Position numbers and translations under genes: made by a program. Shown here piece after piece: positions 1 to 64,000 of a stretch of 64,000 nt of DNA. Origin of the DNA: Gemmata massiliana (GTDB lineage: Bacteria > Planctomycetota > Planctomycetia > Gemmatales > Gemmataceae); NCBI RefSeq assembly GCF_901538265.1, contig NZ_LR593886.1:7523738-7587737 (forward strand), read 5' to 3'. Position 1 is the first letter of the stretch. Each line of letters opens with the position of its first letter. The notes beneath the pieces were generated by a model, which saw only the letters and a list, made by a program, of their open reading frames with translations, was not told the origin of the DNA and ran no database searches.

Positions 1-648
1 CAGTGGGACACTGGCACCACCGGCTACGCGATGGACCGGCTGAACCGCGTGCGCGCGACGGGGAACGATCAGCTCGATTTCCTCCAGCGCACGGCGAACG
101 ACACGCTCACACTCTCGAAGAAGATTCAGGACGCACTGAAGGACACGCGGACCGCGACCGAGTACGCACCGTTCAATTTCTCGCAGTCGCTCAAAGTGGT
201 CGCGCAGATGATCGCCGCGGACGTACCGACGCGGGTGTATTACGTCTCGCTCGGCGGGTTCGATACGCACGTCACGCAGGTCGGCCGGCACGCCGGGCTG
301 CTCCAGGAACTGAGTCAGGGACTCGGCAGCTTCGTCAAGGACTTGAAGGCTCTGGGGCACCTCGATCGCACACTGGTAATGACGTTCAGTGAGTTCGGCC
401 GGCGGGTCGCGGAGAACGAGCAGCAAGGAACCGACCACGGCACCGCGGGCGTGATGTTCCTGGCTGGCGGGAACGTGAAAGCCGGTATTCACGGCGCTCG
501 ACCGAATCTGACCGATCTCGATGAAGGCGACTTAAAGTTCGGAACGGACTTCCGCCGCGTGTACGCGACCGTTCTCGCGAACTGGTTCAAGGCGGACCCG
601 AAGTCGATTCTAGGCGGGGAGTTCCAGCCGCTCCCGTGCCTCGCGTGA
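1..648 (+). CDS. DUF1501 domain protein, C-terminal part (5' end outside window)
   Basis: The reading frame is open from base 1 and gives about 215 residues, so the gene starts before the window. Seen: GGFDTH, then [17 protein letters not shown] and a closing G-G-E-F segment, the order found at the C-terminus of DUF1501 (sulfatase-like, alkaline phosphatase superfamily) proteins of planctomycetes. A second, complete DUF1501 gene lies at 13.6-14.9 kb. Family members are usually exported by the Tat route and sit next to DUF1549/DUF1553 cytochrome-like genes; the partner here is presumably upstream and unseen. The biochemical role is not established. A palindrome begins 12 bases after the stop. 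Confidence 0.88.
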
Positions 649-660
649 CAACGAATTGTA

Positions 661-698
661 CGGACGTAGCACAGGGCGGAAGCCCTGTGCTACGTCCG
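661..698. repeat. Palindromic repeat, half copy of a composite element
   Basis: Two perfect 17-base arms (661-677 and 682-698) flank a GGAA loop. The core GTAGCACAGGGC occurs again in the composite elements at 7257-7377 and 44501-44638. The following bases (699-715, GGCCCCTCCGGGGCGAA) also match the spacer part of those elements, so this is best read as one end plus part of the spacer. It lies 12 bases after the DUF1501 stop and could also act as a terminator stem, although no T-run follows. Confidence 0.85.
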
Positions 699-782
699 TC
701 GGCCCCTCCGGGGCGAAAACAACAAACCACCTGCCATCAAGCTAAACGCACACGTCCATTCAACGAATTGTGGGACTGCAAT

Positions 783-2015
783 ATGACAGTGGCGTCGAGC
801 TCGAATCGGCGAACGAAGCTGCCAGTGACAGTCCTTTCGGGCTTTTTGGGCGCCGGGAAGACGACTCTGTTGAATCACGTTCTCGCGAACCGCGAAGGCT
901 TGAGGGTCGCGGTGATCGTCAACGACGTGTCCGAAGTGAACATCGATGGCACACTGGTCAAAACTGGTGGGGCGGCGCTCTCGCGTACCGACGAGAAGCT
1001 GGTGGAAATGCAGAACGGGTGTATCTGCTGCACACTCCGCGAGGACTTGCTACAGGAGGTAGCGCGATTGGCCAAGGAGGGCCGCTTCGATTATCTGTTG
1101 ATCGAATCTACGGGCGTTTCGGAACCGCTCCCGGTCGCCGAGACGTTCACATTCGAGGACGAAACCGGGAGCGCACTTTCGGCAGTCGCCCGACTCGACA
1201 CGATGGTCACCGTGGTGGACGCGGCCAACTTCCTCGACGACTATTTCTCGCCCGCGTCACTAACGGACCGGAATCTCGCCCTCAGCGCGGAAGACGATCG
1301 AGATGTGGTGAACCTGCTAGTCGATCAGGTCGAATTCGCTGACGTGATTATTTTGAACAAGACCGATCTCGTCTCTTCCGAGAAGCTCGACCAACTCGAA
1401 GCCGTGGTCCGCGCGCTGAACGGGTCTGCGAAGATCATTCGCTCGGAACGAGGGCGCGTTCCGCTAAACGAAGTCCTCAACACCAAGCGCTTCGATCTCG
1501 AGCGTGCGGCGAACGCGCCGGGCTGGATGGCCGTGATGCGCGGTGACGAGCGGTCAGAGACAGTCGAATACGGCATCAGCAGCTTCGTTTACCGCGCCCG
1601 GAAACCGTTTCATCCCGAGCGCCTGCACCAGTTTATGGTGAACGACGAGTTGACCGGTTCGTTGCTTCGTTCAAAGGGGCTGATGTGGATTGCGACCCGG
1701 CCTCAATGGGCGGCCCTGTGGTCGCAGGCCGGGCGCGTGGTGGAGTTGTCGCCGCAAGCCGTGTGGTGGGCCGATGTCCCGCGCGACCAATGGCCGACTG
1801 ATCCCGACGAGCGAGCCGAGATCCTGGCAACCTTTGAGGGCGAATACGGCGACCGGCGACAAGAGTTGGTCTTCATCGGGCAAGCGCTCGATCCGGTCGC
1901 TATTCGCACCGCTCTCGACGCCGCGCTGATGACGGAAGCCGAGATGCGCGGCGGACCGGTCGCGTGGGCACACATCAACGACCCACTCCCCGAATGGCTC
2001 GCACTCGATCAGTAA
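783..2015 (+). CDS. CobW/COG0523-family GTP-binding metallochaperone
   Basis: A 410-residue G3E-family GTPase. Seen: Walker [10 protein letters not shown] at residues 20-28, the metal-binding CxCC motif (C80, C82, C83), an ESTG switch segment near 108, and the NKTD guanine-specificity motif at 192-195, followed by a CobW C-terminal domain. COG0523 proteins are thought to insert or deliver metals such as zinc to target proteins; the CxCC motif fits the zinc-type (YciC/ZigA-like) group, but the metal here is inferred. The frame is open further upstream, into the palindromic repeat. I chose the ATG at 783 because the recognisable domain starts 12 residues later and the upstream translation is repeat DNA. 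Confidence 0.9.
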
Positions 2016-2249
2016 CTCGCGCCCACTTGTCATGTGGGCACCTCGAAACACCCCGCAATCCCCGATTCATGCACCTCGTTCCGCACCTTTTTGCGCGAAA
2101 TCTCGCGCCCAATTTCCCCGCGCCCGTATCGCAATGCTCCTTGAACTGCGCTCTCACACGGTTTGAGGGGTACGAAGACCGTGCGGCGCGCGGAATTGTG
2201 CTTACAATGAGGGGATGCAAGAGCCGCCGATTCGACCCGCGTTGAGCGC

Positions 2250-3086
2250 ATGACGACAACAGAAATCGTAAAGAACATCCACCACTACTGCATCGGCCTC
2301 AGTTACCTGTGCGCCTTCCTGCTCGAAATCGCCCGGCTGTTGTGGCCGGCGCGGGGCTGGCGGGTCGCAGGGCTGGTGTTCGGTGCCGCGGGCCTGTTCG
2401 CGCACACCGCGTACCTGCTCGTGCAGCAGCCGTCGCCCGCGGTGCCGTCCGGCTCGGTGCTCATGCTCGCGTGGGTGCTCGCGCTCTTTTACTTCTACGG
2501 CACCGTCCACCACGCGAAACAAGCGTGGGCCGTGTTCGTACTGCCGGTCGTTATTGGGCTGGTCGCGGTGTCGCGCATTCTGCTTACCGCGGAGCCCGAG
2601 CACGCGGCGTTCGATGTCGGCGAGTGGGCGTCCGGTGAGCGCTTCTGGGGCGGCGTACACGGGCTGTTAATTCTGTTCGCGTCGGTGGGTGTGAGTGTGA
2701 GTTTCCTTGCAAGCATGATGTATCTAATTCAGGCACGACGATTGAGGAACAAGGTCAGCCCGGGGACCGTGGTGCCGATGCTCAGCCTGGAGCGGCTCGA
2801 AACGATGAACCGGCGGGCGCTGAACATTGCGTTCCCGCTCCTCACGGCGGGTCTACTCGTCGGCACGCTGCTCCTCCCGCACGGGCTCTCGTTCGGCGAC
2901 AACTGGCTGTCACTCAAAGTACTCTCCACGGCCGGATTGTGGCTCGAATTCCTGGTGCTCCTCTACCTGCGGTACGGTGCCCACGTTCCGGCCCGGCGCC
3001 TCGCGCTCTTTTCGATCGCGGCGTTCGGGCTGTTGCTCGTGGCACTCGCGGCGTCGCACCCGTTCGCAATCGGAGGGGTGAAATGA
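2250..3086 (+). CDS. HemX/CcsA-like cytochrome c assembly membrane protein
   Basis: A 278-residue protein with about eight hydrophobic segments and no signal peptide. Its pattern matches the cytochrome-c-assembly (CcsA/HemX) family; the classical WGxxWxWD haem-handling motif is not evident, which is closer to HemX than to CcsA/CcmC. The gene runs into hemA with an ATGA overlap (stop and next start share bases 3083-3086), so the two are translationally coupled. HemX in Bacillus affects glutamyl-tRNA reductase levels; that role is inference here. Earlier bases 2016-2249 hold no gene that I can support. Confidence 0.8.
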   Translation: MTTTEIVKNIHHYCIGLSYLCAFLLEIARLLWPARGWRVAGLVFGAAGLFAHTAYLLVQQPSPAVPSGSVLMLAWVLALFYFYGTVHHAKQAWAVFVLPVVIGLVAVSRILLTAEPEHAAFDVGEWASGERFWGGVHGLLILFASVGVSVSFLASMMYLIQARRLRNKVSPGTVVPMLSLERLETMNRRALNIAFPLLTAGLLVGTLLLPHGLSFGDNWLSLKVLSTAGLWLEFLVLLYLRYGAHVPARRLALFSIAAFGLLLVALAASHPFAIGGVK

Positions 3087-4357
3087 ACCTCCGTGCGATC
3101 GGCTGTAACGTGGCGTCCGCCCCGGTCGGGGTACGGGAGCGGCTCGCGTTCAACGCGGAAAAGACCCAAAAGGCGCTCGCCGAACTGAACTCACGGTTCG
3201 CGGCCGAAGCGGTGATCCTCGACACGTGCAACCGCGTCGAGATCTATCTGTCGCGCCAAGAAACGGTTGCGCCGCTGCACATCCCGCTCATGGCCGAGTT
3301 CCTGTCGGAAGTCCACGGCGTGGCCCCGGCCGAGATCGTTCCGCACCTCTACGAGCACGCGGACTCCGCCGCCGCGCGGCACCTGTTCCGCGTCGCGTCC
3401 GGCCTGGACAGTGTGGTACTCGGCGAGGGGCAGATCGCGGGGCAGGTGAAGGACGCTTACGAGTCCGCACACAAGTCTACTGCGACCGGCCCGCTCCTCA
3501 ACGTGCTGTTCCCGACCGCCCTCCGGGTGTCGAAGCGCGTGCGGACCGAAACCGGCATCGCGCACGGGCACGTTTCCGTTTCGAGCGCCGCGGTGGACTT
3601 CGTGCGCCAGGTGTTCGACACGTTCACCGACAAAACCGTGGTCGTGATCGGCGCCGGGAAGATGGGCCGACTCACGCTAAAACACCTCGCGGAACTGGAA
3701 CCCGCAGCAATCCTGGTGACGAACCGCAACGCGGACCGGGCGACGGCTGTCGCGCGCGAGTGCGGCGGAACGGTGGTGCCCTGGGCACAGTTGGACGACG
3801 CGCTGGTGCGCGCCGACATCGTGCTCAGCACGACGGGGGCGCCGGAGCCGATCGTGAGCGCGGGCCGGTTCGACGAGCGGGTGCGCCCGCAGCGCGCGGG
3901 CCGGCCGCTCGTGGTGTTCGACATGGCCGTGCCGCGTGACTTCGACGCGCGCATCCACGACGGTGACGCCGTGAGCGTGTTCAACGTGGACGACCTCGCG
4001 CGCGAGGCCGACCGCAGCATGGGCGAGCGCAAGCGGCACCTGTCCTCGGCGGAGCGCATCGTCGAGTCGGAGGTCGAGAAGTTCGTGGCGGAGTGGAACC
4101 GCCGCGCGAACGGCCCGGTAATCGGTCAACTGACGGCCGAAGTGGACCGGGTTCGCGACTCGGTGCTCAGTCCGCTACTCGACAAACTGAACGGCAAACT
4201 CACGAGCAAAGACAAAGACAACATTGAGGCCGCGTTCCGTCTGTTCCAGAACCGGCTCCTGCACGGTCCGATCGCCGCTTTGCGCGAGGCCAGCAGCGAG
4301 GGGCACAGCGGGGGCCTCCGCGAAGCGCTCCGAAAACTCTTCAGGCTGAAGGGGTAG
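3083..4357 (+). CDS. hemA: Glutamyl-tRNA reductase
   Basis: Makes glutamate-1-semialdehyde from glutamyl-tRNA with NADPH, the first step of C5-pathway tetrapyrrole synthesis in the cytosol. The 424 residues have the usual length. Seen: catalytic cysteine C49 in TCNRVEIY, GLDSVVLGEGQI near 107-118, the NADPH-binding fold VVVIGAGKMG ending at 195, and a C-terminal helical dimerisation region. The frame is open upstream, but the ATG at 3083 is preceded by GGAGGGG, overlaps the stop of the HemX-like gene and begins the conserved N-terminus NLRAIGCNV. Confidence 0.97.
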   Translation: MNLRAIGCNVASAPVGVRERLAFNAEKTQKALAELNSRFAAEAVILDTCNRVEIYLSRQETVAPLHIPLMAEFLSEVHGVAPAEIVPHLYEHADSAAARHLFRVASGLDSVVLGEGQIAGQVKDAYESAHKSTATGPLLNVLFPTALRVSKRVRTETGIAHGHVSVSSAAVDFVRQVFDTFTDKTVVVIGAGKMGRLTLKHLAELEPAAILVTNRNADRATAVARECGGTVVPWAQLDDALVRADIVLSTTGAPEPIVSAGRFDERVRPQRAGRPLVVFDMAVPRDFDARIHDGDAVSVFNVDDLAREADRSMGERKRHLSSAERIVESEVEKFVAEWNRRANGPVIGQLTAEVDRVRDSVLSPLLDKLNGKLTSKDKDNIEAAFRLFQNRLLHGPIAALREASSEGHSGGLREALRKLFRLKG

Positions 4358-4414
4358 CACTGAGCTTCCGGACCTCATTCTCCTCTGTGACAATGGGGCA
4401 AGAACGGAGGGCTT

Positions 4415-5110
4415 ATGGCCACAGACGTTACCACACTATCGACAGAAGTACCGCCGCTCCGCGACGGGGACCGACTCACGCGCACCGAATTCGAGCGCCG
4501 CTGGGACGCAATGCCGGAGGTGAAGAAGGCCGAACTCGTCGACGGAGTGGTTCACATGCCCGCCCTCTCGCGCGACCACAGCGTTCCCCACTTCGGCCTG
4601 ATCGGGTGGCTGTGGATGTACCAGACACTCACGCCGGGTACCGAGGGAGCCGACAACGCGAGCGTCCGGTTCGATGACGACAACATGGTGCAGCCGGACG
4701 CGCTGTTACGTGTCCTCGAATCACACGGCGGGCGGTGCCGCGTAACGCGCGATCGCTATTTGGAAGGCGGCCCCGAGCTGGTTGTCGAGATCGCGAGCAC
4801 CACGGCCGACGAGGACATCGGGGCGAAGCGCGACGTGTACCGGCGGTTCGGGGTGCAAGAGTATATCGTGTGGCGGGTCGCGGACCGGGCACTGGACTGG
4901 TTCGTGTTGCGCAACGGGTACTACTGGCCGCTCGCTCCCGGCGCAGACGGCATCATCCGCAGCAAAGTGTTCCCGGGCCTGTGGCTCGATCCGGTCGCAA
5001 CCGTTGCCGGTGACGCGGCCCGCGTTTTAACCGTTGCTCAATTGGGGCACGGTAGTCCGGAACACGCGGCGTTCGTTACGGAATTGCGCTGTGCGGGATA
5101 TCCTGTTTGA
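4415..5110 (+). CDS. Uma2 family (DUF820) putative endonuclease
   Basis: A 231-residue protein with the Uma2/DUF820 restriction-endonuclease-like core: KKAELVDGVV near residues 35-44, QPDALL near 92, PELVVEIAS (D/ExK-type core) near 122-130, and KRDVYRRFGVQEYIVW near 139-154. A strong ribosome site (CGGAGG) sits just before the ATG. These genes are abundant, often single, in planctomycetes and cyanobacteria, and their cellular role is unknown. No partner gene is evident; hemA ends 57 bases upstream. Confidence 0.88.
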   Translation: MATDVTTLSTEVPPLRDGDRLTRTEFERRWDAMPEVKKAELVDGVVHMPALSRDHSVPHFGLIGWLWMYQTLTPGTEGADNASVRFDDDNMVQPDALLRVLESHGGRCRVTRDRYLEGGPELVVEIASTTADEDIGAKRDVYRRFGVQEYIVWRVADRALDWFVLRNGYYWPLAPGADGIIRSKVFPGLWLDPVATVAGDAARVLTVAQLGHGSPEHAAFVTELRCAGYPV

Positions 5111-5138
5111 ATAGACAGTAATAAGCAGCATCCGCACG

Positions 5139-6236
5139 TTACTCAGCGCTGACCTCCACGCGAATCACCTCGAACAGCGGTTGATCGCACGCCTTCCAGA
5201 CCGCTTCGCGCTGCTCGTCACTCGCTTCGTCCTGGCACAAGTCCCACCACTCGGCCCAGTCCGTCCAGTTCCGGCGCCGATCTCCGGTCGGAACCGGGAG
5301 GGGAGGATCAAGGGCTTCTAGTCCCGCGCGCATTGTGTCGGTCGTCGTACTCCAGGTGGGGTCCGCGAACACGAACGGGTTGAGTTGCAGGCGGCACTCC
5401 GCGGCAAGTTGATCCCGGTATCCGATCGCATCCACGCGAGCGGCGAAGAGTGCGATCGGCACGCGCGTAGAGGGGGGCGGGCGGTCGCGCCACGAGGTGC
5501 CCACGAAAGTATCAATGACCGCGCGCCGCTGCACAAGGAACCCGACTCCCGTAAACGGCGGCACGTCCGAGGGGACCGCGACCGTCTCGAAAAACGTGGC
5601 GCGGTGAGCCAGAACAGATTCGTTCATACCGTTGGGGTACCCGGCGCGCCGACCGTACCGGTACCGGGCGCGGCCGTCGTTACCCGTCCGCCTCTGTCGC
5701 CCGCGTACCGCTTCGGCCGTTCGCGCGTGCTCGTAAACACCGATCACCCGCCCGCCCTCGGTACCCGCGGTCATCGCGTTCCAGTCGCGGTTGATGACCC
5801 CCCAAGCGATTTCGATCACGACGTGTGCCACTTTCGAGGGCTCCTCGACCACATCGAAGAACCGCACCTTGTCGAACGCGGCCCAGGCGTGGGCCAGTTG
5901 GTCCGCGCTCCAGGTGTGCGCGAACGCCTCCCACCACGCGCGCCAGTCGTCGTGGCGCAACTCGCTGACGGGCGGCTCGATGCCCGCGTCCATGAGCCAG
6001 TCGTGGAGCCGGGGACCGTCGAGGGACGATTGGAAGAACACGGAGCGCCCGCCGAAGCGGAACGGGTTCTCGGACTCGCGCGCGGCCGATTCGCACCCGC
6101 GCCGGTGCGTTTCGGCTTCATCGAACGTGTTGAAACTGGCGACGGGTGCGGTTGTGGGCATGCGCCGCGTGTACGGGTCGCCGTGCGGAGCCTGGTACCA
6201 CCCCAACTGGCGAACGGTGTAACGCGGAGCACTCAT
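5139..6236 (-). CDS. Unknown protein with internal duplication
   Basis: A 365-residue soluble protein that I cannot assign to a family. Two stretches of about 110 residues resemble each other (roughly 26-135 and 256-365). Each has an NPFxFxx segment, then a Trp-rich WxxWWxxx motif, and ends in a hydrophobic strand (VRFFDVVEE and LFEVIRVEV). The ATG at 6236 is used because an upstream extension would be translated from the repeat at 6255-6478. It is convergent with the Uma2 gene (28 bases between stops). Composition matches its neighbours. Confidence 0.75.
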   Translation of the reverse strand: MSAPRYTVRQLGWYQAPHGDPYTRRMPTTAPVASFNTFDEAETHRRGCESAARESENPFRFGGRSVFFQSSLDGPRLHDWLMDAGIEPPVSELRHDDWRAWWEAFAHTWSADQLAHAWAAFDKVRFFDVVEEPSKVAHVVIEIAWGVINRDWNAMTAGTEGGRVIGVYEHARTAEAVRGRQRRTGNDGRARYRYGRRAGYPNGMNESVLAHRATFFETVAVPSDVPPFTGVGFLVQRRAVIDTFVGTSWRDRPPPSTRVPIALFAARVDAIGYRDQLAAECRLQLNPFVFADPTWSTTTDTMRAGLEALDPPLPVPTGDRRRNWTDWAEWWDLCQDEASDEQREAVWKACDQPLFEVIRVEVSAE

Positions 6237-6254
6237 AGTGATCAGGAGCAAGGG

Positions 6255-6478
6255 TTCGCCACGGATGAACACAGAAAACACGGAGCAAGGCAACGGGCAG
6301 ATGCGTTTGAGCCCCGATAGGGCGAAGGCGAGCGCGTAGCAAGGGTGAAGTCCGCCAGGGGTTACGCTGCGCTTCACCCCTGGCTACGCGCGTCCGCCCC
6401 TAACGGGGCTCAAACGCACTGTCTTCTGATCTCTGCTTTTTGTCTTGATCCGCGTTTTCTGTGTTCATCCGTGGCGAA
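6255..6478. repeat. Nested inverted-repeat element (224 bp)
   Basis: The outer arms (6255-6283 and 6450-6478) pair over 29 bases with one mismatch and carry the sequence CCACGGATGAACACAGAAAA. Inside lie perfect 15-base arms (6302-6316 and 6404-6418) and an inner imperfect pair (6333-6350 and 6372-6390). The outer end recurs at 47.6, 52.6 and 55.8 kb, and the inner GCTTCACCCCTGGCTAC module recurs at about 55.65 kb. It lies between two minus-strand genes, 7 bases from the stop of the LipM-like gene. No protein is encoded. Confidence 0.88.
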
Positions 6479-6485
6479 TTTTGTC

Positions 6486-7223
6486 TCATCTCTTTTCGTT
6501 CCACGAACGGTTAGCGTACTTCTCCGCACGAATGGCCGGGGTGCGTTCTTGTTCCTCCACGGTCCATTTGCCCGGAACTATCGCCCAGCCCGTATCGGTC
6601 GCGAACGCTTCCGTTAGCATCTGCGCGAGAGCTTCGGGGGCGAATTTCGGTGCCTCCGCGTCGTCACACACGCCCGGAAGCTGCGGAGCGAACTCGCTGC
6701 GGTGGAGCAGGATGCTACCGTGTTGCAGCATCGCGCCGCGCATCTTCCGCTGAGCGCTACCGGCGACCTTCGAGCCGTTCAGGAGCAGATCGCCGGGCGT
6801 TTGGTGCAGGAAACACACGAGCGCACCGAGCTTCTGTTCCTCGCCGCAAACGACCGCGTGCGTCTTCACGCCGTGTTCCTTCAGCACGCCCTGCACAACG
6901 TGGTGGAACCGGCAGATCCAGTGTTCTTGCGACACCCACGCTTTGCCCGGCGGTAGTGCGAGGGCGTAGGTCAGCTCGTGGTGGTGGACGATCGCCGCCC
7001 CTCCGGTCGATCGACGGACCCACGGCAGCCCCGCGAGGTTCGCGTTGGCGCCGCGTTCCTCGGTGTGTTGGAAGTACCCGAGTGAGAGCGTCGGCTCGGT
7101 CCAGGTGTAAAACCGCAGCGACGCGATCCCGCCCACGGCGGACTCCAGCATCGCCTCGTCTGCGGACATGTTCGTGGCGCCGTCGGCACCGGTGAACGGC
7201 AACAAGCGGATGGTTTGGCTCAT
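6486..7223 (-). CDS. Lipoate/octanoate protein ligase family, LipM-like octanoyltransferase
   Basis: A 245-residue member of the BPL/LplA/LipB fold. Seen: RRSTGGAAIVHHHELTYAL near residues 70-88, the acyl-binding lysine in GSKVAGSAQ (K152), and LQHGSILL near 166-173. A cysteine (C137) lies at the position of the catalytic Cys of Bacillus LipM, which moves octanoyl groups from acyl carrier protein to lipoyl domains. That favours LipM-type transfer over free-lipoate ligation. No other lipoylation gene is in the window. A composite repeat begins 33 bases upstream of the start. Confidence 0.82.
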   Translation of the reverse strand: MSQTIRLLPFTGADGATNMSADEAMLESAVGGIASLRFYTWTEPTLSLGYFQHTEERGANANLAGLPWVRRSTGGAAIVHHHELTYALALPPGKAWVSQEHWICRFHHVVQGVLKEHGVKTHAVVCGEEQKLGALVCFLHQTPGDLLLNGSKVAGSAQRKMRGAMLQHGSILLHRSEFAPQLPGVCDDAEAPKFAPEALAQMLTEAFATDTGWAIVPGKWTVEEQERTPAIRAEKYANRSWNEKR

Positions 7224-7256
7224 AACGGCATTTTACCGATCCGATGGCACGCGGAG

Positions 7257-7377
7257 ACACAGGGCTCCCGCCCTGTGCTACGGAAGTCGGCCCCATCCGG
7301 GGCGAAGACAAGTACCGTCAATGCCTTTCACGCCGCGGAGCGGCCGGCGTTCGTAGCACAGGGCGGAAGCCCTGTGT
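7257..7377. repeat. Composite palindromic element, full copy (about 121 bp)
   Basis: Each end is a short hairpin built on CACAGGGC/GCCCTGTG, followed by GTAGC on the inner side. The spacer contains a CCCCATCCGGGG hairpin and the palindromic GCCGCGGAGCGGCCGGC segment. The reverse complement matches 44501-44638 over nearly its whole length, so the same unit exists in both orientations. The layout (two inverted hairpins around a spacer) resembles REPIN-type non-autonomous elements. No transposase is present in the window. Confidence 0.88.
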
Positions 7378-7465
7378 GCCTTTTGGTTTTGGCTCAAATC
7401 AGACGAATCCACGAAATCCATCGACTCACTTGCCGAAAACACGGGTAGATATTACGATTTCAATG

Positions 7466-7483
7466 TGATATCACTCAGATATC
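7466..7483. promoter_or_regulatory. AT-rich double GATATC site upstream of the SPFH gene
   Basis: TGATATCA (7466-7473) and GATATC (7478-7483) lie 11 bases apart, just before the ribosome site GGAGG (7484-7488) of the SPFH gene. The short AT-rich island stands out in this GC-rich DNA. Tandem short palindromes are typical targets of ribbon-helix-helix proteins, and one is encoded at 9585-9776. Operator function is inference only. Confidence 0.35.
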
Positions 7484-7495
7484 GGAGGACGTGTC

Positions 7496-8431
7496 GTGGA
7501 AGACCGTGAGCTGAAACTGTGGTCGGGTTGGCTCGGGCTGTTCGGAGTGCTGGTCGGTTTGGGTGCGGTCATCGCACTCATCGTGCTGGCCTCGCAGTGG
7601 AAAGAGCCGAAGTTGGTGTGGGCGATCGTTCCGCTGTCGCTTCTGTGGGTGATTTCTCTGGCGGGGTTCACCGTGAACGGGCCGAACCAGGCGCGTGTGG
7701 TGCAACTGTTCGGCAACTACGTCGGCACGCTGCGCAAAACCGGGTTCTTCTACGGCAACCCGTTCTACTGGCGCACGCGAGTAAGCCTGCGGGTGCAGGT
7801 GTTCGAGACCGGGATGAACAAGACGGACGAAACGAAGGACGCGACCGGGCGGGTCATCACGCAGGCCACGTCGCACCGCGAGCCGCTCAAGGTGAACGAC
7901 CACGACGGCACGCCGATCGAGATCGCGGCCGTGGTGCTGTGGAAGGTGGTGAACGCGGCCGAGGCGGTGTTCCAGGTGGACAACTACGAGGAGTTCGTGA
8001 AGCTCCAGGCGGACGCGGCTCTACGTAATCTCGCGAGCCGCTACAGTTACGACGCGCCCGACACCGATGCGCACTCGCTCCGCGGTCACATTGAGGAAGT
8101 GGCGAGCCAGTTGAAGCTCGAACTCCAGGCACGAATGCGGCAGGCCGGGGTGGAGGTTCAGGAGGCGCGCATCAGCTACTTGGCCTACGCACGCGAGATC
8201 GCGTCCGCGATGCTCCAGCGGCAGCAGGCCGGGGCCATCATCGCGGCCCGGGCGAAGATCGTCGAAGGGGCCGTTGGGATGGTGGAGCACGCGCTCCAGA
8301 TGCTCAACGAGAAGAACATCATCGAACTGGACGGCGAGCGCCGGGCCGCGATGGTGAGCAACCTGCTCGTGGTGCTCTGCGGGCACAGCGCACCGCAACC
8401 GGTGGTCAACACCGGCACGCTTTACAACTGA
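7496..8431 (+). CDS. SPFH/Band 7 domain membrane protein
   Basis: 311 residues, GTG start with GGAGG seven bases upstream. Two hydrophobic segments (about 13-33 and 41-60) anchor a cytosolic SPFH domain, which begins with NQARVVQLFGNYVGT and continues through a VWKV-type strand (VVLWKVVNAAEAVFQVDNYEEFV) and an Ala/Glu-rich coiled coil (SAMLQRQQAGAIIAARAKI). SPFH proteins form large membrane rings and scaffold membrane microdomains. A ribbon-helix-helix gene follows 1.2 kb downstream, with a hydrolase in between. Confidence 0.88.
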   Translation: MEDRELKLWSGWLGLFGVLVGLGAVIALIVLASQWKEPKLVWAIVPLSLLWVISLAGFTVNGPNQARVVQLFGNYVGTLRKTGFFYGNPFYWRTRVSLRVQVFETGMNKTDETKDATGRVITQATSHREPLKVNDHDGTPIEIAAVVLWKVVNAAEAVFQVDNYEEFVKLQADAALRNLASRYSYDAPDTDAHSLRGHIEEVASQLKLELQARMRQAGVEVQEARISYLAYAREIASAMLQRQQAGAIIAARAKIVEGAVGMVEHALQMLNEKNIIELDGERRAAMVSNLLVVLCGHSAPQPVVNTGTLYN

Positions 8432-8437
8432 GAAGAA

Positions 8438-8573
8438 ACCTACCCCCCGGCCCCCTCCCTGAAGGGAAGGGGAGAAAGAATCTGTGTTTTTCTCCCCTTC
8501 CCTTCAGGGAGGGGGCCGGGGGGTAGGTCCGCCTCTCTCCCCTTCCCTTCAGGGAGGGGGCCGGGGGGTAGGT
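8438..8573. repeat. Perfect 39-bp palindrome plus a third direct copy
   Basis: Arm 1 (8438-8476) is the exact reverse complement of arm 2 (8490-8528), with a 13-base loop. A third copy (8535-8573) repeats arm 2, with at most a small difference at its first base. The unit contains TACCCCCCGGCCCCCTCCC, itself flanked by CCTGAAGG. It fills the gap between the SPFH stop and the next gene. Arms this long and identical suggest a recent insertion or a strong terminator-like structure. No coding capacity. Confidence 0.92.
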
Positions 8574-8589
8574 TCTTCAGGAGCCACGC

Positions 8590-9549
8590 ATGTACCTTGC
8601 ACTCGCTCTGGTTCTGGCCGCTTCACCCGTTGTGGATTCCCCCGCGCCGCGACTGCTCGGCGAACTGGTGGAACTGAAGACCGACACCGGCGTGCTGTAT
8701 GGCACGCTCGACCTGCCCGCGAAGACCGGGCCGTGGCCGGTGGTGTTGCTTCACGCCGGGTCCGGGCCGACCAACCGCGACGGGAACGGACCGCTTATTC
8801 GCACCGACAACCTCAAGATTGTCGGCCGCGCGCTTGCCGCGAAGGGGATTGCGGTGCTGCGGATCGACAAGCGCGGGGTGGGGGCGAGCACTCCCGCGCT
8901 GGCGAAAGAGGAAGATGTGCGGGTCGAGACTTACGCGGCCGACGTGCTCGCGTGGGTGGCGCTGCTCCGCAACGATGCGCGATTCACGAAGCTCGGTTAC
9001 ATCGGTCACAGTGAGGGCGCACTCATCGGGTTGGTCGCGGCGAAGGACGCGAAGTTCGACGCGATCGTTTCTCTGTGCGGTCCCGGGCGCCCGCTTCAAA
9101 CAGTTCTTCGTGAGCAACTGAAACGAGGGTTGCCGGACGAACTGTACAAGCAAAGCGACACAATTTTGACCGAATTAGAAGCCGGGCGCACGGTCAAAGA
9201 CACGCCCAAAACACTGGCCGCGTTGTTCCGGCCAAGCGTTCAACCGTACCTGATCTCGATGTTCAAGAACGACCCGGCGAAACTGGCCACCGGAGTGAAA
9301 GCGCCCTTCTTGATCGTGTCCGGCTCGACCGACATTCAAGTTTCGGCCACGGACGCGAAATGCCTGGGCGACGCCAACACGAGCGCCAAGGTTGTGACCA
9401 TCGAGGGCATGAACCACGTGCTGAAGACGGTGCCCAAAACCGATCGGACGGAACAGCTCCCAAGCTATTCAGACCCGGCGCTGCCACTGCACCCGAAGCT
9501 TATGCCGGAACTCGTGGGGTTCTTCAAGAAATCGTTGAGTGGGAAGTAA
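8590..9549 (+). CDS. Alpha/beta hydrolase, probably exported
   Basis: 319 residues. A short hydrophobic N-terminus (MYLALALVLAAS) suggests export. Seen: the oxyanion-region strand VVLLHAGSGP (51-60), an IDKRGVG turn near 92-98, the nucleophile elbow GHSEG with Ser141, a GSTDIQ acid turn near 240, and EGMNHVLK carrying the likely catalytic His. This fits dienelactone-hydrolase/BAAT-like esterases; the substrate cannot be told. The start lies 16 bases after the palindrome array, so the ribosome site is poorly defined (CAGGAG). Confidence 0.85.
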   Translation: MYLALALVLAASPVVDSPAPRLLGELVELKTDTGVLYGTLDLPAKTGPWPVVLLHAGSGPTNRDGNGPLIRTDNLKIVGRALAAKGIAVLRIDKRGVGASTPALAKEEDVRVETYAADVLAWVALLRNDARFTKLGYIGHSEGALIGLVAAKDAKFDAIVSLCGPGRPLQTVLREQLKRGLPDELYKQSDTILTELEAGRTVKDTPKTLAALFRPSVQPYLISMFKNDPAKLATGVKAPFLIVSGSTDIQVSATDAKCLGDANTSAKVVTIEGMNHVLKTVPKTDRTEQLPSYSDPALPLHPKLMPELVGFFKKSLSGK

Positions 9550-9584
9550 CGCACCTGGGCGCCCGCCACCGAGGATAACGGGGT

Positions 9585-9776
9585 ATGGCCAAGAAAGACG
9601 TGAAGCCGTTCCTGCTGCGACTCGACCCGCGCGTCCATGCGGCCGTGCAGCGCTGGGCTGAGGAAGATTTGCGCAGCTTGAACGGACAAATCGAGTTCAT
9701 TCTGCGCCAGGCGCTCGTGAAGCGCGGCGTCAAACTGACCGACGCCGACGAGAAAGCGCCCGACACGGATACTTGA
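9585..9776 (+). CDS. Arc-like ribbon-helix-helix DNA-binding protein
   Basis: A 63-residue protein. The N-terminal strand KPFLLRLDPRVHAAVQRWA followed by the helix pair LRSLNGQIEFILRQAL is the Arc/MetJ ribbon-helix-helix pattern (strand about 6-13, helices about 14-28 and 31-45). Such proteins bind DNA as dimers, often as antitoxins, but no toxin gene is next to it. The downstream monooxygenase frame begins at overlapping bases, though its likely start is 45 bases later. The region 5' of the SPFH gene has a candidate operator. Confidence 0.85.
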   Translation: MAKKDVKPFLLRLDPRVHAAVQRWAEEDLRSLNGQIEFILRQALVKRGVKLTDADEKAPDTDT

Positions 9777-9820
9777 AACTACAATACCCCGACCGTCACT
9801 CCATTCGGTCGGGAGCGCTC

Positions 9821-11053
9821 ATGTCAAATGCCCCGGAAGTGATTCGCGCGAAGTGCTGCATCGCCGGCGGCGGACCCGCGGGGATGGTGCTCGGCCTCCT
9901 CCTCGCGCGGGCCGGGGTCGAGGTCGTCGTCCTGGAGAAGCACGCCGACTTCCTCCGCGACTTCCGCGGCGACACCATCCACCCGTCGACGCTCGAAGTG
10001 GTCCACGAACTCGGGCTCCTCGACGAGTTCCTCTGCCACCCGCACCAGGAAGCGCGCGTGCTCGCGGGTAATGTCGCGGGCGCCGAGTTCCCGCTCGCGG
10101 ACTTCGCGCACCTCCCGACCAGGTGCAAGTTCATCGCGCTGATGCCGCAATGGGATTTTCTGGACTTCGTGAGCGCGCACGCGAAGAAGTACCCGACGTT
10201 CCGGCTCGTCACGCGCGCCGCGGTCACGGACCTGATCGAGGAGAGCGGGCGGGTGCTCGGCGCGCGGGCGACGATGCCCGAAGGGGCGCTCGAAGTTCGG
10301 GCGGACCTCACCGTCGGCGCGGACGGTCGACACTCGACGGTCCGCGCCCGCGCCGCGTTGCCCGTGCAAGATTTCGGCGCGCCGATGGACGTGCTGTGGA
10401 TGCGGCTGTCGCGCAAGCTGTCGGACGGCGATCGCCCCGTGGGGCGATTCGACCGCGGGCGCATCTTCGTAATGATCTACCGCGGCGATTACTGGCAGTG
10501 CGGGTTCGTGATTCCGAAGGGCGATCACGCCGCAGTGATGACACGCGGACTCGAAGCGTTCCGCGCCGACATCGTTTCCGTGGCCCCGTTTCTTGTGGAT
10601 CGCGTGCAGGAATTGCAGAGCTGGGACGATGTGAAGCTGCTCACCGTTACGGTAGACCGGCTGCGGAAGTGGTGGCGCCCCGGAGTGCTGTGCATCGGCG
10701 ACGCGGCCCACGCGATGTCGCCCGTTGGCGGCGTCGGAATCAACCTCGCGATTCAGGACGCGGTCGCCACTGCGAATCTTCTCGCAGAGAAACTCAGCGC
10801 CGGGACCGTGACCGGAGCCGATCTCGCTACGGTTCAACGGCGCCGAACGTTCCCGACGCAACTCACGCAGTGGATTCAGGTCCAAGTGCAAAAGCGAGTG
10901 ATTACCCGCGCGCTGACGGCTCACGGGTCATTGAAGGTGCCCACCGCAGCGCGCCTTCTTCAACGGTTCCCGATCCTGCGGCGCATTCCAGCGCATCTCG
11001 TTGGAATCGGAATTCGGCCCGAACACGTGCGGACGAAGGACGCCTTCAAGTAA
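9821..11053 (+). CDS. FAD-dependent aromatic-type monooxygenase/oxidoreductase
   Basis: 410 residues of the PheA/TfdB/UbiH flavoprotein family. Seen: the dinucleotide-binding GGGPAG at 16-21, VVVLEKHADFLRDFRGDTI with the conserved Arg region, the DG motif VGADGRHSTVR near 165-175, and the GD motif CIGDAAHAMSPVGGVGINLA near 290-310, which contacts the FAD. These use NAD(P)H and O2 to hydroxylate aromatic or polyketide substrates; the substrate is unknown. The frame extends 16 codons upstream, but the ATG at 9821 immediately precedes the conserved domain. Confidence 0.88.
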   Translation: MSNAPEVIRAKCCIAGGGPAGMVLGLLLARAGVEVVVLEKHADFLRDFRGDTIHPSTLEVVHELGLLDEFLCHPHQEARVLAGNVAGAEFPLADFAHLPTRCKFIALMPQWDFLDFVSAHAKKYPTFRLVTRAAVTDLIEESGRVLGARATMPEGALEVRADLTVGADGRHSTVRARAALPVQDFGAPMDVLWMRLSRKLSDGDRPVGRFDRGRIFVMIYRGDYWQCGFVIPKGDHAAVMTRGLEAFRADIVSVAPFLVDRVQELQSWDDVKLLTVTVDRLRKWWRPGVLCIGDAAHAMSPVGGVGINLAIQDAVATANLLAEKLSAGTVTGADLATVQRRRTFPTQLTQWIQVQVQKRVITRALTAHGSLKVPTAARLLQRFPILRRIPAHLVGIGIRPEHVRTKDAFK

Positions 11054-11061
11054 ATCGATTG

Positions 11062-11868
11062 CTATGCAGAGAACCGCTCCGCGAACGGGCTGATCGTCAC
11101 GCCGTCGGACGACAGCACCGCGAATACGACCTTCGCGAAACAACCAGCGAACTTGCCGCGAAGTGCCTTCGCGAACAGCTCGGCGATCAATTCCGGATCG
11201 TTCTTGAACACGCCACAACCCCACGCACCGAGTACGGCCGCGTCGTGCCCGTGCCCGGCCATGAGCGCGAGCGCTTTGTCGATGCGCTCGCGCATTTCGT
11301 CGCGAACGAGCGCCCGTTCCTTGTCCCGGATCGCCCCGACGTTCACCGCGGGCGAAGTCACGAACGCGCACAAATACGGCGCGTCGAGTAGTTCGCCCTC
11401 GTCGTCCTTGAACACCGGCACCGCGGGCGAGTAGATCGCGTAGTTCGTGTAGAACCCGCCACCGAGGTGCGCGTGCGCCCGGTACATCGCGTTGTTGTTG
11501 ATACACGCATACAACCCGGACGCGCGACAGAGCGACTCCTCTTGCGCCCGCGCACCGCCGAGGAACCCGCCACCCGGGTGCCGTGCGGATGCGAAGTTCA
11601 GCGCGACCGGCCGGAACCCTTCGGCAACCAACTTCCGCGCCGCTTCGAGCGTAGTGTCGTTTATGGTCTCGAAAATCGTGGGCCGTTCGGAGGGCACGAA
11701 CCGCGGCAGTGTTTCGTCCGGCGGATACGTGAGCGTGCCCTCTCGCGCGAACTCAACGAGGTGGCGAATGTGGACCGTTTCGTCTTTGCGGTTCGCGTAC
11801 CGCCCGGCGGCAATGATGTCGATCGTGTCGCGCGCGATCGAGGCCGCCCGACTCCGTTTGGGATACAT
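11062..11868 (-). CDS. TIGR02452-type poly(ADP-ribose) glycohydrolase-like macrodomain protein
   Basis: 268 residues. Seen: the PARG signature, a GGG stretch at residues 99-101 followed by QEE at 109-111, preceded by VALNFASARHP and followed by RASGLY; also LGAWGCGVFKNDP (phosphate-binding loop) near 200. Bacterial PARG-type macrodomains cleave ADP-ribose chains or free ADP-ribose conjugates; some are near phage-defence or toxin genes. None is evident beside it. It is convergent with the monooxygenase (8 bases between stops). Bases 11869-12114 hold nothing I recognise. Confidence 0.88.
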   Translation of the reverse strand: MYPKRSRAASIARDTIDIIAAGRYANRKDETVHIRHLVEFAREGTLTYPPDETLPRFVPSERPTIFETINDTTLEAARKLVAEGFRPVALNFASARHPGGGFLGGARAQEESLCRASGLYACINNNAMYRAHAHLGGGFYTNYAIYSPAVPVFKDDEGELLDAPYLCAFVTSPAVNVGAIRDKERALVRDEMRERIDKALALMAGHGHDAAVLGAWGCGVFKNDPELIAELFAKALRGKFAGCFAKVVFAVLSSDGVTISPFAERFSA

Positions 11869-12114
11869 GCGCGGCTCCGTGTGAGGTGTTGTGAGACACG
11901 GAGCGAAGGGCGGTGGTTCGGGGAGAATCCCCGCAAGGAAAGCAAGCCGATGCCAACAGGTTGTTCACGAAAAACGGGTCGGTGCCCTGCCCCGCGAGCA
12001 CCAGTGAGGCGACTTGTTCGGGAATCTAACTCGCCAATGCACTGAGCGATGTGATGCGGCGCGGGCGATTCGAGAGCGTCCGTGCTTCGTTTCGTCCGCG
12101 CCGCACGGCTCTTA

Positions 12115-13599
12115 CTATTTCTTGGCCTTCTCCGACTTCTCCGCTTCTTCCGCGCTCAGCAACCCGTCCTTGTCGAGGTCGAGCTTATCGAACACGTCGG
12201 CCGGGCCTGTAAACTCGCGCCGGGATACGTCGCCGTCGCCGTTACGGTCCATTGAGCGGAACCACGCCGGTCCGCGGCGCGCGTCGAGTGCCAGTGTTTG
12301 CGGGTACCCGCGGCTCGCCGCGACGAGGAGCACGTTCGGCAGCGCTTTCGGGTCGAACGCGCCGCCGGGCACGCACCCTGCACCCTTTAATTGCTCCCAA
12401 GCGCCGCGGAGTTCGCGCGGGGAAAGTGCGCCGTCGTGGTTCGTGTCCAGAAGCTCGAACAGCCCCGCGCCGTCGAGCACGGTGAGCAGCACCTGACCGC
12501 GCGCCACTTGCGCCTGGAGGTCGAGCCAGGCGTCGAGTTCCTTACGGTCGAGGGTGCCGTCGCCGTTCAGGTCGGCGATCGGCGCAAGCCACGCCAAATT
12601 GCCCCCGCGCCGCCGGGCGCCGGCGCCCTCCTCCGGCGGGGCGTCGAGTTGAGCCACGATCTGCTTCCGCGCAGTCGCCAGGGCTTCGTTCACCTTCCCG
12701 CTGGCAACCCAGCCGTCCACACGGAACCGCCCGCTCGCGAATGCGAACCGGTTCGTGGTGCCCGGCTTGTCGGAGAGCTTCACGACCCAGGACGTGCCCG
12801 GGGCTTGCGTCCGCCACGCGGGGAGTTCCGCGGCCTTGAATCGCTTGTCGCGCTGGGCGATTTCCGTTGCCCAGTGCGTGTCCTTGGAATCGGACGGGAG
12901 CAGCACGAGCGGGAGCTTCGCGAGCACGTCGGGCTGCACACTGTCCGCGGCCGGTGGAGCAAGTAACACAGTCCCCGCCGCGCCGGGATAAACGGCCTTC
13001 GGCACGAGTTCGCCCGCACCGATCAGCTCGTCGTCGTTCTTGTCAAGCTTCTTCAGCACGTCGGAGGCCGCGCCCCATTCCTTTTCGCTCACCTTCCCGT
13101 CGCCGTCAGTGTCCAGGTTTTTGAGCAGCGCGGCGGCGAGTTCCACACTCGCGGGCAGTCGGCCGACGCCGATCTGCACGGTCCCGGCGCCGGCCGCACG
13201 GTAGCACGCGGCGAGTTCCTCCGGCGTCACTTTCCCGTCGCCGTTGCGGTCCAGTTCCGCGAACGTCGGGGCCGCGCCGACGGGCGGCGTGAACCCGTTA
13301 CCCATTGCTTGCCGCAAGGAGCGCACGGAGGGGAGCTGTGCGGCTTCCTTGGTGTCGAGCGAGCCGTTGCCGTTGCGGTCGAAAAACGCGAACAGCTTGG
13401 CGAACGTTTCGTCCCAGATCGCGGAGACCGCGATGCCGTCAACTTCCGCCCGGAGGTCGATACGAGCGAGTTTCTCTTCGCCCAGCAGCACGAACTGCAC
13501 TGGTACGGCTGCGCCTTTGGCGGGCACGGGATCAGCCGCGTGGCACCACCCGAACGCGGCGAACGCCAGCCCCAGCGCGCACAAAGTCATGCGGGTCAC
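12115..13599 (-). CDS. Secreted multi-EF-hand calcium-binding protein
   Basis: 494 residues with a signal peptide (about 1-21, ending CHA-A). Eight EF-hand loops start near residues 74, 117, 163, 186, 343, 385, 451 and 474 (for example DRNGDGKVTPEE, DTDGDGKVSEKE, DLNGDGTLDRKE), in two groups of four separated by about 150 residues without loops. The C-terminus is Lys/Glu-rich. The first four bases overlap the end of the DUF1501 gene, so it is translated with that gene. The middle region is unassigned. Calcium binding is expected from the loops; the function is unknown. Confidence 0.87.
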   Translation of the reverse strand: MTRMTLCALGLAFAAFGWCHAADPVPAKGAAVPVQFVLLGEEKLARIDLRAEVDGIAVSAIWDETFAKLFAFFDRNGNGSLDTKEAAQLPSVRSLRQAMGNGFTPPVGAAPTFAELDRNGDGKVTPEELAACYRAAGAGTVQIGVGRLPASVELAAALLKNLDTDGDGKVSEKEWGAASDVLKKLDKNDDELIGAGELVPKAVYPGAAGTVLLAPPAADSVQPDVLAKLPLVLLPSDSKDTHWATEIAQRDKRFKAAELPAWRTQAPGTSWVVKLSDKPGTTNRFAFASGRFRVDGWVASGKVNEALATARKQIVAQLDAPPEEGAGARRRGGNLAWLAPIADLNGDGTLDRKELDAWLDLQAQVARGQVLLTVLDGAGLFELLDTNHDGALSPRELRGAWEQLKGAGCVPGGAFDPKALPNVLLVAASRGYPQTLALDARRGPAWFRSMDRNGDGDVSRREFTGPADVFDKLDLDKDGLLSAEEAEKSEKAKK

Positions 13600-14912
13600 A
13601 GCAGCTCCTTGATCGGCTTGGCGTTCGGGTCGGCGAGGCGAATCGGCCGGCTCACGTTCGACATGTTCTGCTTCATCGGGTCCAGGCCGATGGTCTTGAT
13701 GACGGTCGCGATCAGGTCCGGCGTCCGGGTCGGCTCGCTCTCCACCGCGGTGCCGTCCGCACTCGTCTTGCCGACCACCTGTCCGCCCTCAATGCCCGCA
13801 CCGGCCAGCACCGCGGCCCACGACGTGGGCCAGTGGTCGCGCCCGGTCTGCCCGTTGATCTTCGGCGTGCGCCCGAACTCGCCCTGGCACACCACGAGCG
13901 TGCTGTCGAGCAGCCCGCGCTCCTTCAGATCGGCCAGCAGCGCCGCGAACGCGGTGTCGAGCGTGCCGGAAAGAGTTTTCACGCGGTCGAAGTTGTTCGC
14001 GTGCGTGTCCCAGCCATCCAGTGTGACTTCCACGAACGAAACCCCGCGCTCCACAAGGCGCCGGGCGAGCAAGCACCCCTGGGCGAACGTCCCGCGGCCG
14101 TAGGACTCGCGCACAGCGGCCTTCTCGTCTTCGAGCCGGAACGCGGCGGCCGCTTCGGGGCGCATGAGGCGCACGGCGCGGTCGGTCGCGGCCTTCATCG
14201 TTTCCGCAACCGGGTGCCCTTTCCCGGGCGCGAAGTCCTTCTCCAGCCCGGAGAGCAGGTCGAGGCGCTTCGCGTGGATCTCGGTGCTCACACCCGTGGG
14301 GCGCTCCAGGTCGGGCACTTTCAATTCCGTGGCCGGGGCGCCCAAACCGCGGTCGCCGCCCACAACGAGCGGCGCGAACCGCGGGCCGAGGAACCCGCCG
14401 CCGATGTCGCCCGTGCGCCCGCCGATGCTCACGAACCCGGGCAGGTCGGCCTTCGGGTCGTCAAACTCGTGCGCGACGAGGGCGCCGAGCGCGGGGAACT
14501 GAATCGCGCCCTGCGGGGTGTACCCGGTCAGGCCGACGACCCGCGCGCGGGCATGATCGCCCTCGCGGGTGGCCATTGAGCGGATGATGGCCAAGTCTTT
14601 CGCGCGCTTCGCCAGATTCGGCATGTGCTCGCTGAACTTCATTCCCGGTGCGGCCGTGTCGATCTCCTTGAACGGCCCGCCGTTGTCGCTCCCCGGCTTC
14701 AAGTCCCACATATCGATGGTGGCCGGTCCGCCGTTCATCCACAGCAGAATGACCGACTTGTGCTTTTTTGGGGTGGCCGTGGCGTCGGCCGCGAGCGCTT
14801 GCAACCAGCCCGATTGGGACGCACCGATGGCGCCCAGCGCCGAGAGACGCAAGTAGTCGCGGCGCGATGGCCCGGCGCGGAGCGCGGAACCCGAAACGCG
14901 GAGTGAGAACAT
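13596..14912 (-). CDS. DUF1501 domain protein, complete
   Basis: 438 residues. The N-terminus SRRDYLRLSALGAIG is a Tat-type signal (twin Arg near 17-18). Family motifs: ILLWMNGGPATIDMWD, EHMPN, IIRSM, DGWDTHANNF, CQGEFGRTP and GRDHWP. DUF1501 belongs to the alkaline phosphatase/sulfatase superfamily but its substrate is not known. It lies between a DUF1549/DUF1553 gene (76 bases upstream) and the EF-hand gene (4-base overlap), the standard planctomycete pairing. Confidence 0.92.
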   Translation of the reverse strand: MFSLRVSGSALRAGPSRRDYLRLSALGAIGASQSGWLQALAADATATPKKHKSVILLWMNGGPATIDMWDLKPGSDNGGPFKEIDTAAPGMKFSEHMPNLAKRAKDLAIIRSMATREGDHARARVVGLTGYTPQGAIQFPALGALVAHEFDDPKADLPGFVSIGGRTGDIGGGFLGPRFAPLVVGGDRGLGAPATELKVPDLERPTGVSTEIHAKRLDLLSGLEKDFAPGKGHPVAETMKAATDRAVRLMRPEAAAAFRLEDEKAAVRESYGRGTFAQGCLLARRLVERGVSFVEVTLDGWDTHANNFDRVKTLSGTLDTAFAALLADLKERGLLDSTLVVCQGEFGRTPKINGQTGRDHWPTSWAAVLAGAGIEGGQVVGKTSADGTAVESEPTRTPDLIATVIKTIGLDPMKQNMSNVSRPIRLADPNAKPIKELL

Positions 14913-14988
14913 GGAGCCCTCCTGTTGATTCGGTTACGGTTCGCAGCACTCCGGGCGAAATCGATCCGCGCGAAGTGCCGCGTTCCCG

Positions 14989-16527
14989 CTAGTGGTTCGT
15001 GTTGAACTCGGTGGTGTTGACCAGTGCCCAGAACACGTCGCCGAGGGCGCGTTCGCGTTCCGATTCGGTGACGCCTTCGACGAACGCGACCATCGTCTGC
15101 GATTCCTTCGCGCTCGGCTTGCGCCCGAGCACCGCGAGGAACAGCGTTTCGATCCGCCCCTTCGTGTCGAGGAACGGGGCGCTCGCTACCCCGCCGAGCG
15201 TCGGATTCTTCGTCGGGTCCGTGAGATCCGTTGTGAGGCGCCCGTTCATCATCGAGAGCGCCTGAGTGATCGAGCGCTCGGCCGTGACCGGGCGCTCGAC
15301 GTGGAACTGCGCCGCGAATCGCTTGCGCCCCTCCAAGCCCAACCCACGGCCGGTGTCCGCGCGCTCGGGCGGAAGCCCCGCGGCCGTGCGGAGGCTGTCG
15401 TAGAGTTGCTCACCCGTCAGCCCGCGAACCGGCATGCGGGCGAACAGCCTCGGGTCGGCGGGGGCATCTTCGCGTGTTAGTGCGGAGAGCTGGTACGCCT
15501 TCGTGAGAACCAGCGCGCGGGTGATGTACTTCAGGTCGAACCCGCTGGCCGCGAACGCATCGGCGAGTTCCTTCAGTAGTTCCGCGTGGTAGCCGGTGCT
15601 CCCGCTGTCGCCGCTCAGGTCGTCGAGCGGTTCAACGAGCGCGGTGCCGTAAATGTGCGCCCAGAGCCGGTTCACCGCGTTCCGGGCGAAGTACGGATTG
15701 TCCTTCACGGTCAACCAGTCCGCGAGCAACGTGCGACCGGTGTCCGAAGCCAGTACCTCGGGCCACTTCACCGCGCCGCCGTCAAGTAGTTCGGGAGCTA
15801 GTGATTTCTTCGTGTTGGGGATCATCAGTTCCGGTGGCACCGCCTTGCCGGATTTGTCTTTGGTCGGCGGGGCGAAGAACGCGGCCGTTTGCCAGAACTG
15901 GTCGCGGGTCCAGCGCGCGAACGGGTGGTTGTGGCACTGCGCGCAATCGAGGTTCACGCCCAGGAACGAGCGGGTGGCGTTCGCCGCGAGGTTTTCCGGC
16001 TTGCTCTCGCTGGCCGCGAAAAACCCGACCGGGCTGACGCCCCCGCGCCGGGTGCCAGTAGATTCGGGCATCGTAAGCAGCTCGCGCACGACGCGGTCGT
16101 AGGGCACGTTTTCCTGGATTCGCGCCGCGACCCACGACTCGAAATCGTCCGCGAGCCGCGCGAACTCCGCGGTGTCGGCTTGAGGTACCCAGGTGCGGCG
16201 CCAGAACGTCGCCATGTGGCGCGTGTGGCCGCCGGAGTCGATGAGTCGCGTGATAAGTTTTGTGCGTTTGTCGGGGGCCGTGTCCGCAAGAAACTCGCGC
16301 ACTTCCGCGGTCGTGGGGACGCGCCCGCTCAGGTCGAGGGTCGCCCGGCGCAGAAACGTCGCGTCGTCGATCACGGGCGCGGGCTTCGCGCCGGCCTTTT
16401 GCCATTCGGAACTCAGGCGCCCGTCGATCAGTGCCGCGAGCTGCGTGGGGTCCGGTGGAGCCGCGCCGAGAGCGGTCGGCCACGCGATCGCGGCGACGAG
16501 CGGGAGCAGGTATCGGTGGTATCGCAT
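14989..16527 (-). CDS. DUF1549/DUF1553 domain protein
   Basis: 512 residues with a signal peptide (about 1-22). Seen: the DUF1549 segment FLRRATLDLSGRVPT near 58-72, a CxxCH motif (CAQCH, possible haem c site) near 195, and the DUF1553 segment VNRLWAHIYGTALVEPLDD near 285-303 with YQLSALT. It lacks the N-terminal PSCyt1 cytochrome domain that the longer protein at 49804-52626 has. Planctomycetes encode many such pairs with DUF1501; their joint role is unknown. Confidence 0.92.
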   Translation of the reverse strand: MRYHRYLLPLVAAIAWPTALGAAPPDPTQLAALIDGRLSSEWQKAGAKPAPVIDDATFLRRATLDLSGRVPTTAEVREFLADTAPDKRTKLITRLIDSGGHTRHMATFWRRTWVPQADTAEFARLADDFESWVAARIQENVPYDRVVRELLTMPESTGTRRGGVSPVGFFAASESKPENLAANATRSFLGVNLDCAQCHNHPFARWTRDQFWQTAAFFAPPTKDKSGKAVPPELMIPNTKKSLAPELLDGGAVKWPEVLASDTGRTLLADWLTVKDNPYFARNAVNRLWAHIYGTALVEPLDDLSGDSGSTGYHAELLKELADAFAASGFDLKYITRALVLTKAYQLSALTREDAPADPRLFARMPVRGLTGEQLYDSLRTAAGLPPERADTGRGLGLEGRKRFAAQFHVERPVTAERSITQALSMMNGRLTTDLTDPTKNPTLGGVASAPFLDTKGRIETLFLAVLGRKPSAKESQTMVAFVEGVTESERERALGDVFWALVNTTEFNTNH

Positions 16528-16567
16528 CGGTGCGATGATCTCCGGTTCGTCAATGAGGGAAATCGGG

Positions 16568-17536
16568 TTAGTAGTCGTTCGGGGAGATCAGGTGCCCGTC
16601 GTCGCGGAGCGTGAGGTACGCGAACGTGAGCGGGTCGAGCTTCGTGCCGACGAACCGCACGGACCCGTCGCAGAAGAGCACGTTCGCGCCGCCCGTGTGA
16701 AACCCGTAGATACCGAACCAGTTGTTGCAGTTGACGCTGCAATCGGTGGAATCGCCCCGGCCGGGGTTCTCGCCGGTCTTGGCATCAGCCGGGCCGAATG
16801 CGATCGATCCCCACCCAGCCCACGCGCCGCGTGCGTTGGGGCTCAGCCCGAACTGGCCGTCGCCGTCCTTTTTCTTCCCAGCGCGCCACACGTCCGGGCG
16901 CCCGGCCTGTTCGATCAGGAGGAGCGTGCAGGACAGCCCGTCGGTGACCTTCGCGAGCGGCACGAAGTCGTTGTCGCCCATCGGCTGGCGCGGGTTGCCG
17001 ATCATCTGGTCGGTGGTGTTCGCGTTCAGCCCGTACCCGCCGCGGGTCATCAGCACGCCGTTGGACGAGATGTAGTCGCACACCCCGGCCTTCGTGGTGT
17101 AGACCGTGTCCTTATCGGCGTTCTCGGACTTGGTGGATGCCTGGGACTGGATCGTGATCGTGCGCTCCCCGGGCGCCGCGGGGCATAGGAACGGCTTCAC
17201 CGGCGCTTCGACCGCGGCCTTGTTTGCGGGGTCGAAGAAGTCGTACTTGAGGTTGTACTTCTTCGCGACGGCTTCCTCGCCGAGGTACGGGAGGATGTAC
17301 GCGCCCCACCCGCTGTACGGGGCGCCGTTGTTGAACCCTCCGCGGCGCGGGGGTAGACCGCCGTGAACTTTCTCGAACTCCGAAAACCCCTGCCCGAGTT
17401 TGCGGAGGTTGTCCGTACACTGGGTGCGGGCCGCGTCCGCGCGGGCGGCTTGCAACCGCGGCAGGAGCAGGCCCGCACCCAGGAAGAGCATACCCGCCGT
17501 TACGACGAGTTCGATCCGAGTGATTCCTCTGCGCAT
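16568..17536 (-). CDS. DUF1559 pseudopilin-like protein
   Basis: 322 residues from the ATG at 17536, which has GGGGAG eight bases upstream; two earlier in-frame starts (17557, 17599) are less likely. The N-terminus RRGITRIELVVT is a degenerate type-IV pilin/type II pseudopilin leader (G before I rather than F; E at +5), followed by a hydrophobic helix. The DUF1559 body contains CTDNLRKLGQ, an [24 protein letters not shown] segment and a closing LTLRDDGHL. The gene precedes the DUF1549/DUF1553 gene by 40 bases and probably heads that operon. Confidence 0.9.
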   Translation of the reverse strand: MRRGITRIELVVTAGMLFLGAGLLLPRLQAARADAARTQCTDNLRKLGQGFSEFEKVHGGLPPRRGGFNNGAPYSGWGAYILPYLGEEAVAKKYNLKYDFFDPANKAAVEAPVKPFLCPAAPGERTITIQSQASTKSENADKDTVYTTKAGVCDYISSNGVLMTRGGYGLNANTTDQMIGNPRQPMGDNDFVPLAKVTDGLSCTLLLIEQAGRPDVWRAGKKKDGDGQFGLSPNARGAWAGWGSIAFGPADAKTGENPGRGDSTDCSVNCNNWFGIYGFHTGGANVLFCDGSVRFVGTKLDPLTFAYLTLRDDGHLISPNDY

Positions 17537-17562
17537 CGTTCGCACTCCCCGTGTCATTAGCC

Positions 17563-17600
17563 GCGTAGCGAGACGGTAACGGTGTCCGGAGCAGAGCAAA
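17563..17600 (-). promoter_or_regulatory. Conserved upstream box of a DUF1559 gene (copy 1)
   Basis: About 38 bases, 27-64 bases upstream of the DUF1559 start at 17536, match the region 18787-18823 upstream of the next DUF1559 gene. The shared plus-strand pattern is GCGTAGC, then GACGG, then GTCCGGAGC and GAGCAAA. Similarity ends on both sides, which suggests a shared regulatory or 5' UTR element rather than simple duplication of the genes. No palindrome is obvious. Confidence 0.5.
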
Positions 17601-17769
17601 TTCTAAGGGGTAGTTCCCTCGGTCTAAGCAAGCACCGAACCGAGACCGCCCGTGGGCGCGATAGCCCGTTTTGGGTTTGAGATTTTGAGCCACCACAGAG
17701 ATGGCCGTCTCTCTGTGCGAGCTGTCGTAACTGGCGCCCGCGCTCGACCACCGTCGCGTGAACAGCGAG

Positions 17770-18750
17770 TTAGTAGTTCCCGGTGACTTCGCCGTCGTCG
17801 CGGGTCACGAGTTGGGCGAGCGTCCGCGGGGCGAGTGATGTGCTGACGAAGTGGACCGAGCCGTCGGCGAATACGACGTTCGCCCCGCCCGTGTGGAAGG
17901 CGTACACGCCCTGGCTGTTGTTGCAGTTGATCGTACACGAGAGCGCGGACCCGAGCCCCGGCTGGCTCCCGGACGCGATCAGACCGTCTCCGGTGTACGT
18001 CCAGTAGGCGTGCATGTTGAACGACGCCCACATGCCCCACCAGTCCGCGTTCGACAGTCCCGTGTTGGTCGCCTGCTTCTTGCCCTGGATGTAGTGCTCC
18101 GGGCGCCCGGCCTGTTCGGACACGAGCCAGGTGTTCGAGGTGCCGTCCGAGATCGCGGTGAGTTTACAGATCACGCCGTCGTTCATCGCTTGCCGCGTGT
18201 TTTGGGTGTACGGCCAGATCGGGGTGCCGTCCGAGTTGTTGCCAATGGCCACACTGTTCGGGGCGAAATAGTCGCTCGCGGCGCCCGTACAGGTCATGGG
18301 TGTGGATTTGTCGGGGTTAGCGGACGGCGCGGACGCGGCCCGAACAAGCGTAACGGTACGGTTCCCGCTCGGGGCCGACGGGCAGAAGTAGAGCTTGAGC
18401 GGGTTCACGACGGCGGCCTGATTAACCGTGTCGTAGAAGTCGTACTCCAGTTTGAAAATGTTCGCGATGTTGCCCTGTTCGATGTACGGGAGGATGATCG
18501 AACCCCACCCGTGATTGGGCTTGTTCCCCCAGCCCGGGGCGAGCCGGCGCGGGGGTAACCCGCCGTTGGCCGACTCGTAGTTGTGCATCGCGAGACCGAT
18601 TTGCTTGAGATTGTTCTGACAGCTCATCCGGGCCGCGGCTTCTCGCACCTTCTGAACCGCGGGCAGGAGCAGTCCGATGAGGATCGCGATGATTGCGATC
18701 ACCACGAGCAATTCAATGAGCGTAAACGCGCGGCGGGTGCGCCGATTCAT
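17770..18750 (-). CDS. DUF1559 pseudopilin-like protein
   Basis: 326 residues from the ATG at 18750 (TGGAG six to seven bases upstream); four extra codons upstream are possible. It has a classical prepilin leader ([18 protein letters not shown]) with E at +5, so a prepilin peptidase should cut before the Phe. The following helix and the segment [19 protein letters not shown] are typical DUF1559. The C-terminus has the [26 protein letters not shown] segment. It is paralogous to the gene downstream (16568-17536) and shares its upstream box. DUF1559 proteins are hugely expanded in planctomycetes; their role is unknown. Confidence 0.93.
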
Positions 18751-18786
18751 GAGCCACTCCACAGAGAACGGTGTTCGTCAGGAGTT

Positions 18787-18823
18787 GCGTAGCAGGACGG
18801 AGAGGCGTCCGGAGCGGAGCAAA
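18787..18823 (-). promoter_or_regulatory. Conserved upstream box of a DUF1559 gene (copy 2)
   Basis: Second copy of the box at 17563-17600, here 37-73 bases upstream of the start at 18750. Shared blocks are GCGTAGC, GACGG, GTCCGGAGC and GAGCAAA. The region from 18824 to 19116 has no gene that I can support. Confidence 0.5.
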
Positions 18824-19116
18824 CTCGGGTTCAATTGGGTCAAAGTGAATTAGCTCAGCAAAGACCGGACCAAGAACGGCTCTACGTGCAAACCTTCGTT
18901 TCTGGCTGGTTTTCGATGCGTGAAATTCCATGGCCACAATTGCGTGCGCATTATTTGCCCACGCGCGGGCATGGCGCGCCCAGAGCGCGCTTGCGTGATC
19001 TGAAAGCCCCGCACCTTCTCGCCGAAGACGATGAAGCCCACAGTCGGCCCGAAGAACTCAAGAAATCCGGTCGCCGAACGAATACATGACTGGTCGATTC
19101 GGGCACCGGGGGACAC

Positions 19117-19613
19117 ATGGGCGCGCAGCGAACGATCGGCGGGGCAGTCGGATTACTGGCCGCCATTGGTGCCGTAGTGGGGATGGGCCTGGCGCTCTCG
19201 GCGCCGTGGCAGGTCGTCGCCTTTATTGCGTTCTTCGGAGGTTTGGTGGGCGCTCGAATCGGCTCGCGCACGCGCCCTTCGATTGGGGAGCACAAGCTGC
19301 TCCTTCAGATCGGTCCCACGCTCGGAGCACTTGGGGGTTCGCGCTGGGAATCGTTCTCGTTCACGGTGTCCCAGCGAAGGGCGACTTCGGGTGGCCTGTG
19401 GTCGCCTGTTGTGCCCTGTTTACGGGCCTGGGGCTCGTCCTCCCGCTAATCACTCTCTCCCAACTCGTACCCGTGCGTTGCCCGCAGTGCAGCGGGAACT
19501 CTTATCTGAGCACCGACTCGACATTCTTCCGAAAGGTGCTGGCCAAGTACCACTACCGATGTCGGTCCTGTGGGCACGTCGAAGAAGCGGACTTCCACCA
19601 GACGGTGGTGTAG
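19117..19613 (+). pseudogene. Small membrane protein with C-terminal zinc ribbon, split by a frameshift
   Basis: From the ATG at 19117 (GGGGGA upstream) the frame encodes two hydrophobic segments (GAVGLLAAIGAVVGMGLAL and VVAFIAFFGGLVGA). Sense then moves to another frame after LGALGG: hydrophobic VACCALFTGLGLVLPLITL, then CPQCSG and CRSCGH (zinc-ribbon cysteines), ending at 19613. Adding one G to the G5 run at 19333-19337 would join both parts into a protein of about 165 residues. Either the gene is broken, the base is a sequencing error, or expression needs frameshifting. I do not recognise the family. Confidence 0.6.
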
Positions 19614-19652
19614 TCGGGAAACGAGCCGAAACGAACGCACAGAAGTATCAAC

Positions 19653-19684
19653 GAAAAAGCCCCGCGACATTACGCCGCGGGGCT
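19653..19684 (-). terminator. Rho-independent terminator (minus strand)
   Basis: A perfect 9-bp stem (AGCCCCGCG, 19658-19666, with 19676-19684) and a 9-base loop are followed, on the minus strand, by a run of five T (plus-strand A-run 19654-19658). It lies 42 bases after the stop of the 30-residue minus-strand ORF, and also downstream of the convergent frameshifted gene. Confidence 0.75.
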
Positions 19685-19726
19685 CGGGAGAGTGCGAATC
19701 CGAGGGGGAATGTAATCGGTCCGCGT

Positions 19727-19819
19727 TCAGTCGGAACCACCGAGATCGTCCCCGTGCGGGCAGCCATCGTCGGCCAGACGGTTCAGTTCGTCGCGATCCA
19801 GTGCGTTGATGGCTGGCAT
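19727..19819 (-). CDS. 30-residue ORF with own terminator
   Basis: ATG at 19819, preceded by AGAGGG about six bases upstream. The product is acidic (MPAINALDRDELNRLADDGC, then PHGDDLGGSD), with no signal or membrane segment; it contains one Cys and one His. It is not part of a longer conserved frame as far as can be seen: the upstream extension to 19984 is Arg/Ser-rich and lacks domain features. A clean terminator at 19653-19684 points to a real minus-strand transcript. Not recognised. It may be a small structural or regulatory peptide. Confidence 0.5.
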   Translation of the reverse strand: MPAINALDRDELNRLADDGCPHGDDLGGSD

Positions 19820-20196
19820 GTCTCGACCCTCTTGGCTTTGACGGTGGAGGCGATGTGTGTACCTCAGCAGCGCGTGTGCCACGGCTCCGTGCGGATTTTT
19901 ACGGCTCCGACTTGAGGCGATTTCGACGCGCGAGCGCCACTTTCTTTCACGCGATCCCTGAACCGGCACACCTTCAATCACCATCGTGCGAGGCTAGGGT
20001 GGCGCGCGAATTTGGGCTACTGAGTGGCTGTTCCGCAACACTTACTCGGCGTGGGTAAGAACTACACTCAGTTGTAAACAAGCGGGCAAATCTTACGCGC
20101 CACGACTTCGAGGCTACGGCCAACCACACACTTTCCCTCGCGCGCATTTCTGGGATAATGCCGCGACCCCGCCCCGCATTCCCCCCGAGTTACCTG
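19820..20196. other. Intergenic region, divergent promoters expected
   Basis: These 377 bases separate the 30-residue minus-strand ORF from the plus-strand ceramidase-like gene. It should hold both promoters. Locally AT-richer DNA occurs near 20040-20100 (around TTGTAAACAAGCGGGCAAATCTT), but I find no convincing -35/-10 pair. No gene is supported. Confidence 0.5.
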
Positions 20197-21594
20197 ATGC
20201 GCCTCATCCTCTCGTTCGCACTCACGCTCGCGCTCACCGTTCCGTCCCTCGCCGGCCCTCTGTCCGCGGGCGCCGCGGCGGTCGACGTCACCCCGCCCAA
20301 TGGGTGCCCGCTGGCCGGGTACTACTCGCCCCGCGGGGCCGAGGGTACTCACGACCCGCTGTTCGCCAAGGCCCTCGTTTTCGAGAAGGGAGACACGGCC
20401 GTCGCGCTCGTGTCACTCGACCTGCTCCTGACCACGCATGACATGGTCGAGGGCGCCCGCAAACTGATCGAGGAGCGGACCGGGATTCCCGGACAGAACG
20501 TGATGATCTCCGCGACACACTCGCACACGGGGCCGGTGCTCTGGGACGAGGTTCCGCGCCACGACGCGCCTCCGGACGGCAAGAAGATCGTAAAAGCGTA
20601 CCTCGCCGAACTGCCCGGCAAGATCGCCGACGCGGTGAAAAAGGCGCACGCGGCGCGCGTCCCCGTGCGCGTGTCGTTCGGGTGCGGCACCGAGCGCGGG
20701 CTCGCGTTCAACCGCCGGTTTCACATGGCCGACGGCTCGGTCGGGTGGAACCCGGGCAAGCTGAACCCCAAAATCGTGCGCCCCGCCGGGCCGACCGACC
20801 CGTCCGTTCCCGTAGTGCTGGTCGAGACCGACACGAAGCCCCCGAAGCCGGTCGCGGTGTACGTCAACTTCGCGATGCACCTGGACACGGTCGGGGGCAC
20901 GCACTACTCGGCCGACTACCCGCACGCACTGGCCAAGGCGCTCGGCGCGGCGGCCGGGGACGACGTGGTGACTGTGTTCACCACCGGAACCTGCGGCGAC
21001 GTGAACCACATCAACGTGAGCAGTGACAAGGCTCAGAAGGGGCACGGCGAGGCGGCCCGCATCGGAACCCGACTTGCGGCCGAGGTGCTACGCACGTTCG
21101 ACACCCTGAAACCGACCGACGGCCCGCTGCGCGCGTCCCGGGCAACGGTCGAACTCGAACTTCCGCCGGTAACCGCGGATCAGGTCATGTCCGCGAAGAA
21201 GGTTCTCGCGGACCTCGAGAAGGGGACCAAGCCGGCCCCGGGGTTCCTCGATCAGGTGCAGGCGCTCAAGGCCATCGACGTGTCCGCGCGGCTCGGCAAA
21301 CCGTACCCAGTAGAGGTACAGGTGATCGCGCTCGGGGACGATCTCGCGTGGGTCAGCCTGCCGGGAGAGATCTTCGTTGAGTTGGGGCTACAAATCAAAC
21401 GCGGCTCACCGTTCCGCCAGACCATGATCGCAGAACTGGCCAACGGGAGCGTCGGGTACGTGCCGAACCGGGCCGCGTACCCGCAGGGTGCCTACGAAGT
21501 GATCAGCACCCGGGTCGCCGAAGGCGGCGGCGAGAAACTGGTCGGCGCGGCTCTCGACCAACTGCGCACACAGTTCAAGGCCGGCAAGAAATAG
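20197..21594 (+). CDS. Neutral/alkaline non-lysosomal ceramidase family protein
   Basis: 465 residues from the ATG at 20197; an ATG at 20158 is also in frame, but 20197 begins a clean signal peptide (MRLILSFALTLALTVPSLAG). Seen: AAAVDVTPP at the mature N-terminus, SATHSHTGP (zinc-binding His pair region) near 105-113, FAMHLDTVGG and GTCGDVNHI near 225-270, and LPGEIFVELGL near 390-400. The family includes ceramide amidohydrolases, but most planctomycete members have untested substrates. Secreted or periplasmic location is expected. Confidence 0.85.
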   Translation: MRLILSFALTLALTVPSLAGPLSAGAAAVDVTPPNGCPLAGYYSPRGAEGTHDPLFAKALVFEKGDTAVALVSLDLLLTTHDMVEGARKLIEERTGIPGQNVMISATHSHTGPVLWDEVPRHDAPPDGKKIVKAYLAELPGKIADAVKKAHAARVPVRVSFGCGTERGLAFNRRFHMADGSVGWNPGKLNPKIVRPAGPTDPSVPVVLVETDTKPPKPVAVYVNFAMHLDTVGGTHYSADYPHALAKALGAAAGDDVVTVFTTGTCGDVNHINVSSDKAQKGHGEAARIGTRLAAEVLRTFDTLKPTDGPLRASRATVELELPPVTADQVMSAKKVLADLEKGTKPAPGFLDQVQALKAIDVSARLGKPYPVEVQVIALGDDLAWVSLPGEIFVELGLQIKRGSPFRQTMIAELANGSVGYVPNRAAYPQGAYEVISTRVAEGGGEKLVGAALDQLRTQFKAGKK

Positions 21595-21632
21595 CGGAGG
21601 GCCTTCCCCGGTCGATCCCTGAAGTATCACAC

Positions 21633-21658
21633 GGCCAGCAGCCAGGGAGCTGCTGGCC
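21633..21658. terminator. Hairpin between convergent genes
   Basis: A perfect 10-bp stem (GGCCAGCAGC, 21633-21642, with 21649-21658) and a 6-base loop lie between the ceramidase-like stop (21594) and the convergent hydrolase stop (21678). There is no T-run on either side, so a bidirectional terminator is likely but not certain. Confidence 0.5.
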
Positions 21659-21677
21659 CAGGTCATTCGGAACCGTC

Positions 21678-22553
21678 TCACTTCTTGGCCGCGAGCCCCT
21701 TGAGTACCTCCTGGAGCTTCTCGTTGAACTCCTTCGGCTTCTCCAACATCGGGTAGTGGCCGACGTCCGAGATGGTGACCGCGTCGAAGTCGGCGTACTT
21801 CTTGTTCGTTTCGACGGCCGTCGGAGTGAAGAACTGATACCCGCCGGCCGAGTTGATGCACCGGACCGGCACTCCGGCGTCCTTGAACACCTTCTTCTGG
21901 TCGAGGGAGAACAGATCCTTCATGAGAGCGATGGCGATCGCCGGTTCTCGACTGGCGGCCTTGTCCCCGAGCCAGTCCTTCAGTTTGGCGTCGGACTTTT
22001 CAGCAAGCATCGCACCGAACATCCCGCCCACCATTCCCTTGAAGTCCTTCTCCAGACCAGTCGTCAGGGATTTGATCAGTTCCTCGGGGCGCTTGAGCTC
22101 AGCGTCCTGAAGTGTGTCGACCCCGACCACCGCGACGACCGTACCCGGCAACCGCTTGGCGGCCAACAGCGAGACCGGTCCGCCCATCGAGTGGCCAACG
22201 AGAATCACCCGTTTGAGGCCCAGATCCTTGACCACCGATTCGACGTCGCCGGCCAGAGCGTCGACGGTCCACGCCTTACGGTCCTTGCCCGACGCGCCGT
22301 GTCCGGCCTGATCGACGGTGACGACCTCGTATTCAGCAGCGAAAGCGTCGGCCTGATTCTTCCAGTATTCGCGGTCGCCACCCCAGCCGTGCAGGAAGAC
22401 GAGCGTCGTGTCCCCCTTACCGCGGACGTCGCAGGCGATGCTCAGCCCATCGCTGGCCTTGACTGTCTTCTTGACTGGTTCGTCGCCGATGGCGGTCGAC
22501 GCCAGAAACAGGCTGGCGATCGACGATGCAACTCCGATGAATCGCAGGTTCAC
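21678..22553 (-). CDS. Alpha/beta hydrolase, exported
   Basis: 291 residues from a GTG start at 22553, which has AAGGAG seven bases upstream; the frame is open to 22649. A signal peptide follows (RFIGVASSIASLFLASTAIG). Seen: VFLHGWGGDREYW (oxyanion loop), VTVDQAGHGAS, the nucleophile elbow GHSMGG, and a C-terminal DVGHYPMLEKP with the likely catalytic His. This is the classical lipase/epoxide-hydrolase-like arrangement; the substrate is unknown. Confidence 0.88.
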   Translation of the reverse strand: MNLRFIGVASSIASLFLASTAIGDEPVKKTVKASDGLSIACDVRGKGDTTLVFLHGWGGDREYWKNQADAFAAEYEVVTVDQAGHGASGKDRKAWTVDALAGDVESVVKDLGLKRVILVGHSMGGPVSLLAAKRLPGTVVAVVGVDTLQDAELKRPEELIKSLTTGLEKDFKGMVGGMFGAMLAEKSDAKLKDWLGDKAASREPAIAIALMKDLFSLDQKKVFKDAGVPVRCINSAGGYQFFTPTAVETNKKYADFDAVTISDVGHYPMLEKPKEFNEKLQEVLKGLAAKK

Positions 22554-22758
22554 AGACGAACTCCTTCGGGCGAGAGAGGTATTTCGACCACGTGTCCCAC
22601 GCAGCCGTTTCTCTGGAAACACCGCGTGTGCGTCCCCAGAGGAGACCATTTTAGGGCGGCGGGCAAACGCGACGGCGCCCGGCAGAATCGGTTGTTACTG
22701 ACCTCGACACGCCCCCAGCGTGTTGGTCTACTCCTCACTTTTCCCCGGAGGATCAAAG

Positions 22759-23151
22759 ATGCCGCGTAGCGTAGCCACACAACTCATGTTCGAGGGCAAG
22801 GCCGAGGAAGCGATGACGCTGTACGTCGCGCTGTTCAACGGCTCGGTAACCGTGATCGAGAAATACGGGCCGGGCGAGCACGGCAAAGAGGGTACGGTGA
22901 AGCGCGCCGAGTTCACAGTCGGTGGACACCACCTCGCATGCATCGACAGCCCGATCCCGCACGCATTCACCTTCACCCCATCGGCCTCGCTGTTCGTCGA
23001 GTGCTCCGACGAGACCGAACTCGACAAGGCGTTCGCGACGCTGTCCGAGGGCGGTGCCGTACTGATGCCGCCGAACAACTACGGGTTCAGTCGAAAATTT
23101 ACCTGGGTCAGCGACCGCTTCGGCGTGTCGTGGCAGCTCAATCTCGCGTGA
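22759..23151 (+). CDS. PhnB-like/VOC superfamily protein
   Basis: 130 residues; CCGGAGGA lies about eight bases before the ATG. Seen: the VOC opening MFEGKAEEAMTLYVALFNGS, EFTVGGHHLACIDS, and SLFVECSDETELDKAFATLSEGG, ending with FGVSWQLN. This is the PhnB / 3-demethylubiquinone methyltransferase-like branch often annotated as a glyoxalase-fold protein. The canonical metal ligands are not all obvious, so activity is unclear. It is followed closely by a DUF1801-type gene. Confidence 0.85.
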   Translation: MPRSVATQLMFEGKAEEAMTLYVALFNGSVTVIEKYGPGEHGKEGTVKRAEFTVGGHHLACIDSPIPHAFTFTPSASLFVECSDETELDKAFATLSEGGAVLMPPNNYGFSRKFTWVSDRFGVSWQLNLA

Positions 23152-23158
23152 GAACACC

Positions 23159-23542
23159 GTGTCGAAGAAGAAATCGGCCGGCACCGTGGAGGGCTTTCTC
23201 ACCTCCCTGGAGCACCCGCACAAACCCGCGATTCGGGAGATCCGGGAGATCCTCCTCAGCGTTCCCGGCGTCACCGAAGGCATCAAGTGGAACGCGCCCA
23301 GCTTCTGCACCACGGAGTGGTTCGCCACGTTCCACTTGCGGGCGAAAGCGGGCGTCCAGGTCATCCTCCATCTCGGCGCGAAGGTGCGGGCCGGGAACGG
23401 CGTCACGGTCGACGACCCGGACGAACTGCTGACGTGGTTGGGCAAGGACCGGGCGTCGGTCGTATTTGCGGATTCGGCGGACGTTGCCACGAAACGCGAA
23501 ACCTTCGCGACCCTAATTCGCCGGTGGATCGAGCACGTGTGA
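23159..23542 (+). CDS. DUF1801 (YdhG-like) domain protein
   Basis: 127 residues from a GTG at 23159, seven bases after the preceding stop, so the two probably form one operon. Seen: EHPHKPAIREIREILLSVP and GVTEGIKWNAPSF near residues 19-49, then FHLRAKAGVQVILHLG and a C-terminal helix ATLIRRWIEHV, the DUF1801 pattern. DUF1801 proteins are small and cytosolic, and are often found with VOC/PhnB genes; function unknown. Confidence 0.83.
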   Translation: MSKKKSAGTVEGFLTSLEHPHKPAIREIREILLSVPGVTEGIKWNAPSFCTTEWFATFHLRAKAGVQVILHLGAKVRAGNGVTVDDPDELLTWLGKDRASVVFADSADVATKRETFATLIRRWIEHV

Positions 23543-23602
23543 ACCTGGGGTGTACCGGCTAGCCATCAGCCGGTAGCATATTCCGTTTCCCCAGGAGCAA
23601 AC

Positions 23603-23914
23603 ATGACTATCGACGGAGTATCGCAGACCACCGGGCTCGAGCGCCTGGTGGATATCGGCGCGGACGCGGACGGCCTGAAGGTGACGATCCGGGACCGTAA
23701 GCTTGAGGTCGTGCTGGGTAGCGTTACGATTCCGGCTGAATCGCTGATGGCCGTACTCACAGAGCAACCGAAAGGGGCTCAATCGCTCTCAGGTTCGGGA
23801 ACGCTGGAAGTCGAGATCCGGCGCAACGAAGTGCTGCTCTCGATCGGCGGCCCGGACGCGGCTGTCGGTCTCGACGACCTGATGGACGCAGTGGGCGGCG
23901 CGCTCCCGTCTTGA
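23603..23914 (+). CDS. Unknown small protein
   Basis: 103 residues with a good ribosome site (CAGGAG) before the ATG. The sequence alternates hydrophobic and charged residues (GLKVTIRDRKLEVVLG, GTLEVEIRRNEVLLSIGG), suggesting a small beta-rich domain with two similar strand-turn-strand halves. No signal or membrane segment. I do not recognise a family. It lies between the DUF1801 and surE genes on the same strand. Confidence 0.65.
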   Translation: MTIDGVSQTTGLERLVDIGADADGLKVTIRDRKLEVVLGSVTIPAESLMAVLTEQPKGAQSLSGSGTLEVEIRRNEVLLSIGGPDAAVGLDDLMDAVGGALPS

Positions 23915-23995
23915 CTCTCCCACACCTCATCCACGCACCGCTCGGCGAACCTCGAAACATTTGGGATTCCGAGGTACGTCGTCTACTCTGAACGC

Positions 23996-24685
23996 ATGAA
24001 ACTGCTTTTGACGAACGATGACGGAATCGAGGCCGCGGGGTTGGGCGCGCTGCTCACCGCAACCCACGGACTGGGTGAAGCCGTGGTCGTAGCGCCCGCA
24101 GGGCCGCAGTCCGGGGTGAGTCACGCGGTCACTACGGGCGCCGTTGTGAGATTCGAGACCCGCGGCCCCGGTCGGTACGCGGTCCACGGCACCCCGGCCG
24201 ACTGCGCGCGGGTCGGGCTGCACCGGCTGTGCCCGAACGCGACTTGGGTGCTGTCGGGCATCAACCACGGAGGGAACCTCGGGGCCGACGTGTACTACTC
24301 CGGCACCGTGGCGGCAGTGCGAGAAGCCGTCCTCCACGGGTGGACCGGAATCGCGTTCTCGCACTACCACAAGCGGGGGATGGAGTTCGACTGGGCGCGA
24401 GCGGCTCGTTGGGTTCGTGCGGTGCTCGCGGACTTGCTCGCTCGCCCCGTGGTACCCGGGGCGTTTTACAACGTGAACCTGCCACACCTCGCTCCCAATG
24501 AGTCGGACCCGAAAGTGGTGGTGTGTCCGCTCGATCCGCACCCGCTGCCACTGAGTTATCGACACGAGGACGGCGGCGGGATGCACTACGACGGCGACTA
24601 CCACGCCCGAAATCGGAACGCCGGCGCCGATGTGGAGGTCTGCTTTAGCGGGAACATTTCAGTTACTCAAATCAAACTGCTCTGA
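23996..24685 (+). CDS. surE: 5'/3'-nucleotidase SurE
   Basis: 229 residues. The N-terminus LLLTNDDGIEAAGL carries the two metal-binding Asp residues. Also seen: VVAPAGPQSGVSHAVT (with the conserved Ser), TPADCARVGL, LSGINHGGNLGADVYYSGTVAAVREA and NVNLPH. SurE dephosphorylates nucleoside monophosphates and short polyphosphates and is metal-dependent. The C-terminal part is short, as in many bacterial homologues. The stop is followed by a hairpin-rich non-coding region. Confidence 0.94.
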   Translation: MKLLLTNDDGIEAAGLGALLTATHGLGEAVVVAPAGPQSGVSHAVTTGAVVRFETRGPGRYAVHGTPADCARVGLHRLCPNATWVLSGINHGGNLGADVYYSGTVAAVREAVLHGWTGIAFSHYHKRGMEFDWARAARWVRAVLADLLARPVVPGAFYNVNLPHLAPNESDPKVVVCPLDPHPLPLSYRHEDGGGMHYDGDYHARNRNAGADVEVCFSGNISVTQIKLL

Positions 24686-24890
24686 TCGGTGACCGGACGG
24701 GCAGACAGTTCTGCAACTCCCGAAACACCTATGCGTCGCGGAATGCGATGCGGCCGCACGCCACGAACGCTCGGTTATTTGGGTGGAGCAATAATCGCGG
24801 TGTGTAGGTGATTCCTTCGATTTCAGCGAGTTTGGTAACGAAGGGGAAAGGAACTCGCTGAAGAAGTTGTAACCACTTGTGAGACGTGAG

Positions 24891-24955
24891 CGCAAAAAAG
24901 GACCGGCCACTGCGGTCACACTGTCGCCCATTCAGTGTGGCTGCTGCGGCCGGTC
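24891..24955 (-). terminator. Long imperfect hairpin with T-run, minus strand
   Basis: Two 23-base arms (24901-24923 and 24933-24955) pair at 19 of 23 positions around a 9-base loop. Read on the minus strand, the stem is followed by CTTTTTTGC. This is a good intrinsic terminator, but no minus-strand gene is seen between it and 25472. Confidence 0.6.
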
Positions 24956-25291
24956 TGAAGGAACTATACGCCACGACCGGAGCCCAAAGCAAACGATCGG
25001 AGCCAAAAATGTCGACGTCGTCAGAGCTCATGTCGGGTATTCGGACTTACAACGGCGTCGAGCGAATTGTCGCTATTCGTTCAGTAAATACTGACTCAGT
25101 AGCAAGTTGTGGCCTTATGCCGGAAAAAATCGCAGTTGTGGCGCGCGTCCTGCTACAGCTCTTCGCGTCGCACGGACCGTTCGCCCAACTCGCCCTGATC
25201 GCCCTGCGGTCCCGAATGCGATTTACCCGGTACGCCCAGCCGGGTTTCCTGAACGCCATTGTTTCTGTTCCGGATTCGCCCACCGGAACTG

Positions 25292-25341
25292 CACCCGGAC
25301 CAGGGAGGCAGCCCCTGGGAGCCCACTTCCTGGTCCGGGTG
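25292..25341. repeat. Perfect 13-bp inverted repeat
   Basis: Arms CACCCGGACCAGG (25292-25304) and its exact complement (25329-25341) enclose 24 bases, in which AGGCAGCCCCTGGGAGCCC can fold further. GATTTT follows on the plus strand, so this could be a terminator or part of a structured RNA. Confidence 0.55.
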
Positions 25342-25472
25342 GATTTTCAACCTCTCCTGAATCGACTGATTGTCGTTGGCCTCTAACTGGTGATTCCTGA
25401 CCTGTCGCGAACCAACAACCTCGTCGGTTCCACTGGAACGGCGAGCTAACACCTACCGAGATTGAGGCTCAG

Positions 25473-25757
25473 ATGTCCACCGCCGCTAACGTCGAACTCG
25501 TGTCGGAAGTCGAAACCGCGCAATCGTCCCACCCCAACTTGCGCGTGGACAAGATTCGCATCGCGGTGCTGCGGGCGCTGGGGCGCCCGCCCGAGCTGAT
25601 CCGCGTGTCGGTGCTGCCGCTGTGGGGCGACAAGTTCCGGGTGAACGTGTGGGCCAGCGGCAACAACGGGGCCGGGATTCCCAATAGCTACTTCGTGACG
25701 GCCGGCGACGATGGTGCGATTCTGCAGTCCGAGCCGCCCATCCAGAAGCAATACTAA
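25473..25757 (+). CDS. Unknown conserved-looking small protein
   Basis: 94 residues. Composition and codon bias match real genes here. Seen: a helical N-terminus (NLRVDKIRIAVLRALGRPPEL), then strands VSVLPLWGDKFRVNVWAS and SYFVTAGDDGAILQSEPPI. No signal or membrane segment. I believe similar hypothetical proteins occur in Gemmata, but I cannot name a family. The gene starts at the end of the hairpin-rich region. Confidence 0.65.
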   Translation: MSTAANVELVSEVETAQSSHPNLRVDKIRIAVLRALGRPPELIRVSVLPLWGDKFRVNVWASGNNGAGIPNSYFVTAGDDGAILQSEPPIQKQY

Positions 25758-25962
25758 ACTCACGCGGACGAAACCCAGAGCGGTCGAAAGGTCGCGGCCC
25801 AATAATTGAGCCTGAAGCCAATGTCGTTCGCTCTGGGTGTGGGTTCTCAGCCGAAAGCCCGGTGTCTCGTAGTTAGCCCGAAGCCTGCCCCAACTCTCCA
25901 GACGTTTCACGTTTTCAGTGCCCCCGGTATCATGGCGATCACATGGTGCCGAGGGCGGCAAA

Positions 25963-26640
25963 ATGACGGAAGCGGAATGGATGGCGTGCGATAATCCGGC
26001 ACCGCTGCTGGGCTTTCTTCAAGGGAAGGTGAGCGACCGAAAATTACGATTGTTCGCTGTGGCCTGTTGCCGCAGAGTGTGGAGTTTATTGCCGTCTCAG
26101 ACCTTTCGGGACGCTGTCGAAATGAGTGAGCGTTTCGCAGACGGGTTAGCAAGCGACGACAAGCTTCGGAAAGCGAGATCACAGGCTCGGGAATCTGCGT
26201 CGCGACAAGGAGCAGTTCGGGCAAGTCCTTGGTCCACGGCAACCCAGAGCAGGTTCGCTAAATGGCTGGTAGTGTCGGTATGCTCAAGAAACATTCATGA
26301 GGCTTTTCAGACGGGAAACATGACGTGTGTTGTAGCAGGCGATGCCGAGCAACACGAAGCAAATCTCAACAATGAGCGACGACAGCAAGCGCATCTTCTA
26401 CGAGACATTTTCGGCAATCCCTTCCGGCCCGCCGTCGTCAATTCCTCGTGGCGTACTTTTACCGTGCTTGCGCTCGCAGAAGGCATCTACGCCAACAAAG
26501 CCTTCGACCGCCTCCCCATCCTGGCCGACGCACTCCAAGACGCCGGTTGCGACTCCGATGATCTGCTGAGCCACCTCCGCAACGACGGGCCGCACGTTCG
26601 GGGCTGCTGGGCGCTGGATTTGGTGCTCGGCAAATCGTAG
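25963..26640 (+). CDS. MTExEW paralogous family protein, copy 1
   Basis: 225 residues; the ATG at 25963 follows GAGGGCGGCAAA, which is conserved in front of copy 2. N-terminus MTEAEWMACDNPAPLLGFL, then SDRKLRLFAVACCRR. The C-terminal half has LRDIFGNPFRP, SSWRT, PILADALQDAGC and GPHVRGCWALDLVLGKS. The middle varies between copies. I associate the family with Gemmata; its function is unknown. The last 40 residues are identical to those of copy 2 (26769-27374), including a 59-base identical DNA run (26530-26588 equals 27264-27322). Confidence 0.8.
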   Translation: MTEAEWMACDNPAPLLGFLQGKVSDRKLRLFAVACCRRVWSLLPSQTFRDAVEMSERFADGLASDDKLRKARSQARESASRQGAVRASPWSTATQSRFAKWLVVSVCSRNIHEAFQTGNMTCVVAGDAEQHEANLNNERRQQAHLLRDIFGNPFRPAVVNSSWRTFTVLALAEGIYANKAFDRLPILADALQDAGCDSDDLLSHLRNDGPHVRGCWALDLVLGKS

Positions 26641-26768
26641 CCGAACGGCGCAGTAGGGACGCGCACGATAAGGAACAACGGCACTCCGAAGTGTCCCAGA
26701 TCCTCAGCCGTTTCGCGCCCTCAGCCAACCGGGTATCACGGCCGTCACACGGTTCCGAGGGCGGCGAA

Positions 26769-27374
26769 ATGACGGAATCGGAGTGGCTGGCGTGTGTCGA
26801 TCCGATGCCGATGCTGGAGTTTCTGCGGGCTAGGGCAAGCGACCGGCAATTGCGATTGCTGGCCTGCGCCTGTTGGCGAGTGGTGCTGCCATTCTTCGGC
26901 CGCTGGTGCCGGGAGGCAGTCGAGATTGCAGAAATGTACGCGGACGGTTCGAGCACCCGTGAAGACTTGCTCCGAGCGTGGCAGCAGACCAAGAAGCCGC
27001 CCCGCACCGCGGCACGCTACGACGGTTTTCATGCGGCCCGCAGTGCCATCCACTACGTCGAACTCTACAAGTCTCAAGCACAACGCTCTGGGGCAATATC
27101 ACCGGTGCCGTTTCCGATAGCCCAGACCTTTCTCTGTGACCTGTTCGGCAACCCCTTTCGACCCGTCGCCGTTGGCCCTGATTGGTTCACCTCCACTGCC
27201 ATTGCGCTCGCCACCGGCATCTACGCCGACAAAGCCTTTGACCATCTTCCCATCCTCGCCGATGCACTCCAAGACGCCGGTTGCGACTCCGATGATCTGC
27301 TGAGCCACCTCCGCAACGACGGTCCGCACGTTCGGGGTTGTTGGGCGCTGGATCTGGTGCTGGGCAAGTCGTAG
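26769..27374 (+). CDS. MTExEW paralogous family protein, copy 2
   Basis: 201 residues starting MTESEWLACVDPMPMLEFL; Cys-rich ACACW follows, as in copy 1. The central region is shorter and different from copy 1. The end (LFGNPFRP, then ILADALQDAGC, GPHVRGCWALDLVLGKS) is shared. The 30 bases before both ATGs are also alike (GTATCAxGGC, GTCACA, CCGAGGGCGGC), pointing to a tandem duplication that included the promoter or leader. The central divergence against a near-identical 3' end suggests gene conversion. Confidence 0.8.
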   Translation: MTESEWLACVDPMPMLEFLRARASDRQLRLLACACWRVVLPFFGRWCREAVEIAEMYADGSSTREDLLRAWQQTKKPPRTAARYDGFHAARSAIHYVELYKSQAQRSGAISPVPFPIAQTFLCDLFGNPFRPVAVGPDWFTSTAIALATGIYADKAFDHLPILADALQDAGCDSDDLLSHLRNDGPHVRGCWALDLVLGKS

Positions 27375-27404
27375 CCGAGCCGCACAACCGCTCTGATACC
27401 CACC

Positions 27405-29954
27405 TCACTTCCCCCGCGTGACGACGCCCATTTCGTGCGTGCGGAACGCTTCCGCGGTCACGCCCGTCGCGTGGCTGCGCACGGTCACGGCGCCCGCGGT
27501 CGGCGTGTCCCACACCGTCGCGCCCACCGCGCCGTAGTTCGCGTGCAAGTGGGCCGTCGCGGAACCGGTCCGCTGACTCGACACCACCAACTTTGGACGC
27601 GCCCACGACGCCACCGTACCCGGTTCGGGCTTCTCCGCCGGTCCGCGTGGCGCGTTCGCGGTCTTCGCGCCGTGGTGCGGTGCGAGGAGCACATCAACAG
27701 GTGCGATGGGCTTCGCGGTCACGAGCGTCTGGCCCTCGCCCTCCAGGTCGCCCGTCAGCAGGATCGTGTGCCCCTCGTGGCGCACCAGGAGCACGAGGCT
27801 CCGCGCGTTCTCGGTCCCCTCCGGGCCGACCGCCGGCGGGTGCAAGACCTCGAATGACACATTCCCCGCCGTGAACCGCTCGCCCGCGACTACCGTGCGG
27901 CGCGGAACGTCGCGCGTCTCCAGCGCGGCCAGCACCGCTCCGACGCCGGGGCTGTTCTTGTCCGGGAACGTCGGCGTCATCGTCACCTGACCCACGTGGA
28001 AGCGCCGGAGCAGTTCGGGCAGGCCGTTGAAGTGGTCGAGGTCCGCGTGCGAGAGGAATACTTCGTCGATGCGCCCGATCCCGCGGCTCCACAAGTACGG
28101 GGCCACCACGCGGCGCATCGCGTCCGGCCCCGCGGTGGTGCCGGTGTCGTAGAGCAGCACGCGCCCGTCCGGGGTTTCGATCACCACACAACAGCCGTGC
28201 CCCACGGCCAAAAACGTGACACGCAGCTCGTCCGACGTTCGCGGCGGCAAGCCGAGCGCGAGCCCCACGAACACCCACGCACAGATCGCCGCGAGGAATC
28301 GCTTGGCCCGCGTGCCGTCGAACAGGACCAGCCCCACCACGAGCGCATAAAAGCCAACCAGCCACCACATCGGCGGCGCGGGGCAATAGACGTACCCGCC
28401 CGGCACGCGGTCGCCGAGGTGAACCAGCCACTCGCACGCGGCCATGCACCACTCGGTCACACGAGCGAACGGCTCAGCGACCCACGAACCCGCCGGCGAC
28501 ACGATGAGCAGCAGAAAGCCCGTCACGAGTGCGATTGCTGTGAGCAGAATGAGCGGCGGACCGAGTAGCATTCCGATGGGTGAAATGACGTTCTGCCCGG
28601 CGAGAACGAGCGGCGCGTTCACCACGGTCAGGATCACGCTGACCGCGAACGTTTGCACCAGTACGCGCAGCGCGGCCCGGAGGATTTTCTCGGGCACGCC
28701 GCGTGTTTCTTCGATGAGCTGTTCTACTGGCGTGAGTTCGCGCGGTTTGAGCCAGCGCACCGCGCCCCACAGCAAAACGAACACGCTCAGAAAGGACAAC
28801 TGGCACCCGGCGGTGAACGGGTCCGTCGGGTTCACGACCAGCACGACGAGCCACGCAAGCGCGAACACGTTCGCCATGATGACCGGTCGGCGCAGAATGA
28901 TTCCGCCGCATACGGCAACCACCATCACCGCCGCACGAACGGCGGAGGGACGCGCACCGGTGAGGAGCGCGTAACCGAGCAGCAGCGCCGCGACCGCCCA
29001 GGCCGCGTGCCGCCGCCGCACCCCGCACACCCGAAACACGAGCCACGCGAACCACCCCAGAATTACCAGGTGCTGGCCCGAGATCGCGAGCACGTGAATC
29101 ACGCCGGTGCGCACATAGACGTCCCACTCCTCGCGGTCCAGAGCGGTGCTGTCGCCAAGGAGCAGCGCGGTGGCGAGCCCGGATTCGTCCTTCGGAAGCG
29201 ATCGGGCTAGTGCTCGCGAACCCCAGCCGCGAATCACCGCAAGCCAACCGAACAGCGATGCGCGCCAGCCCTCTTCGAGCCGCACAACGGCATCGGAAGA
29301 ACGCTTCACTCGCAAATCGGCCGTAATTCGGCGATCGAGCAGGAACGCCCGGTAATCGCGCTCGCCGGGATTATGTGGGCCGTCGGGAAGTGTCAGGCGC
29401 CCAAAAACTTCCACCACATCGCCGCAATGCAAATCGTCGATCCGCCCCTCCACCGAAAGCCGCACGTTTCCGGTCGCCGCGTTCCAGCCCGCGCTGCCTT
29501 CGACCGCTGTTATTTCCAGCACGCCCGTACTGCTCGCGTCGCGCTGTACCGTCAGTAGCGGGTCGTGACGCGGCGGGCGAAAGCGGTCGGGTTCTTCTGC
29601 GAGCCGCCCGCGAACACGGACCGCGACCGGAGCATCCTTCGCGAACGCGGCGATGCCATTGGGGGCGTCGGGGTTCCGGTGCGCATGGTGGTGTGCCGCA
29701 GCGAGCACCCCCGCACAGACGAGAAGCCACCCGAACGCGACTTGTGGCGACGTTCGGCGCGAGAAATACCAACCCACGAGCGCCAGTACCGCGGCGGGCA
29801 ATGCCCAATCGAGCGGCACGCCGATGTACCGGTCCGCGAGCAGCCCCATGGTCGCGGCTAGAGCTACGGGAACGAGCGGGGCGCGTGCCCACTCGCGCCA
29901 GGGAGCCGGCGCGGGTACGGGCGCGTCGTCAAATGCGGGCGAGTTCGTGGGCAT
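27405..29954 (-). CDS. comEC: ComEC/Rec2 family DNA-uptake channel protein
   Basis: 849 residues from the ATG at 29954. Order: N-terminal hydrophobic helices with an OB-like DUF4131 region (to about 250), a multi-helix competence domain (AISGQHLVILGWF near 310; LLTGARPSAVRAAVM near 345-360), then a C-terminal metallo-beta-lactamase domain with LSHADLDHFNGL (metal site) and APHHGAKTA. ComEC carries single-stranded DNA across the inner membrane during transformation; the fused nuclease-like domain is common. No other competence gene is in the window. It converges with the MTExEW pair (30 bases apart). Confidence 0.93.
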   Translation of the reverse strand: MPTNSPAFDDAPVPAPAPWREWARAPLVPVALAATMGLLADRYIGVPLDWALPAAVLALVGWYFSRRTSPQVAFGWLLVCAGVLAAAHHHAHRNPDAPNGIAAFAKDAPVAVRVRGRLAEEPDRFRPPRHDPLLTVQRDASSTGVLEITAVEGSAGWNAATGNVRLSVEGRIDDLHCGDVVEVFGRLTLPDGPHNPGERDYRAFLLDRRITADLRVKRSSDAVVRLEEGWRASLFGWLAVIRGWGSRALARSLPKDESGLATALLLGDSTALDREEWDVYVRTGVIHVLAISGQHLVILGWFAWLVFRVCGVRRRHAAWAVAALLLGYALLTGARPSAVRAAVMVVAVCGGIILRRPVIMANVFALAWLVVLVVNPTDPFTAGCQLSFLSVFVLLWGAVRWLKPRELTPVEQLIEETRGVPEKILRAALRVLVQTFAVSVILTVVNAPLVLAGQNVISPIGMLLGPPLILLTAIALVTGFLLLIVSPAGSWVAEPFARVTEWCMAACEWLVHLGDRVPGGYVYCPAPPMWWLVGFYALVVGLVLFDGTRAKRFLAAICAWVFVGLALGLPPRTSDELRVTFLAVGHGCCVVIETPDGRVLLYDTGTTAGPDAMRRVVAPYLWSRGIGRIDEVFLSHADLDHFNGLPELLRRFHVGQVTMTPTFPDKNSPGVGAVLAALETRDVPRRTVVAGERFTAGNVSFEVLHPPAVGPEGTENARSLVLLVRHEGHTILLTGDLEGEGQTLVTAKPIAPVDVLLAPHHGAKTANAPRGPAEKPEPGTVASWARPKLVVSSQRTGSATAHLHANYGAVGATVWDTPTAGAVTVRSHATGVTAEAFRTHEMGVVTRGK

Positions 29955-30015
29955 CGGCGAATATCGTACCCGCTCGCTACTTGGCGAACCTCCACGTTCC
30001 CACTGAAATGCGGGT

Positions 30016-31101
30016 ATGAACACCGTCCGCGTGAACCTCGGCTCCCGCAGTTACGACATCGTCATCACTCCCGGTGATCCCGCGGGCATCGGCCCGTTTG
30101 TGCGCTCCGCGTTGCGAAAAGCCTCCACCGCCCTCGTCGTGTGCGACGCGAACACGCAGGCCCACGGTCGCACGGTCGAAGCGACTCTCACCGCGGCGGG
30201 GCTGCGAACCGGGTTCGCCACTGTGCCGGCGGGGGAGCCGTCGAAGTGCATGGAGCAGCTCGCGAAGCTCTACGACGCGCTTTACGACCTCGCGGCCGAT
30301 CGCAGTACGGCCGTGGTCGCGGTGGGCGGCGGGGTGATCGGTGACCTCGCGGGGTTCGCGGCGGCGAGCTACAACCGCGGGCTGCCGCTCGTGATGGTGC
30401 CGACGACGTCCCTGTCGATGGTCGATTCGTCCGTCGGCGGGAAGACCGGCATCAACCATCCGAAGGGCAAGAACCTGATCGGCGCGTTCCACCAACCCGC
30501 CGGCGTGTGGATCGACCTCTCGTACCTCGACACGCTCCCGGAGCGCGAGTTCCTCAGCGGGCTCGCCGAAGTCGTGAAGTACGGCGTCATTCTGGACGCG
30601 GAGTTCTTCGCGTACCTGGAAGCCAACGCTGCCGCGGTTCGCGCACGCACCCCGCAAGCACTGGCGCACATCGTTTCGCGCTCTTGCCGGCTCAAGGCCG
30701 ACGTGGTGGAGAAGGACGAGCACGAAACGACCGGTTTGCGGGCCATTCTGAACTACGGGCACACGTTCGCACACGCTTTCGAGACGTGTGGCGGGTACGG
30801 CTCGCTGCTGCACGGCGAAGCGGTGTCGATCGGGATGGAATGTGCGGCCCGGCTCGCCCGGAAGATGGAACTGATCGGCGCCGATTTCGTGGCGCGCCAG
30901 ACGAAGCTGCTCCAAGCGATCGCGCTCCCGATCGTGCCCCCCGCACAGTGGCCGACGGACGAACTCATCGCGGTGATGCGGCGCGACAAGAAGGCCGTGG
31001 GGGGCCAGATGCGGTTCATTCTGCCCACGCAGCTCGGCGCGGTGAAGCTGTTCGATAACGTCCCCGAACCGCTCGTGCGGGACGTGCTGGAGTCCCGATG
31101 A
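30016..31101 (+). CDS. aroB: 3-dehydroquinate synthase
   Basis: Second step of the shikimate pathway: converts DAHP to 3-dehydroquinate using bound NAD and a metal. 361 residues, typical length. Seen: VAVGGGVIGDLAGFAAA near 100-116, VPTTSLSMVDSSVGGKTGIN near 130-150, and the metal-binding GHTFAHAFE near 250-258 followed by HGEAVSIGM. It is divergent from comEC (61 bases between starts) and overlaps the next gene by four bases (ATGA at 31098-31101). Confidence 0.97.
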   Translation: MNTVRVNLGSRSYDIVITPGDPAGIGPFVRSALRKASTALVVCDANTQAHGRTVEATLTAAGLRTGFATVPAGEPSKCMEQLAKLYDALYDLAADRSTAVVAVGGGVIGDLAGFAAASYNRGLPLVMVPTTSLSMVDSSVGGKTGINHPKGKNLIGAFHQPAGVWIDLSYLDTLPEREFLSGLAEVVKYGVILDAEFFAYLEANAAAVRARTPQALAHIVSRSCRLKADVVEKDEHETTGLRAILNYGHTFAHAFETCGGYGSLLHGEAVSIGMECAARLARKMELIGADFVARQTKLLQAIALPIVPPAQWPTDELIAVMRRDKKAVGGQMRFILPTQLGAVKLFDNVPEPLVRDVLESR

Positions 31102-32309
31102 CGTACTCCGGGCTGGCGAACTGGCTGCGCGACCGGCTGTGGGTCGGGGTCGTCATCGGGTGCGTGCCGTGGGCCGTGTGGATCGCGAGCCTCGCTTCCG
31201 GTGGCTGGTATAAAGACAGCCGAGATCAGCTCGTCGGCACCGATCACCTCGCGTTCTTCCACGCCGCACGGCTCATACGCGACGGCGAATCGTACCGCCT
31301 TTACAACTACAACGAACTCGCGGACACGAAGTACCAACAGCAGCTACTCGGCTGGGACTGGAACGGCTTCGAGGCGTACCGCAACCCGCCGTTCTACGCG
31401 CTCCTGTACGTACCCACTGCCGGGTTATCGTACCCGGTAAGTTTCCTGATCTGGACCGGCATCGGCTTCGCGCTGTTGGGGCTTGCCGTCCGGCTGCTCA
31501 CCCCCGAACGCCCCGGGCGTGCGTTCCTGTGGGCTCTCACGTTCTTTCCGGTGTTCGCGACCGTGAGCTTCGGCCAGAACACACTCATCAGCCTCGCGAT
31601 TTTTGCGGGCGTGTACCGGCTCTTGCATTCCGACCGACCGTTCGCGGCCGGGTTGGTCGCGGGTCTACTGTGGTTCAAGCCGCAACTGCTGCTCGGGCTG
31701 TTCGTGTGGTGGGCGTTCGAGCCGCGTCGGTACTTCCGCTGCTGGCTCGGCGCTGGTGTCACTGGCGCGATCCTCGCTGCGGTGTCGTGGACCGTCATCC
31801 CAGAGGGCTCGCGCGCGTTCGTTCAAACACTGGCCACGAACGCTGGGTTCGGCGGGTTCGGTCAGTGGAACGTCGTGAACCCGAAGGCGTTTTTTGTGCT
31901 GCTCTTGCCAGTATTCCCGCAGCTACACTGGCCGCTCGCGGCGCTGTGCTCGCTCACAAGTATCGTGATCGCGTGGCGGGTGAAGCAGAAAACGGGCGCG
32001 CCGGTAACGGTGATGTTCCCGGTCGCGGTGTTTTTGTCGCTGTGGGCTTCGCCGCACGCGCTCATTTATGAGTGGACGCTGCTCGTTGCTGCGGCCGCGG
32101 TGTTGTGGGAGGCGCGGCCCGAATCGCGCGCGACCTGGCTCTGTTTGTTCGCGCTCGCGTGGATCGGGCTGAGCGTCACGACCGCGCTCGCCCGCGTGCA
32201 AGACCTCCAGAAGTTCCCGGTAGTCCTTCAAGTCGGCGTGCCGGTGATGGCGATCGTAGGTTGGCTCGCGGCGCGGGAGTTGGTGCGAACGTCTCGCGCC
32301 CAGTTGTGA
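31098..32309 (+). CDS. GT87-like (DUF2029) polytopic membrane glycosyltransferase
   Basis: 403 residues with about nine to ten hydrophobic helices. The first periplasmic loop (DHLAFFHAARLIRDGESYRLYN) contains the acidic/His residues expected for a polyprenyl-phosphate-dependent GT-C enzyme, and NPPFYALLYVP and LWFKPQLLLGLF are typical DUF2029 segments. The product is probably a membrane glycosyltransferase using lipid-linked sugar; donor and acceptor are unknown. It is translationally coupled to aroB, though a metabolic link is not obvious. Confidence 0.85.
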   Translation: MTYSGLANWLRDRLWVGVVIGCVPWAVWIASLASGGWYKDSRDQLVGTDHLAFFHAARLIRDGESYRLYNYNELADTKYQQQLLGWDWNGFEAYRNPPFYALLYVPTAGLSYPVSFLIWTGIGFALLGLAVRLLTPERPGRAFLWALTFFPVFATVSFGQNTLISLAIFAGVYRLLHSDRPFAAGLVAGLLWFKPQLLLGLFVWWAFEPRRYFRCWLGAGVTGAILAAVSWTVIPEGSRAFVQTLATNAGFGGFGQWNVVNPKAFFVLLLPVFPQLHWPLAALCSLTSIVIAWRVKQKTGAPVTVMFPVAVFLSLWASPHALIYEWTLLVAAAAVLWEARPESRATWLCLFALAWIGLSVTTALARVQDLQKFPVVLQVGVPVMAIVGWLAARELVRTSRAQL

Positions 32310-32461
32310 ACAAAATTTGGCCACCCGGTTGGGAGGGCGAACCGCGGCCGCCGTTCCCGAACAAGCCCGCACGCGAACTTGACCCGCCCTCACACGCCCT
32401 CGACAATTCCGGTAGAATGGATCTACCGCTCGCTTCCCACCTTTGACGGACATTTTCTCCA

Positions 32462-33664
32462 ATGGCCCAGCGGCGCGTCGGATTGTGGTTAATTGGTGCG
32501 TGTGGCGGCGTCGCCAGCACGACCGCTCTGGGGCTTTCTGCGCTCGCGCGCGGGCACACCCCGACAACGGGTATGGTGACCGCCCTTCCCCAATTCCGCG
32601 GGCACGACTTCGACGAACCGGCCGCGTTCGTTCTCGGCGGGCACGACATCCGGAAGGGGAACTTCGTTACCGCGGCGCGCGAACTGCACGAGCGGGCGAA
32701 CGTGTTCGACGAGCGGACGCTGGCCGCGTGCGCGGGCGACCTCGAAACGTGGTCCGCGAACCTGCGCCCGGGCGTGGTGTACCGCCCCAACGCGGCGATC
32801 ACCGCGCTCGCCGATCGGGGCGACATGCGTCGGGCCAACACCGCGCGCGAAGCCATTGATGCGATCCAGGGCGACCTCAAGGCGTTCAAAGCGGCCAACA
32901 AGCTCGATCAGGTCGTGGTGGTGAACGCGGCCTCGACCGAGCCGCCGTTTGAAGCGACCGATGAACAGAAGTCGCTGGAGTTGCTCGTTCCCGCGCTGGA
33001 CCGCCCCGCACCCGCCGCGCTCCCCACGAGTGGCGTGTATGCGTTTGCCGCGATTGATGCCGGCTTGCCCTACGTGAACATGACGCCGAGTCGCGGCGCG
33101 ACGCTCCCGGCGCTCGAGGAACTCGCACGCAAGCGCGGCGTCCCGCACGCGGGGCAAGACCTCAAGACCGGCGAAACGCTCATCAAATCGGTGCTGGCCC
33201 CGATGTTCGCCCGGCGAAATCTCCGGGTGCTCAGTTGGGTCGGGCACAACATCCTCGGCAACCGCGACGGGCAGGTGCTCAACGATCCGGACAACAAGGT
33301 GAGCAAGGTGAAGAGCAAGGATCTGTTGCTCGCGGAGCTGCTCGGGTACAAGCCGCAGTCGCACGTGAGCATCGAGTACATCGAGTCGCTGGACGACTGG
33401 AAGACCGCGTGGGACCACATTCACTTTGAAGGGTTCCTCGGAACGAAGATGATGATGCAGTTCACGTGGCAGGGGTGCGACTCGCTTCTCGCCGCCCCCC
33501 TCGTGATCGACCTCGTCCGGCTAGCGGCCCTTGCACAACGCCGCGGCGAGAGCGGCCCGATGCCGCACACCGCGTGCTTCTTCAAGAGCCCCGTCGGAGT
33601 CACGGAACACGACTTCGGCAAGCAGTTCCAGATGCTGGAAGACTATTTGGTTGGGATTAAATAA
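32462..33664 (+). CDS. Inositol-3-phosphate synthase
   Basis: Converts glucose 6-phosphate to myo-inositol 3-phosphate with NAD. The 400 residues show the NAD-binding GACGGVAST near 13-21, VVNAASTEPP near 150, the INO1 signature segments NMTPSRGATLPALEELA and KTGETLIKSVLAPMFARRNL, SWVGHNILGNRDG, and the catalytic lysine-bearing HIHFEGFLGTKMMMQFTWQGCDS. The gene follows the GT87-like gene by 152 bases on the same strand. Inositol may feed lipids or solutes. Confidence 0.93.
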   Translation: MAQRRVGLWLIGACGGVASTTALGLSALARGHTPTTGMVTALPQFRGHDFDEPAAFVLGGHDIRKGNFVTAARELHERANVFDERTLAACAGDLETWSANLRPGVVYRPNAAITALADRGDMRRANTAREAIDAIQGDLKAFKAANKLDQVVVVNAASTEPPFEATDEQKSLELLVPALDRPAPAALPTSGVYAFAAIDAGLPYVNMTPSRGATLPALEELARKRGVPHAGQDLKTGETLIKSVLAPMFARRNLRVLSWVGHNILGNRDGQVLNDPDNKVSKVKSKDLLLAELLGYKPQSHVSIEYIESLDDWKTAWDHIHFEGFLGTKMMMQFTWQGCDSLLAAPLVIDLVRLAALAQRRGESGPMPHTACFFKSPVGVTEHDFGKQFQMLEDYLVGIK

Positions 33665-33668
33665 ATGC

Positions 33669-33771
33669 AAGCCGCGGATCAACGCAGATGGAACGCAGAT
33701 CAGAAAAGAAGGATTTGAATCGAATACGCTTCTTGTCTTGATCCGCGCTTATCTGCGTCGATCCGCGGCTT
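33669..33771. repeat. Inverted-repeat element of the GATCCGCG family
   Basis: Arms 33669-33689 and 33751-33771 pair at 20 of 21 bases (AAGCCGCGGATCAACGCAGAT). The intervening bases contain GAACGCAGATCAGAAAAGAA and CTTGTCTTGATCCGCG. Words such as GATCCGCG, CAGATCAG and TTATCTGCG recur in the elements at 47.5, 52.6, 55.7 and 60.8 kb. It begins four bases after the inositol-3-phosphate synthase stop. Nothing is recognised from 33772 to 34033. Confidence 0.85.
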
Positions 33772-34033
33772 CTCTTCACACTGCAACGAGGCCATCGCCG
33801 CACAAGTGAAGACAGCAGCAACGTTTAAACAACCATCAGTAACGCATCTGCCGCAAAAATCTCGATTTTGACGCAAGTATTGTCCGCTGGTGCGTTCTTA
33901 AGACCGCGGCGGGCGCGGGGGGTGAACTTCTGGGCCGGGTCCGGTTCAGAGAGCATTCCGCACACAGGCGAGACAAATGTTTCCCACATAACGACATAGC
34001 GGCACCCTCGCACCTGCCCGTAGGAGTTGCCGC

Positions 34034-35347
34034 ATGATGTCACGCTCACATTTCGCGCGAGCAACGGCCCTCTGCGCCGTGTTCGCGTTTACGACGTCCG
34101 GGCGCGCACAAGACCCGGTGCCGTTACCGCTGCCCGTTCCACCCACGAAGCCCGAGAGAGTCGACCCGGCGTCCCAGCCGGTCACGGTTGTCGAACGCGG
34201 ACCAATTCACGAAGCTTTTGCTCAGCCCGGCGCCGGTGTGCGTGGGCGCGGGATCACCGCTCCCAAAGCGCCGCCGCCTCCGATCGACGAAGTGCCCCCG
34301 AACGTGAAAGTTGAAAGCCAGATCGCGCGGTGGATTCCGGGTCAGTGGCAGTGGGACGCGGATCGAACTGACTTTGTCTGGGTGTGCGGGTGCTACCGCA
34401 ACGTGCCGCCCGGACGCACCTGGGAACCGGGGCGCTGGAAGGAAATCAAATCCGAGTGGACCTACTTCCCCGGTTACTGGCGCCCGATTGAAACGAAAAC
34501 GCTCCCCGCGGATCTGCCCGAACCGCCCGTACCCAAAGACGAGTCTCCCGATGCGAAAGAGAACCCGAATGCGATGTGGGTTCCCGGTATATGGGAGCGC
34601 AAGGACGGGCGGTTCGAGTGGCAGCCCGGGTACTGGGCGCCGGTCCGCGAAGGCGTGATCTGGCAGCAGAGCCAGTTCGTAGCGACCGAAACCGGCTTCG
34701 CGTTCGTGCCGGGGTACTGGGACTTCGCGCTGGAAGAACGGGGATTGCTCTACGTGCCGATGTACTTCTCGAAGGCCCAGCGAGCCAAGAGCGGGTGGAC
34801 GTACCGGCCCGAGTACGTGATCCCGTTCGGAGTCGAGGGGAAATGGGGCCAGGGCGGGACGTTCGACGCGCTCTACATCGGGCCGAATTTCAACAGCTAC
34901 TATTACGGCAACTTCTCGCAGATCAGCAGCAACGCGGCGGCGCGCGTCGGGTTCGCGCTGCGGGGCTCTCCCTCCGAACTCGCCGGCCCGATCATCGACC
35001 TTTACGGGTCGAGCGCCTACCGGCCGTGGAACTCCGTGACGCCTGGGTACACGAACCCGCTCTGGCTGCACTACGCGCGCCTGAACCGAAACGACTCCGG
35101 CTCGTCGAATGGCACACCCTCGCTCTACGCGACGCACGCGGCGAGCGGCTTCACGCCGAGTGGAATCGCGTGCGCGCCGGGCGGGTTCGCGGTCGTGTCG
35201 GCCACCGCCGTGCGCCCGACCCGCGTCACGAACACGGTATCGCTGTCCTACCAGCACGTGTCGCGTCGCGGAACGGTCACGACCGGAACGACGCAGTACC
35301 GGAGCAGCTCACCTCCATTTTATCCGGGCTGGGGCCGTCGTTATTAG
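34034..35347 (+). CDS. Secreted WxPGxW-repeat protein (YXWGXW-like)
   Basis: 437 residues with a signal peptide (about 1-25, cut after GRA). A Pro-rich spacer leads to six W/Y/F-x-PG-x-W motifs at residues 100-105, 130-135, 144-149, 182-187, 196-201 and 224-229 (such as WIPGQW, WEPGRW, WVPGIW). The C-terminal half is Ser/Tyr/Gly-rich without clear motifs. Proteins with this repeat are cell-surface or periplasmic in planctomycetes and proteobacteria; function unknown. A second ATG (34037) is equally possible. Confidence 0.83.
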   Translation: MMSRSHFARATALCAVFAFTTSGRAQDPVPLPLPVPPTKPERVDPASQPVTVVERGPIHEAFAQPGAGVRGRGITAPKAPPPPIDEVPPNVKVESQIARWIPGQWQWDADRTDFVWVCGCYRNVPPGRTWEPGRWKEIKSEWTYFPGYWRPIETKTLPADLPEPPVPKDESPDAKENPNAMWVPGIWERKDGRFEWQPGYWAPVREGVIWQQSQFVATETGFAFVPGYWDFALEERGLLYVPMYFSKAQRAKSGWTYRPEYVIPFGVEGKWGQGGTFDALYIGPNFNSYYYGNFSQISSNAAARVGFALRGSPSELAGPIIDLYGSSAYRPWNSVTPGYTNPLWLHYARLNRNDSGSSNGTPSLYATHAASGFTPSGIACAPGGFAVVSATAVRPTRVTNTVSLSYQHVSRRGTVTTGTTQYRSSSPPFYPGWGRRY

Positions 35348-35412
35348 AATGCCGGCTGGGGGCGGAAATGCGTGCGCCGCTTTGCCCACGCGGTGCCGAC
35401 CCGCAGAAGCGA

Positions 35413-35814
35413 TCAGTAGACCACGGTCCACTGATAGATCCAACTCACGGGCGTAGGGACCGGTATCCACGCCCAGCCCAACAGGAAGAGCCAGAGCCGC
35501 CACCGCCCGGTACGGGAAATGGAACGGCTTGGGCCAGCGAGGAGTAACGCAGTGGCCGCAAAGCCGGCCAACAACGAACCGGCCAAAAGGGGCAGGATAC
35601 CAACCACGCCAAGTGGGGAGGCGAATATGAGGCCGGCTGGCAGGTGAACCGGCGTCGTCCACGCCCAATCGCTCGCCCCGTAGACCGCCAGTCGCCCTTC
35701 ACGCTGGATGCCGCCGCTGAGTTCCCAGAGCCAGAGCGCAACGACCCGGACGTACCAGAAAAAATGGAATCCTGCGAACATCATCGTACCGACAATGAGT
35801 GCCAGTTCCCGCAC
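35413..35814 (-). CDS. Unknown four-helix membrane protein
   Basis: 133 residues with four hydrophobic segments (about 5-30, 58-78, 79-92 and 106-122), rich in Trp (LALWLWEL, WAWTTP, WLFLLGWAWIPVPTPVSWIYQW). No motif that I recognise. Minus strand, convergent with the WxPGxW gene. The next minus-strand gene upstream ends 78 bases away. Confidence 0.65.
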   Translation of the reverse strand: MRELALIVGTMMFAGFHFFWYVRVVALWLWELSGGIQREGRLAVYGASDWAWTTPVHLPAGLIFASPLGVVGILPLLAGSLLAGFAATALLLAGPSRSISRTGRWRLWLFLLGWAWIPVPTPVSWIYQWTVVY

Positions 35815-35891
35815 GACAGCACCTCAGGGTTACGATTGGGAAGCTCGCCTTATGCTGCTTCATAAGAGCAAGTAGCGATTGAAGTGTGAAC

Positions 35892-36398
35892 TCACTTCTT
35901 CTCGGTGTCTGGCGGGTTCTTGCCCCACAACTTGGTTTTCGCGGCGTCGAACAGCCCGCCGGCCGCGTCACGAACGAGCGCCTTGTTACTGATTTTTGAA
36001 CTGCGGGTCACGACCACATCGTCGCGGGTGTTCCACTCGCCGTCGGGTCCGGCCGAGCGCACTTCCAACCCGTCGGACAGCGTGCCCGGCTGGTAGTCCA
36101 GGCGAAGCGCCCGCCCCCACGCATCGGCTTCTGACAGTGAGCCAACAGGCTTGCGGACGAAGCGGCCGTTCGGGTCGGTGTCTTTCGCGATCTCGTCGGC
36201 GAGCCGGGACGCGGTCTCGCTCGTTGCGGTGCGTTCGGCTTCTTGGCGTGCCTTTTTTTCCTGGCTCCGCCAGTCGAGCACGAGAATGACGATCACGACG
36301 ACCGCGATCTTGAAAACGATGGCCGAAACGCACCCGAAGCCGGTGCGAAAAAAGGCTTCGGCGATCGTCGGCGGGCGGTTCGAGGTCAGTTGCGGCAC
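35892..36398 (-). CDS. Single-helix membrane protein with pseudopilin-like C-terminus
   Basis: 168 residues: one hydrophobic helix (about 24-41), then a charged helix (RSQEKKARQEAERT) and a soluble end. The C-terminal segment VRSAGPDGEWNTRDDVVV resembles the calcium-binding tail of GspG-type pseudopilins (SAGPDG with downstream Asp pair), and DAWGRALRLDY resembles the preceding GspG strand. The N-terminus lacks a prepilin leader, so this is a membrane-anchored domain of similar fold rather than a pilin. Function unknown. Confidence 0.68.
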   Translation of the reverse strand: MPQLTSNRPPTIAEAFFRTGFGCVSAIVFKIAVVVIVILVLDWRSQEKKARQEAERTATSETASRLADEIAKDTDPNGRFVRKPVGSLSEADAWGRALRLDYQPGTLSDGLEVRSAGPDGEWNTRDDVVVTRSSKISNKALVRDAAGGLFDAAKTKLWGKNPPDTEKK

Positions 36399-36447
36399 GC
36401 GGCACCTCCGCGGATACTCGACGGCAGACGCGACAAATCTCGCCGAA

Positions 36448-37302
36448 TCAGGACGCCTCTTCTTTTAACAGCGATTTCGCGCTGCTGTCGCGCGTGTCTT
36501 CGAGCCACGCCACGTTACCGCTATCCGCGAACCGCTTCACGCCGACCTGTTTGATGGCCGCGTCCGGCACCACGCTGAGCGGGGTGTAGCGCGGGTGGTG
36601 GCTCTCCTTGTAGGGGTCGTTGGCCCGCGCGTTGTAACAGCAGATCATCGCCCAGCGCGGGTTATCACTCTTGTTCTGGTCGCTGCGGTGCAGCAGGTTC
36701 GAGTGAAAGAACAGTGCGTCGCCGGGTTCCATCAGGACGTATTCGAGCGGGAACTGGTCGGGGCGCTTCAGCAATTCTTCGACGCGCTCCCGGTCCGCGC
36801 CGGCCTGATCGCCGGTCAGAACGTGGTTGATGCGGCCCGCGTGGTGCGAGCTCCGAATCACTTGCAGGCAGCCGTTCTCTTTCGTGCAGGGGTCGACCGC
36901 GATGAACACACTCGTGAGATTCGGAGTGAGCACGCCGTTCTGGTACCAGTAGCCGTAGTCCTGGTGCCACGCCCACGCGCCGCCCACCTTCGCGTCCTTC
37001 AGGATCATTTTCGAGTGGTAGTGGTACACCTCGCCGCCGAGTAACTGCTCGGCGCTGCGCACGATCCGCTCGCACCGGGCGAACATGCCGTAAATGCCGT
37101 CGCCGGGATGGTTCCACAGCGACAACCGCACCACGCTCCCCTCGCCGTCGGCGCGCCCGAACGAGCGCTTATCGAGTTCGTTGTCTTCTCTCGCGGAGCG
37201 CTTCAGCAGATCGATCTCAGCCGTATCGAAAAACCCGCGGGCGAGATGGAATCCAGAGTTGTGGTACTCACGGGCCGCAGCATCGGAGAGGACAGCGGGC
37301 AT
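36448..37302 (-). CDS. Phytanoyl-CoA dioxygenase (PhyH) family protein
   Basis: 284 residues. Iron/2-oxoglutarate dioxygenase fold: the first metal ligands in WAWHQDYGYWYQNG (HxD) near 142-150, a beta-strand block TSVFIAVDPCTKENGCLQV, and the distal His in FFHSNLLHRSDQNKS near 215-220, followed by an Arg for 2-oxoglutarate. Such enzymes hydroxylate small molecules; the substrate is unknown. It is divergent from the large PVC dehydrogenase (92 bases between starts), so the two may share control. Confidence 0.9.
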   Translation of the reverse strand: MPAVLSDAAAREYHNSGFHLARGFFDTAEIDLLKRSAREDNELDKRSFGRADGEGSVVRLSLWNHPGDGIYGMFARCERIVRSAEQLLGGEVYHYHSKMILKDAKVGGAWAWHQDYGYWYQNGVLTPNLTSVFIAVDPCTKENGCLQVIRSSHHAGRINHVLTGDQAGADRERVEELLKRPDQFPLEYVLMEPGDALFFHSNLLHRSDQNKSDNPRWAMICCYNARANDPYKESHHPRYTPLSVVPDAAIKQVGVKRFADSGNVAWLEDTRDSSAKSLLKEEAS

Positions 37303-37394
37303 TGTTCGCTCCCGGCAAAAGGGGTTCGATTCTCGTCGCGCTTGCGGTTACCATATCCCGAATTCGGCCCTCCCCCAACCCGCCAGTTGACACC

Positions 37395-40364
37395 ATGCGA
37401 ACTGTTCTGCTTGCTCTCCTGTTACTGACCGCGCCCGCCCGTGCCGCCGATCCCCAACCCGCCGACAAACCGATCCCGACCCGGGACGCGGCGAAGGCCA
37501 TGACCGTACCCGACGGCTTCAAGGTCACGCTGTTCGCGGGCGAGCCGGACGTCGTACAGCCCATCGCGTTCACGTTTGACGACCGCGGGCGCATGTGGGT
37601 GGTCGAGTGCCTCAGTTACCCGATCTGGTCGAAGGACGGGAAGGGAAAGGACCGCGTCGTCATCCTCGAAGACACCGACGGCGACGGCGTTCACGACAAG
37701 AAGACCGTGTTCCTCGACAACGGATCGAACCTCTCCGGCATCGAACTCGGGTTCGGGGGCGTGTGGCTCTGCTCGTCGCCGAATCTACTGTTCGTCCCGA
37801 TTCTTGAGGGCGACAAGCCGGGCAAGCCGGAGGTGAAACTCGACGGCTGGAACATGATCGACACGAAGCACAACATCTTCAACTCGCTCGTGTGGGGGCC
37901 GGACGGCTGGTTGTACGGCTGCAACGGCATCCAGGCGAAGGCGTGGGTCGGCGCGCCGGGCACCCCGAAGGACAAGCGCACCTACATCGATTGCGGCGTG
38001 TGGCGCTACCACCCCACGGAGAAGCGGTTTGAAGCGTTCGCGCACGGCACCACGAACCCGTTCGGGCTCGACTTCAACGACCACGGCGAACTGTTCATCA
38101 CGAACTGCGTGATCGACCACCTGTTCCACTTCGCGCCGGGCGCGCACTACGAGCGCATGTACGGCCAGGACGCGAACCCACACACCTACGGGCTGCTGAA
38201 GAGCTGCGTGGACTACCGGCACTGGGCCGGCGGCGACTGGACCAGTTCGCGCGGCACCGGCGTGGGCGGGAAGCCCGAGCACTCCGATGCCGGCGGCGGG
38301 CACGCGCACTCGGGCGCCGCGATCTACTTGGCGGACAACTTCCCCGCCGAGTACCGCAACACGCTGTTCACCGCGAACATCCACGGGAACCGCCTCAACA
38401 ACGACGGGCTGGCCCGCACCGCCAGCGGCTACAAGGGCGTCCGCCGGAAGGACTTCCTGTTCGCGAACGATGCGTGGTTCCGCGGCATCTGCGTGAAGAC
38501 CGGACCCGAGGGCGGGCTGTACGTGAGCGACTGGTGCGACACGGGCGAGTGCCACAACTACGACAAGGCCGACACCACCAACGGGCGCATCTACCGCGTC
38601 GTGTACAAGAACGCGAACCCGCTGAAAACCGACATCTCGAAGCTCCCCGACGCGGAACTGGTGAAACTGCAACTGTCGCCGAACGACTGGCTCGTGCGGA
38701 AGGCCCGTCGCGTACTTCAGGAGCGCGCTGCGGCCGGGAAGCTGGAAAAGACAACTCCGGACGCGCTGAGGAAGATTCTGAAGGACGAAACCGACACCGC
38801 GCGCCGGCTCCGCGGGCTGTGGGCACTGGAAGCGATCGCGGTACTAAAAGAGGGGGAGTTAATCGGACTCCTGAGCGACCGTGACGAAACCGTGAGAGCA
38901 TGGGCGTATCGGCTCGGTGCGCAATGTCGGACCGGGAGCGACGCCATCGCACACACGATGTCGGCCCGCATTGCAGGCGAGCGATCCCCGTTCGTGTTGG
39001 CAGCGGCAGCGTCCGCCCTGCAATACTTCGATCTCAAACTCGTGTGGAAGCCGGCCGAGTCTCTCATCGCACACCGCACGGTCCGCGACGACTCGACCCT
39101 TTCCTTTCTGCTCTGGTACGGTGTGGAGCAGTGGTACAGTCGCAATCCGGAGTCAGCCCTGACCTCCCTTCTCATTATGGAGAACCCGCTCATCCGCCGG
39201 AACACGGTTCGGCTCCTGCTCGCTCGACCGGATGCAAATGAGCACCTCGTTGGGTTGGTGAAGGTGATCGCAACGACGGCGAGCGACGCCGTGCAACTCG
39301 ACGTTCTGCGCGGCATCCGCGAGTCGCTCGCGGGCAAGAAGTCGCCCGCGGCGCCCAATGGGTGGCCCGAGGCGTACACCCACGTCCGGAAATTCTCCGC
39401 GAACGAGGCGAAGCACGAAGCCGAAGCCGTCGCGGTGCTGTTCGGTGACAAGGACGCGATCGCGACGCTTCTGAAGCGCGTCACCGACACGAGCGCGAAG
39501 CCCGATGAGCGCCGGGCCGCGGTCGAACTGCTCGCGCCGCGGAAGCTCCCCGATTTCGCGAAGACACTCCAAGCGCTCCTGAGCGACGCCGACCTGCGAG
39601 GCGCTGCGATTCGCACGCTCGCGAGCTTCGCCGACACCGGTACCCCTGCCGCGCTCATTCGCGCGTACCCGAAGCTCACACCCGAAGAGAAGGCCGACGC
39701 GGTGCAAACGCTCGCCGCGCGCGTCGGGTTCGCGAAGGAGCTGCTCGACGCCATCGAGAAGGGCACGATCCCACGCACGGACGTTCCCGTTGTGACGGCC
39801 CGGCAAGTGCTCGCGCTCAACGACAAGGCACTCTCTGAACGGCTGGAGAAGGTGTGGGGAAAGATCACCCCGGTCGCGAAAGAGCGCGCGGTCCTCATGA
39901 AAAAGTGGAAGGACGTGCTCACCGAGGACACCGTCAAGAAGGCCGACGTCGCCAACGGCCGGGCACTGTTCACGAAGAACTGCGCCTCGTGCCACAAGAT
40001 GTTCGGCGAGGGACAAGCGGTGGGTCCGGAACTGACCGGGTCGCAGCGCTCGAACCTCGAATACGTGCTCGAAAACGTCCTCGACCCCAGCGCGGTGGTG
40101 CCGAACGAGTACCGGATGGTGAACTTCAGTCTCGCCGACGACCGCGTGGTGAGCGGGATCGTGCTGCGCGAAACGAAGGACGCCGTCACCGTGCGCACCG
40201 TGAACGACACACTCACGGTCCCGGTCGCGGATATCGTCACGCGCAAGCAAACGGCACTGTCGATCATGCCCGAGGGTCTGTTCGACGCGATGAAGCCCGA
40301 CGAGGTGCGCGACTTGATCGCGTACCTGCGTGCGAAGGAACAAGTACCGATCCCCAAGAAGTAG
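37395..40364 (+). CDS. PVC-type haem-binding membrane-bound dehydrogenase
   Basis: 989 residues from the ATG at 37395, which begins a signal peptide (MRTVLLALLLLTAPARA). Domains: an N-terminal beta-propeller dehydrogenase (TIGR02604 type; starts PDGFKVTLFAGEPDV, and includes DRGRMWVVE and DTDGDGVHDKKTVF), a middle helical repeat region (about 480-830), and a C-terminal cytochrome c domain with CASCH and GPELTGSQR (TIGR02603). These are periplasmic redox proteins of planctomycetes and verrucomicrobia that probably oxidise sugars or sugar alcohols; the substrate is unknown. Confidence 0.93.
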   Translation: MRTVLLALLLLTAPARAADPQPADKPIPTRDAAKAMTVPDGFKVTLFAGEPDVVQPIAFTFDDRGRMWVVECLSYPIWSKDGKGKDRVVILEDTDGDGVHDKKTVFLDNGSNLSGIELGFGGVWLCSSPNLLFVPILEGDKPGKPEVKLDGWNMIDTKHNIFNSLVWGPDGWLYGCNGIQAKAWVGAPGTPKDKRTYIDCGVWRYHPTEKRFEAFAHGTTNPFGLDFNDHGELFITNCVIDHLFHFAPGAHYERMYGQDANPHTYGLLKSCVDYRHWAGGDWTSSRGTGVGGKPEHSDAGGGHAHSGAAIYLADNFPAEYRNTLFTANIHGNRLNNDGLARTASGYKGVRRKDFLFANDAWFRGICVKTGPEGGLYVSDWCDTGECHNYDKADTTNGRIYRVVYKNANPLKTDISKLPDAELVKLQLSPNDWLVRKARRVLQERAAAGKLEKTTPDALRKILKDETDTARRLRGLWALEAIAVLKEGELIGLLSDRDETVRAWAYRLGAQCRTGSDAIAHTMSARIAGERSPFVLAAAASALQYFDLKLVWKPAESLIAHRTVRDDSTLSFLLWYGVEQWYSRNPESALTSLLIMENPLIRRNTVRLLLARPDANEHLVGLVKVIATTASDAVQLDVLRGIRESLAGKKSPAAPNGWPEAYTHVRKFSANEAKHEAEAVAVLFGDKDAIATLLKRVTDTSAKPDERRAAVELLAPRKLPDFAKTLQALLSDADLRGAAIRTLASFADTGTPAALIRAYPKLTPEEKADAVQTLAARVGFAKELLDAIEKGTIPRTDVPVVTARQVLALNDKALSERLEKVWGKITPVAKERAVLMKKWKDVLTEDTVKKADVANGRALFTKNCASCHKMFGEGQAVGPELTGSQRSNLEYVLENVLDPSAVVPNEYRMVNFSLADDRVVSGIVLRETKDAVTVRTVNDTLTVPVADIVTRKQTALSIMPEGLFDAMKPDEVRDLIAYLRAKEQVPIPKK

Positions 40365-40373
40365 CCCGTTCCC

Positions 40374-40402
40374 GCGCGGTGCGCGTTCGATGCGCACCGC
40401 GC
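40374..40402 (+). terminator. GC-rich hairpin after the PVC dehydrogenase
   Basis: A perfect 11-bp stem (40374-40384 with 40392-40402) and a 7-base loop begin nine bases after the stop codon. No T-run follows, which is common for terminators in GC-rich bacteria. The next gene starts 23 bases later. Confidence 0.55.
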
Positions 40403-40424
40403 CCCTCTGACCCCTACCCACTCT

Positions 40425-42134
40425 ATGCTCACGCGCGTTCTCGCTGCCACCGTTCTCGCGCTCACCATGACACCGCTGCTCCCCGCCGAGCGCCCGACCC
40501 CACAAGCCGGTAAAGCCGGGCGTTCGGAAACTGTTGCGACCAACGGGATGGTCGCAACGAGCCACCCTCTCGCGGCCCAAATCGGGCTGGACGTACTGAA
40601 AAACGGCGGCAACGCGATAGACGCCGCGATCGCGACCAACGCCGCAATGGGCCTCATGGAGCCGACCTCCTGCGGCATCGGCGGCGACCTCTACGCGATC
40701 GTCTGGGACGCGAAGACGCAGAAGCTCTACGGCCTGAACGCGAGCGGGCGCGCGCCGGGCCGGGCCACACTCGCGTACTTCCGAGACAAGAAACTCACGG
40801 ATATCCCCACGTCCGGCCCGCTGTCGTGGTCCGTGCCCGGGTGTGTGGACGGCTGGGATCAGTTGCGCCAGAAGTTCGGCACGAAGAGCTTCAAGGAATT
40901 GCTCGCCCCGAGCATCAACTACGCTGAAAAAGGCGTGCCGGTACCGGAGGTGATCGCGGGGCACTGGAAGTCGGCCAACAAGATGCGCGACCCGGGGATG
41001 CGCGAAACGTTCCTGGTCCGCGACGGTACCCAGCTCCGCTCCCCGAACGCGGGCGAGGTGTTCAAGAACCCGGCCCTCGCGCGCTCGTACACGCTCATCG
41101 CGGAAAACGGGCGCGACGCTTACTACAAGGGGCCGATCGCGGAACAACTGGTCGCGCTCTCGGACAAGGTCGGCGGACTCTTCGCCTTGAAGGACTTCGC
41201 CGATCACAAGTCCGAGTGGGTCGACCCGGTCAAAACGACCTACCGCGGATACGACGTGTGGGAACTCCCGCCGCCCGGACAGGGCGTCGCCGCGCTCCAG
41301 ATGCTGAACCTGCTCGAGCCACACGACCTCAAGAAGATGGGGCCGGAATCGGCCGATTACTGGCACCTGCTCGTCGAGGCAAAGAAGCTCGCGTTCGCGG
41401 ACCGGGCGAAGTTCTACGCCGACCCGGTGTTCGCGAAGGTTCCCGTAACCGAACTCGTCTCTAAGGAGTACGCCGCGAATCGCGCCAAGCTCCTCGACCC
41501 GAAGCACGCGCTCACCAACGTCCCCGCGGGCGACCCGAAACTCAGCACGTCGGAAACGATTTACCTCACGGTGGTGGACAAGGACCGCAACTGCGTGTCG
41601 CTGATCCAGAGCAACTACAGCGGCTTCGGCTCGGGGCTGTCCGCGCCGGGCACGGGGTTCGGCATCCAGAACCGCGGGTGCCTGTTCGCGCTCGACGAGG
41701 CTCACGCGAACAAGCTCGAACCGGGCAAGCGCCCGTTCCACACGATCATCCCGGCGATGGTGACGAAGGGCGGCAAGCCGTGGTTCACGTTCGGCGTGAT
41801 GGGCGGCGACATGCAGCCGCAGGGCCACACGCAGGTGCTCGTGAACCTCATCGATTTCGGCATGAACGTGCAGGCCGCCGGTGAAGCACCGCGTGTGGAG
41901 CACGTCGGCAGCGCGACCCCGACCGGAACCGCGGAGAAGCCGAAGGGCGGCACGATCAAAGCCGAGATCGGGATTCCCGACGAGGTGATCAAGGAACTGG
42001 AGCGCCGCGGGCACGTCGTGGAGCGCGTGAAGGTGAACAGCGGCGGCTACCAGGGCATCCTGATCGACCCAAAAACCGGCGTGCTGCACGGGGGCAGTGA
42101 ATCGCGCAAAGACGGCGCCGCGGTGGGGTACTGA
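40425..42134 (+). CDS. ggt: Gamma-glutamyltransferase family protein
   Basis: 569 residues, with a signal peptide (about 1-21). Family motifs: MVATSHPLAAQIGLDVLKNGGNAIDAA near 40-66, GIGGDLYAI, GLNASGRAPG, and the autocleavage Thr (T378 in SETIYLTVVDKD) followed by NYSGFGSGLSAPG. The residue after the nucleophile is Ile where E. coli GGT has Thr. The enzyme hydrolyses or transfers gamma-glutamyl groups, typically from glutathione, outside the cytosol. An extra GGT-like fold use (cephalosporin acylase-type) cannot be excluded. Confidence 0.9.
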   Translation: MLTRVLAATVLALTMTPLLPAERPTPQAGKAGRSETVATNGMVATSHPLAAQIGLDVLKNGGNAIDAAIATNAAMGLMEPTSCGIGGDLYAIVWDAKTQKLYGLNASGRAPGRATLAYFRDKKLTDIPTSGPLSWSVPGCVDGWDQLRQKFGTKSFKELLAPSINYAEKGVPVPEVIAGHWKSANKMRDPGMRETFLVRDGTQLRSPNAGEVFKNPALARSYTLIAENGRDAYYKGPIAEQLVALSDKVGGLFALKDFADHKSEWVDPVKTTYRGYDVWELPPPGQGVAALQMLNLLEPHDLKKMGPESADYWHLLVEAKKLAFADRAKFYADPVFAKVPVTELVSKEYAANRAKLLDPKHALTNVPAGDPKLSTSETIYLTVVDKDRNCVSLIQSNYSGFGSGLSAPGTGFGIQNRGCLFALDEAHANKLEPGKRPFHTIIPAMVTKGGKPWFTFGVMGGDMQPQGHTQVLVNLIDFGMNVQAAGEAPRVEHVGSATPTGTAEKPKGGTIKAEIGIPDEVIKELERRGHVVERVKVNSGGYQGILIDPKTGVLHGGSESRKDGAAVGY

Positions 42135-42154
42135 GCTCGTCGTGGTGCAGAGGT

Positions 42155-42258
42155 TTTCACCGCAGAGGGCACGAGAGGGCGCGGAGAAGAAACCAAGCCG
42201 AACCAATCACGGCCGTTCGTGCTTCTCCTCTGCGCTCTCCGCGCCCTCTGCGGTGAAA
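42155..42258. repeat. Inverted-repeat element of the CACCGCAGAGG family
   Basis: TTTCACCGCAGAGGGC (42155-42170) pairs perfectly with 42243-42258, and inner GCGGAGAAGAA/CTTCTCCTCTGCGC segments pair partly. It lies between the ggt stop and the stop of the third MTExEW gene. No other copy of these exact ends was noticed in the window. Confidence 0.8.
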
Positions 42259-42273
42259 CATTCTTCCGCGCAA

Positions 42274-43011
42274 CTACTCTTTGCCCAGCACCAAATCGAC
42301 GACCCAGCACCCACGAACGTGTGGCCCGGGACCACAACAGTGATCGAGCACATCGGCACTATCGCCTCCCGCGTCTTGGAGCGCGTCCGCCAGAATGGGC
42401 ATCGCGGAGAAATCGCGCGACTCGTACATCTGCCCCGCCAGCGCGACCGCAGTAGAAGTGCGCCACGAAGGGGAGAAGGTGACGGGGCGGAACGGGTTAC
42501 CAAAGATGTCGCGGAGGAATGTCGATTGTTGTGCGCGGTCAGCTCCGAACTGCAAATGCCCGAAGAGAGAAGCCTGCCCTTGCCGCCCACCTTCCAATCC
42601 CGCGGCCTCTGCTGCGGCTTCTAGAGTGGCGGACGAGATCGCCGCCGCGACTTTACCCACCGACTTACCGGCAACCTCCGTAGCAGCCTCTGCTGATCGC
42701 TTCGCCACTGTACGAGCGTAGCTTGCTAGCACCCGCCCGTGGCTGGAAACATAGTTCAAGCCGGTCACATATCGAACCGCCTCCCGCGATTCCCGCCGAG
42801 CTTCTTCGAGTTCGGTTTTGTCGGCGTCTCCGTCCGCAAACCGTTCCGCCACCGCGACGGCCCGCTGCGAGCGCTCGTCGGAAAGCAGTGATCGAATCGC
42901 GTGACAGCAGCAGCACCCAAACAGCCTCAACTGCCGCTCACTTGCTCGCGCGTGTAGTAACTCCAACATCTCAACAGGTTCGATACACGCCAGCCATTCC
43001 TCTTCAGTCAT
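42274..43011 (-). CDS. MTExEW paralogous family protein, copy 3
   Basis: 245 residues: N-terminus MTEEEWLACIEPVEMLELL, SERQLRLFGCCCC, and a long Ala-rich middle (SAEAATEVAGKSVGKVAAA), longer than in copies 1 and 2. The C-terminus FLRDIFGNPFRPVT, SWRTSTAVALA, PILADALQDAGG and GPHVRGCWVVDLVLGKE matches the family. It lies 15 kb from the tandem pair and on the other strand. Four adjacent cysteines near 34 are notable. Function unknown. Confidence 0.8.
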   Translation of the reverse strand: MTEEEWLACIEPVEMLELLHARASERQLRLFGCCCCHAIRSLLSDERSQRAVAVAERFADGDADKTELEEARRESREAVRYVTGLNYVSSHGRVLASYARTVAKRSAEAATEVAGKSVGKVAAAISSATLEAAAEAAGLEGGRQGQASLFGHLQFGADRAQQSTFLRDIFGNPFRPVTFSPSWRTSTAVALAGQMYESRDFSAMPILADALQDAGGDSADVLDHCCGPGPHVRGCWVVDLVLGKE

Positions 43012-43084
43012 TGGCCGCTCCCTGGAAGCACTACCGGCGCGACCGAAGGGCAGAAGTGGCAGCAGAACGAACGCCTGAAGGTGT

Positions 43085-43732
43085 TCACTTGGGTGGAGTT
43101 GTTTGCAGGTACTCGCACGGCTTCAGTCGATGGACCGCGTAGCGGTTCTGCTTGGTCGATTCAAATCCGTTCGGCCGGCCCTTGTAGTTCCCGGTCGGGT
43201 CCACTTGGTGGTACCACCCGCCACCGGGGAACTCGGTGACCCAAACGAGCGTGTCGCCCTCGAACTTGAAAATCGTCGGCAGAACGGCCACGCGCCCCCG
43301 CTCCCCCCGACTGAGGATGTCCATCCGCCACACGTCCCGGGATATGTCGATCGTGGCCCCACCGCACATTCGGTCGGTCACCAACTCACCCGTAATCTGC
43401 CAGTTCTCCACCTCGCCCGCCCCGAACTTCCAACCGAGTGGCCCGTCGGGATCTTTCTTCCCGGCCACGACCTTACCGACCTCGTACCAGCATGTGCCGA
43501 ACAACCGCTTCTGCACCTCTTCGGCGGTCGGGGGAAGTGGCTTCGGAACGGGAGCGGCGGAAGCTGATCCGCACCCGACCAGCCAATCCGCGCCGGACGG
43601 CCACAGTTGGTCGGCCCGGTGTGTGACCACACCGACCATCACCGCAAGCAGTACGACACCGGCGATCCGGAATGAATGCGACACGTCCGCCTCCGGAGCC
43701 TGCGCTCCTGATGATTTGGGCGGATTCATCAT
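43085..43732 (-). CDS. TIGR03067-like membrane-anchored protein
   Basis: 215 residues from ATG 43732 (43729 and TTG 43756 are alternatives). A hydrophobic helix (SFRIAGVVLLAVMVGVVTH) near 20-40 is followed by a Pro-rich linker and a soluble domain: LFGTCWYEVGKV, IFKFEGDTLVWVTEFPGG and RPNGFESTKQNRYAVHRLK. That ending resembles the TIGR03067 domain common in planctomycetes (a lipocalin-like beta domain of unknown role). The match is by eye. Confidence 0.65.
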   Translation of the reverse strand: MMNPPKSSGAQAPEADVSHSFRIAGVVLLAVMVGVVTHRADQLWPSGADWLVGCGSASAAPVPKPLPPTAEEVQKRLFGTCWYEVGKVVAGKKDPDGPLGWKFGAGEVENWQITGELVTDRMCGGATIDISRDVWRMDILSRGERGRVAVLPTIFKFEGDTLVWVTEFPGGGWYHQVDPTGNYKGRPNGFESTKQNRYAVHRLKPCEYLQTTPPK

Positions 43733-43770
43733 CTCCGAACGTTGCGCCCGTTGCAATTTGGTTCGGCCGG

Positions 43771-44472
43771 TTACTTCGTGAGCTTCCCGAAGTCGATCAC
43801 GTTACCGTCGGACGGCATGATGGCTTTGATCATTTCGTCCAGGTCGTAGTCCTTCTTGAAGCGCATCACGGACCCGTCGCACATGCCGACGTGGAAATCG
43901 CCGTCGAACAACCCGCCGAGCTTCGGGAGCGGGCGCTTCTCGGCGAACGGCAGGTCCACCGGCCGGGACCAGATTACCGGATCGCCCGCTTCCACCACGA
44001 ACACGGTGTTGGACGTGCCGTCTGTGATGCTGGCCGGAAATGTGGGCGCCTCTTTCGAACCGTACAACGCGCCCTCCCCAAAGAACGTCTGGTAGAAGGT
44101 TTCGCCGGCCTTTGCCTTCACCCGCACCGGCGCGTACACCTTCGGCATTTTCTCGATGAGTTTCTTGTTGTGGTCACTGTCCCACGGCTCATCGAGCTTG
44201 AACTGCTTGTAAAGAGCGTCCTGCTCGATGTACGGCAGGATCGCCACGCGCCAGCTCAGCAGCGGTCGGCCGTCCTTGTCCGTGATGTTCATCGGCATCC
44301 GACCGTTGTTCGCGTCGGCGCTGTTGATGACCGCGAGCACGATCTGTTTCAGGTTGTTCTGCGAGGTCTCCAGTTCCTTCTTGGTCGGCTCGCCGGCCGC
44401 CATCGGCCGTACCGCGAACACTCCCGCGACCAGCGCCAACGCGATCGCGCGTAACCAGAACGTGCGCATCAT
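43771..44472 (-). CDS. DUF1559-like secreted protein, tandem copy A
   Basis: 233 residues with a normal signal peptide (cut near 25) instead of a prepilin leader. The body is DUF1559-like: NNLKQIVLAVINSADANNG, LLSWRVAILPYIEQDALYKQFKLDEPWDS, DGTSNTVFVVEAGDPVIWSRP and FHVGMCDGSVMRFKKDYD. It pairs with the next gene (44654-45349), which has the same layout; a composite repeat (44501-44638) lies between them. Export without pilin assembly is inferred. Function unknown. Confidence 0.85.
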   Translation of the reverse strand: MMRTFWLRAIALALVAGVFAVRPMAAGEPTKKELETSQNNLKQIVLAVINSADANNGRMPMNITDKDGRPLLSWRVAILPYIEQDALYKQFKLDEPWDSDHNKKLIEKMPKVYAPVRVKAKAGETFYQTFFGEGALYGSKEAPTFPASITDGTSNTVFVVEAGDPVIWSRPVDLPFAEKRPLPKLGGLFDGDFHVGMCDGSVMRFKKDYDLDEMIKAIMPSDGNVIDFGKLTK

Positions 44473-44500
44473 GAACCTCGGTTGTTACGCCCAAAAGATC

Positions 44501-44638
44501 ACAGGGCTCCCGCCCTGTGCTACGAACGCCGGCCGCTCCGCGGCGTGAAAGGCATTGAATGTACGACTCTTCGCCCCGGAGGGGGGCTCTTCGCCCCGGA
44601 GGGGCCGACTGACGTAGCACAAGGCGGAAGCCCTGTGT
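44501..44638. repeat. Composite palindromic element, full copy with a local duplication
   Basis: The ends carry CACAGGGC/GCCCTGTG hairpins with GTAGC inside, as at 7257-7377, but in the opposite orientation. The spacer repeats GGCTCTTCGCCCCGGAGGGG in tandem (44568-44604 region), making this copy about 17 bases longer. Outer hairpins and the shared internal segment GAACGCCGGCCGCTCCGCGG match the reverse complement of the 7.3-kb copy. It lies between tandem DUF1559-like genes. Confidence 0.87.
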
Positions 44639-44653
44639 CCTACATCAACCGAA

Positions 44654-45349
44654 TCACTTCTGAAGTTTCCGCGTGTCGACGGGTTGGGCGTCATCGGGCA
44701 TGATGACCTTCTTCATCTCGTCCACGTCGAAGTCTTTTTTGACGCGGAAAACGGAGCCGTCGCCGAGCAGGACGTGGAACGAACCGCCGAACAGCCCGCC
44801 GAGTTTGGGTAGTGGTTGCTTGGCGCCAAATGGGAGGTCGTCGGGCTTGGACCAGATCACCGGGTCACCCGCCTCAACGACCAGCGCCGTGTTGGATAGG
44901 CCGTCCGGGACCGCGTTGAGTTTGTAGCTCGATCCCTTCTCGTTGAAGAGCGCCCCCTTCCCGACGAACCGCTGGTAGAAGGTTTCACCGGCCTTCGCCT
45001 TCACGCGGACGGGGACGTAAATCTTGGGCATCTTCGCGACGAGTTTCTTGTTGTGGGCGCTGTCCCAGGGCTCGTCGAGTTTGAACTCCTTATACAGATC
45101 CTCCGCGTCGAGGTACGGCAGCAGCGCCACGCGCCAGCTCAGCAGCGCCCGACCGTCCTTATCGGTGATGTCATCGACCCACTGGAACTCGTGTGAGTCG
45201 CTGTACCCGTGGAACCCGAGTCCGATTTGCTTGAGGTTCTGCAACGCCGCTTCGAGTTCCTTCGGCGTCGGCTCGTCGGCCGCCGGCGCGGACCAGCCCA
45301 CCGCGCCCCCGAGGAGCGCGAGCACCAGTGCGAGGGATCTTACGGGCAT
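44654..45349 (-). CDS. DUF1559-like secreted protein, tandem copy B
   Basis: 231 residues with a signal peptide (MPVRSLALVLALLGGAVGWS). Shares with copy A: NLKQIGLGFHGYSD, ITDKDGRALLSWRVALLPYL, EFKLDEPWDSAHNKKLVAKMPKIYVPVRVKAKAGETFYQ, DGLSNTALVVEAGDPVIWSKP and VLLGDGSVFRVKKDFDVDEM. The pair clearly arose by duplication. It precedes glgB on the minus strand with 26 bases between, though a functional link is not evident. Confidence 0.85.
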   Translation of the reverse strand: MPVRSLALVLALLGGAVGWSAPAADEPTPKELEAALQNLKQIGLGFHGYSDSHEFQWVDDITDKDGRALLSWRVALLPYLDAEDLYKEFKLDEPWDSAHNKKLVAKMPKIYVPVRVKAKAGETFYQRFVGKGALFNEKGSSYKLNAVPDGLSNTALVVEAGDPVIWSKPDDLPFGAKQPLPKLGGLFGGSFHVLLGDGSVFRVKKDFDVDEMKKVIMPDDAQPVDTRKLQK

Positions 45350-45374
45350 TGTGAACCTCCGAGTGCGAGTCGGG

Positions 45375-47348
45375 TTACAGTTTCCCCTTGAAGAAGACGG
45401 CGCCCAACGGAGGCAGATTCAGCGCCACGGAATATTTTTGGCCGTGCATCGGCTGGAACTCCGCGTACACGCTGCCCGAGTTCCCGACGTTGCTCCCGCC
45501 GTACACCCCCGCGTCAGTGTTCAGCACCTCGGTCCACGCCCCCGGCCCGGGCACGCCCACGCGGTAGTTGTGGCGCGGGATCGGCGTGAAGTTGTAAACG
45601 ATGACGATGACGTCGTCGCCCTTCCCCTTCCGCATGCAGGCGATGACGCTGTTCGCGGCGTCGGTGCAGTCGATCCACTCGAACCCGCCGGGCTGGTTGT
45701 CCAGTTCGTGCAGCGCGGGTTCGGTCGCGTAGAGCTTGTTCAGGTCGCGCACCACCCCCTGCACGCCCTTGTGGGGGGTGAATTTCAGGAGGTGCCAATC
45801 GATGCTCTGGTCGTGCCGCCACTCCTGGCGCTGGGCGATCTCGTCGCCCATGAAAATGAGTTTCTTGCCAGTCATGCCCCACTGGTAGGCGAAGAGGAGG
45901 CGCATGCCCGCGTACTTCTGCCACTCGTCGCCGGCCATCTTGTCCCAGAGCGGCCCCTTGCCCTGCACCACCTCGTCGTGCGAGAGCGGCATCACGAAGC
46001 TCTCGTTGTAGGCGTAGAGCATGCGGAACGTGAGGTCGTTCTGGTGGTGCTTCCGGTGGACCGGGTCCATCATGAAGTATTTGAGCGTGTCGTGCATCCA
46101 GCCCATGTCCCACTTGTAGCCGAACCCGAGCCCGCCGACGTAAGTGGGGCGCGACACCATCGGCCACGCGGTCGATTCCTCCGCGAACGTCTGCACGTCC
46201 GGGAAGTGCTTGTACACCTCCTCGTTGAACCGGCGCAGGAAGTTCACCGCGTCGATGTTCTCGCGCCCGCCATACTGGTTCGGCACCCACTCGCCCGCCT
46301 TGCGCGAGTAGTCCAGGTACAGCATGGACGCGACCGCGTCGACCCGCAGCCCGTCGATGTGGTACTTGTCGAGCCAGAACATCGCGGACGAGAGCAGGAA
46401 GCTGCGCACCTCGTGCCGGCTGTAGTTGAAGACGTAGCTGCCCCAATCCGGGTGGAACCCCTGTTTGGCGTCCGCGTGCTCGAAGAGGGCGGTCCCGTCG
46501 AACCGCGACAGCGCCCAGGCGTCGGTCGCGAAGTGGCTCGGCACCCAGTCGAGGATCACCGCGACGCCGTGCTGGTGCAGCGTGTCCACGAGGAACATCA
46601 GGTCTTGCGGCGTCCCGTACCGGCTGGTCGCGGCGAAGTACCCGGTCGTCTGGTAGCCCCACGACGCGAAGAACGGGTGCTCCGTGATCGGCAGCAGTTC
46701 GACGTGCGTGAATCCCATGTCCTGGCAGTATGCCGCGAGCTTCGGGGCGATGTCGCGGTAGTTCAGCGAGTGGTACGGCGGGTCGGCCTCGCGCATCCAC
46801 GACCCGAGGTGGACTTCGTAAATGCTCACCGGCTTGTCGTGGGCGCCCTTCGACTTGCGCTTCGCCATCCAGTCGGCGTCGCTCCACTGGTAGCCCAGAT
46901 CCCAGGTCACCGCGGCGGCCTTCGGCGGGATCTCGCAGGTGAACGCGAACGGGTCCGTTTTTTCGGCGACGAACCCGCCGGGCGCGGCGATGTGGTACTT
47001 GTAGCAGGAACCCGTCTTCACACCCGCGATGAACCCGCCCCACACGCCCGACGAGCCCACGGCGCGCAGCGGATTCTTCCCGCGGTCCCACCCGTTGAAG
47101 TCGCCGACCACGCTGACGTAGTCCGCGTTCGGCGCCCACACCGAGAAGTGGTACCCGCTCGCCCCGTTCACGGTCGCGGGGTGCGAACCGAGCTTGTCGT
47201 AGAGCCGGAGGTGACTGCCCTCGTTAAAGAGGTACATGTCCTGTGGGCCGAACCAGCCGTACTCGCCGGGAGCCGAGGGATTGGGCGCTGCGGGCGCGGG
47301 GTCCGAGCCGAACGGCAGGAACTTGGACGTTTCGCCGGCGTGACTCAT
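45375..47348 (-). CDS. glgB: 1,4-alpha-glucan branching enzyme
   Basis: 657 residues from ATG 47348. An N-terminal CBM48-like domain (YHFSVWAPNADYVSVVGDFNGWD near 65-87) precedes the GH13 barrel with the family regions: DWVPSHF, GLRVDAVASML (catalytic Asp), FAEESTAWP (catalytic Glu) and PLSHDEVV. The C-terminal beta domain ends ALNLPPLGAVFFKG. It forms alpha-1,6 branches in glycogen. Frame open to 47438 upstream, but the added residues lie in repeat-adjacent DNA. Confidence 0.95.
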   Translation of the reverse strand: MSHAGETSKFLPFGSDPAPAAPNPSAPGEYGWFGPQDMYLFNEGSHLRLYDKLGSHPATVNGASGYHFSVWAPNADYVSVVGDFNGWDRGKNPLRAVGSSGVWGGFIAGVKTGSCYKYHIAAPGGFVAEKTDPFAFTCEIPPKAAAVTWDLGYQWSDADWMAKRKSKGAHDKPVSIYEVHLGSWMREADPPYHSLNYRDIAPKLAAYCQDMGFTHVELLPITEHPFFASWGYQTTGYFAATSRYGTPQDLMFLVDTLHQHGVAVILDWVPSHFATDAWALSRFDGTALFEHADAKQGFHPDWGSYVFNYSRHEVRSFLLSSAMFWLDKYHIDGLRVDAVASMLYLDYSRKAGEWVPNQYGGRENIDAVNFLRRFNEEVYKHFPDVQTFAEESTAWPMVSRPTYVGGLGFGYKWDMGWMHDTLKYFMMDPVHRKHHQNDLTFRMLYAYNESFVMPLSHDEVVQGKGPLWDKMAGDEWQKYAGMRLLFAYQWGMTGKKLIFMGDEIAQRQEWRHDQSIDWHLLKFTPHKGVQGVVRDLNKLYATEPALHELDNQPGGFEWIDCTDAANSVIACMRKGKGDDVIVIVYNFTPIPRHNYRVGVPGPGAWTEVLNTDAGVYGGSNVGNSGSVYAEFQPMHGQKYSVALNLPPLGAVFFKGKL

Positions 47349-47492
47349 TGATGACCCTAGCACGATTGAGAGTGTGAGGAGATAAGGAAGAAGTACCGGA
47401 TTCGCGGCCCAACCGCCAGTCGCGAGGCCGCGCTTCAAGGTAAGAAGTGCAGCGAATGCAACGATTGTGCCGCGCGCAGCCGAAGGCCAGAA

Positions 47493-47701
47493 AAGGCGGA
47501 GAACAGAACCGCAGATAACGCAGATTACGCGGATCAGACAAAAGAAGAATGCGTACTGGTAAGCCCCAACAATAGGGGCATAAAAATCATTCTCTTGTCT
47601 GATCTGCGTTATCCGCGTGATCCGCGGTTCTGTTCTCCGCCTTCTGAACTCTGTTCTCTGCTTTCTGATCTGTGTTTTCTGTGTTCATCCGTGGCGATTT
47701 T
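47493..47701. repeat. Inverted-repeat element with GATCCGCG and CCACGGATGAACAC modules
   Basis: Arms of about 49 bases (47493-47541 and 47595-47643) pair with only a few mismatches, around a 53-base centre containing AAGCCCCAACAATAGGGGC. A tail to 47701 ends with TTTTCTGTGTTCATCCGTGG, the same end as at 6450-6478 and 55771-55801. The tail abuts the stop of the DUF4129 gene (5 bases). Nothing protein-coding. Confidence 0.88.
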
Positions 47702-47705
47702 GCAC

Positions 47706-49583
47706 CTACACCCCGACCCCCGCGCCGTGGACCAGTTCCTCCCACACTTCTTCCAACACGACGAGCGTGTTGCCCGGAATCGGGAGCGTGGAGTACGCCA
47801 TCCGCGTGTAGAGGTTCGCGAGTCGCGCGAGTGGTTCCGCGCGATCGGGAAACGCTTCTCCCACTCGGCGCGCGAACTCCAGCGCAGTTTCGGTCGGTTC
47901 GCGCCCCGCGTCGCGGTCCCAGGCCCACGCATCGAACGCTTCAAATGAGTACGCAATGAGTTCCGCCGGGTCGCGCCCGTCCGCGGTGCCGTCGGCAAAC
48001 GGGTTCGAGTACGCGCTGAAGGGCGGCGGGCGCACGGGCGCCAGGGGTCGGGCTTCGTCCGCGCGGCTCTTGCGGACCGTGCTGGTCTTCTGACCAAACA
48101 GGTTGGCCCACCACGCGCGGATCGCTTCGAGCCAGCGCCGCGCCCACTCGGTGAACGGCGCGAGGTACTTCAGCACACCGAAGAACAGCCCGAAGATGAC
48201 GGCGAGAATAATCAGCGCGAACACGATCCACTTCACGCCCTTCGCGACTTGGGCCAGTACGCCGCTGAGTTGCGAATCGGGCGGCGAACTACTGTTTTGA
48301 TTGCGGTCCCCGCCGTCCTCCTTCGCGTCCTCGGATTCGCGGTCCGGACCGCCCCCGCGACTATCGTCCTGGTCCTTTTGGGCTTCGGACTCGTTCCCCG
48401 AGCCCTTCCCTTTGCCCTTATCGTTCCCGCCGGACTGGTCGCCCTTCTTCCCGCTGCCGCCCTTGCCGTCCTGTCCCTTCCCTCCCGATCCCTTATCGCC
48501 CTTGCTCCCACCACCGGGGTTTCCGCCCTTCCCGCTCGCGGACCCGTTGCCGGCCTTGGTCTTGTTCCCCCCGCGGCCGTCACCCTCACCGGCCGAATCG
48601 CCGAGTTGGGCGTACTTTGAAGCGTCGCGTTTGGCCTTCCCCGCGCGTTCGATGCCGAACCAGGGCACTTCGGAGTGCGGGCGCGGGAGGAACGCCCCGA
48701 ACACCAGGAACACCACGATGAGTATCCCGCCCAAACCGAGCCAGCTCGCGGTCATCGCGCCGGGCACTTTCGCCTTGCGCTGCCGCAAATAGCGTCGAAC
48801 CCCCAATAGGCTCGTGGTCACGAGCAGCCCGAGCGCGCTCGCGATGTACACCGTCATTTGAACGAGCGTCGCCCACCGGCGCTTGTCGTCGTTGGAGTCG
48901 ACGAGCGACTGCCCCAGCGCGAATAACGGCAGTGCCGCGAGCGCGAAGTACAGCACCCACACTCCGGGCGTGTGGCCCGTTTTGCGCTGCGATTCGCGGT
49001 GCGCTTTGTACTTCTCGATCCAGTCCCACAAGCGCGAATCGTGCTGCGCTTTCTTTTTCTTCCCGCGCCGCTTGCGTTCCGGTTTCGCTTTCGGTTGGGA
49101 ATCACCCCCGACCTCGCGGTCGGGGTTCACCTTCTCGTCGTCCGCATCGAGACCGGCCGCCGAGAGCAGCCCGCGCCCACTCGCTTCCGCCTTCTCGTCG
49201 ATGTGCGTGCAGTCCCAGGTGAGTTTGTGCGCGCTCCACCAGACGAGGACGAGCAGCCCGAGGTTGACGAGCCAGCCCCAGGACTTGAGCCACCCACCGG
49301 GGTACTCGACGTATGAAAGCAGCGCGAGGTACGTGACGATCGCGAGCGCGACGCCATAAATCTTGGCGCGCCCGGCGTCGTACTGGATGGAAATGCGCGC
49401 GACGAGCACCGCGGCGAACACGAAGAAGAAGATCGTGTACAGCAGCCGGTCCGAGTACCGCCCCTCGTACAGCACTTCGATGAGGAAGAACACGAGGCTG
49501 CCGACCATGAGCATGACGAGCGCCGGGCTGAGCGCGGTCACGACGTAGTCGGCAACGGACGGCGATTCGCGTTCGGAGGCCAT
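47706..49583 (-). CDS. DUF4129 domain membrane protein
   Basis: 625 residues. Hydrophobic helices near 13-37, 46-62, 74-92, 102-118, 210-228, 240-258, 278-300 and 449-470. A low-complexity linker (about 330-430) is rich in Gly, Lys, Ser and Asp. The C-terminal DUF4129 segment has ELIAYSFEAFDAWAW, PTETALEFARRVGEAFPD and LARLANLYTRMAYS near 550-610. DUF4129 proteins are often next to transglutaminase-like and MoxR/DUF58 genes; none is seen here. Function unknown. Confidence 0.85.
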   Translation of the reverse strand: MASERESPSVADYVVTALSPALVMLMVGSLVFFLIEVLYEGRYSDRLLYTIFFFVFAAVLVARISIQYDAGRAKIYGVALAIVTYLALLSYVEYPGGWLKSWGWLVNLGLLVLVWWSAHKLTWDCTHIDEKAEASGRGLLSAAGLDADDEKVNPDREVGGDSQPKAKPERKRRGKKKKAQHDSRLWDWIEKYKAHRESQRKTGHTPGVWVLYFALAALPLFALGQSLVDSNDDKRRWATLVQMTVYIASALGLLVTTSLLGVRRYLRQRKAKVPGAMTASWLGLGGILIVVFLVFGAFLPRPHSEVPWFGIERAGKAKRDASKYAQLGDSAGEGDGRGGNKTKAGNGSASGKGGNPGGGSKGDKGSGGKGQDGKGGSGKKGDQSGGNDKGKGKGSGNESEAQKDQDDSRGGGPDRESEDAKEDGGDRNQNSSSPPDSQLSGVLAQVAKGVKWIVFALIILAVIFGLFFGVLKYLAPFTEWARRWLEAIRAWWANLFGQKTSTVRKSRADEARPLAPVRPPPFSAYSNPFADGTADGRDPAELIAYSFEAFDAWAWDRDAGREPTETALEFARRVGEAFPDRAEPLARLANLYTRMAYSTLPIPGNTLVVLEEVWEELVHGAGVGV

Positions 49584-49803
49584 GCGAGTTTTCTATAAGT
49601 TGCCCGCGACGCGCAACCGAATGCGCCGCAACCCATTGATGACGCTTCTCGCCCGCTGTGGTTTCGCGGGCGCCCCGAGACCAGGAACCGCGTCCCTCAA
49701 AACAACCCGAAACTGCCGCGTCCGGGTTGATCCTGCACCCCAAGTCGGGCAAGATAGAAGCGCTCCTGCCCGCCTTCCGCTCATCGACTCGCGAGCCGGC
49801 CTC

Positions 49804-52626
49804 ATGCGCATATCAATGTTCGCTGTTATCGCCTTATTGCCTTTCAGTGCAGTGGCTCGCGCCGCGGAACCGATCGACAACGATTACTTCGAGAAGAAAG
49901 TGCGGCCGATTCTGGTCGCGAACTGCGTGAGTTGCCACGACGCGAAGAAGCAAAAGGGCGGTTTGCGGCTCGATACGAAGGCCGAGTTCGCCAAGGGCGG
50001 CGAGAGCGGCCCCGCCGTTACCCCCGGCGCCCCGGACAAGAGCCAGCTCGTCGCGGCCGTCGGCTACGCGGGCGAAGTCAAAATGCCCCCCAAGGGCAAA
50101 CTCTCGGACGCCGACATCGCGATACTCACCGAATGGGTAAAGGGAGGCGCACCGTGGCCCAATGACGGTGCGGGAACCGGGACTGCCGGCGCGGGCGCGA
50201 AGTTCGACCTCCAGGCGCGGGCGAAAGCGCACTGGTCGTTCGGCGCGATCAAGCACCCGCAACCACCCCAAGTCGCGAATCCCAAAGCCCAAGTCACGAA
50301 CGAAATCGACCGGTTCCTGCTCGCGAAACTCGACGCGGCCGGTCTCACGTTCGCGTCCCCGGCCGAAAAGCGCACGCTGTTGCGCCGGATCTACTTCGAC
50401 CTGACCGGCCTTCCGCCGGCGCCCGCGGAGATTGATGCCTTCCTCAAAGACAATTCGCCGAACGCTTACGAAAAGGTCGTCGAGAAGCTGCTCGCCTCGC
50501 CCCAATACGGCGAGCGCTGGGGCCGGCACTGGCTCGACCTCGTGCGCTACGCAGAAACACAGGGCCACGAATTCGATTACGAAATCCCGGAAGCGTGGCG
50601 CTACCGCGACTACGTGATCCGCGCGTTCAACGCGGACGTGCCGTTCGACCAGTTCCTCACGGAGCAACTCGCGGGCGACCTATTGCCCCCGCGCCATGCA
50701 AAGGACGGCACGAACGAAGCACTCGCCGCGACCGGGTTCTGGTGGCTCGGAGAAGCGAAGCATTCCCCGGTCGATTCGCGCGCCGAATTCGCCGAACGCA
50801 TCGACAACCAGATTGATGTGCTCGGCAAGGCGGTGTTCGGTCTCACGATCAGTTGCGCGCGGTGCCACGACCACAAGTTCGACCCGATCGCGACCAAGGA
50901 CTACTACGCGCTGTTCGGGATACTGAGTAGCTCGCGCTACAACCGCGCCGATGTGAGTGATCCCGCACCCGTACTCAAATTGCTCAACGAACTGAAGACG
51001 GTTCGCGCGGAACTGGACCGTCTTCTAACACCCGCGAAGCCCACTGGGGCCAATGCCGCTCGCGCGACACAGGGAACGACCTGGCGCGAAAAGGCCGTCG
51101 AGTTCGAGCGTTTCGGCGGCGAGTGGCACAAGCGCTGGTTCGCCGACGGGTTGGCGTTCCGCCCCGAAGCCGCCACGGGATTCCCCCACAGCGGGTTGGA
51201 AGCCCGTAAGCTTACTGGGTCGCTACGATCTCCCACATTTACCATCGATAAACCCTACTTCGCGGTCCGTGTGGCGGGGCGCAGCGCCCGGGCGCGCCTC
51301 ATTCTCAATGGTCTGCAACTCATCCAAGACCCGATCTACGGCGGCCTCGCGCAGTCGATCAACCACGGCGAAGAACTCCGCTGGATGGTGTTCGACCTGC
51401 GGATGTGGAAGGGCCAACCCGCGTACCTGGAACTGCTCGACGACGGTCCGGGATGGGTCGCGGCCACGGAAGCGTGGTTCGCGGACGCACCGCCCCCGAG
51501 CGAACTGGGCACGAAGGTGAAATCGCCCGAGCTTCCCGTGGGCGCGAGCACCGAAGCGGACAAGTTCGTTGCCCGTATCCGCGAACTCGAAGCGAAACTC
51601 CCCGATGCCCGGCGCGCGCCCGTAATGGCCGACGGCAACGGGATCAACGAGCACGTGTTCATCCGCGGTAGCCACAAGAACCTCGGCGTCGAGGCGCCGC
51701 GGGCCACTCTCGAAGCGTTCGGTAAGTCCGCGTTCACCAGTAACGGGAGCGGGCGTCTCGAACTCGCACGCACCATCACCGACCCGTCAAACCCGCTCGT
51801 CGCGCGTGTGATCGTGAACCGGCTCTGGAAGCACCACTTCGGCGAGGGCATTGTTCGCAGCCCCGACGATTTCGGGGTCCAGGGCCAGGCCCCCACGCAC
51901 CCGGAACTCCTCGACTGGCTGGCGACCGAGTTGGTCACGAAGAAGTGGAGCCTGAAGTCGATACACCGACTGATGGCGCTCTCCACCGCGTATCGGCAGT
52001 CGAGCCACGCGACCCCGGAACAGACCGCGAAGGCGGCCACAGCCGACCCGCAGAACAAGCTGCTCCACCGGCAGAACGTGAAGCGCCTGGAAGCCGAAGC
52101 GATCCGTGACAGCGTGCTCGCGGTCAGCGGGCGGCTCGATCCCAAGATGGAGGGCCAGGGCGCGCTCCCGTTCCTCACCGACCACCAAGTCGGGCGCGGG
52201 CGCCCGGGGTCCGGGCCACTCGACGGCGACGGCCGGCGCAGCGTCTACCTGCAAGTGCGCCGGAACTTCATCAACCCGATGTTCACCGCGTTCGACTACC
52301 CCACCCCGTTCACCGCGATCGGCCGGCGCACGGTGTCCAACGTACCCGCCCAGGCGCTCGTGATGCTGAACAACCCGTTCGTGATCCAGCAGGCGGAACT
52401 GTGGGCGAAGCGCGTCCTTGCCGCGCCCGGCCAGAAGCCTGATGAGCGCGTGCGCCAGATGTACGTGACCGCGTTCGGGCGCGAACCCACCGCCGACGAG
52501 CGCACCAGCGCGGTCGCGTTCGTCACCGAGCAGTCCACGGAGTACGGCAAGCCCGACCACCCGAAAGCCTGGGCCGACCTCGCCCACGTGCTACTCAACG
52601 CGAAGGAGTTCATCTTCGTGGAGTGA
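49804..52626 (+). CDS. PSCyt1/DUF1549/DUF1553 planctomycete cytochrome-type protein
   Basis: 940 residues with a signal peptide (MRISMFAVIALLPFSAVARA); an in-frame ATG at 49582 is far upstream of the signal. Domains: PSCyt1 cytochrome c-like region with CVSCH near 40 and MPPKGKLSDADIAILTEWVKGGAPWP, DUF1549 with YFDLTGLPPAPAEIDAFL, a second CxxCH (CARCHDHKFDPI) and DUF1553 with VNRLWKHHFGEGIVRSPDDFG. Periplasmic. Function unknown, but two haem c sites are predicted. No DUF1501 partner is adjacent. Bases 49584-49803 hold no separate gene. Confidence 0.93.
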   Translation: MRISMFAVIALLPFSAVARAAEPIDNDYFEKKVRPILVANCVSCHDAKKQKGGLRLDTKAEFAKGGESGPAVTPGAPDKSQLVAAVGYAGEVKMPPKGKLSDADIAILTEWVKGGAPWPNDGAGTGTAGAGAKFDLQARAKAHWSFGAIKHPQPPQVANPKAQVTNEIDRFLLAKLDAAGLTFASPAEKRTLLRRIYFDLTGLPPAPAEIDAFLKDNSPNAYEKVVEKLLASPQYGERWGRHWLDLVRYAETQGHEFDYEIPEAWRYRDYVIRAFNADVPFDQFLTEQLAGDLLPPRHAKDGTNEALAATGFWWLGEAKHSPVDSRAEFAERIDNQIDVLGKAVFGLTISCARCHDHKFDPIATKDYYALFGILSSSRYNRADVSDPAPVLKLLNELKTVRAELDRLLTPAKPTGANAARATQGTTWREKAVEFERFGGEWHKRWFADGLAFRPEAATGFPHSGLEARKLTGSLRSPTFTIDKPYFAVRVAGRSARARLILNGLQLIQDPIYGGLAQSINHGEELRWMVFDLRMWKGQPAYLELLDDGPGWVAATEAWFADAPPPSELGTKVKSPELPVGASTEADKFVARIRELEAKLPDARRAPVMADGNGINEHVFIRGSHKNLGVEAPRATLEAFGKSAFTSNGSGRLELARTITDPSNPLVARVIVNRLWKHHFGEGIVRSPDDFGVQGQAPTHPELLDWLATELVTKKWSLKSIHRLMALSTAYRQSSHATPEQTAKAATADPQNKLLHRQNVKRLEAEAIRDSVLAVSGRLDPKMEGQGALPFLTDHQVGRGRPGSGPLDGDGRRSVYLQVRRNFINPMFTAFDYPTPFTAIGRRTVSNVPAQALVMLNNPFVIQQAELWAKRVLAAPGQKPDERVRQMYVTAFGREPTADERTSAVAFVTEQSTEYGKPDHPKAWADLAHVLLNAKEFIFVE

Positions 52627-52637
52627 ATGGGGTAGAA

Positions 52638-52848
52638 ATGCCGCCACGGATGAACGCAGAAAACACGGATCAAGACAGAGATCAAAGGGCAAAAAGCAGA
52701 ACCGCGGATCACGCAGATAACGCAGATCAGACAAGAGAATGATTTTTAGCCCCACCGAGGCTGAACGAATACTCATTCTTCCTTTGTCTGATCCGCGTTA
52801 TCTGCGTGATCCGCGGTTCTGCTTTCTGATCCGCCTTTCGCATTCCCA
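52638..52848. repeat. Inverted-repeat element of the GATCCGCG family
   Basis: Starts with GCCACGGATGAACGCAGAAAACACGG, then AAAGCAGAACCGCGGATCACGCAG (from 52693), which pairs with 52784-52825 (TTGTCTGATCCGCGTTATCTGCG and so on), 42-base arms with few mismatches. The centre contains AGCCCC/GAGGCT. It begins 11 bases after the PSCyt1 stop. Same modules as at 47493-47701 and 55590-55801. Confidence 0.86.
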
Positions 52849-52921
52849 CTCTGAAAGCCGTTCGCCGCGGTACGGTATCCGCCGTAAGAAAACGTGAAGT
52901 GTCGTTCACCCCGGGCGGGTC

Positions 52922-54223
52922 ATGCGAATCGCGTTCATTACCGCCGGTGCCGCGGGCATGTATTGCGGCAGTTGCATGCGGGACAATACGCTCGTCACCG
53001 CGCTCCGGCGCCTCGGGCACGACGCGCTGCTCATCCCCGCGTACATGCCCATCAAAGTGGACGAGCCGGATGCATCGCAGCAGAAGGTCTTCTTCGGCGG
53101 CGTGAACATCTACCTCGAACAGAAGTTCTGGCTGTTCCGCCACACCCCGCGGTTCCTCGACCGGCTGTTCAACTTCCGCTGGCTCCTGAAGTGGGTGTCG
53201 CGGTTCGCCGTGCGCGCGAAGTACAGCGAGCAGGCCGAACTCACGATTTCGATGCTGCGCGGCGCACGCGGGAAGCAGGCCAAAGAGGTCGAGAAACTGG
53301 TGGAGTACCTCCGGGACGAGAAACCGGACGTGGTGCTGTTCACCAACGCACTGCTGTCCGGCGCCATTCCCTCTGTGAAGCAAGCGCTCGGGGTGCCGGT
53401 GTTCGTCACGCTCCAGGGCGACGACATCTTCCTGGACGAACTCTCGGAGCACGAACGGCAGAAGTGTTTTGAGCTGATTCGCGAGAACGGGGGCTCCGTG
53501 GATGCGTACATCAGCACGAGTGCGTACTACGCCGACCACATGGCCGGCTACATGGGCGTGGCCCGCGAGAACATCCACGTCGTTCCGCCCGGCATCAGCC
53601 TCACAGGTCACGGCGGCCCCGCGGACGCGAACCCCACGCGCCCGCTCACGATCGGGTACTTCGCCCGGATCTGCCCGGAAAAAGGGTTCCACCGCGTTGT
53701 GGAAGCATTCATCCGGTTGCGCCAAACGCCCGGCGCACCGGACGCGAAGCTCCGGGCCAGCGGGTGGATGGGCGAGAACAACCGGGCGTACTTCGACGAG
53801 CAGGTGAAGCGGCTCACGAACGCGGGGCTGATCGGGGACTTTGAGCACGTGGAGAGTCCTGCGCACGACGACAAAGTGCGCTTCATGCGCAGTATTGATG
53901 TTCTCTGTGTGCCCACGGTGTACCGCGAACCGAAAGGGTTGTACGTGCTCGAAGCGTGGGCCAACGGCGTGCCCGTTGTGCTACCCGCGCACGGCTCGTT
54001 CCCGGAACTGGTCGAGTCCACCAACGGCGGGCTACTCGTGAACCCGGACTCGATCGAGGAACTCGCCGGCGGGCTGCACCGCGTGCTGACCGATCACGAA
54101 TTCCGCAGGGGCGCCGGGCGCGCGGGCGAAACCGCCGTGCGCGAGCGATTCACCGCCGACACGATGGCACGCGACACCGTCGCGCTCCTGAACCAGTTCG
54201 TCCGCACCCAGGCTCCCGTATGA
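52922..54223 (+). CDS. Family 4 glycosyltransferase (GT-B fold)
   Basis: 433 residues. N-terminal domain: MRIAFITAGAAGMYCGSCMRDN with a glycine-rich turn, then HVVPPGISL near 219-227. C-terminal GT1-type domain: TIGYFARICPEKGFHRVVEAF near 240-260, DVLCVPTVYREPKGLYVLEAWANGVPVVLPAHGSFPELVE with the E-x7-E motif near 330-370. Retaining sugar transfer from a nucleotide sugar; the acceptor is unknown. The gene overlaps the next by four bases and that one overlaps the third, so all three are co-translated. Confidence 0.9.
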   Translation: MRIAFITAGAAGMYCGSCMRDNTLVTALRRLGHDALLIPAYMPIKVDEPDASQQKVFFGGVNIYLEQKFWLFRHTPRFLDRLFNFRWLLKWVSRFAVRAKYSEQAELTISMLRGARGKQAKEVEKLVEYLRDEKPDVVLFTNALLSGAIPSVKQALGVPVFVTLQGDDIFLDELSEHERQKCFELIRENGGSVDAYISTSAYYADHMAGYMGVARENIHVVPPGISLTGHGGPADANPTRPLTIGYFARICPEKGFHRVVEAFIRLRQTPGAPDAKLRASGWMGENNRAYFDEQVKRLTNAGLIGDFEHVESPAHDDKVRFMRSIDVLCVPTVYREPKGLYVLEAWANGVPVVLPAHGSFPELVESTNGGLLVNPDSIEELAGGLHRVLTDHEFRRGAGRAGETAVRERFTADTMARDTVALLNQFVRTQAPV

Positions 54224-54639
54224 CGACCCCATTCAGTATCACGCGCCGTGTCGAGTTCGGGGACACCGACATGGCCGGCATCATGCACTTCTCGAACTTC
54301 TTCCGCTTCATGGAAGTGGCAGAAACGGACTTCCTCCGCGCCCGCGGGTTGTCCGTGAGTTGGATCGAGGACGGCGTGAAGTGGGGGTTCCCGCGCGTCT
54401 CGGTGACGTGTGACTACCAAAAGCCGGCGAAGTTCTCGGACGTGCTGACGATCGCGGTGCGCCTGGAGAAACTCGGGAAGAAGTCCGTGGGCTACCGGTT
54501 CGATTTCACGAACCAGCGCGGCGAACCGGTCGCGGTCGGGCGCATGACTTCGGTCTACTGTCGGGGCACCAACTCGGACCAGATCGAGTCCCTGGAGATC
54601 CCGGCCCGCGTGCGCGAGATCCTGGAAGGGCAACCGTGA
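54220..54639 (+). CDS. Acyl-CoA thioesterase, 4HBT/YbgC type
   Basis: 139 residues, hotdog fold. The N-terminal RVEFGDTDMAGIMHFSNFFRFMEVAETDFL carries the likely catalytic Asp (D17) and the conserved aromatic region; FPRVSVTCDYQKPAKFSDVL follows. The fold cleaves acyl-CoA or acyl-ACP thioesters. Starts at ATG 54220 inside the glycosyltransferase end (ATGA) and stops at 54639 inside the next gene's GTGA. Substrate unknown. Confidence 0.92.
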   Translation: MTTPFSITRRVEFGDTDMAGIMHFSNFFRFMEVAETDFLRARGLSVSWIEDGVKWGFPRVSVTCDYQKPAKFSDVLTIAVRLEKLGKKSVGYRFDFTNQRGEPVAVGRMTSVYCRGTNSDQIESLEIPARVREILEGQP

Positions 54640-55580
54640 CCGAAGTCGAACCGTACCTGGTGCGCCTCACGACCCGGTTGCTCGGAGGAATCGAGCGCTT
54701 GCCCGCGGACCAGCGCGAGCGGAACACCACGTACCTGCTCGAAGCCCAGAACCCGGACGGCGGGTTCTCCGGGCGCGAGGGCGGGTCCGATCTTTATTAC
54801 ACCGGGTTCGCGCTGCGCTCGCTGGCGGTACTCCAAGCACTAAACGAAGACGTCTGCAACAAGGCCGCAAACTTCCTCCGCACGAAGATGACCGGCAGCG
54901 CGGGCGTGGTGGACTTCTTCTCGCTCGTCGTGAGTTGCTACCTGGTCCCGTTGGGCGGTGGTCCCGATGTACTGGCGGACGCCCCGACCGACTGGCCCGA
55001 GCGCGTCGCGGCCACGCTCGAAACGTTCCGCACCCCGGACGGCGGGTACGGTAAAACGCCCGGCGCGCTGTACGGCAGCACTTACACCAGTTTCCTCGTC
55101 ACACTCTGTTTGCAACTCCTCGGACGTTCTTCCCCGGATGCGGAGAAGCTGGCCGCGTTCGTGAAATCGCGCCGACGCGACGACGGTGGGTACGTGGAGA
55201 TTTCCGCGATGAAGCGGAGCGGTACGAATCCCACCGCCGCGGGCGTGGGGCTGCTCCAGATCCTCGGTGCACTCGACGACACGGCCCGCACCGGCACCGC
55301 GACGTTCCTGGCCGCGCTGCCGTCGCCGTTCGAGGGCGGGCTGCGAGCGAACGACCGTATCCCGGCAGCGGACCTGCTCTCAACGTTCACCGGGAGCTGG
55401 ACGCTGGACCAACTCGGACACGCGAACAAGCTCGACTGGGACGCGATCCAGCGCTACGCCGAAGAGTGCGAGCGACCCATCGGCGGGTTCCGCGGCGGAC
55501 TGTGGGACGAACACACCGACGTGGAGTACACGTTCTACGGCCTCGGCACGCTCGCGCTCGCGGCCCTCATGCTGGAGTGA
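54636..55580 (+). CDS. Prenyltransferase beta-subunit/squalene cyclase-fold protein with altered zinc site
   Basis: 314 residues from a GTG at 54636. Repeated motifs of the alpha-alpha barrel (PDGGFSG near 40-46, TPDGGYGK near 133-140, DDGGYVE near 182-188, GGFRGG near 283-288). By eye it aligns with Rab geranylgeranyltransferase beta: the DxC zinc pair becomes D246-L-L248, and the zinc His becomes Y298 in DVEYTFYGLG. So two of three zinc ligands are missing. It therefore is probably not a zinc protein prenyltransferase; a structural or isoprenoid-related role is possible. Confidence 0.85.
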   Translation: MTEVEPYLVRLTTRLLGGIERLPADQRERNTTYLLEAQNPDGGFSGREGGSDLYYTGFALRSLAVLQALNEDVCNKAANFLRTKMTGSAGVVDFFSLVVSCYLVPLGGGPDVLADAPTDWPERVAATLETFRTPDGGYGKTPGALYGSTYTSFLVTLCLQLLGRSSPDAEKLAAFVKSRRRDDGGYVEISAMKRSGTNPTAAGVGLLQILGALDDTARTGTATFLAALPSPFEGGLRANDRIPAADLLSTFTGSWTLDQLGHANKLDWDAIQRYAEECERPIGGFRGGLWDEHTDVEYTFYGLGTLALAALMLE

Positions 55581-55589
55581 ACCTGGGAC

Positions 55590-55801
55590 CGCGGGCGTCT
55601 CGCCCGCATTGTTGGATGTGGAAGTTAGCCAGGGGTTGCGCGTTGCTTCACCCCTGGCTACTCGCTGCCGCCCCTAATCGGGGCTAAAAATCGCTCTCGT
55701 GTCTGATTCGCGTAATCTGCGTGATCCGCGGCTCTGTTCTCTGCCTTCTGAACTCTGTTCTCTGCCTTGATCCGTGTTTTCTGTGTTCATCCGTGGCGGA
55801 T
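55590..55801. repeat. Inverted-repeat element with mixed modules
   Basis: Starts with ACCGCGGGCGTCTCGCCCGC (short hairpin). Then GTTAGCCAGGGGTTGCGCG with GCTTCACCCCTGGCTAC, the inner module also found at 6333-6390, then TCGTGTCTGATTCGCG words of the GATCCGCG family. The element ends with TTTTCTGTGTTCATCCGTGGCG, as at 6455-6477. It lies 10 bases from the prenyltransferase-fold stop and 21 from the aldo/keto reductase stop. Confidence 0.8.
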
Positions 55802-55821
55802 TTCGGCTTTCCTTCGCCCCT

Positions 55822-56856
<1,035 letters not shown>

Positions 56857-56926
56857 CGCATCCTCGACGTGCAGTGAATTCGGGCGACACTCTGCACGCC
56901 GTTATACTCGAATCCGCACCCGAAGC

Positions 56927-57625
56927 TTACGCGGCGCCGGATTGTGGCGACTCGCCCAGCGCCTTTCGGAGCGGGCAGTTGTCTGGAACGGGTTCACCCT
57001 TGCGATAGCGGTCGAGTAGTTCCTGCGACCGGCGCGCGAGCATGCGCCGAACCTCCCGGCGCTTCCCCTTCACGCGCGGAATAGTCATGGAGTCGTAAGC
57101 GGTGGTCTGGTGCCGCATCCACGCGATGACGGCGGCCTCGGCGCGCTGTTCGACCGGGATGCGTTTGGTGCGCGCGACGGTTCCGCTCCCCACGGGCGTG
57201 GCGTGGTCGGCCACCGCACGCGCGAGTCGGTCCGCAAGTTCGGCGTGCTGTGCCGAGAAGCGTAAAAACGCGCGAACCGCGAGCCAGAACTCCTCGACGT
57301 ACTCGGTTTGGGCCTTTTCGCGCCGCCCGGCGTCGGCCTTCTTGCGGCGCGCGTAAGATTCCGTGGAACGCTCAGCTTCGAGTTCGGCCTTCAGCGCCTC
57401 AACGGTCGTGGCGGGCGCCCAGACGCCGCGCGAGAACACCTTCCGTCCCCGCTTCTCCGCGACGGACCAGCTCTCGCCCGCGGCACGAATTCGGCGCGTG
57501 AGTCCGGCATCGCCTGGGGGCACGAGTACCCAGCCTTCGGGGACCGTGTGAACCTTGCCACCAGGCGCCCGCACCGAGTTCGGGGTCGGACCGGGCATGA
57601 ACGTGGGAGTGTTTTCAGTGCGCAT
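56927..57625 (-). CDS. DUF2293 domain protein
   Basis: 232 residues from ATG 57625. The N-terminal half (HTVPEGWVLVPPGDAGLTRRIRAAGESWSV) and a basic, helical middle lead to the DUF2293 C-terminal motif AVIAWMRHQTTAYDSMTIPRVKGKRREVRRMLARRS near 165-205, a charged region proposed to bind nucleic acid. Frame is open to 57733, but the extra residues look non-conserved. Function unknown. Confidence 0.82.
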   Translation of the reverse strand: MRTENTPTFMPGPTPNSVRAPGGKVHTVPEGWVLVPPGDAGLTRRIRAAGESWSVAEKRGRKVFSRGVWAPATTVEALKAELEAERSTESYARRKKADAGRREKAQTEYVEEFWLAVRAFLRFSAQHAELADRLARAVADHATPVGSGTVARTKRIPVEQRAEAAVIAWMRHQTTAYDSMTIPRVKGKRREVRRMLARRSQELLDRYRKGEPVPDNCPLRKALGESPQSGAA

Positions 57626-57697
57626 TGGGGCAATATCGGCCGAACGGCGACGGGGCTTCAGTGGTTCGTTTGCGGCGCGAGTTAAATGCTCTTGTTC

Positions 57698-57753
57698 GTG
57701 GCACAGGCCAGAGGCCTGTGGGAACACTCTCACAGGCCTCTGGCCTGTGCCAC
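57698..57753. repeat. Perfect 23-bp inverted repeat
   Basis: Arms 57698-57720 and 57731-57753 are exact complements (GTGGCACAGGCCAGAGGCC...), with a 10-base loop. GGCCAGAGGCC within each arm is itself palindromic, giving a hairpin-within-hairpin form. It lies between the DUF2293 start and the ATPase stop, and no other copy was noticed in the window. Confidence 0.88.
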
Positions 57754-57818
57754 CAAACCAAAAACCAAACTCATCAATTCAACAATGCACAGTAAGCCCC
57801 GAAAACATTACCAAATCG

Positions 57819-60227
57819 CTACAGTTTGACAGCTCGTAACCGGAGCGCGTTCGCGATCACGGACACGGAACTCAGGCTCATCGCGGCGGCCGCAATCATC
57901 GGGTTCAGGAGCAGTCCGAAGACCGGGTACAGAACGCCGGCCGCGACCGGGACGCCGAGCAGGTTGTAAGCGAACGCGAACATCAGGTTTTGCCGGATGT
58001 TCTGCATCATGGCCGCACTCAGGGTTCGCGCCTTCGCGATGCCCCGCAGGTCGCCTTTCACCAGCGTCACCCCGGCCGATTCCATTGCCACATCGGTGCC
58101 GGTGCCCATCGCGATGCCCACGTCCGCGGTCGCCAGGGCTGGGGCGTCATTCACTCCGTCGCCAGCCATCGCGACCACGCGCCCCTCGGCGCGGAGCCGG
58201 CGAACTGCTTCGACTTTCTGCTCCGGGAGAACATCGGCAATCACCTCATCGATCCCGAGCTTCTTCGCGACCGCGTCGGCGGTGGTGCGGTTGTCCCCGG
58301 TTAGCATGACCACCCGAACGCCCGCTGCGTGCAGGGCCTTCACCGCATCAGGCGTTGTGGCTTTGATGGGATCGGCCACGCCAATGGCACCGGCCACCTG
58401 GCCATCCACCGCGACGAATACGACCGTCTGCCCGTCGCGGCGCAGATCCTCGGCCCGCGTCGCGAAGCTGCCCAGATCGCGAATCCCTTCGGCGTCCATC
58501 ATGGCCGGGTTACCGAGCGCGACGCGACGATCGGCAACGCGACCCCGCACGCCCTTCCCGGCCACCGACTCAAAACCCTCGACTGCGGCCGGCGTGACGA
58601 CGCGGTCTTGTGCGCCCTTCAGGATCGCTGCGGCGAGCGGGTGCTCGCTCCCACGTTCCAGCCCGGCCGCGAGCCGCAAAAGTTCAATTTCCGTGAACTC
58701 GCGCGCGGGGAGCAACGTGACCAGCCGCGGTTTGCCTTCGGTGAGAGTGCCGGTCTTGTCCACGACCACCGTGTCCACCTTCTCCATGCGTTCCAGAACA
58801 TCGGCCGAACGGATCAGCACGCCGGCCGAAGCCCCGCGCCCGACACCGACCGTGACCGACATCGGAGCAGCCAGCCCGAGTGCGCACGGGCACGCGATGA
58901 TGAGCACCGCGACGGCGTTCACGAGGGCGTAAGTCAGGGCCGGTTGCGGACCGAACAGTGCCCACACCGCGAACGTGACGACCGCGCACCCGACGACTGC
59001 CGGAACGAACCACGCGGCCACGCGGTCGGCGAGTTTCTGCACCGGCGCGCGGCTCCGTTGTGCTTCCCCCACCAAGCGAACGATACGCGCAAGAACGGTT
59101 CCACCGCCCACTTCGGTCGCAGTCATCACGAACGAGCCGGTGGTATTCACGGTGCCGCCGGTCACTGTGTCGCCGGGCTGTTTCGGCACCGGGATCGGCT
59201 CGCCTGTAAGCATCGATTCGTCCACCACGCCCGATCCTTCAGCCACGGTCCCGTCCACGGGAACCTTTTCACCGGGGCGCACGCGCAACCGATCACCGAC
59301 GTGAACGTGGCTGAGCGGAACGTCCTCCTCCGCGCCGTTCGGACCGATGCGCCGAGCGGTGGCCGGCGCGAGAGCCAGGAGCGCGCGAATCGCGGCACCG
59401 GTGCTGCGTCGGGCGCGGAGTTCGAGCACCTGCCCCAGCAACACGAGCGTCACAATGACGGCCGCCGCCTCGAAGTACGTCGGGATCGTACCGTGAGCGT
59501 CGGTGAATTCGGTCGGGAACACGTCCGAAGCCAGCGTCGCAACGGCGCTGTACACCCAGGCCGCGCTGGTGCCCAGCACAATGAGCGTGAACATGTTCGC
59601 GGACCGGTGACGCAGCGCTTGCACCGCACGCACGAAGAACGGCCACCCGGCCCAGAACACGACCGGCGTGGACAGCACGAACCCGATCCAGTTCGCGGCC
59701 CGCATCAGGCCGTGCGGTAAATGCACCCCCGGAACCATCGGGAGCATCGCGAGGACGAACACGGGAAGTGTGAGCACGCCCGCGATCACGAACCACCGGC
59801 GCATGTCGCGCAGTTCCGAGTCGTCCTCTTCGCCCGCTTGCGGGATCATCGGCTCCAGCGCCATCCCGCACTTGGGGCAGGTACCGGGACCGTCGTTCAC
59901 CACCTCGGGGTGCATCGGGCAGGTGTACTTTGCGGTCCCCTTCGGGTCCGTTAGCGCGGGCGAGTGTTGATGCGCGGTCTTCGACCCGCCACAGCACGAA
60001 TGTGCCTCGGGAGCGTGCGTGGAAGTCGTGTACCGGACGGGATCGGCCTCGAACTTCGCGAGGCAGTTCCGGCTGCAAAAGTGGTACGTCGTGCCCGCGT
60101 GGGTGGCGGAACCGGCCGCCGTGGAGGGGTCGACGGTCATTCCGCACACGGGATCGACCGCCGATTCCGCAACGAGCGACAAAGAAAACGAAGGGCGTTT
60201 CTCGCTGTTATGGTCGTGGGGGTTCAT
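57819..60227 (-). CDS. copA: Copper-type P1B ATPase with YHS and CPMHP N-terminus
   Basis: 802 residues. N-terminal YHS domain (DPVCGM near 25-30; CSRNC near 51-55), then a heavy-metal binding segment CPMHPEV (103-109) and CPKCGM (117-122), in place of HMA domains. The P-type core has MLTGEPIPV, the metal-translocation ACPCALGL, phosphorylation motif [17 protein letters not shown] and [12 protein letters not shown]. The CPC motif indicates Cu(I) or Ag(I) export; other metals are not excluded. A MerR regulator lies just upstream and a MerR-type promoter lies between them. Confidence 0.95.
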
Positions 60228-60265
60228 GGCGCGTTACTCCGAACGGATCGTGTCTCACCGTTCAA

Positions 60266-60297
60266 AGTTTACGGCCCGTACCTAAGTACGGAGTCAA
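60266..60297 (-). promoter_or_regulatory. MerR-type promoter/operator for the P1B ATPase
   Basis: On the minus strand: -35 TTGACT (60297-60292), spacer of 20 bases, -10 TAAACT (60271-60266). The spacer contains the perfect dyad CCGTAC-TTAG-GTACGG (60276-60291), as in mer and copper/zinc MerR promoters with over-long spacers. The ATPase start is 38 bases after the -10 and has GGAG (60240-60237) as ribosome site. Confidence 0.85.
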
Positions 60298-60325
60298 GTG
60301 GGCAGCGCGCAAAAAATGAACGATT

Positions 60326-60748
60326 TCACACGGAATCACTTGCCGCGTCTCGCGTTCGGGCGATCGCGGTAATGATCGGGCAACCGCCCGCCGGCCCCGA
60401 TCCGTGGCAAGTCGCGACGAGTTGCGTGAGCGCCTCGCGCATCGCTTCCAGGTCGCGAATTCGCTGATCGATGTCCGCCAACTTCGCCACCGCCTTCGCC
60501 CGCACGTCCTGGCGGTCGGCACCGGGGTCGTCACGCAGCGCGAGCAGTTCCTTGATGTCTTTGAGCTGGAACCCGAGGAGTTGGGCGCGCCGAATGAACT
60601 CGACCCGCTCGACGGTGCCCTCTGGATACTGGCGATACCCAGACGCGCGTCGGGTCGGTTCGGGTAACAGCCCTTCACGCTCGTAGAACCGGAGCGTCTC
60701 TACTCCGACCCCAGCCCGCTTCGCTACCTGTCCGCTCGTGAGTGTCAT
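60326..60748 (-). CDS. MerR-family metal-responsive regulator (CueR/PbrR-like)
   Basis: 140 residues from ATG 60748. Winged helix-turn-helix TSGQVAKRAGVGVETLRFYEREGLL near 4-28 and a dimer helix. The metal loop is C114-HGSGPAGG-C123 followed by PII. The cysteine that ZntR/PbrR/MerR have near 79-82 is absent (Arg79), which fits a Cu(I)-type CueR more than Zn, Pb or Hg regulators. It lies 98 bases upstream of the ATPase and is transcribed in the same direction; its operator is in the gap. Confidence 0.93.
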   Translation of the reverse strand: MTLTSGQVAKRAGVGVETLRFYEREGLLPEPTRRASGYRQYPEGTVERVEFIRRAQLLGFQLKDIKELLALRDDPGADRQDVRAKAVAKLADIDQRIRDLEAMREALTQLVATCHGSGPAGGCPIITAIARTRDAASDSV

Positions 60749-60820
60749 GGCCGTTGCTCCGATGAACACATTTTACGCGCGGACTCGTGCCACGAGGGAG
60801 AGGAGGAGAAGAGTCAGGCA

Positions 60821-61065
60821 GATTGGCCACAAAAAGACAGAGGACAGAGAACAGACGTCAGAAAACAGATCAGAAGACAAGGACAGGAAGCAAACGTGTA
60901 TTGGCTTGAAGCTCATCCGGGGCTTCAAATCGTCCCCTTGTCTGATCTGCGTAATCTGCGTTATCCGCGGCACTGTTTTCTGATCTCCGCGCTCCGTCTT
61001 CTGTTCTCTGCCTTCTGTCCTCTGCTCTCTTCTTTTGTGCCCTTTGTGCCTTTTTGTGGCCAATC
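60821..61065. repeat. Inverted-repeat element (245 bp), GATTGGCCACAAAAAG ends
   Basis: The ends GATTGGCCACAAAAA (60821-60835) and its exact complement (61051-61065) enclose further arms: AGACAGAGGACAGAGAACAG with TTCTGTCCTCTGCTCTC, and words such as GATCTGCG and TTATCCGCGG of the GATCCGCG family, around a GAAGCTCATCCGGGGCTTC hairpin. It lies between the MerR start and the ABC-2 permease stop. Confidence 0.85.
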
Positions 61066-61085
61066 CGTTCTCTGCCTTCTTCGCC

Positions 61086-63869
61086 TCACTTGAACTCGAT
61101 CGGGCGCATGGGCACGAGGAACACGATGTCTTCCGCGCGCACGCCGCCGGGCGCGACGTGGCCGCCCTGGTCGGTCCGGTCGGCCCCGACGCTCCACACC
61201 AGGATCTGACCGGCGCTCACGGTGCGAATCATCGTGTCGTCGGCCGGTCCGCCGCGGAGTTGGGTCGACGAACGGAGTTCTTCTCCGGGGGAAATTCGGT
61301 ACCCGAGCGGGCGCCCGTCGGAGTAGGGGTCGAGGGGGGCCGCACGGAGGTAGCCCCCGGCAACGAGTTCCACGAGCGTCGCGGGCGTAGCCTTTCGGTC
61401 CATCAGGTGCGCGCGGCACGCGAACTTGATGGACCCCACCCGGCGCGTCACCCGGAGGTAGCGCTCGGTCTCGACCACGTCCCCGATCGACCGGTTCCGG
61501 GCGAGGAACAGCCCGGCCCCCGGGCGCCCCACTAAATACAGTGCGTGTTGCAAAGATGGCCCCGGGAACCCCTGCTCGAACCCCAGGCCGATCAACCGGC
61601 GCGTGCGCTCGCGCTCCCACGGTACGGTCCACGCGAAGGAAACCAGGTCCGCTTCCGCCGCGGCCAGTTCGTCGCTCCCGCCCGCCGTGACCAGATGGGG
61701 CACGAGCCACTGGCCCGGTACCCGCATTTGTTCGCGGAGCACGTACCGGTCGGCGAGGTAATGCGGCTCCACGTCCAGGTCGCCGCCCGTGTCGCCCTCT
61801 TCTAACACCCGGATCACCTCCCGGAGCCGCTCGGTGGGTCCGGCGAACCGCTCCAGCCACCGGTCCGCGGCGAGGAGGGCCATGCGCTCGACCTCCAGCC
61901 CGACCACGAGCGCCAGCACCCCGGACCCGTGGCGCAGGTTCCGGACCAGCGCCATAACGGTGCGCAACACGGGCAGGAACTCGCCGGGGTCCCCGGCCAC
62001 CTGGCGCTGGAGCCCCCGGGCCAGCAGCGTTACGGCCATGCGGCGCGCGTTCTCCAAACTCGTCGCGGTCGCCGCCGCGGTGTTGACCAGTTGGGGCGAC
62101 TCGAACACGCCGACCGGCTTGTCCGCCGCGCCCGCGGCCATCGCGGGCCAGGGCGACTCGTCCGCGGTCAAATGCACGTCCAGAAACACGCGATTCAACC
62201 ACGTGTCCAGTTCCGCGTCGTGTGCCGGCCACCCCTGGCGCAGCACGACCTCCAACCGCTCGTCGATTCGCGGGCGCGCGCGCCCCCCGGACTGGCGATC
62301 CGGCTCCGGTGTAATGGCCGCGGCCGTGCGCGCGTACCGTTCGGCCGCGGCACGGAACTCGCGGCCCGCGACGTTCTCATCGAACCCCGGGAGCGAATTC
62401 ACGAACGCGATGTCGGCGGCCCCGCTCGCGTCGTCCGGGACTTCCAACACTCGGTACCCGATACCGACCGCGAACGCGAGCAGCGCCGCGCTGATCCCGC
62501 CCACCAAGCGCACCAGCGGCCCGTGCTGGATGCCCCGGTCCGTCGTCCAGGACCGGAGAATCAGTCGCGCGGTAACGAGAAGCGCGACCGCCGGCAGCCA
62601 CACCTGCCAGTGCAGCACACCGCCCGCCAGCAGCGACGGCCCCCACAGGGCCGACAGGCACCCGCCGACCATCAGCGCGACCCCGCACGCGACGACCAGT
62701 TTGCGGAACAACAGCCCGCACAAGTGCCCGGTCGCGAACCCGTACACGGCCGGGAGCAGGAGGTACTTCCACGCCTGCGATCCGAGTTCGTCGAACAGAC
62801 GTTCGTGGAAGATGACGGCGAACGGCCCGCGCCCGTGGCCGAACCGCGCGTGCGATTCAAACTGCGTGCGAACCACGGACGGGAGGGCCACCAGGAACAG
62901 CAACCAGAGGACCAGGAGCAGGTGCAGCACCATCTTCACGCGCCACACGCGCCCGAGCGGGAGCCGCCCCTCGGCCCAGAACGGGGCGATCCGGTGCGCC
63001 TGCTCGTCACCGAACGCGGTCACCCCGGCCAGCACCCCGGCGATGAGTGCCACGGGCGGCCAAACGAACACGGCCCGAACTTCGGGCATCAGGAACATGA
63101 ACCCGAACGCGAGCGCGAACGCCGACAGAACCGGGGCGACCACCCGGAGCTGCCGCACGCACAGCCACACGAGCGCGCGGGCGGCCGAGACGGAGTGCCC
63201 GCGCCGCGCCGCCCGGGCGCGGTCGGGCGCGGTGAACGCCCAGCCCGACACCACTAGCGGCGTCAGCAGCATGAGCACCTCGAACACCACCCAGCCGATC
63301 GGCCGCGGGAAGTTCGATCCCCGCGGCGCGAACGCGAGGCAGATCGGCACGAGGAACACGAACGTCGCGATCGTCGCGGCCGGGATCGCGATTCCGACCG
63401 AACCGAGCGTGGTCCGCGCCAGCGTGGACCCGAGCGCCCCCCACACGAACGCCAGCAGCCCGTACATCACGAGCCGCCCGGCGAACGAAAAATCGGCTAA
63501 CCCCAGCACTGTTGCGAGGACCAGAACCACGCAGGTCTGAACCAGCGCCAGGGCGAACCCGGCCACGAGTTTCGTCCGCCACAGCGCCCACCGCGCGGCC
63601 GGGAGCACCTCCAGGAACGTCATCGTCCCCGCCTCGCGCTCGGCCGCGAACAGCGCACCGCCGCAAACCATCCCCGACGTCACCACGAGCATGAGTGTGG
63701 CCAACCGACCTAGACCGAGCGACCGAATCACGTCGAGCGCGGACGCCCCCGACGACGGCGGATCACCCAACTGTGCGGCCCCGACGAGCAGCCCACCACC
63801 CAACACGATCAGCGTGAGGCCGATCACCCACTGCTCGCGGAACTCCTTCCACACGATGGCGCGGATCAT
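61086..63869 (-). CDS. ABC-2 type transporter permease with large soluble C-terminus
   Basis: 927 residues. The first half has about 12 hydrophobic helices. The start MIRAIVWKEFREQWVIGLTL and FAAEREAGTMTFLEVLPAARWALWRTKLVAG near 80-110 are ABC-2 permease signatures. The second half (about 500-927) is a mainly soluble, probably extracytoplasmic domain without motifs that I know. The ATPase partner would be upstream, beyond the window. A short partial gene (63953-64000) may be part of the same cluster. Confidence 0.85.
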   Translation of the reverse strand: MIRAIVWKEFREQWVIGLTLIVLGGGLLVGAAQLGDPPSSGASALDVIRSLGLGRLATLMLVVTSGMVCGGALFAAEREAGTMTFLEVLPAARWALWRTKLVAGFALALVQTCVVLVLATVLGLADFSFAGRLVMYGLLAFVWGALGSTLARTTLGSVGIAIPAATIATFVFLVPICLAFAPRGSNFPRPIGWVVFEVLMLLTPLVVSGWAFTAPDRARAARRGHSVSAARALVWLCVRQLRVVAPVLSAFALAFGFMFLMPEVRAVFVWPPVALIAGVLAGVTAFGDEQAHRIAPFWAEGRLPLGRVWRVKMVLHLLLVLWLLFLVALPSVVRTQFESHARFGHGRGPFAVIFHERLFDELGSQAWKYLLLPAVYGFATGHLCGLLFRKLVVACGVALMVGGCLSALWGPSLLAGGVLHWQVWLPAVALLVTARLILRSWTTDRGIQHGPLVRLVGGISAALLAFAVGIGYRVLEVPDDASGAADIAFVNSLPGFDENVAGREFRAAAERYARTAAAITPEPDRQSGGRARPRIDERLEVVLRQGWPAHDAELDTWLNRVFLDVHLTADESPWPAMAAGAADKPVGVFESPQLVNTAAATATSLENARRMAVTLLARGLQRQVAGDPGEFLPVLRTVMALVRNLRHGSGVLALVVGLEVERMALLAADRWLERFAGPTERLREVIRVLEEGDTGGDLDVEPHYLADRYVLREQMRVPGQWLVPHLVTAGGSDELAAAEADLVSFAWTVPWERERTRRLIGLGFEQGFPGPSLQHALYLVGRPGAGLFLARNRSIGDVVETERYLRVTRRVGSIKFACRAHLMDRKATPATLVELVAGGYLRAAPLDPYSDGRPLGYRISPGEELRSSTQLRGGPADDTMIRTVSAGQILVWSVGADRTDQGGHVAPGGVRAEDIVFLVPMRPIEFK

Positions 63870-63952
63870 GGGTACTCACTTCGCGGGAAGGGGCCGGTTC
63901 TAACCCGAGTTCGCCCGAGAGCGGGCAGAAAAGTGTCTGACAATTTGTTGCG

Positions 63953-64000
63953 CTATTCGACCTTCCGGACCATCGGGATCACACCATTGTCGCTCGGGGT
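63953..64000 (-). CDS. C-terminal end of an upstream gene (partial)
   Basis: The minus strand reads TPSDNGVIPMVRKVE then TAG at 63955-63953, with the frame open to the window edge. Too short to identify. The hydrophobic/basic ending and 83-base gap to the permease fit another gene of the same unit. Confidence 0.45.
   Translation of the reverse strand, partial: TPSDNGVIPMVRKVE

Follow-up and report, generated by a model that had tools for sequence, protein, structure and literature searches.

What is the hairpin-rich repeat that lies at 7257-7377 of this stretch of the Gemmata massiliana genome, and which enzyme could have spread it? We analyzed the whole stretch of 64,000 nucleotides (hereafter, the window) together with the genome from which it comes. 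The results indicated that the reverse complement of 7257-7377 corresponds to 44500-44638, with 109 of the 120 aligned bases identical and one insertion of 19 bases in the second copy, which represents a duplicated inner hairpin within the spacer. The sequence-only reading had reported this repeat in both orientations, and the repeat is real, with the start of the second copy corrected from 44501 to 44500. Each unit is composed of an outer hairpin (CACAGGGC-n4-GCCCTGTG), CTAC, an inner hairpin, a short spacer, another inner hairpin, GTAG and an outer hairpin. The outer hairpin possesses an 8-bp stem and a 4-nt loop and carries its GTAG tag on the inward side, and the second end of the unit is an inverted copy of the first. 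With up to 3 mismatches allowed, the window holds 5 copies of the 20-mer at the end of the unit, GTAGCACAGGGCGGAAGCCC, while none of 100 dinucleotide-preserving shuffles contained any. When folded as single-stranded DNA, 7257-7377 formed one long hairpin (-49.8 kcal/mol, z -9.5) and the copy at 44500-44638 reached a z of -8.6; in neither case was any of 200 shuffles equally stable. A comparison of the window with Rfam gave no match.

The first unit is a complete tail-to-tail REP doublet located between divergent genes, namely, a lipoate ligase-like gene (6489-7223, minus strand) and a Band_7 gene (7496-8428, plus strand). Its left outer hairpin, CACAGGGC-TCCC-GCCCTGTG, occupies 7258-7277 on the minus strand, the GTAG of that strand being read as CTAC at 7278-7281, and its right outer hairpin occupies 7357-7376 on the plus strand, preceded by the GTAG tag at 7353-7356. 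Between them are two inner hairpins of types that were distinguished by eye: type A (GGCCCC..GGGGC) at 7288-7304 and type B (with CCGCGG; here CGCCGCGG AG CGGCCGGCG) at 7331-7349, the latter recognized by eye only, as the search pattern used for type B gave no match there. The second complete doublet (44500-44638) is in the reversed orientation and lies between two codirectional DUF1559 genes; one outer hairpin is found at 44500-44519 on the minus strand (CTAC at 44520-44523), and the other, with its GTAG tag, at 44614-44637 on the plus strand (hairpin 44618-44637, with one stem mismatch). Thus, in the three annotated window loci, both complete units fall between Pfam-supported genes. The third locus is a half unit that had been placed at 661-715; it is present, but its limits are better given as 666-715. 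It contains GTAG (666-669), an outer hairpin (670-689), CTAC (690-693) and an inner hairpin of type A (700-715), and is therefore tagged on both sides. This half unit follows a DUF1501 gene and precedes a CobW domain; the longest of the possible CobW frames (636-2012) would enclose it. In its form, it resembles the 'double foot' REP described in the text of PMC6006769, which could arise, according to that text, through the central deletion of a dimer; the arrangement of tags in 666-715 would suit such an origin.

Searches of the 10,135,216-base single-contig genome revealed that the copies are not rare. There were 53 core sites at no more than 1 mismatch (27 forward and 26 reverse), while the reversed control gave 0, and a BLAST search with the unit returned 71 matches, many of which were one place counted on both strands. 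In addition, all 14 pairs of exactly tagged neighbors less than 300 bp apart had their tags inward (tail-to-tail), with a spacing of 91-95 or 133-152 bp. In copy number and pair orientation, the earlier idea of a planctomycete analog of REPINs was thus borne out; its RAYT part was not, as described below. Among 95 genomes of the family, the exact tagged hairpin was present in 15 of the 19 genomes of the genus to which the window belongs and in 0 of the 76 others. Two congeners, G009 and G011, have the doublet at 7257 itself in the same place; in 16 other fetched loci of the neighboring gene, from 15 genomes, it was not found.

These properties agree with those of the GTAG REP superfamily described in the text of PMC3733652 (Di Nocera et al. 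2013), in which short stem-loops with GTAG at one end are dispersed, often as inverted dimers that include tail-to-tail ones, and some have structured spacers. A stem of approximately 6-13 bp with an unpaired GTAG is found at 41 exact sites (GTAG-CACAGGGC-n-GCCCTGTG) in the genome of the window, with 0 in the control, and the dispersal and inverted dimers are evident from the 53 core sites and the 14 of 14 tail-to-tail pairs. In the passages of that text that were compared, the CACAGGGC stem and the spacers with A and B inner hairpins do not appear, although its Figure 1 may contain an identical family. A planctomycete REP is not new in itself: the same text reports GTAG repeats from Planctomycetes and names R. 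baltica. Nothing that connects repetitive extragenic palindromes with Gemmata, or a tyrosine transposase and a palindrome with Rhodopirellula, was found in the literature searched.

The genome of the window, in which a RAYT gene had been proposed as worth looking for, gave no match to Y1_Tnp (PF01797), and the same search gave matches in 5 of 14 control genomes; Y1_Tnp matches were present in 79 of the 95 family genomes. No remnant of the cognate TnpA described below was detected in this genome at E<=0.01, and a relaxed profile search at E<=10 returned a single match, with E=1.4, inside a 1017-codon frame. We also considered a transposase between hairpins at genome positions 3172999-3174268, and rejected it after inspection of the frames in this genome without a Y1 match.

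In the congeners, however, the same hairpin is found beside a Y1 gene. We searched the 19 genus genomes with the protein of G011 and obtained 42 matches in all, with loci available for 30. Five TnpA copies showed 70-99% identity (69-99% by tblastn), one each in G010, G011, G018, G019 and G025, and there was nothing between 70 and 51%. In all five copies (at least 69% identity), the same hairpin flanks TnpA on both sides within approximately 260 bp, whereas CACAGGGC was present in 0 of 25 fetched loci of homologs at 51% identity or less; in 3 of these 25 loci, one flank was shortened by a contig end, and five CCCAGGGC hairpins of one locus (L142), which fit a 2-substitution pattern, were left out of the CACAGGGC count. 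The copy in G019 served as a small independent test, its flanks having been previously unexamined. The Y1 gene of G010 is enclosed by two CACAGGGC hairpins whose starts are 742 bp from each other; the idea that this tnpA sits inside one doublet was rejected, the inner hairpins being decayed (by eye), and we take the gene to be located between two doublets, as in G011. All five copies sit between groups of hairpins, and no movement as a unit was observed. Four genomes (G000, G009, G012 and G020) carry 10-41 tagged sites without a TnpA match of at least 69% identity, which could reflect loss, incomplete assemblies or the dispensability of TnpA. Because no TnpA was found in the genome of the window, only the same hairpin in congeners ties this enzyme to the copies studied here, and the repeats of the window appear to be orphans of their enzyme.

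To reveal what kind of enzyme the cognate TnpA is, we aligned four of the five proteins (148 aa). The HUH histidines, WQ and Y---Q--HH were present in all four, with the HUH variants DHVH in two, DHIH in one and GHVH in one. Across 110 related loci, which include the five cognate copies and three repeats of them, Y---Q--HH was found in 101, WQ in 107 and a loose HuH pattern in 105, while Y..NP was found in 0. In NCBIfam, the nearest model for all four proteins was that of IS200 (46-56 bits against a cut-off of 55, with one of the four above it), and the RAYT model, which has a cut-off of 80 bits, matched one of the four with 29 bits. In a wider set of 18 proteins, the IS200 model matched all 18 (best E 3e-23) and the RAYT model 14 (best E 4e-10). 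Profile matches in the PDB were to ISHp608 TnpA and to entries labeled 'transposase', presumably including ISDra2 TnpA; none was labeled as a REP nuclease, and two further matches at E of approximately 1 were unrelated. Table 1 of PMC6006769 (Quentin et al. 2018) lists a TnpAY1 subclass 1.2 with 148 aa, DH[IV]H, WQ and YIKNQKEHH, 'REP: no', and a distribution in Cyanobacteria and Bacteroidetes. By the motifs printed in this table, rather than by a tree, the cognate TnpA would belong to this IS200-like subclass 1.2 and not to RAYTs. The RAYT part of the sequence-only reading is not supported, the cognate enzyme of congeners having Y---Q--HH instead of Y..NP.

We then asked whether relatives of this TnpA elsewhere have hairpins of their own. 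The genome_contigs collection (84,980 species) was scanned with four proteins, which yielded 376 relatives, and the best 80 of these were taken. By their record titles, these 80 come from Planctomycetota, Verrucomicrobiota, Acidobacteriota, several deltaproteobacterial groups (Desulfobacterota-type) and others. Rows with short flanks or no tblastn match were left out (6 of the 80 relatives and 20 of the 80 controls). Among the 74 testable relatives, 36 had at least 2 hairpins of the same core within 500 bp, and 32 had them on both sides; by this test, the other 42 of the 74 did not show such hairpins on both sides. Three records (L244-L246) contain the same genes as the copies of G025, G019 and G018, and without them, the numbers were 33 of 71 and 29 of 71, respectively. 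In contrast, matching hairpins on both sides occurred in 0 of 60 control windows located 900-1400 bp away in the same loci; among 300 random windows of congener loci (L226-L243), at least 2 same-core hairpins occurred in 20, and on both sides in 0.

The hairpins that recur beside the relatives mostly have an 8-bp stem and a 4-nt loop, in a listing that allowed longer stems and loops of 3-8. Restricted to this 8-4-8 form, a tally of the tags of 101 repeated hairpins, with both flanks counted, gave GTAG for 39, ATAG for 22, TTAG for 14 and CTAG for 4. For example, GTAG-tagged hairpins were found beside TnpA in a Rhodopirellula sp. record (L299), and several TnpAs more distant than the five carry hairpins of other kinds. 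The distance between TnpAs was correlated with the distance between stems (Mantel r 0.25, reached in 0 of 5000 permutations, n=40 including the five CACAGGGC rows). In the nearest upstream hairpin, the tag was distal to tnpA in 19 of 43 cases, proximal in 11 and absent in 13; in the nearest downstream hairpin, it was distal in 21 of 38, proximal in 9, on both sides in 2 and absent in 6. These mixed tag sides illustrate that the orientation of the hairpins around tnpA is not uniform. The cognate TnpA agrees with subclass 1.2 in length (148 aa), HxH, WQ and Y---Q--HH; a difference from the entry in Table 1 of PMC6006769 is that NTAG-tagged hairpins adjoin the genes found here and that these come from Planctomycetota, Verrucomicrobiota, Acidobacteriota, Desulfobacterota-type groups and others. 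Neither the text of PMC6006769 nor the other literature searched, in which few subscription journals were covered, was found to describe subclass 1.2 as REP-associated. In the text of PMC3733652, R. baltica has many tyrosine transposases with flanking repeats; these may be of the same clade, in which case the association was partly already seen, though not so classed.

The flanks of the doublets were compared for signatures of insertion, leaving out of the flank statistics ends with less than 120 bases of flank, an outer-side tag or repeated flanks. Target-site duplications in 51 doublets did not exceed those of shuffled data (mean 1.20, compared with 1.05 after shuffling; 186 of 2000 shuffles reached the observed value). 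The outer flanks are pyrimidine-rich: CT was present within 10 bases of the outer ends in 60% of cases in the genome of the window (n=50) and 67% in five congeners (n=92), compared with 34-38% further out, and the frequency of T at positions 3-8 was 0.42 vs. 0.21-0.23 further out in the former and 0.30 vs. 0.21 in the latter. This modest enrichment of CT and pyrimidines would agree with a model of cleavage at CT sites and is not proof of it. Of the 51 doublets, 6 had inverted matches of at least 4 bp between the two flanks (the mean over 5000 shuffles was 0.99 and the largest value 5), all 6 in congeners and none among the 19 doublets of the window's genome. A locus that carries doublets in G009 and G011 was reduced in the genome of the window to a single hairpin with one stem mismatch and inverted flanks of 13 bases; the flanks of G009 at this locus match over 9 other bases. 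We read the inverted flanks as hairpin-templated correction, also termed quasipalindrome mutation, and not as a signature of insertion.

No clean filled and empty site was found among the gene loci beside the window element, in a 9-kb stretch of G011 with three element places, in a 10.5-kb stretch of the window's genome with two element places or when the element loci of G000, G009 and G011 were compared with one another. At the compared sites, the element was shared or partly deleted, or its surroundings had undergone rearrangement or had diverged too far. One REP doublet of G011 (L185, approximately 7513-7721) lies at a synteny breakpoint, its flanks matching places approximately 2.2 Mb apart in the window's genome.

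Several other repeats were noted in and around these loci. A second GTAG-type REP family, TAG-CCAGGGGT-n-ACCCCTGG, is present at 6355-6386 and 55626-55657 of the window. The genome matches its pattern exactly 15 times, some of these matches being one hairpin tagged on both sides, and related TnpA genes of G026 (L141) and of Limnoglobus roseus (L260) have hairpins with the CCAGGGGT stem in their flanks. The hairpin GTGG-CACAGGCC-n-GGCCTGTG at 57695-57756 possibly represents a third REP family. Repeats around TCTGCGTTATCCGCGTGATCCGCGG and CATCCGTGGCGAA, both direct and inverted, are scattered over 47493-47706, 52641-52853, 55680-55808, 60919-61035 and 6255-6486, and one REP doublet (L069) has similar sequence in its flanks. 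At 8437-8574, a sequence of 38-40 bp (ACCTACCCCCCGGCCCCC...) is present three times, twice direct and once inverted, at 98-100% identity. Outside the window, a near-palindrome of approximately 70 bp (L225:10040-10109, genome approximately 7712539-7712608) has dozens of copies that are 84-99% identical, with matches to either strand of G009 and G011. In G011, an IS110-family gene lies within a REP doublet (L118), and L134 shows the same inner-hairpin junction with a similar gap. IS elements that insert into REPs have been described before, ISPpu9 being one example.

Other explanations of the repeats have to be weighed against mobilization by such a TnpA. Transcription terminators or mRNA-stabilizing hairpins, kept for regulation and not relics of mobile DNA, would also be stable, as every hairpin here is, two outer hairpins score as terminator-like, and the outer flanks are T-rich. 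However, the terminator-like counts were near those of shuffles (2 vs. a mean of 1.7 and 3 vs. a mean of 1.5), the element at 7257 lies between divergent genes, neither of which needs a terminator, and the spacers with inner hairpins, the fixed pair orientation and the place beside one transposase clade would be unexpected. This explanation is therefore unlikely; a side role in regulation is possible for the hairpins. Less likely still, and in our view very improbable, is that the repeats are MITEs, derived by internal deletion from a classical DDE transposon that bears terminal inverted repeats. The long imperfect inverted ends, the lack of an internal transposase and the dispersed copies in both orientations fit MITEs, but the doublets show no excess of target-site duplications, and the gene that repeatedly adjoins the hairpins is of the Y1/HUH type; the ISL3-like gene found within one G010 doublet (L117), like the IS110 gene within the G011 doublet (L118), looks like a secondary insertion.

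It could further be supposed that these are genuine REPINs whose class-2 RAYT has disappeared from this genome and went unrecognized in congeners, the subclass-1.2 TnpA being a bystander inserted near REPs. RAYT-associated REPs in the text of PMC3733652 have the same GTAG tag and doublet architecture, and the TnpAs of this group also match the NCBIfam RAYT model to the extent given above. Against this stand the clade-specific matching of TnpA and hairpin (5/5 vs. 0/25), the matching hairpins around relatives in several phyla, the better fit of the IS200 model and the finding of Y..NP in 0 of 110 proteins, a set made up of this clade and its relatives. We thus hold this scenario, like that of terminators, to be improbable. 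The likeness to REPIN/RAYT systems (class 2 TnpA_REP) consists of inverted REP doublets, of short doublets without an internal transposase and, in congeners, of a gene for a tyrosine HUH transposase that is surrounded by its cognate REPs; the difference lies in the IS200-type Y---Q--HH of the cognate TnpA instead of Y..NP, and in that none was found in the window's genome. With IS200/IS605 elements (subclass 1.1), the system shares a related Y1 HUH transposase and hairpins with 5' tetranucleotides; unlike in those elements, the hairpins form inverted doublets, with dozens of dispersed copies without the gene.

The explanation that we prefer, at a probability of roughly three in four, is that the repeat, with its observed anatomy, copy number, fixed orientation, genus restriction and association with TnpA, is a GTAG-tagged REP doublet that was mobilized in single-stranded form by a subclass-1.2 TnpA of the congener type and is orphaned in the genome of the window. 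In the text of PMC8266576, the TnpA_REP enzymes of E. coli, S. maltophilia and Marinomonas cut single-stranded REPs, with a dependence on GTAG that varies, and they do so at CT beside the hairpin, the Marinomonas enzyme also at CA. Both the CT-enriched outer flanks and the lack of excess target-site duplications agree with this. By analogy with this biochemistry, TnpA would bind the outer hairpin as single-stranded DNA, GTAG would serve it as a guide, and cleavage would occur at close-by pyrimidine-rich (CT-type) sites. The doublet would then be copied or moved via single-stranded intermediates, such as the lagging-strand template. The window's genome would once have had TnpA and subsequently lost it, and the remaining population of repeats, ageing and non-mobile, would decay by internal deletion and by hairpin-templated changes of the flanks.

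REPs are among the commonest repeats of bacteria, and their mode of spread is unproven. The pairing of a cognate REP with an IS200-type TnpA directly connects insertion sequences with REPs, and the system offers a small enzyme and a simple 20-nt hairpin, the recognition of which is testable. Somewhat less firmly than the reading of the window itself, we consider it probable that TnpAY1 subclass 1.2 is a further widespread kind of REP-mobilizing enzyme, paired across several phyla with cognate NTAG-tagged hairpins (8-bp stem, 4-nt loop), and that the Gemmataceae repeats of the window represent a family of this sort that persists after the loss of its enzyme. The genus includes species that have tnpA and others that apparently lack it, and the turnover of REPs can be compared between them.
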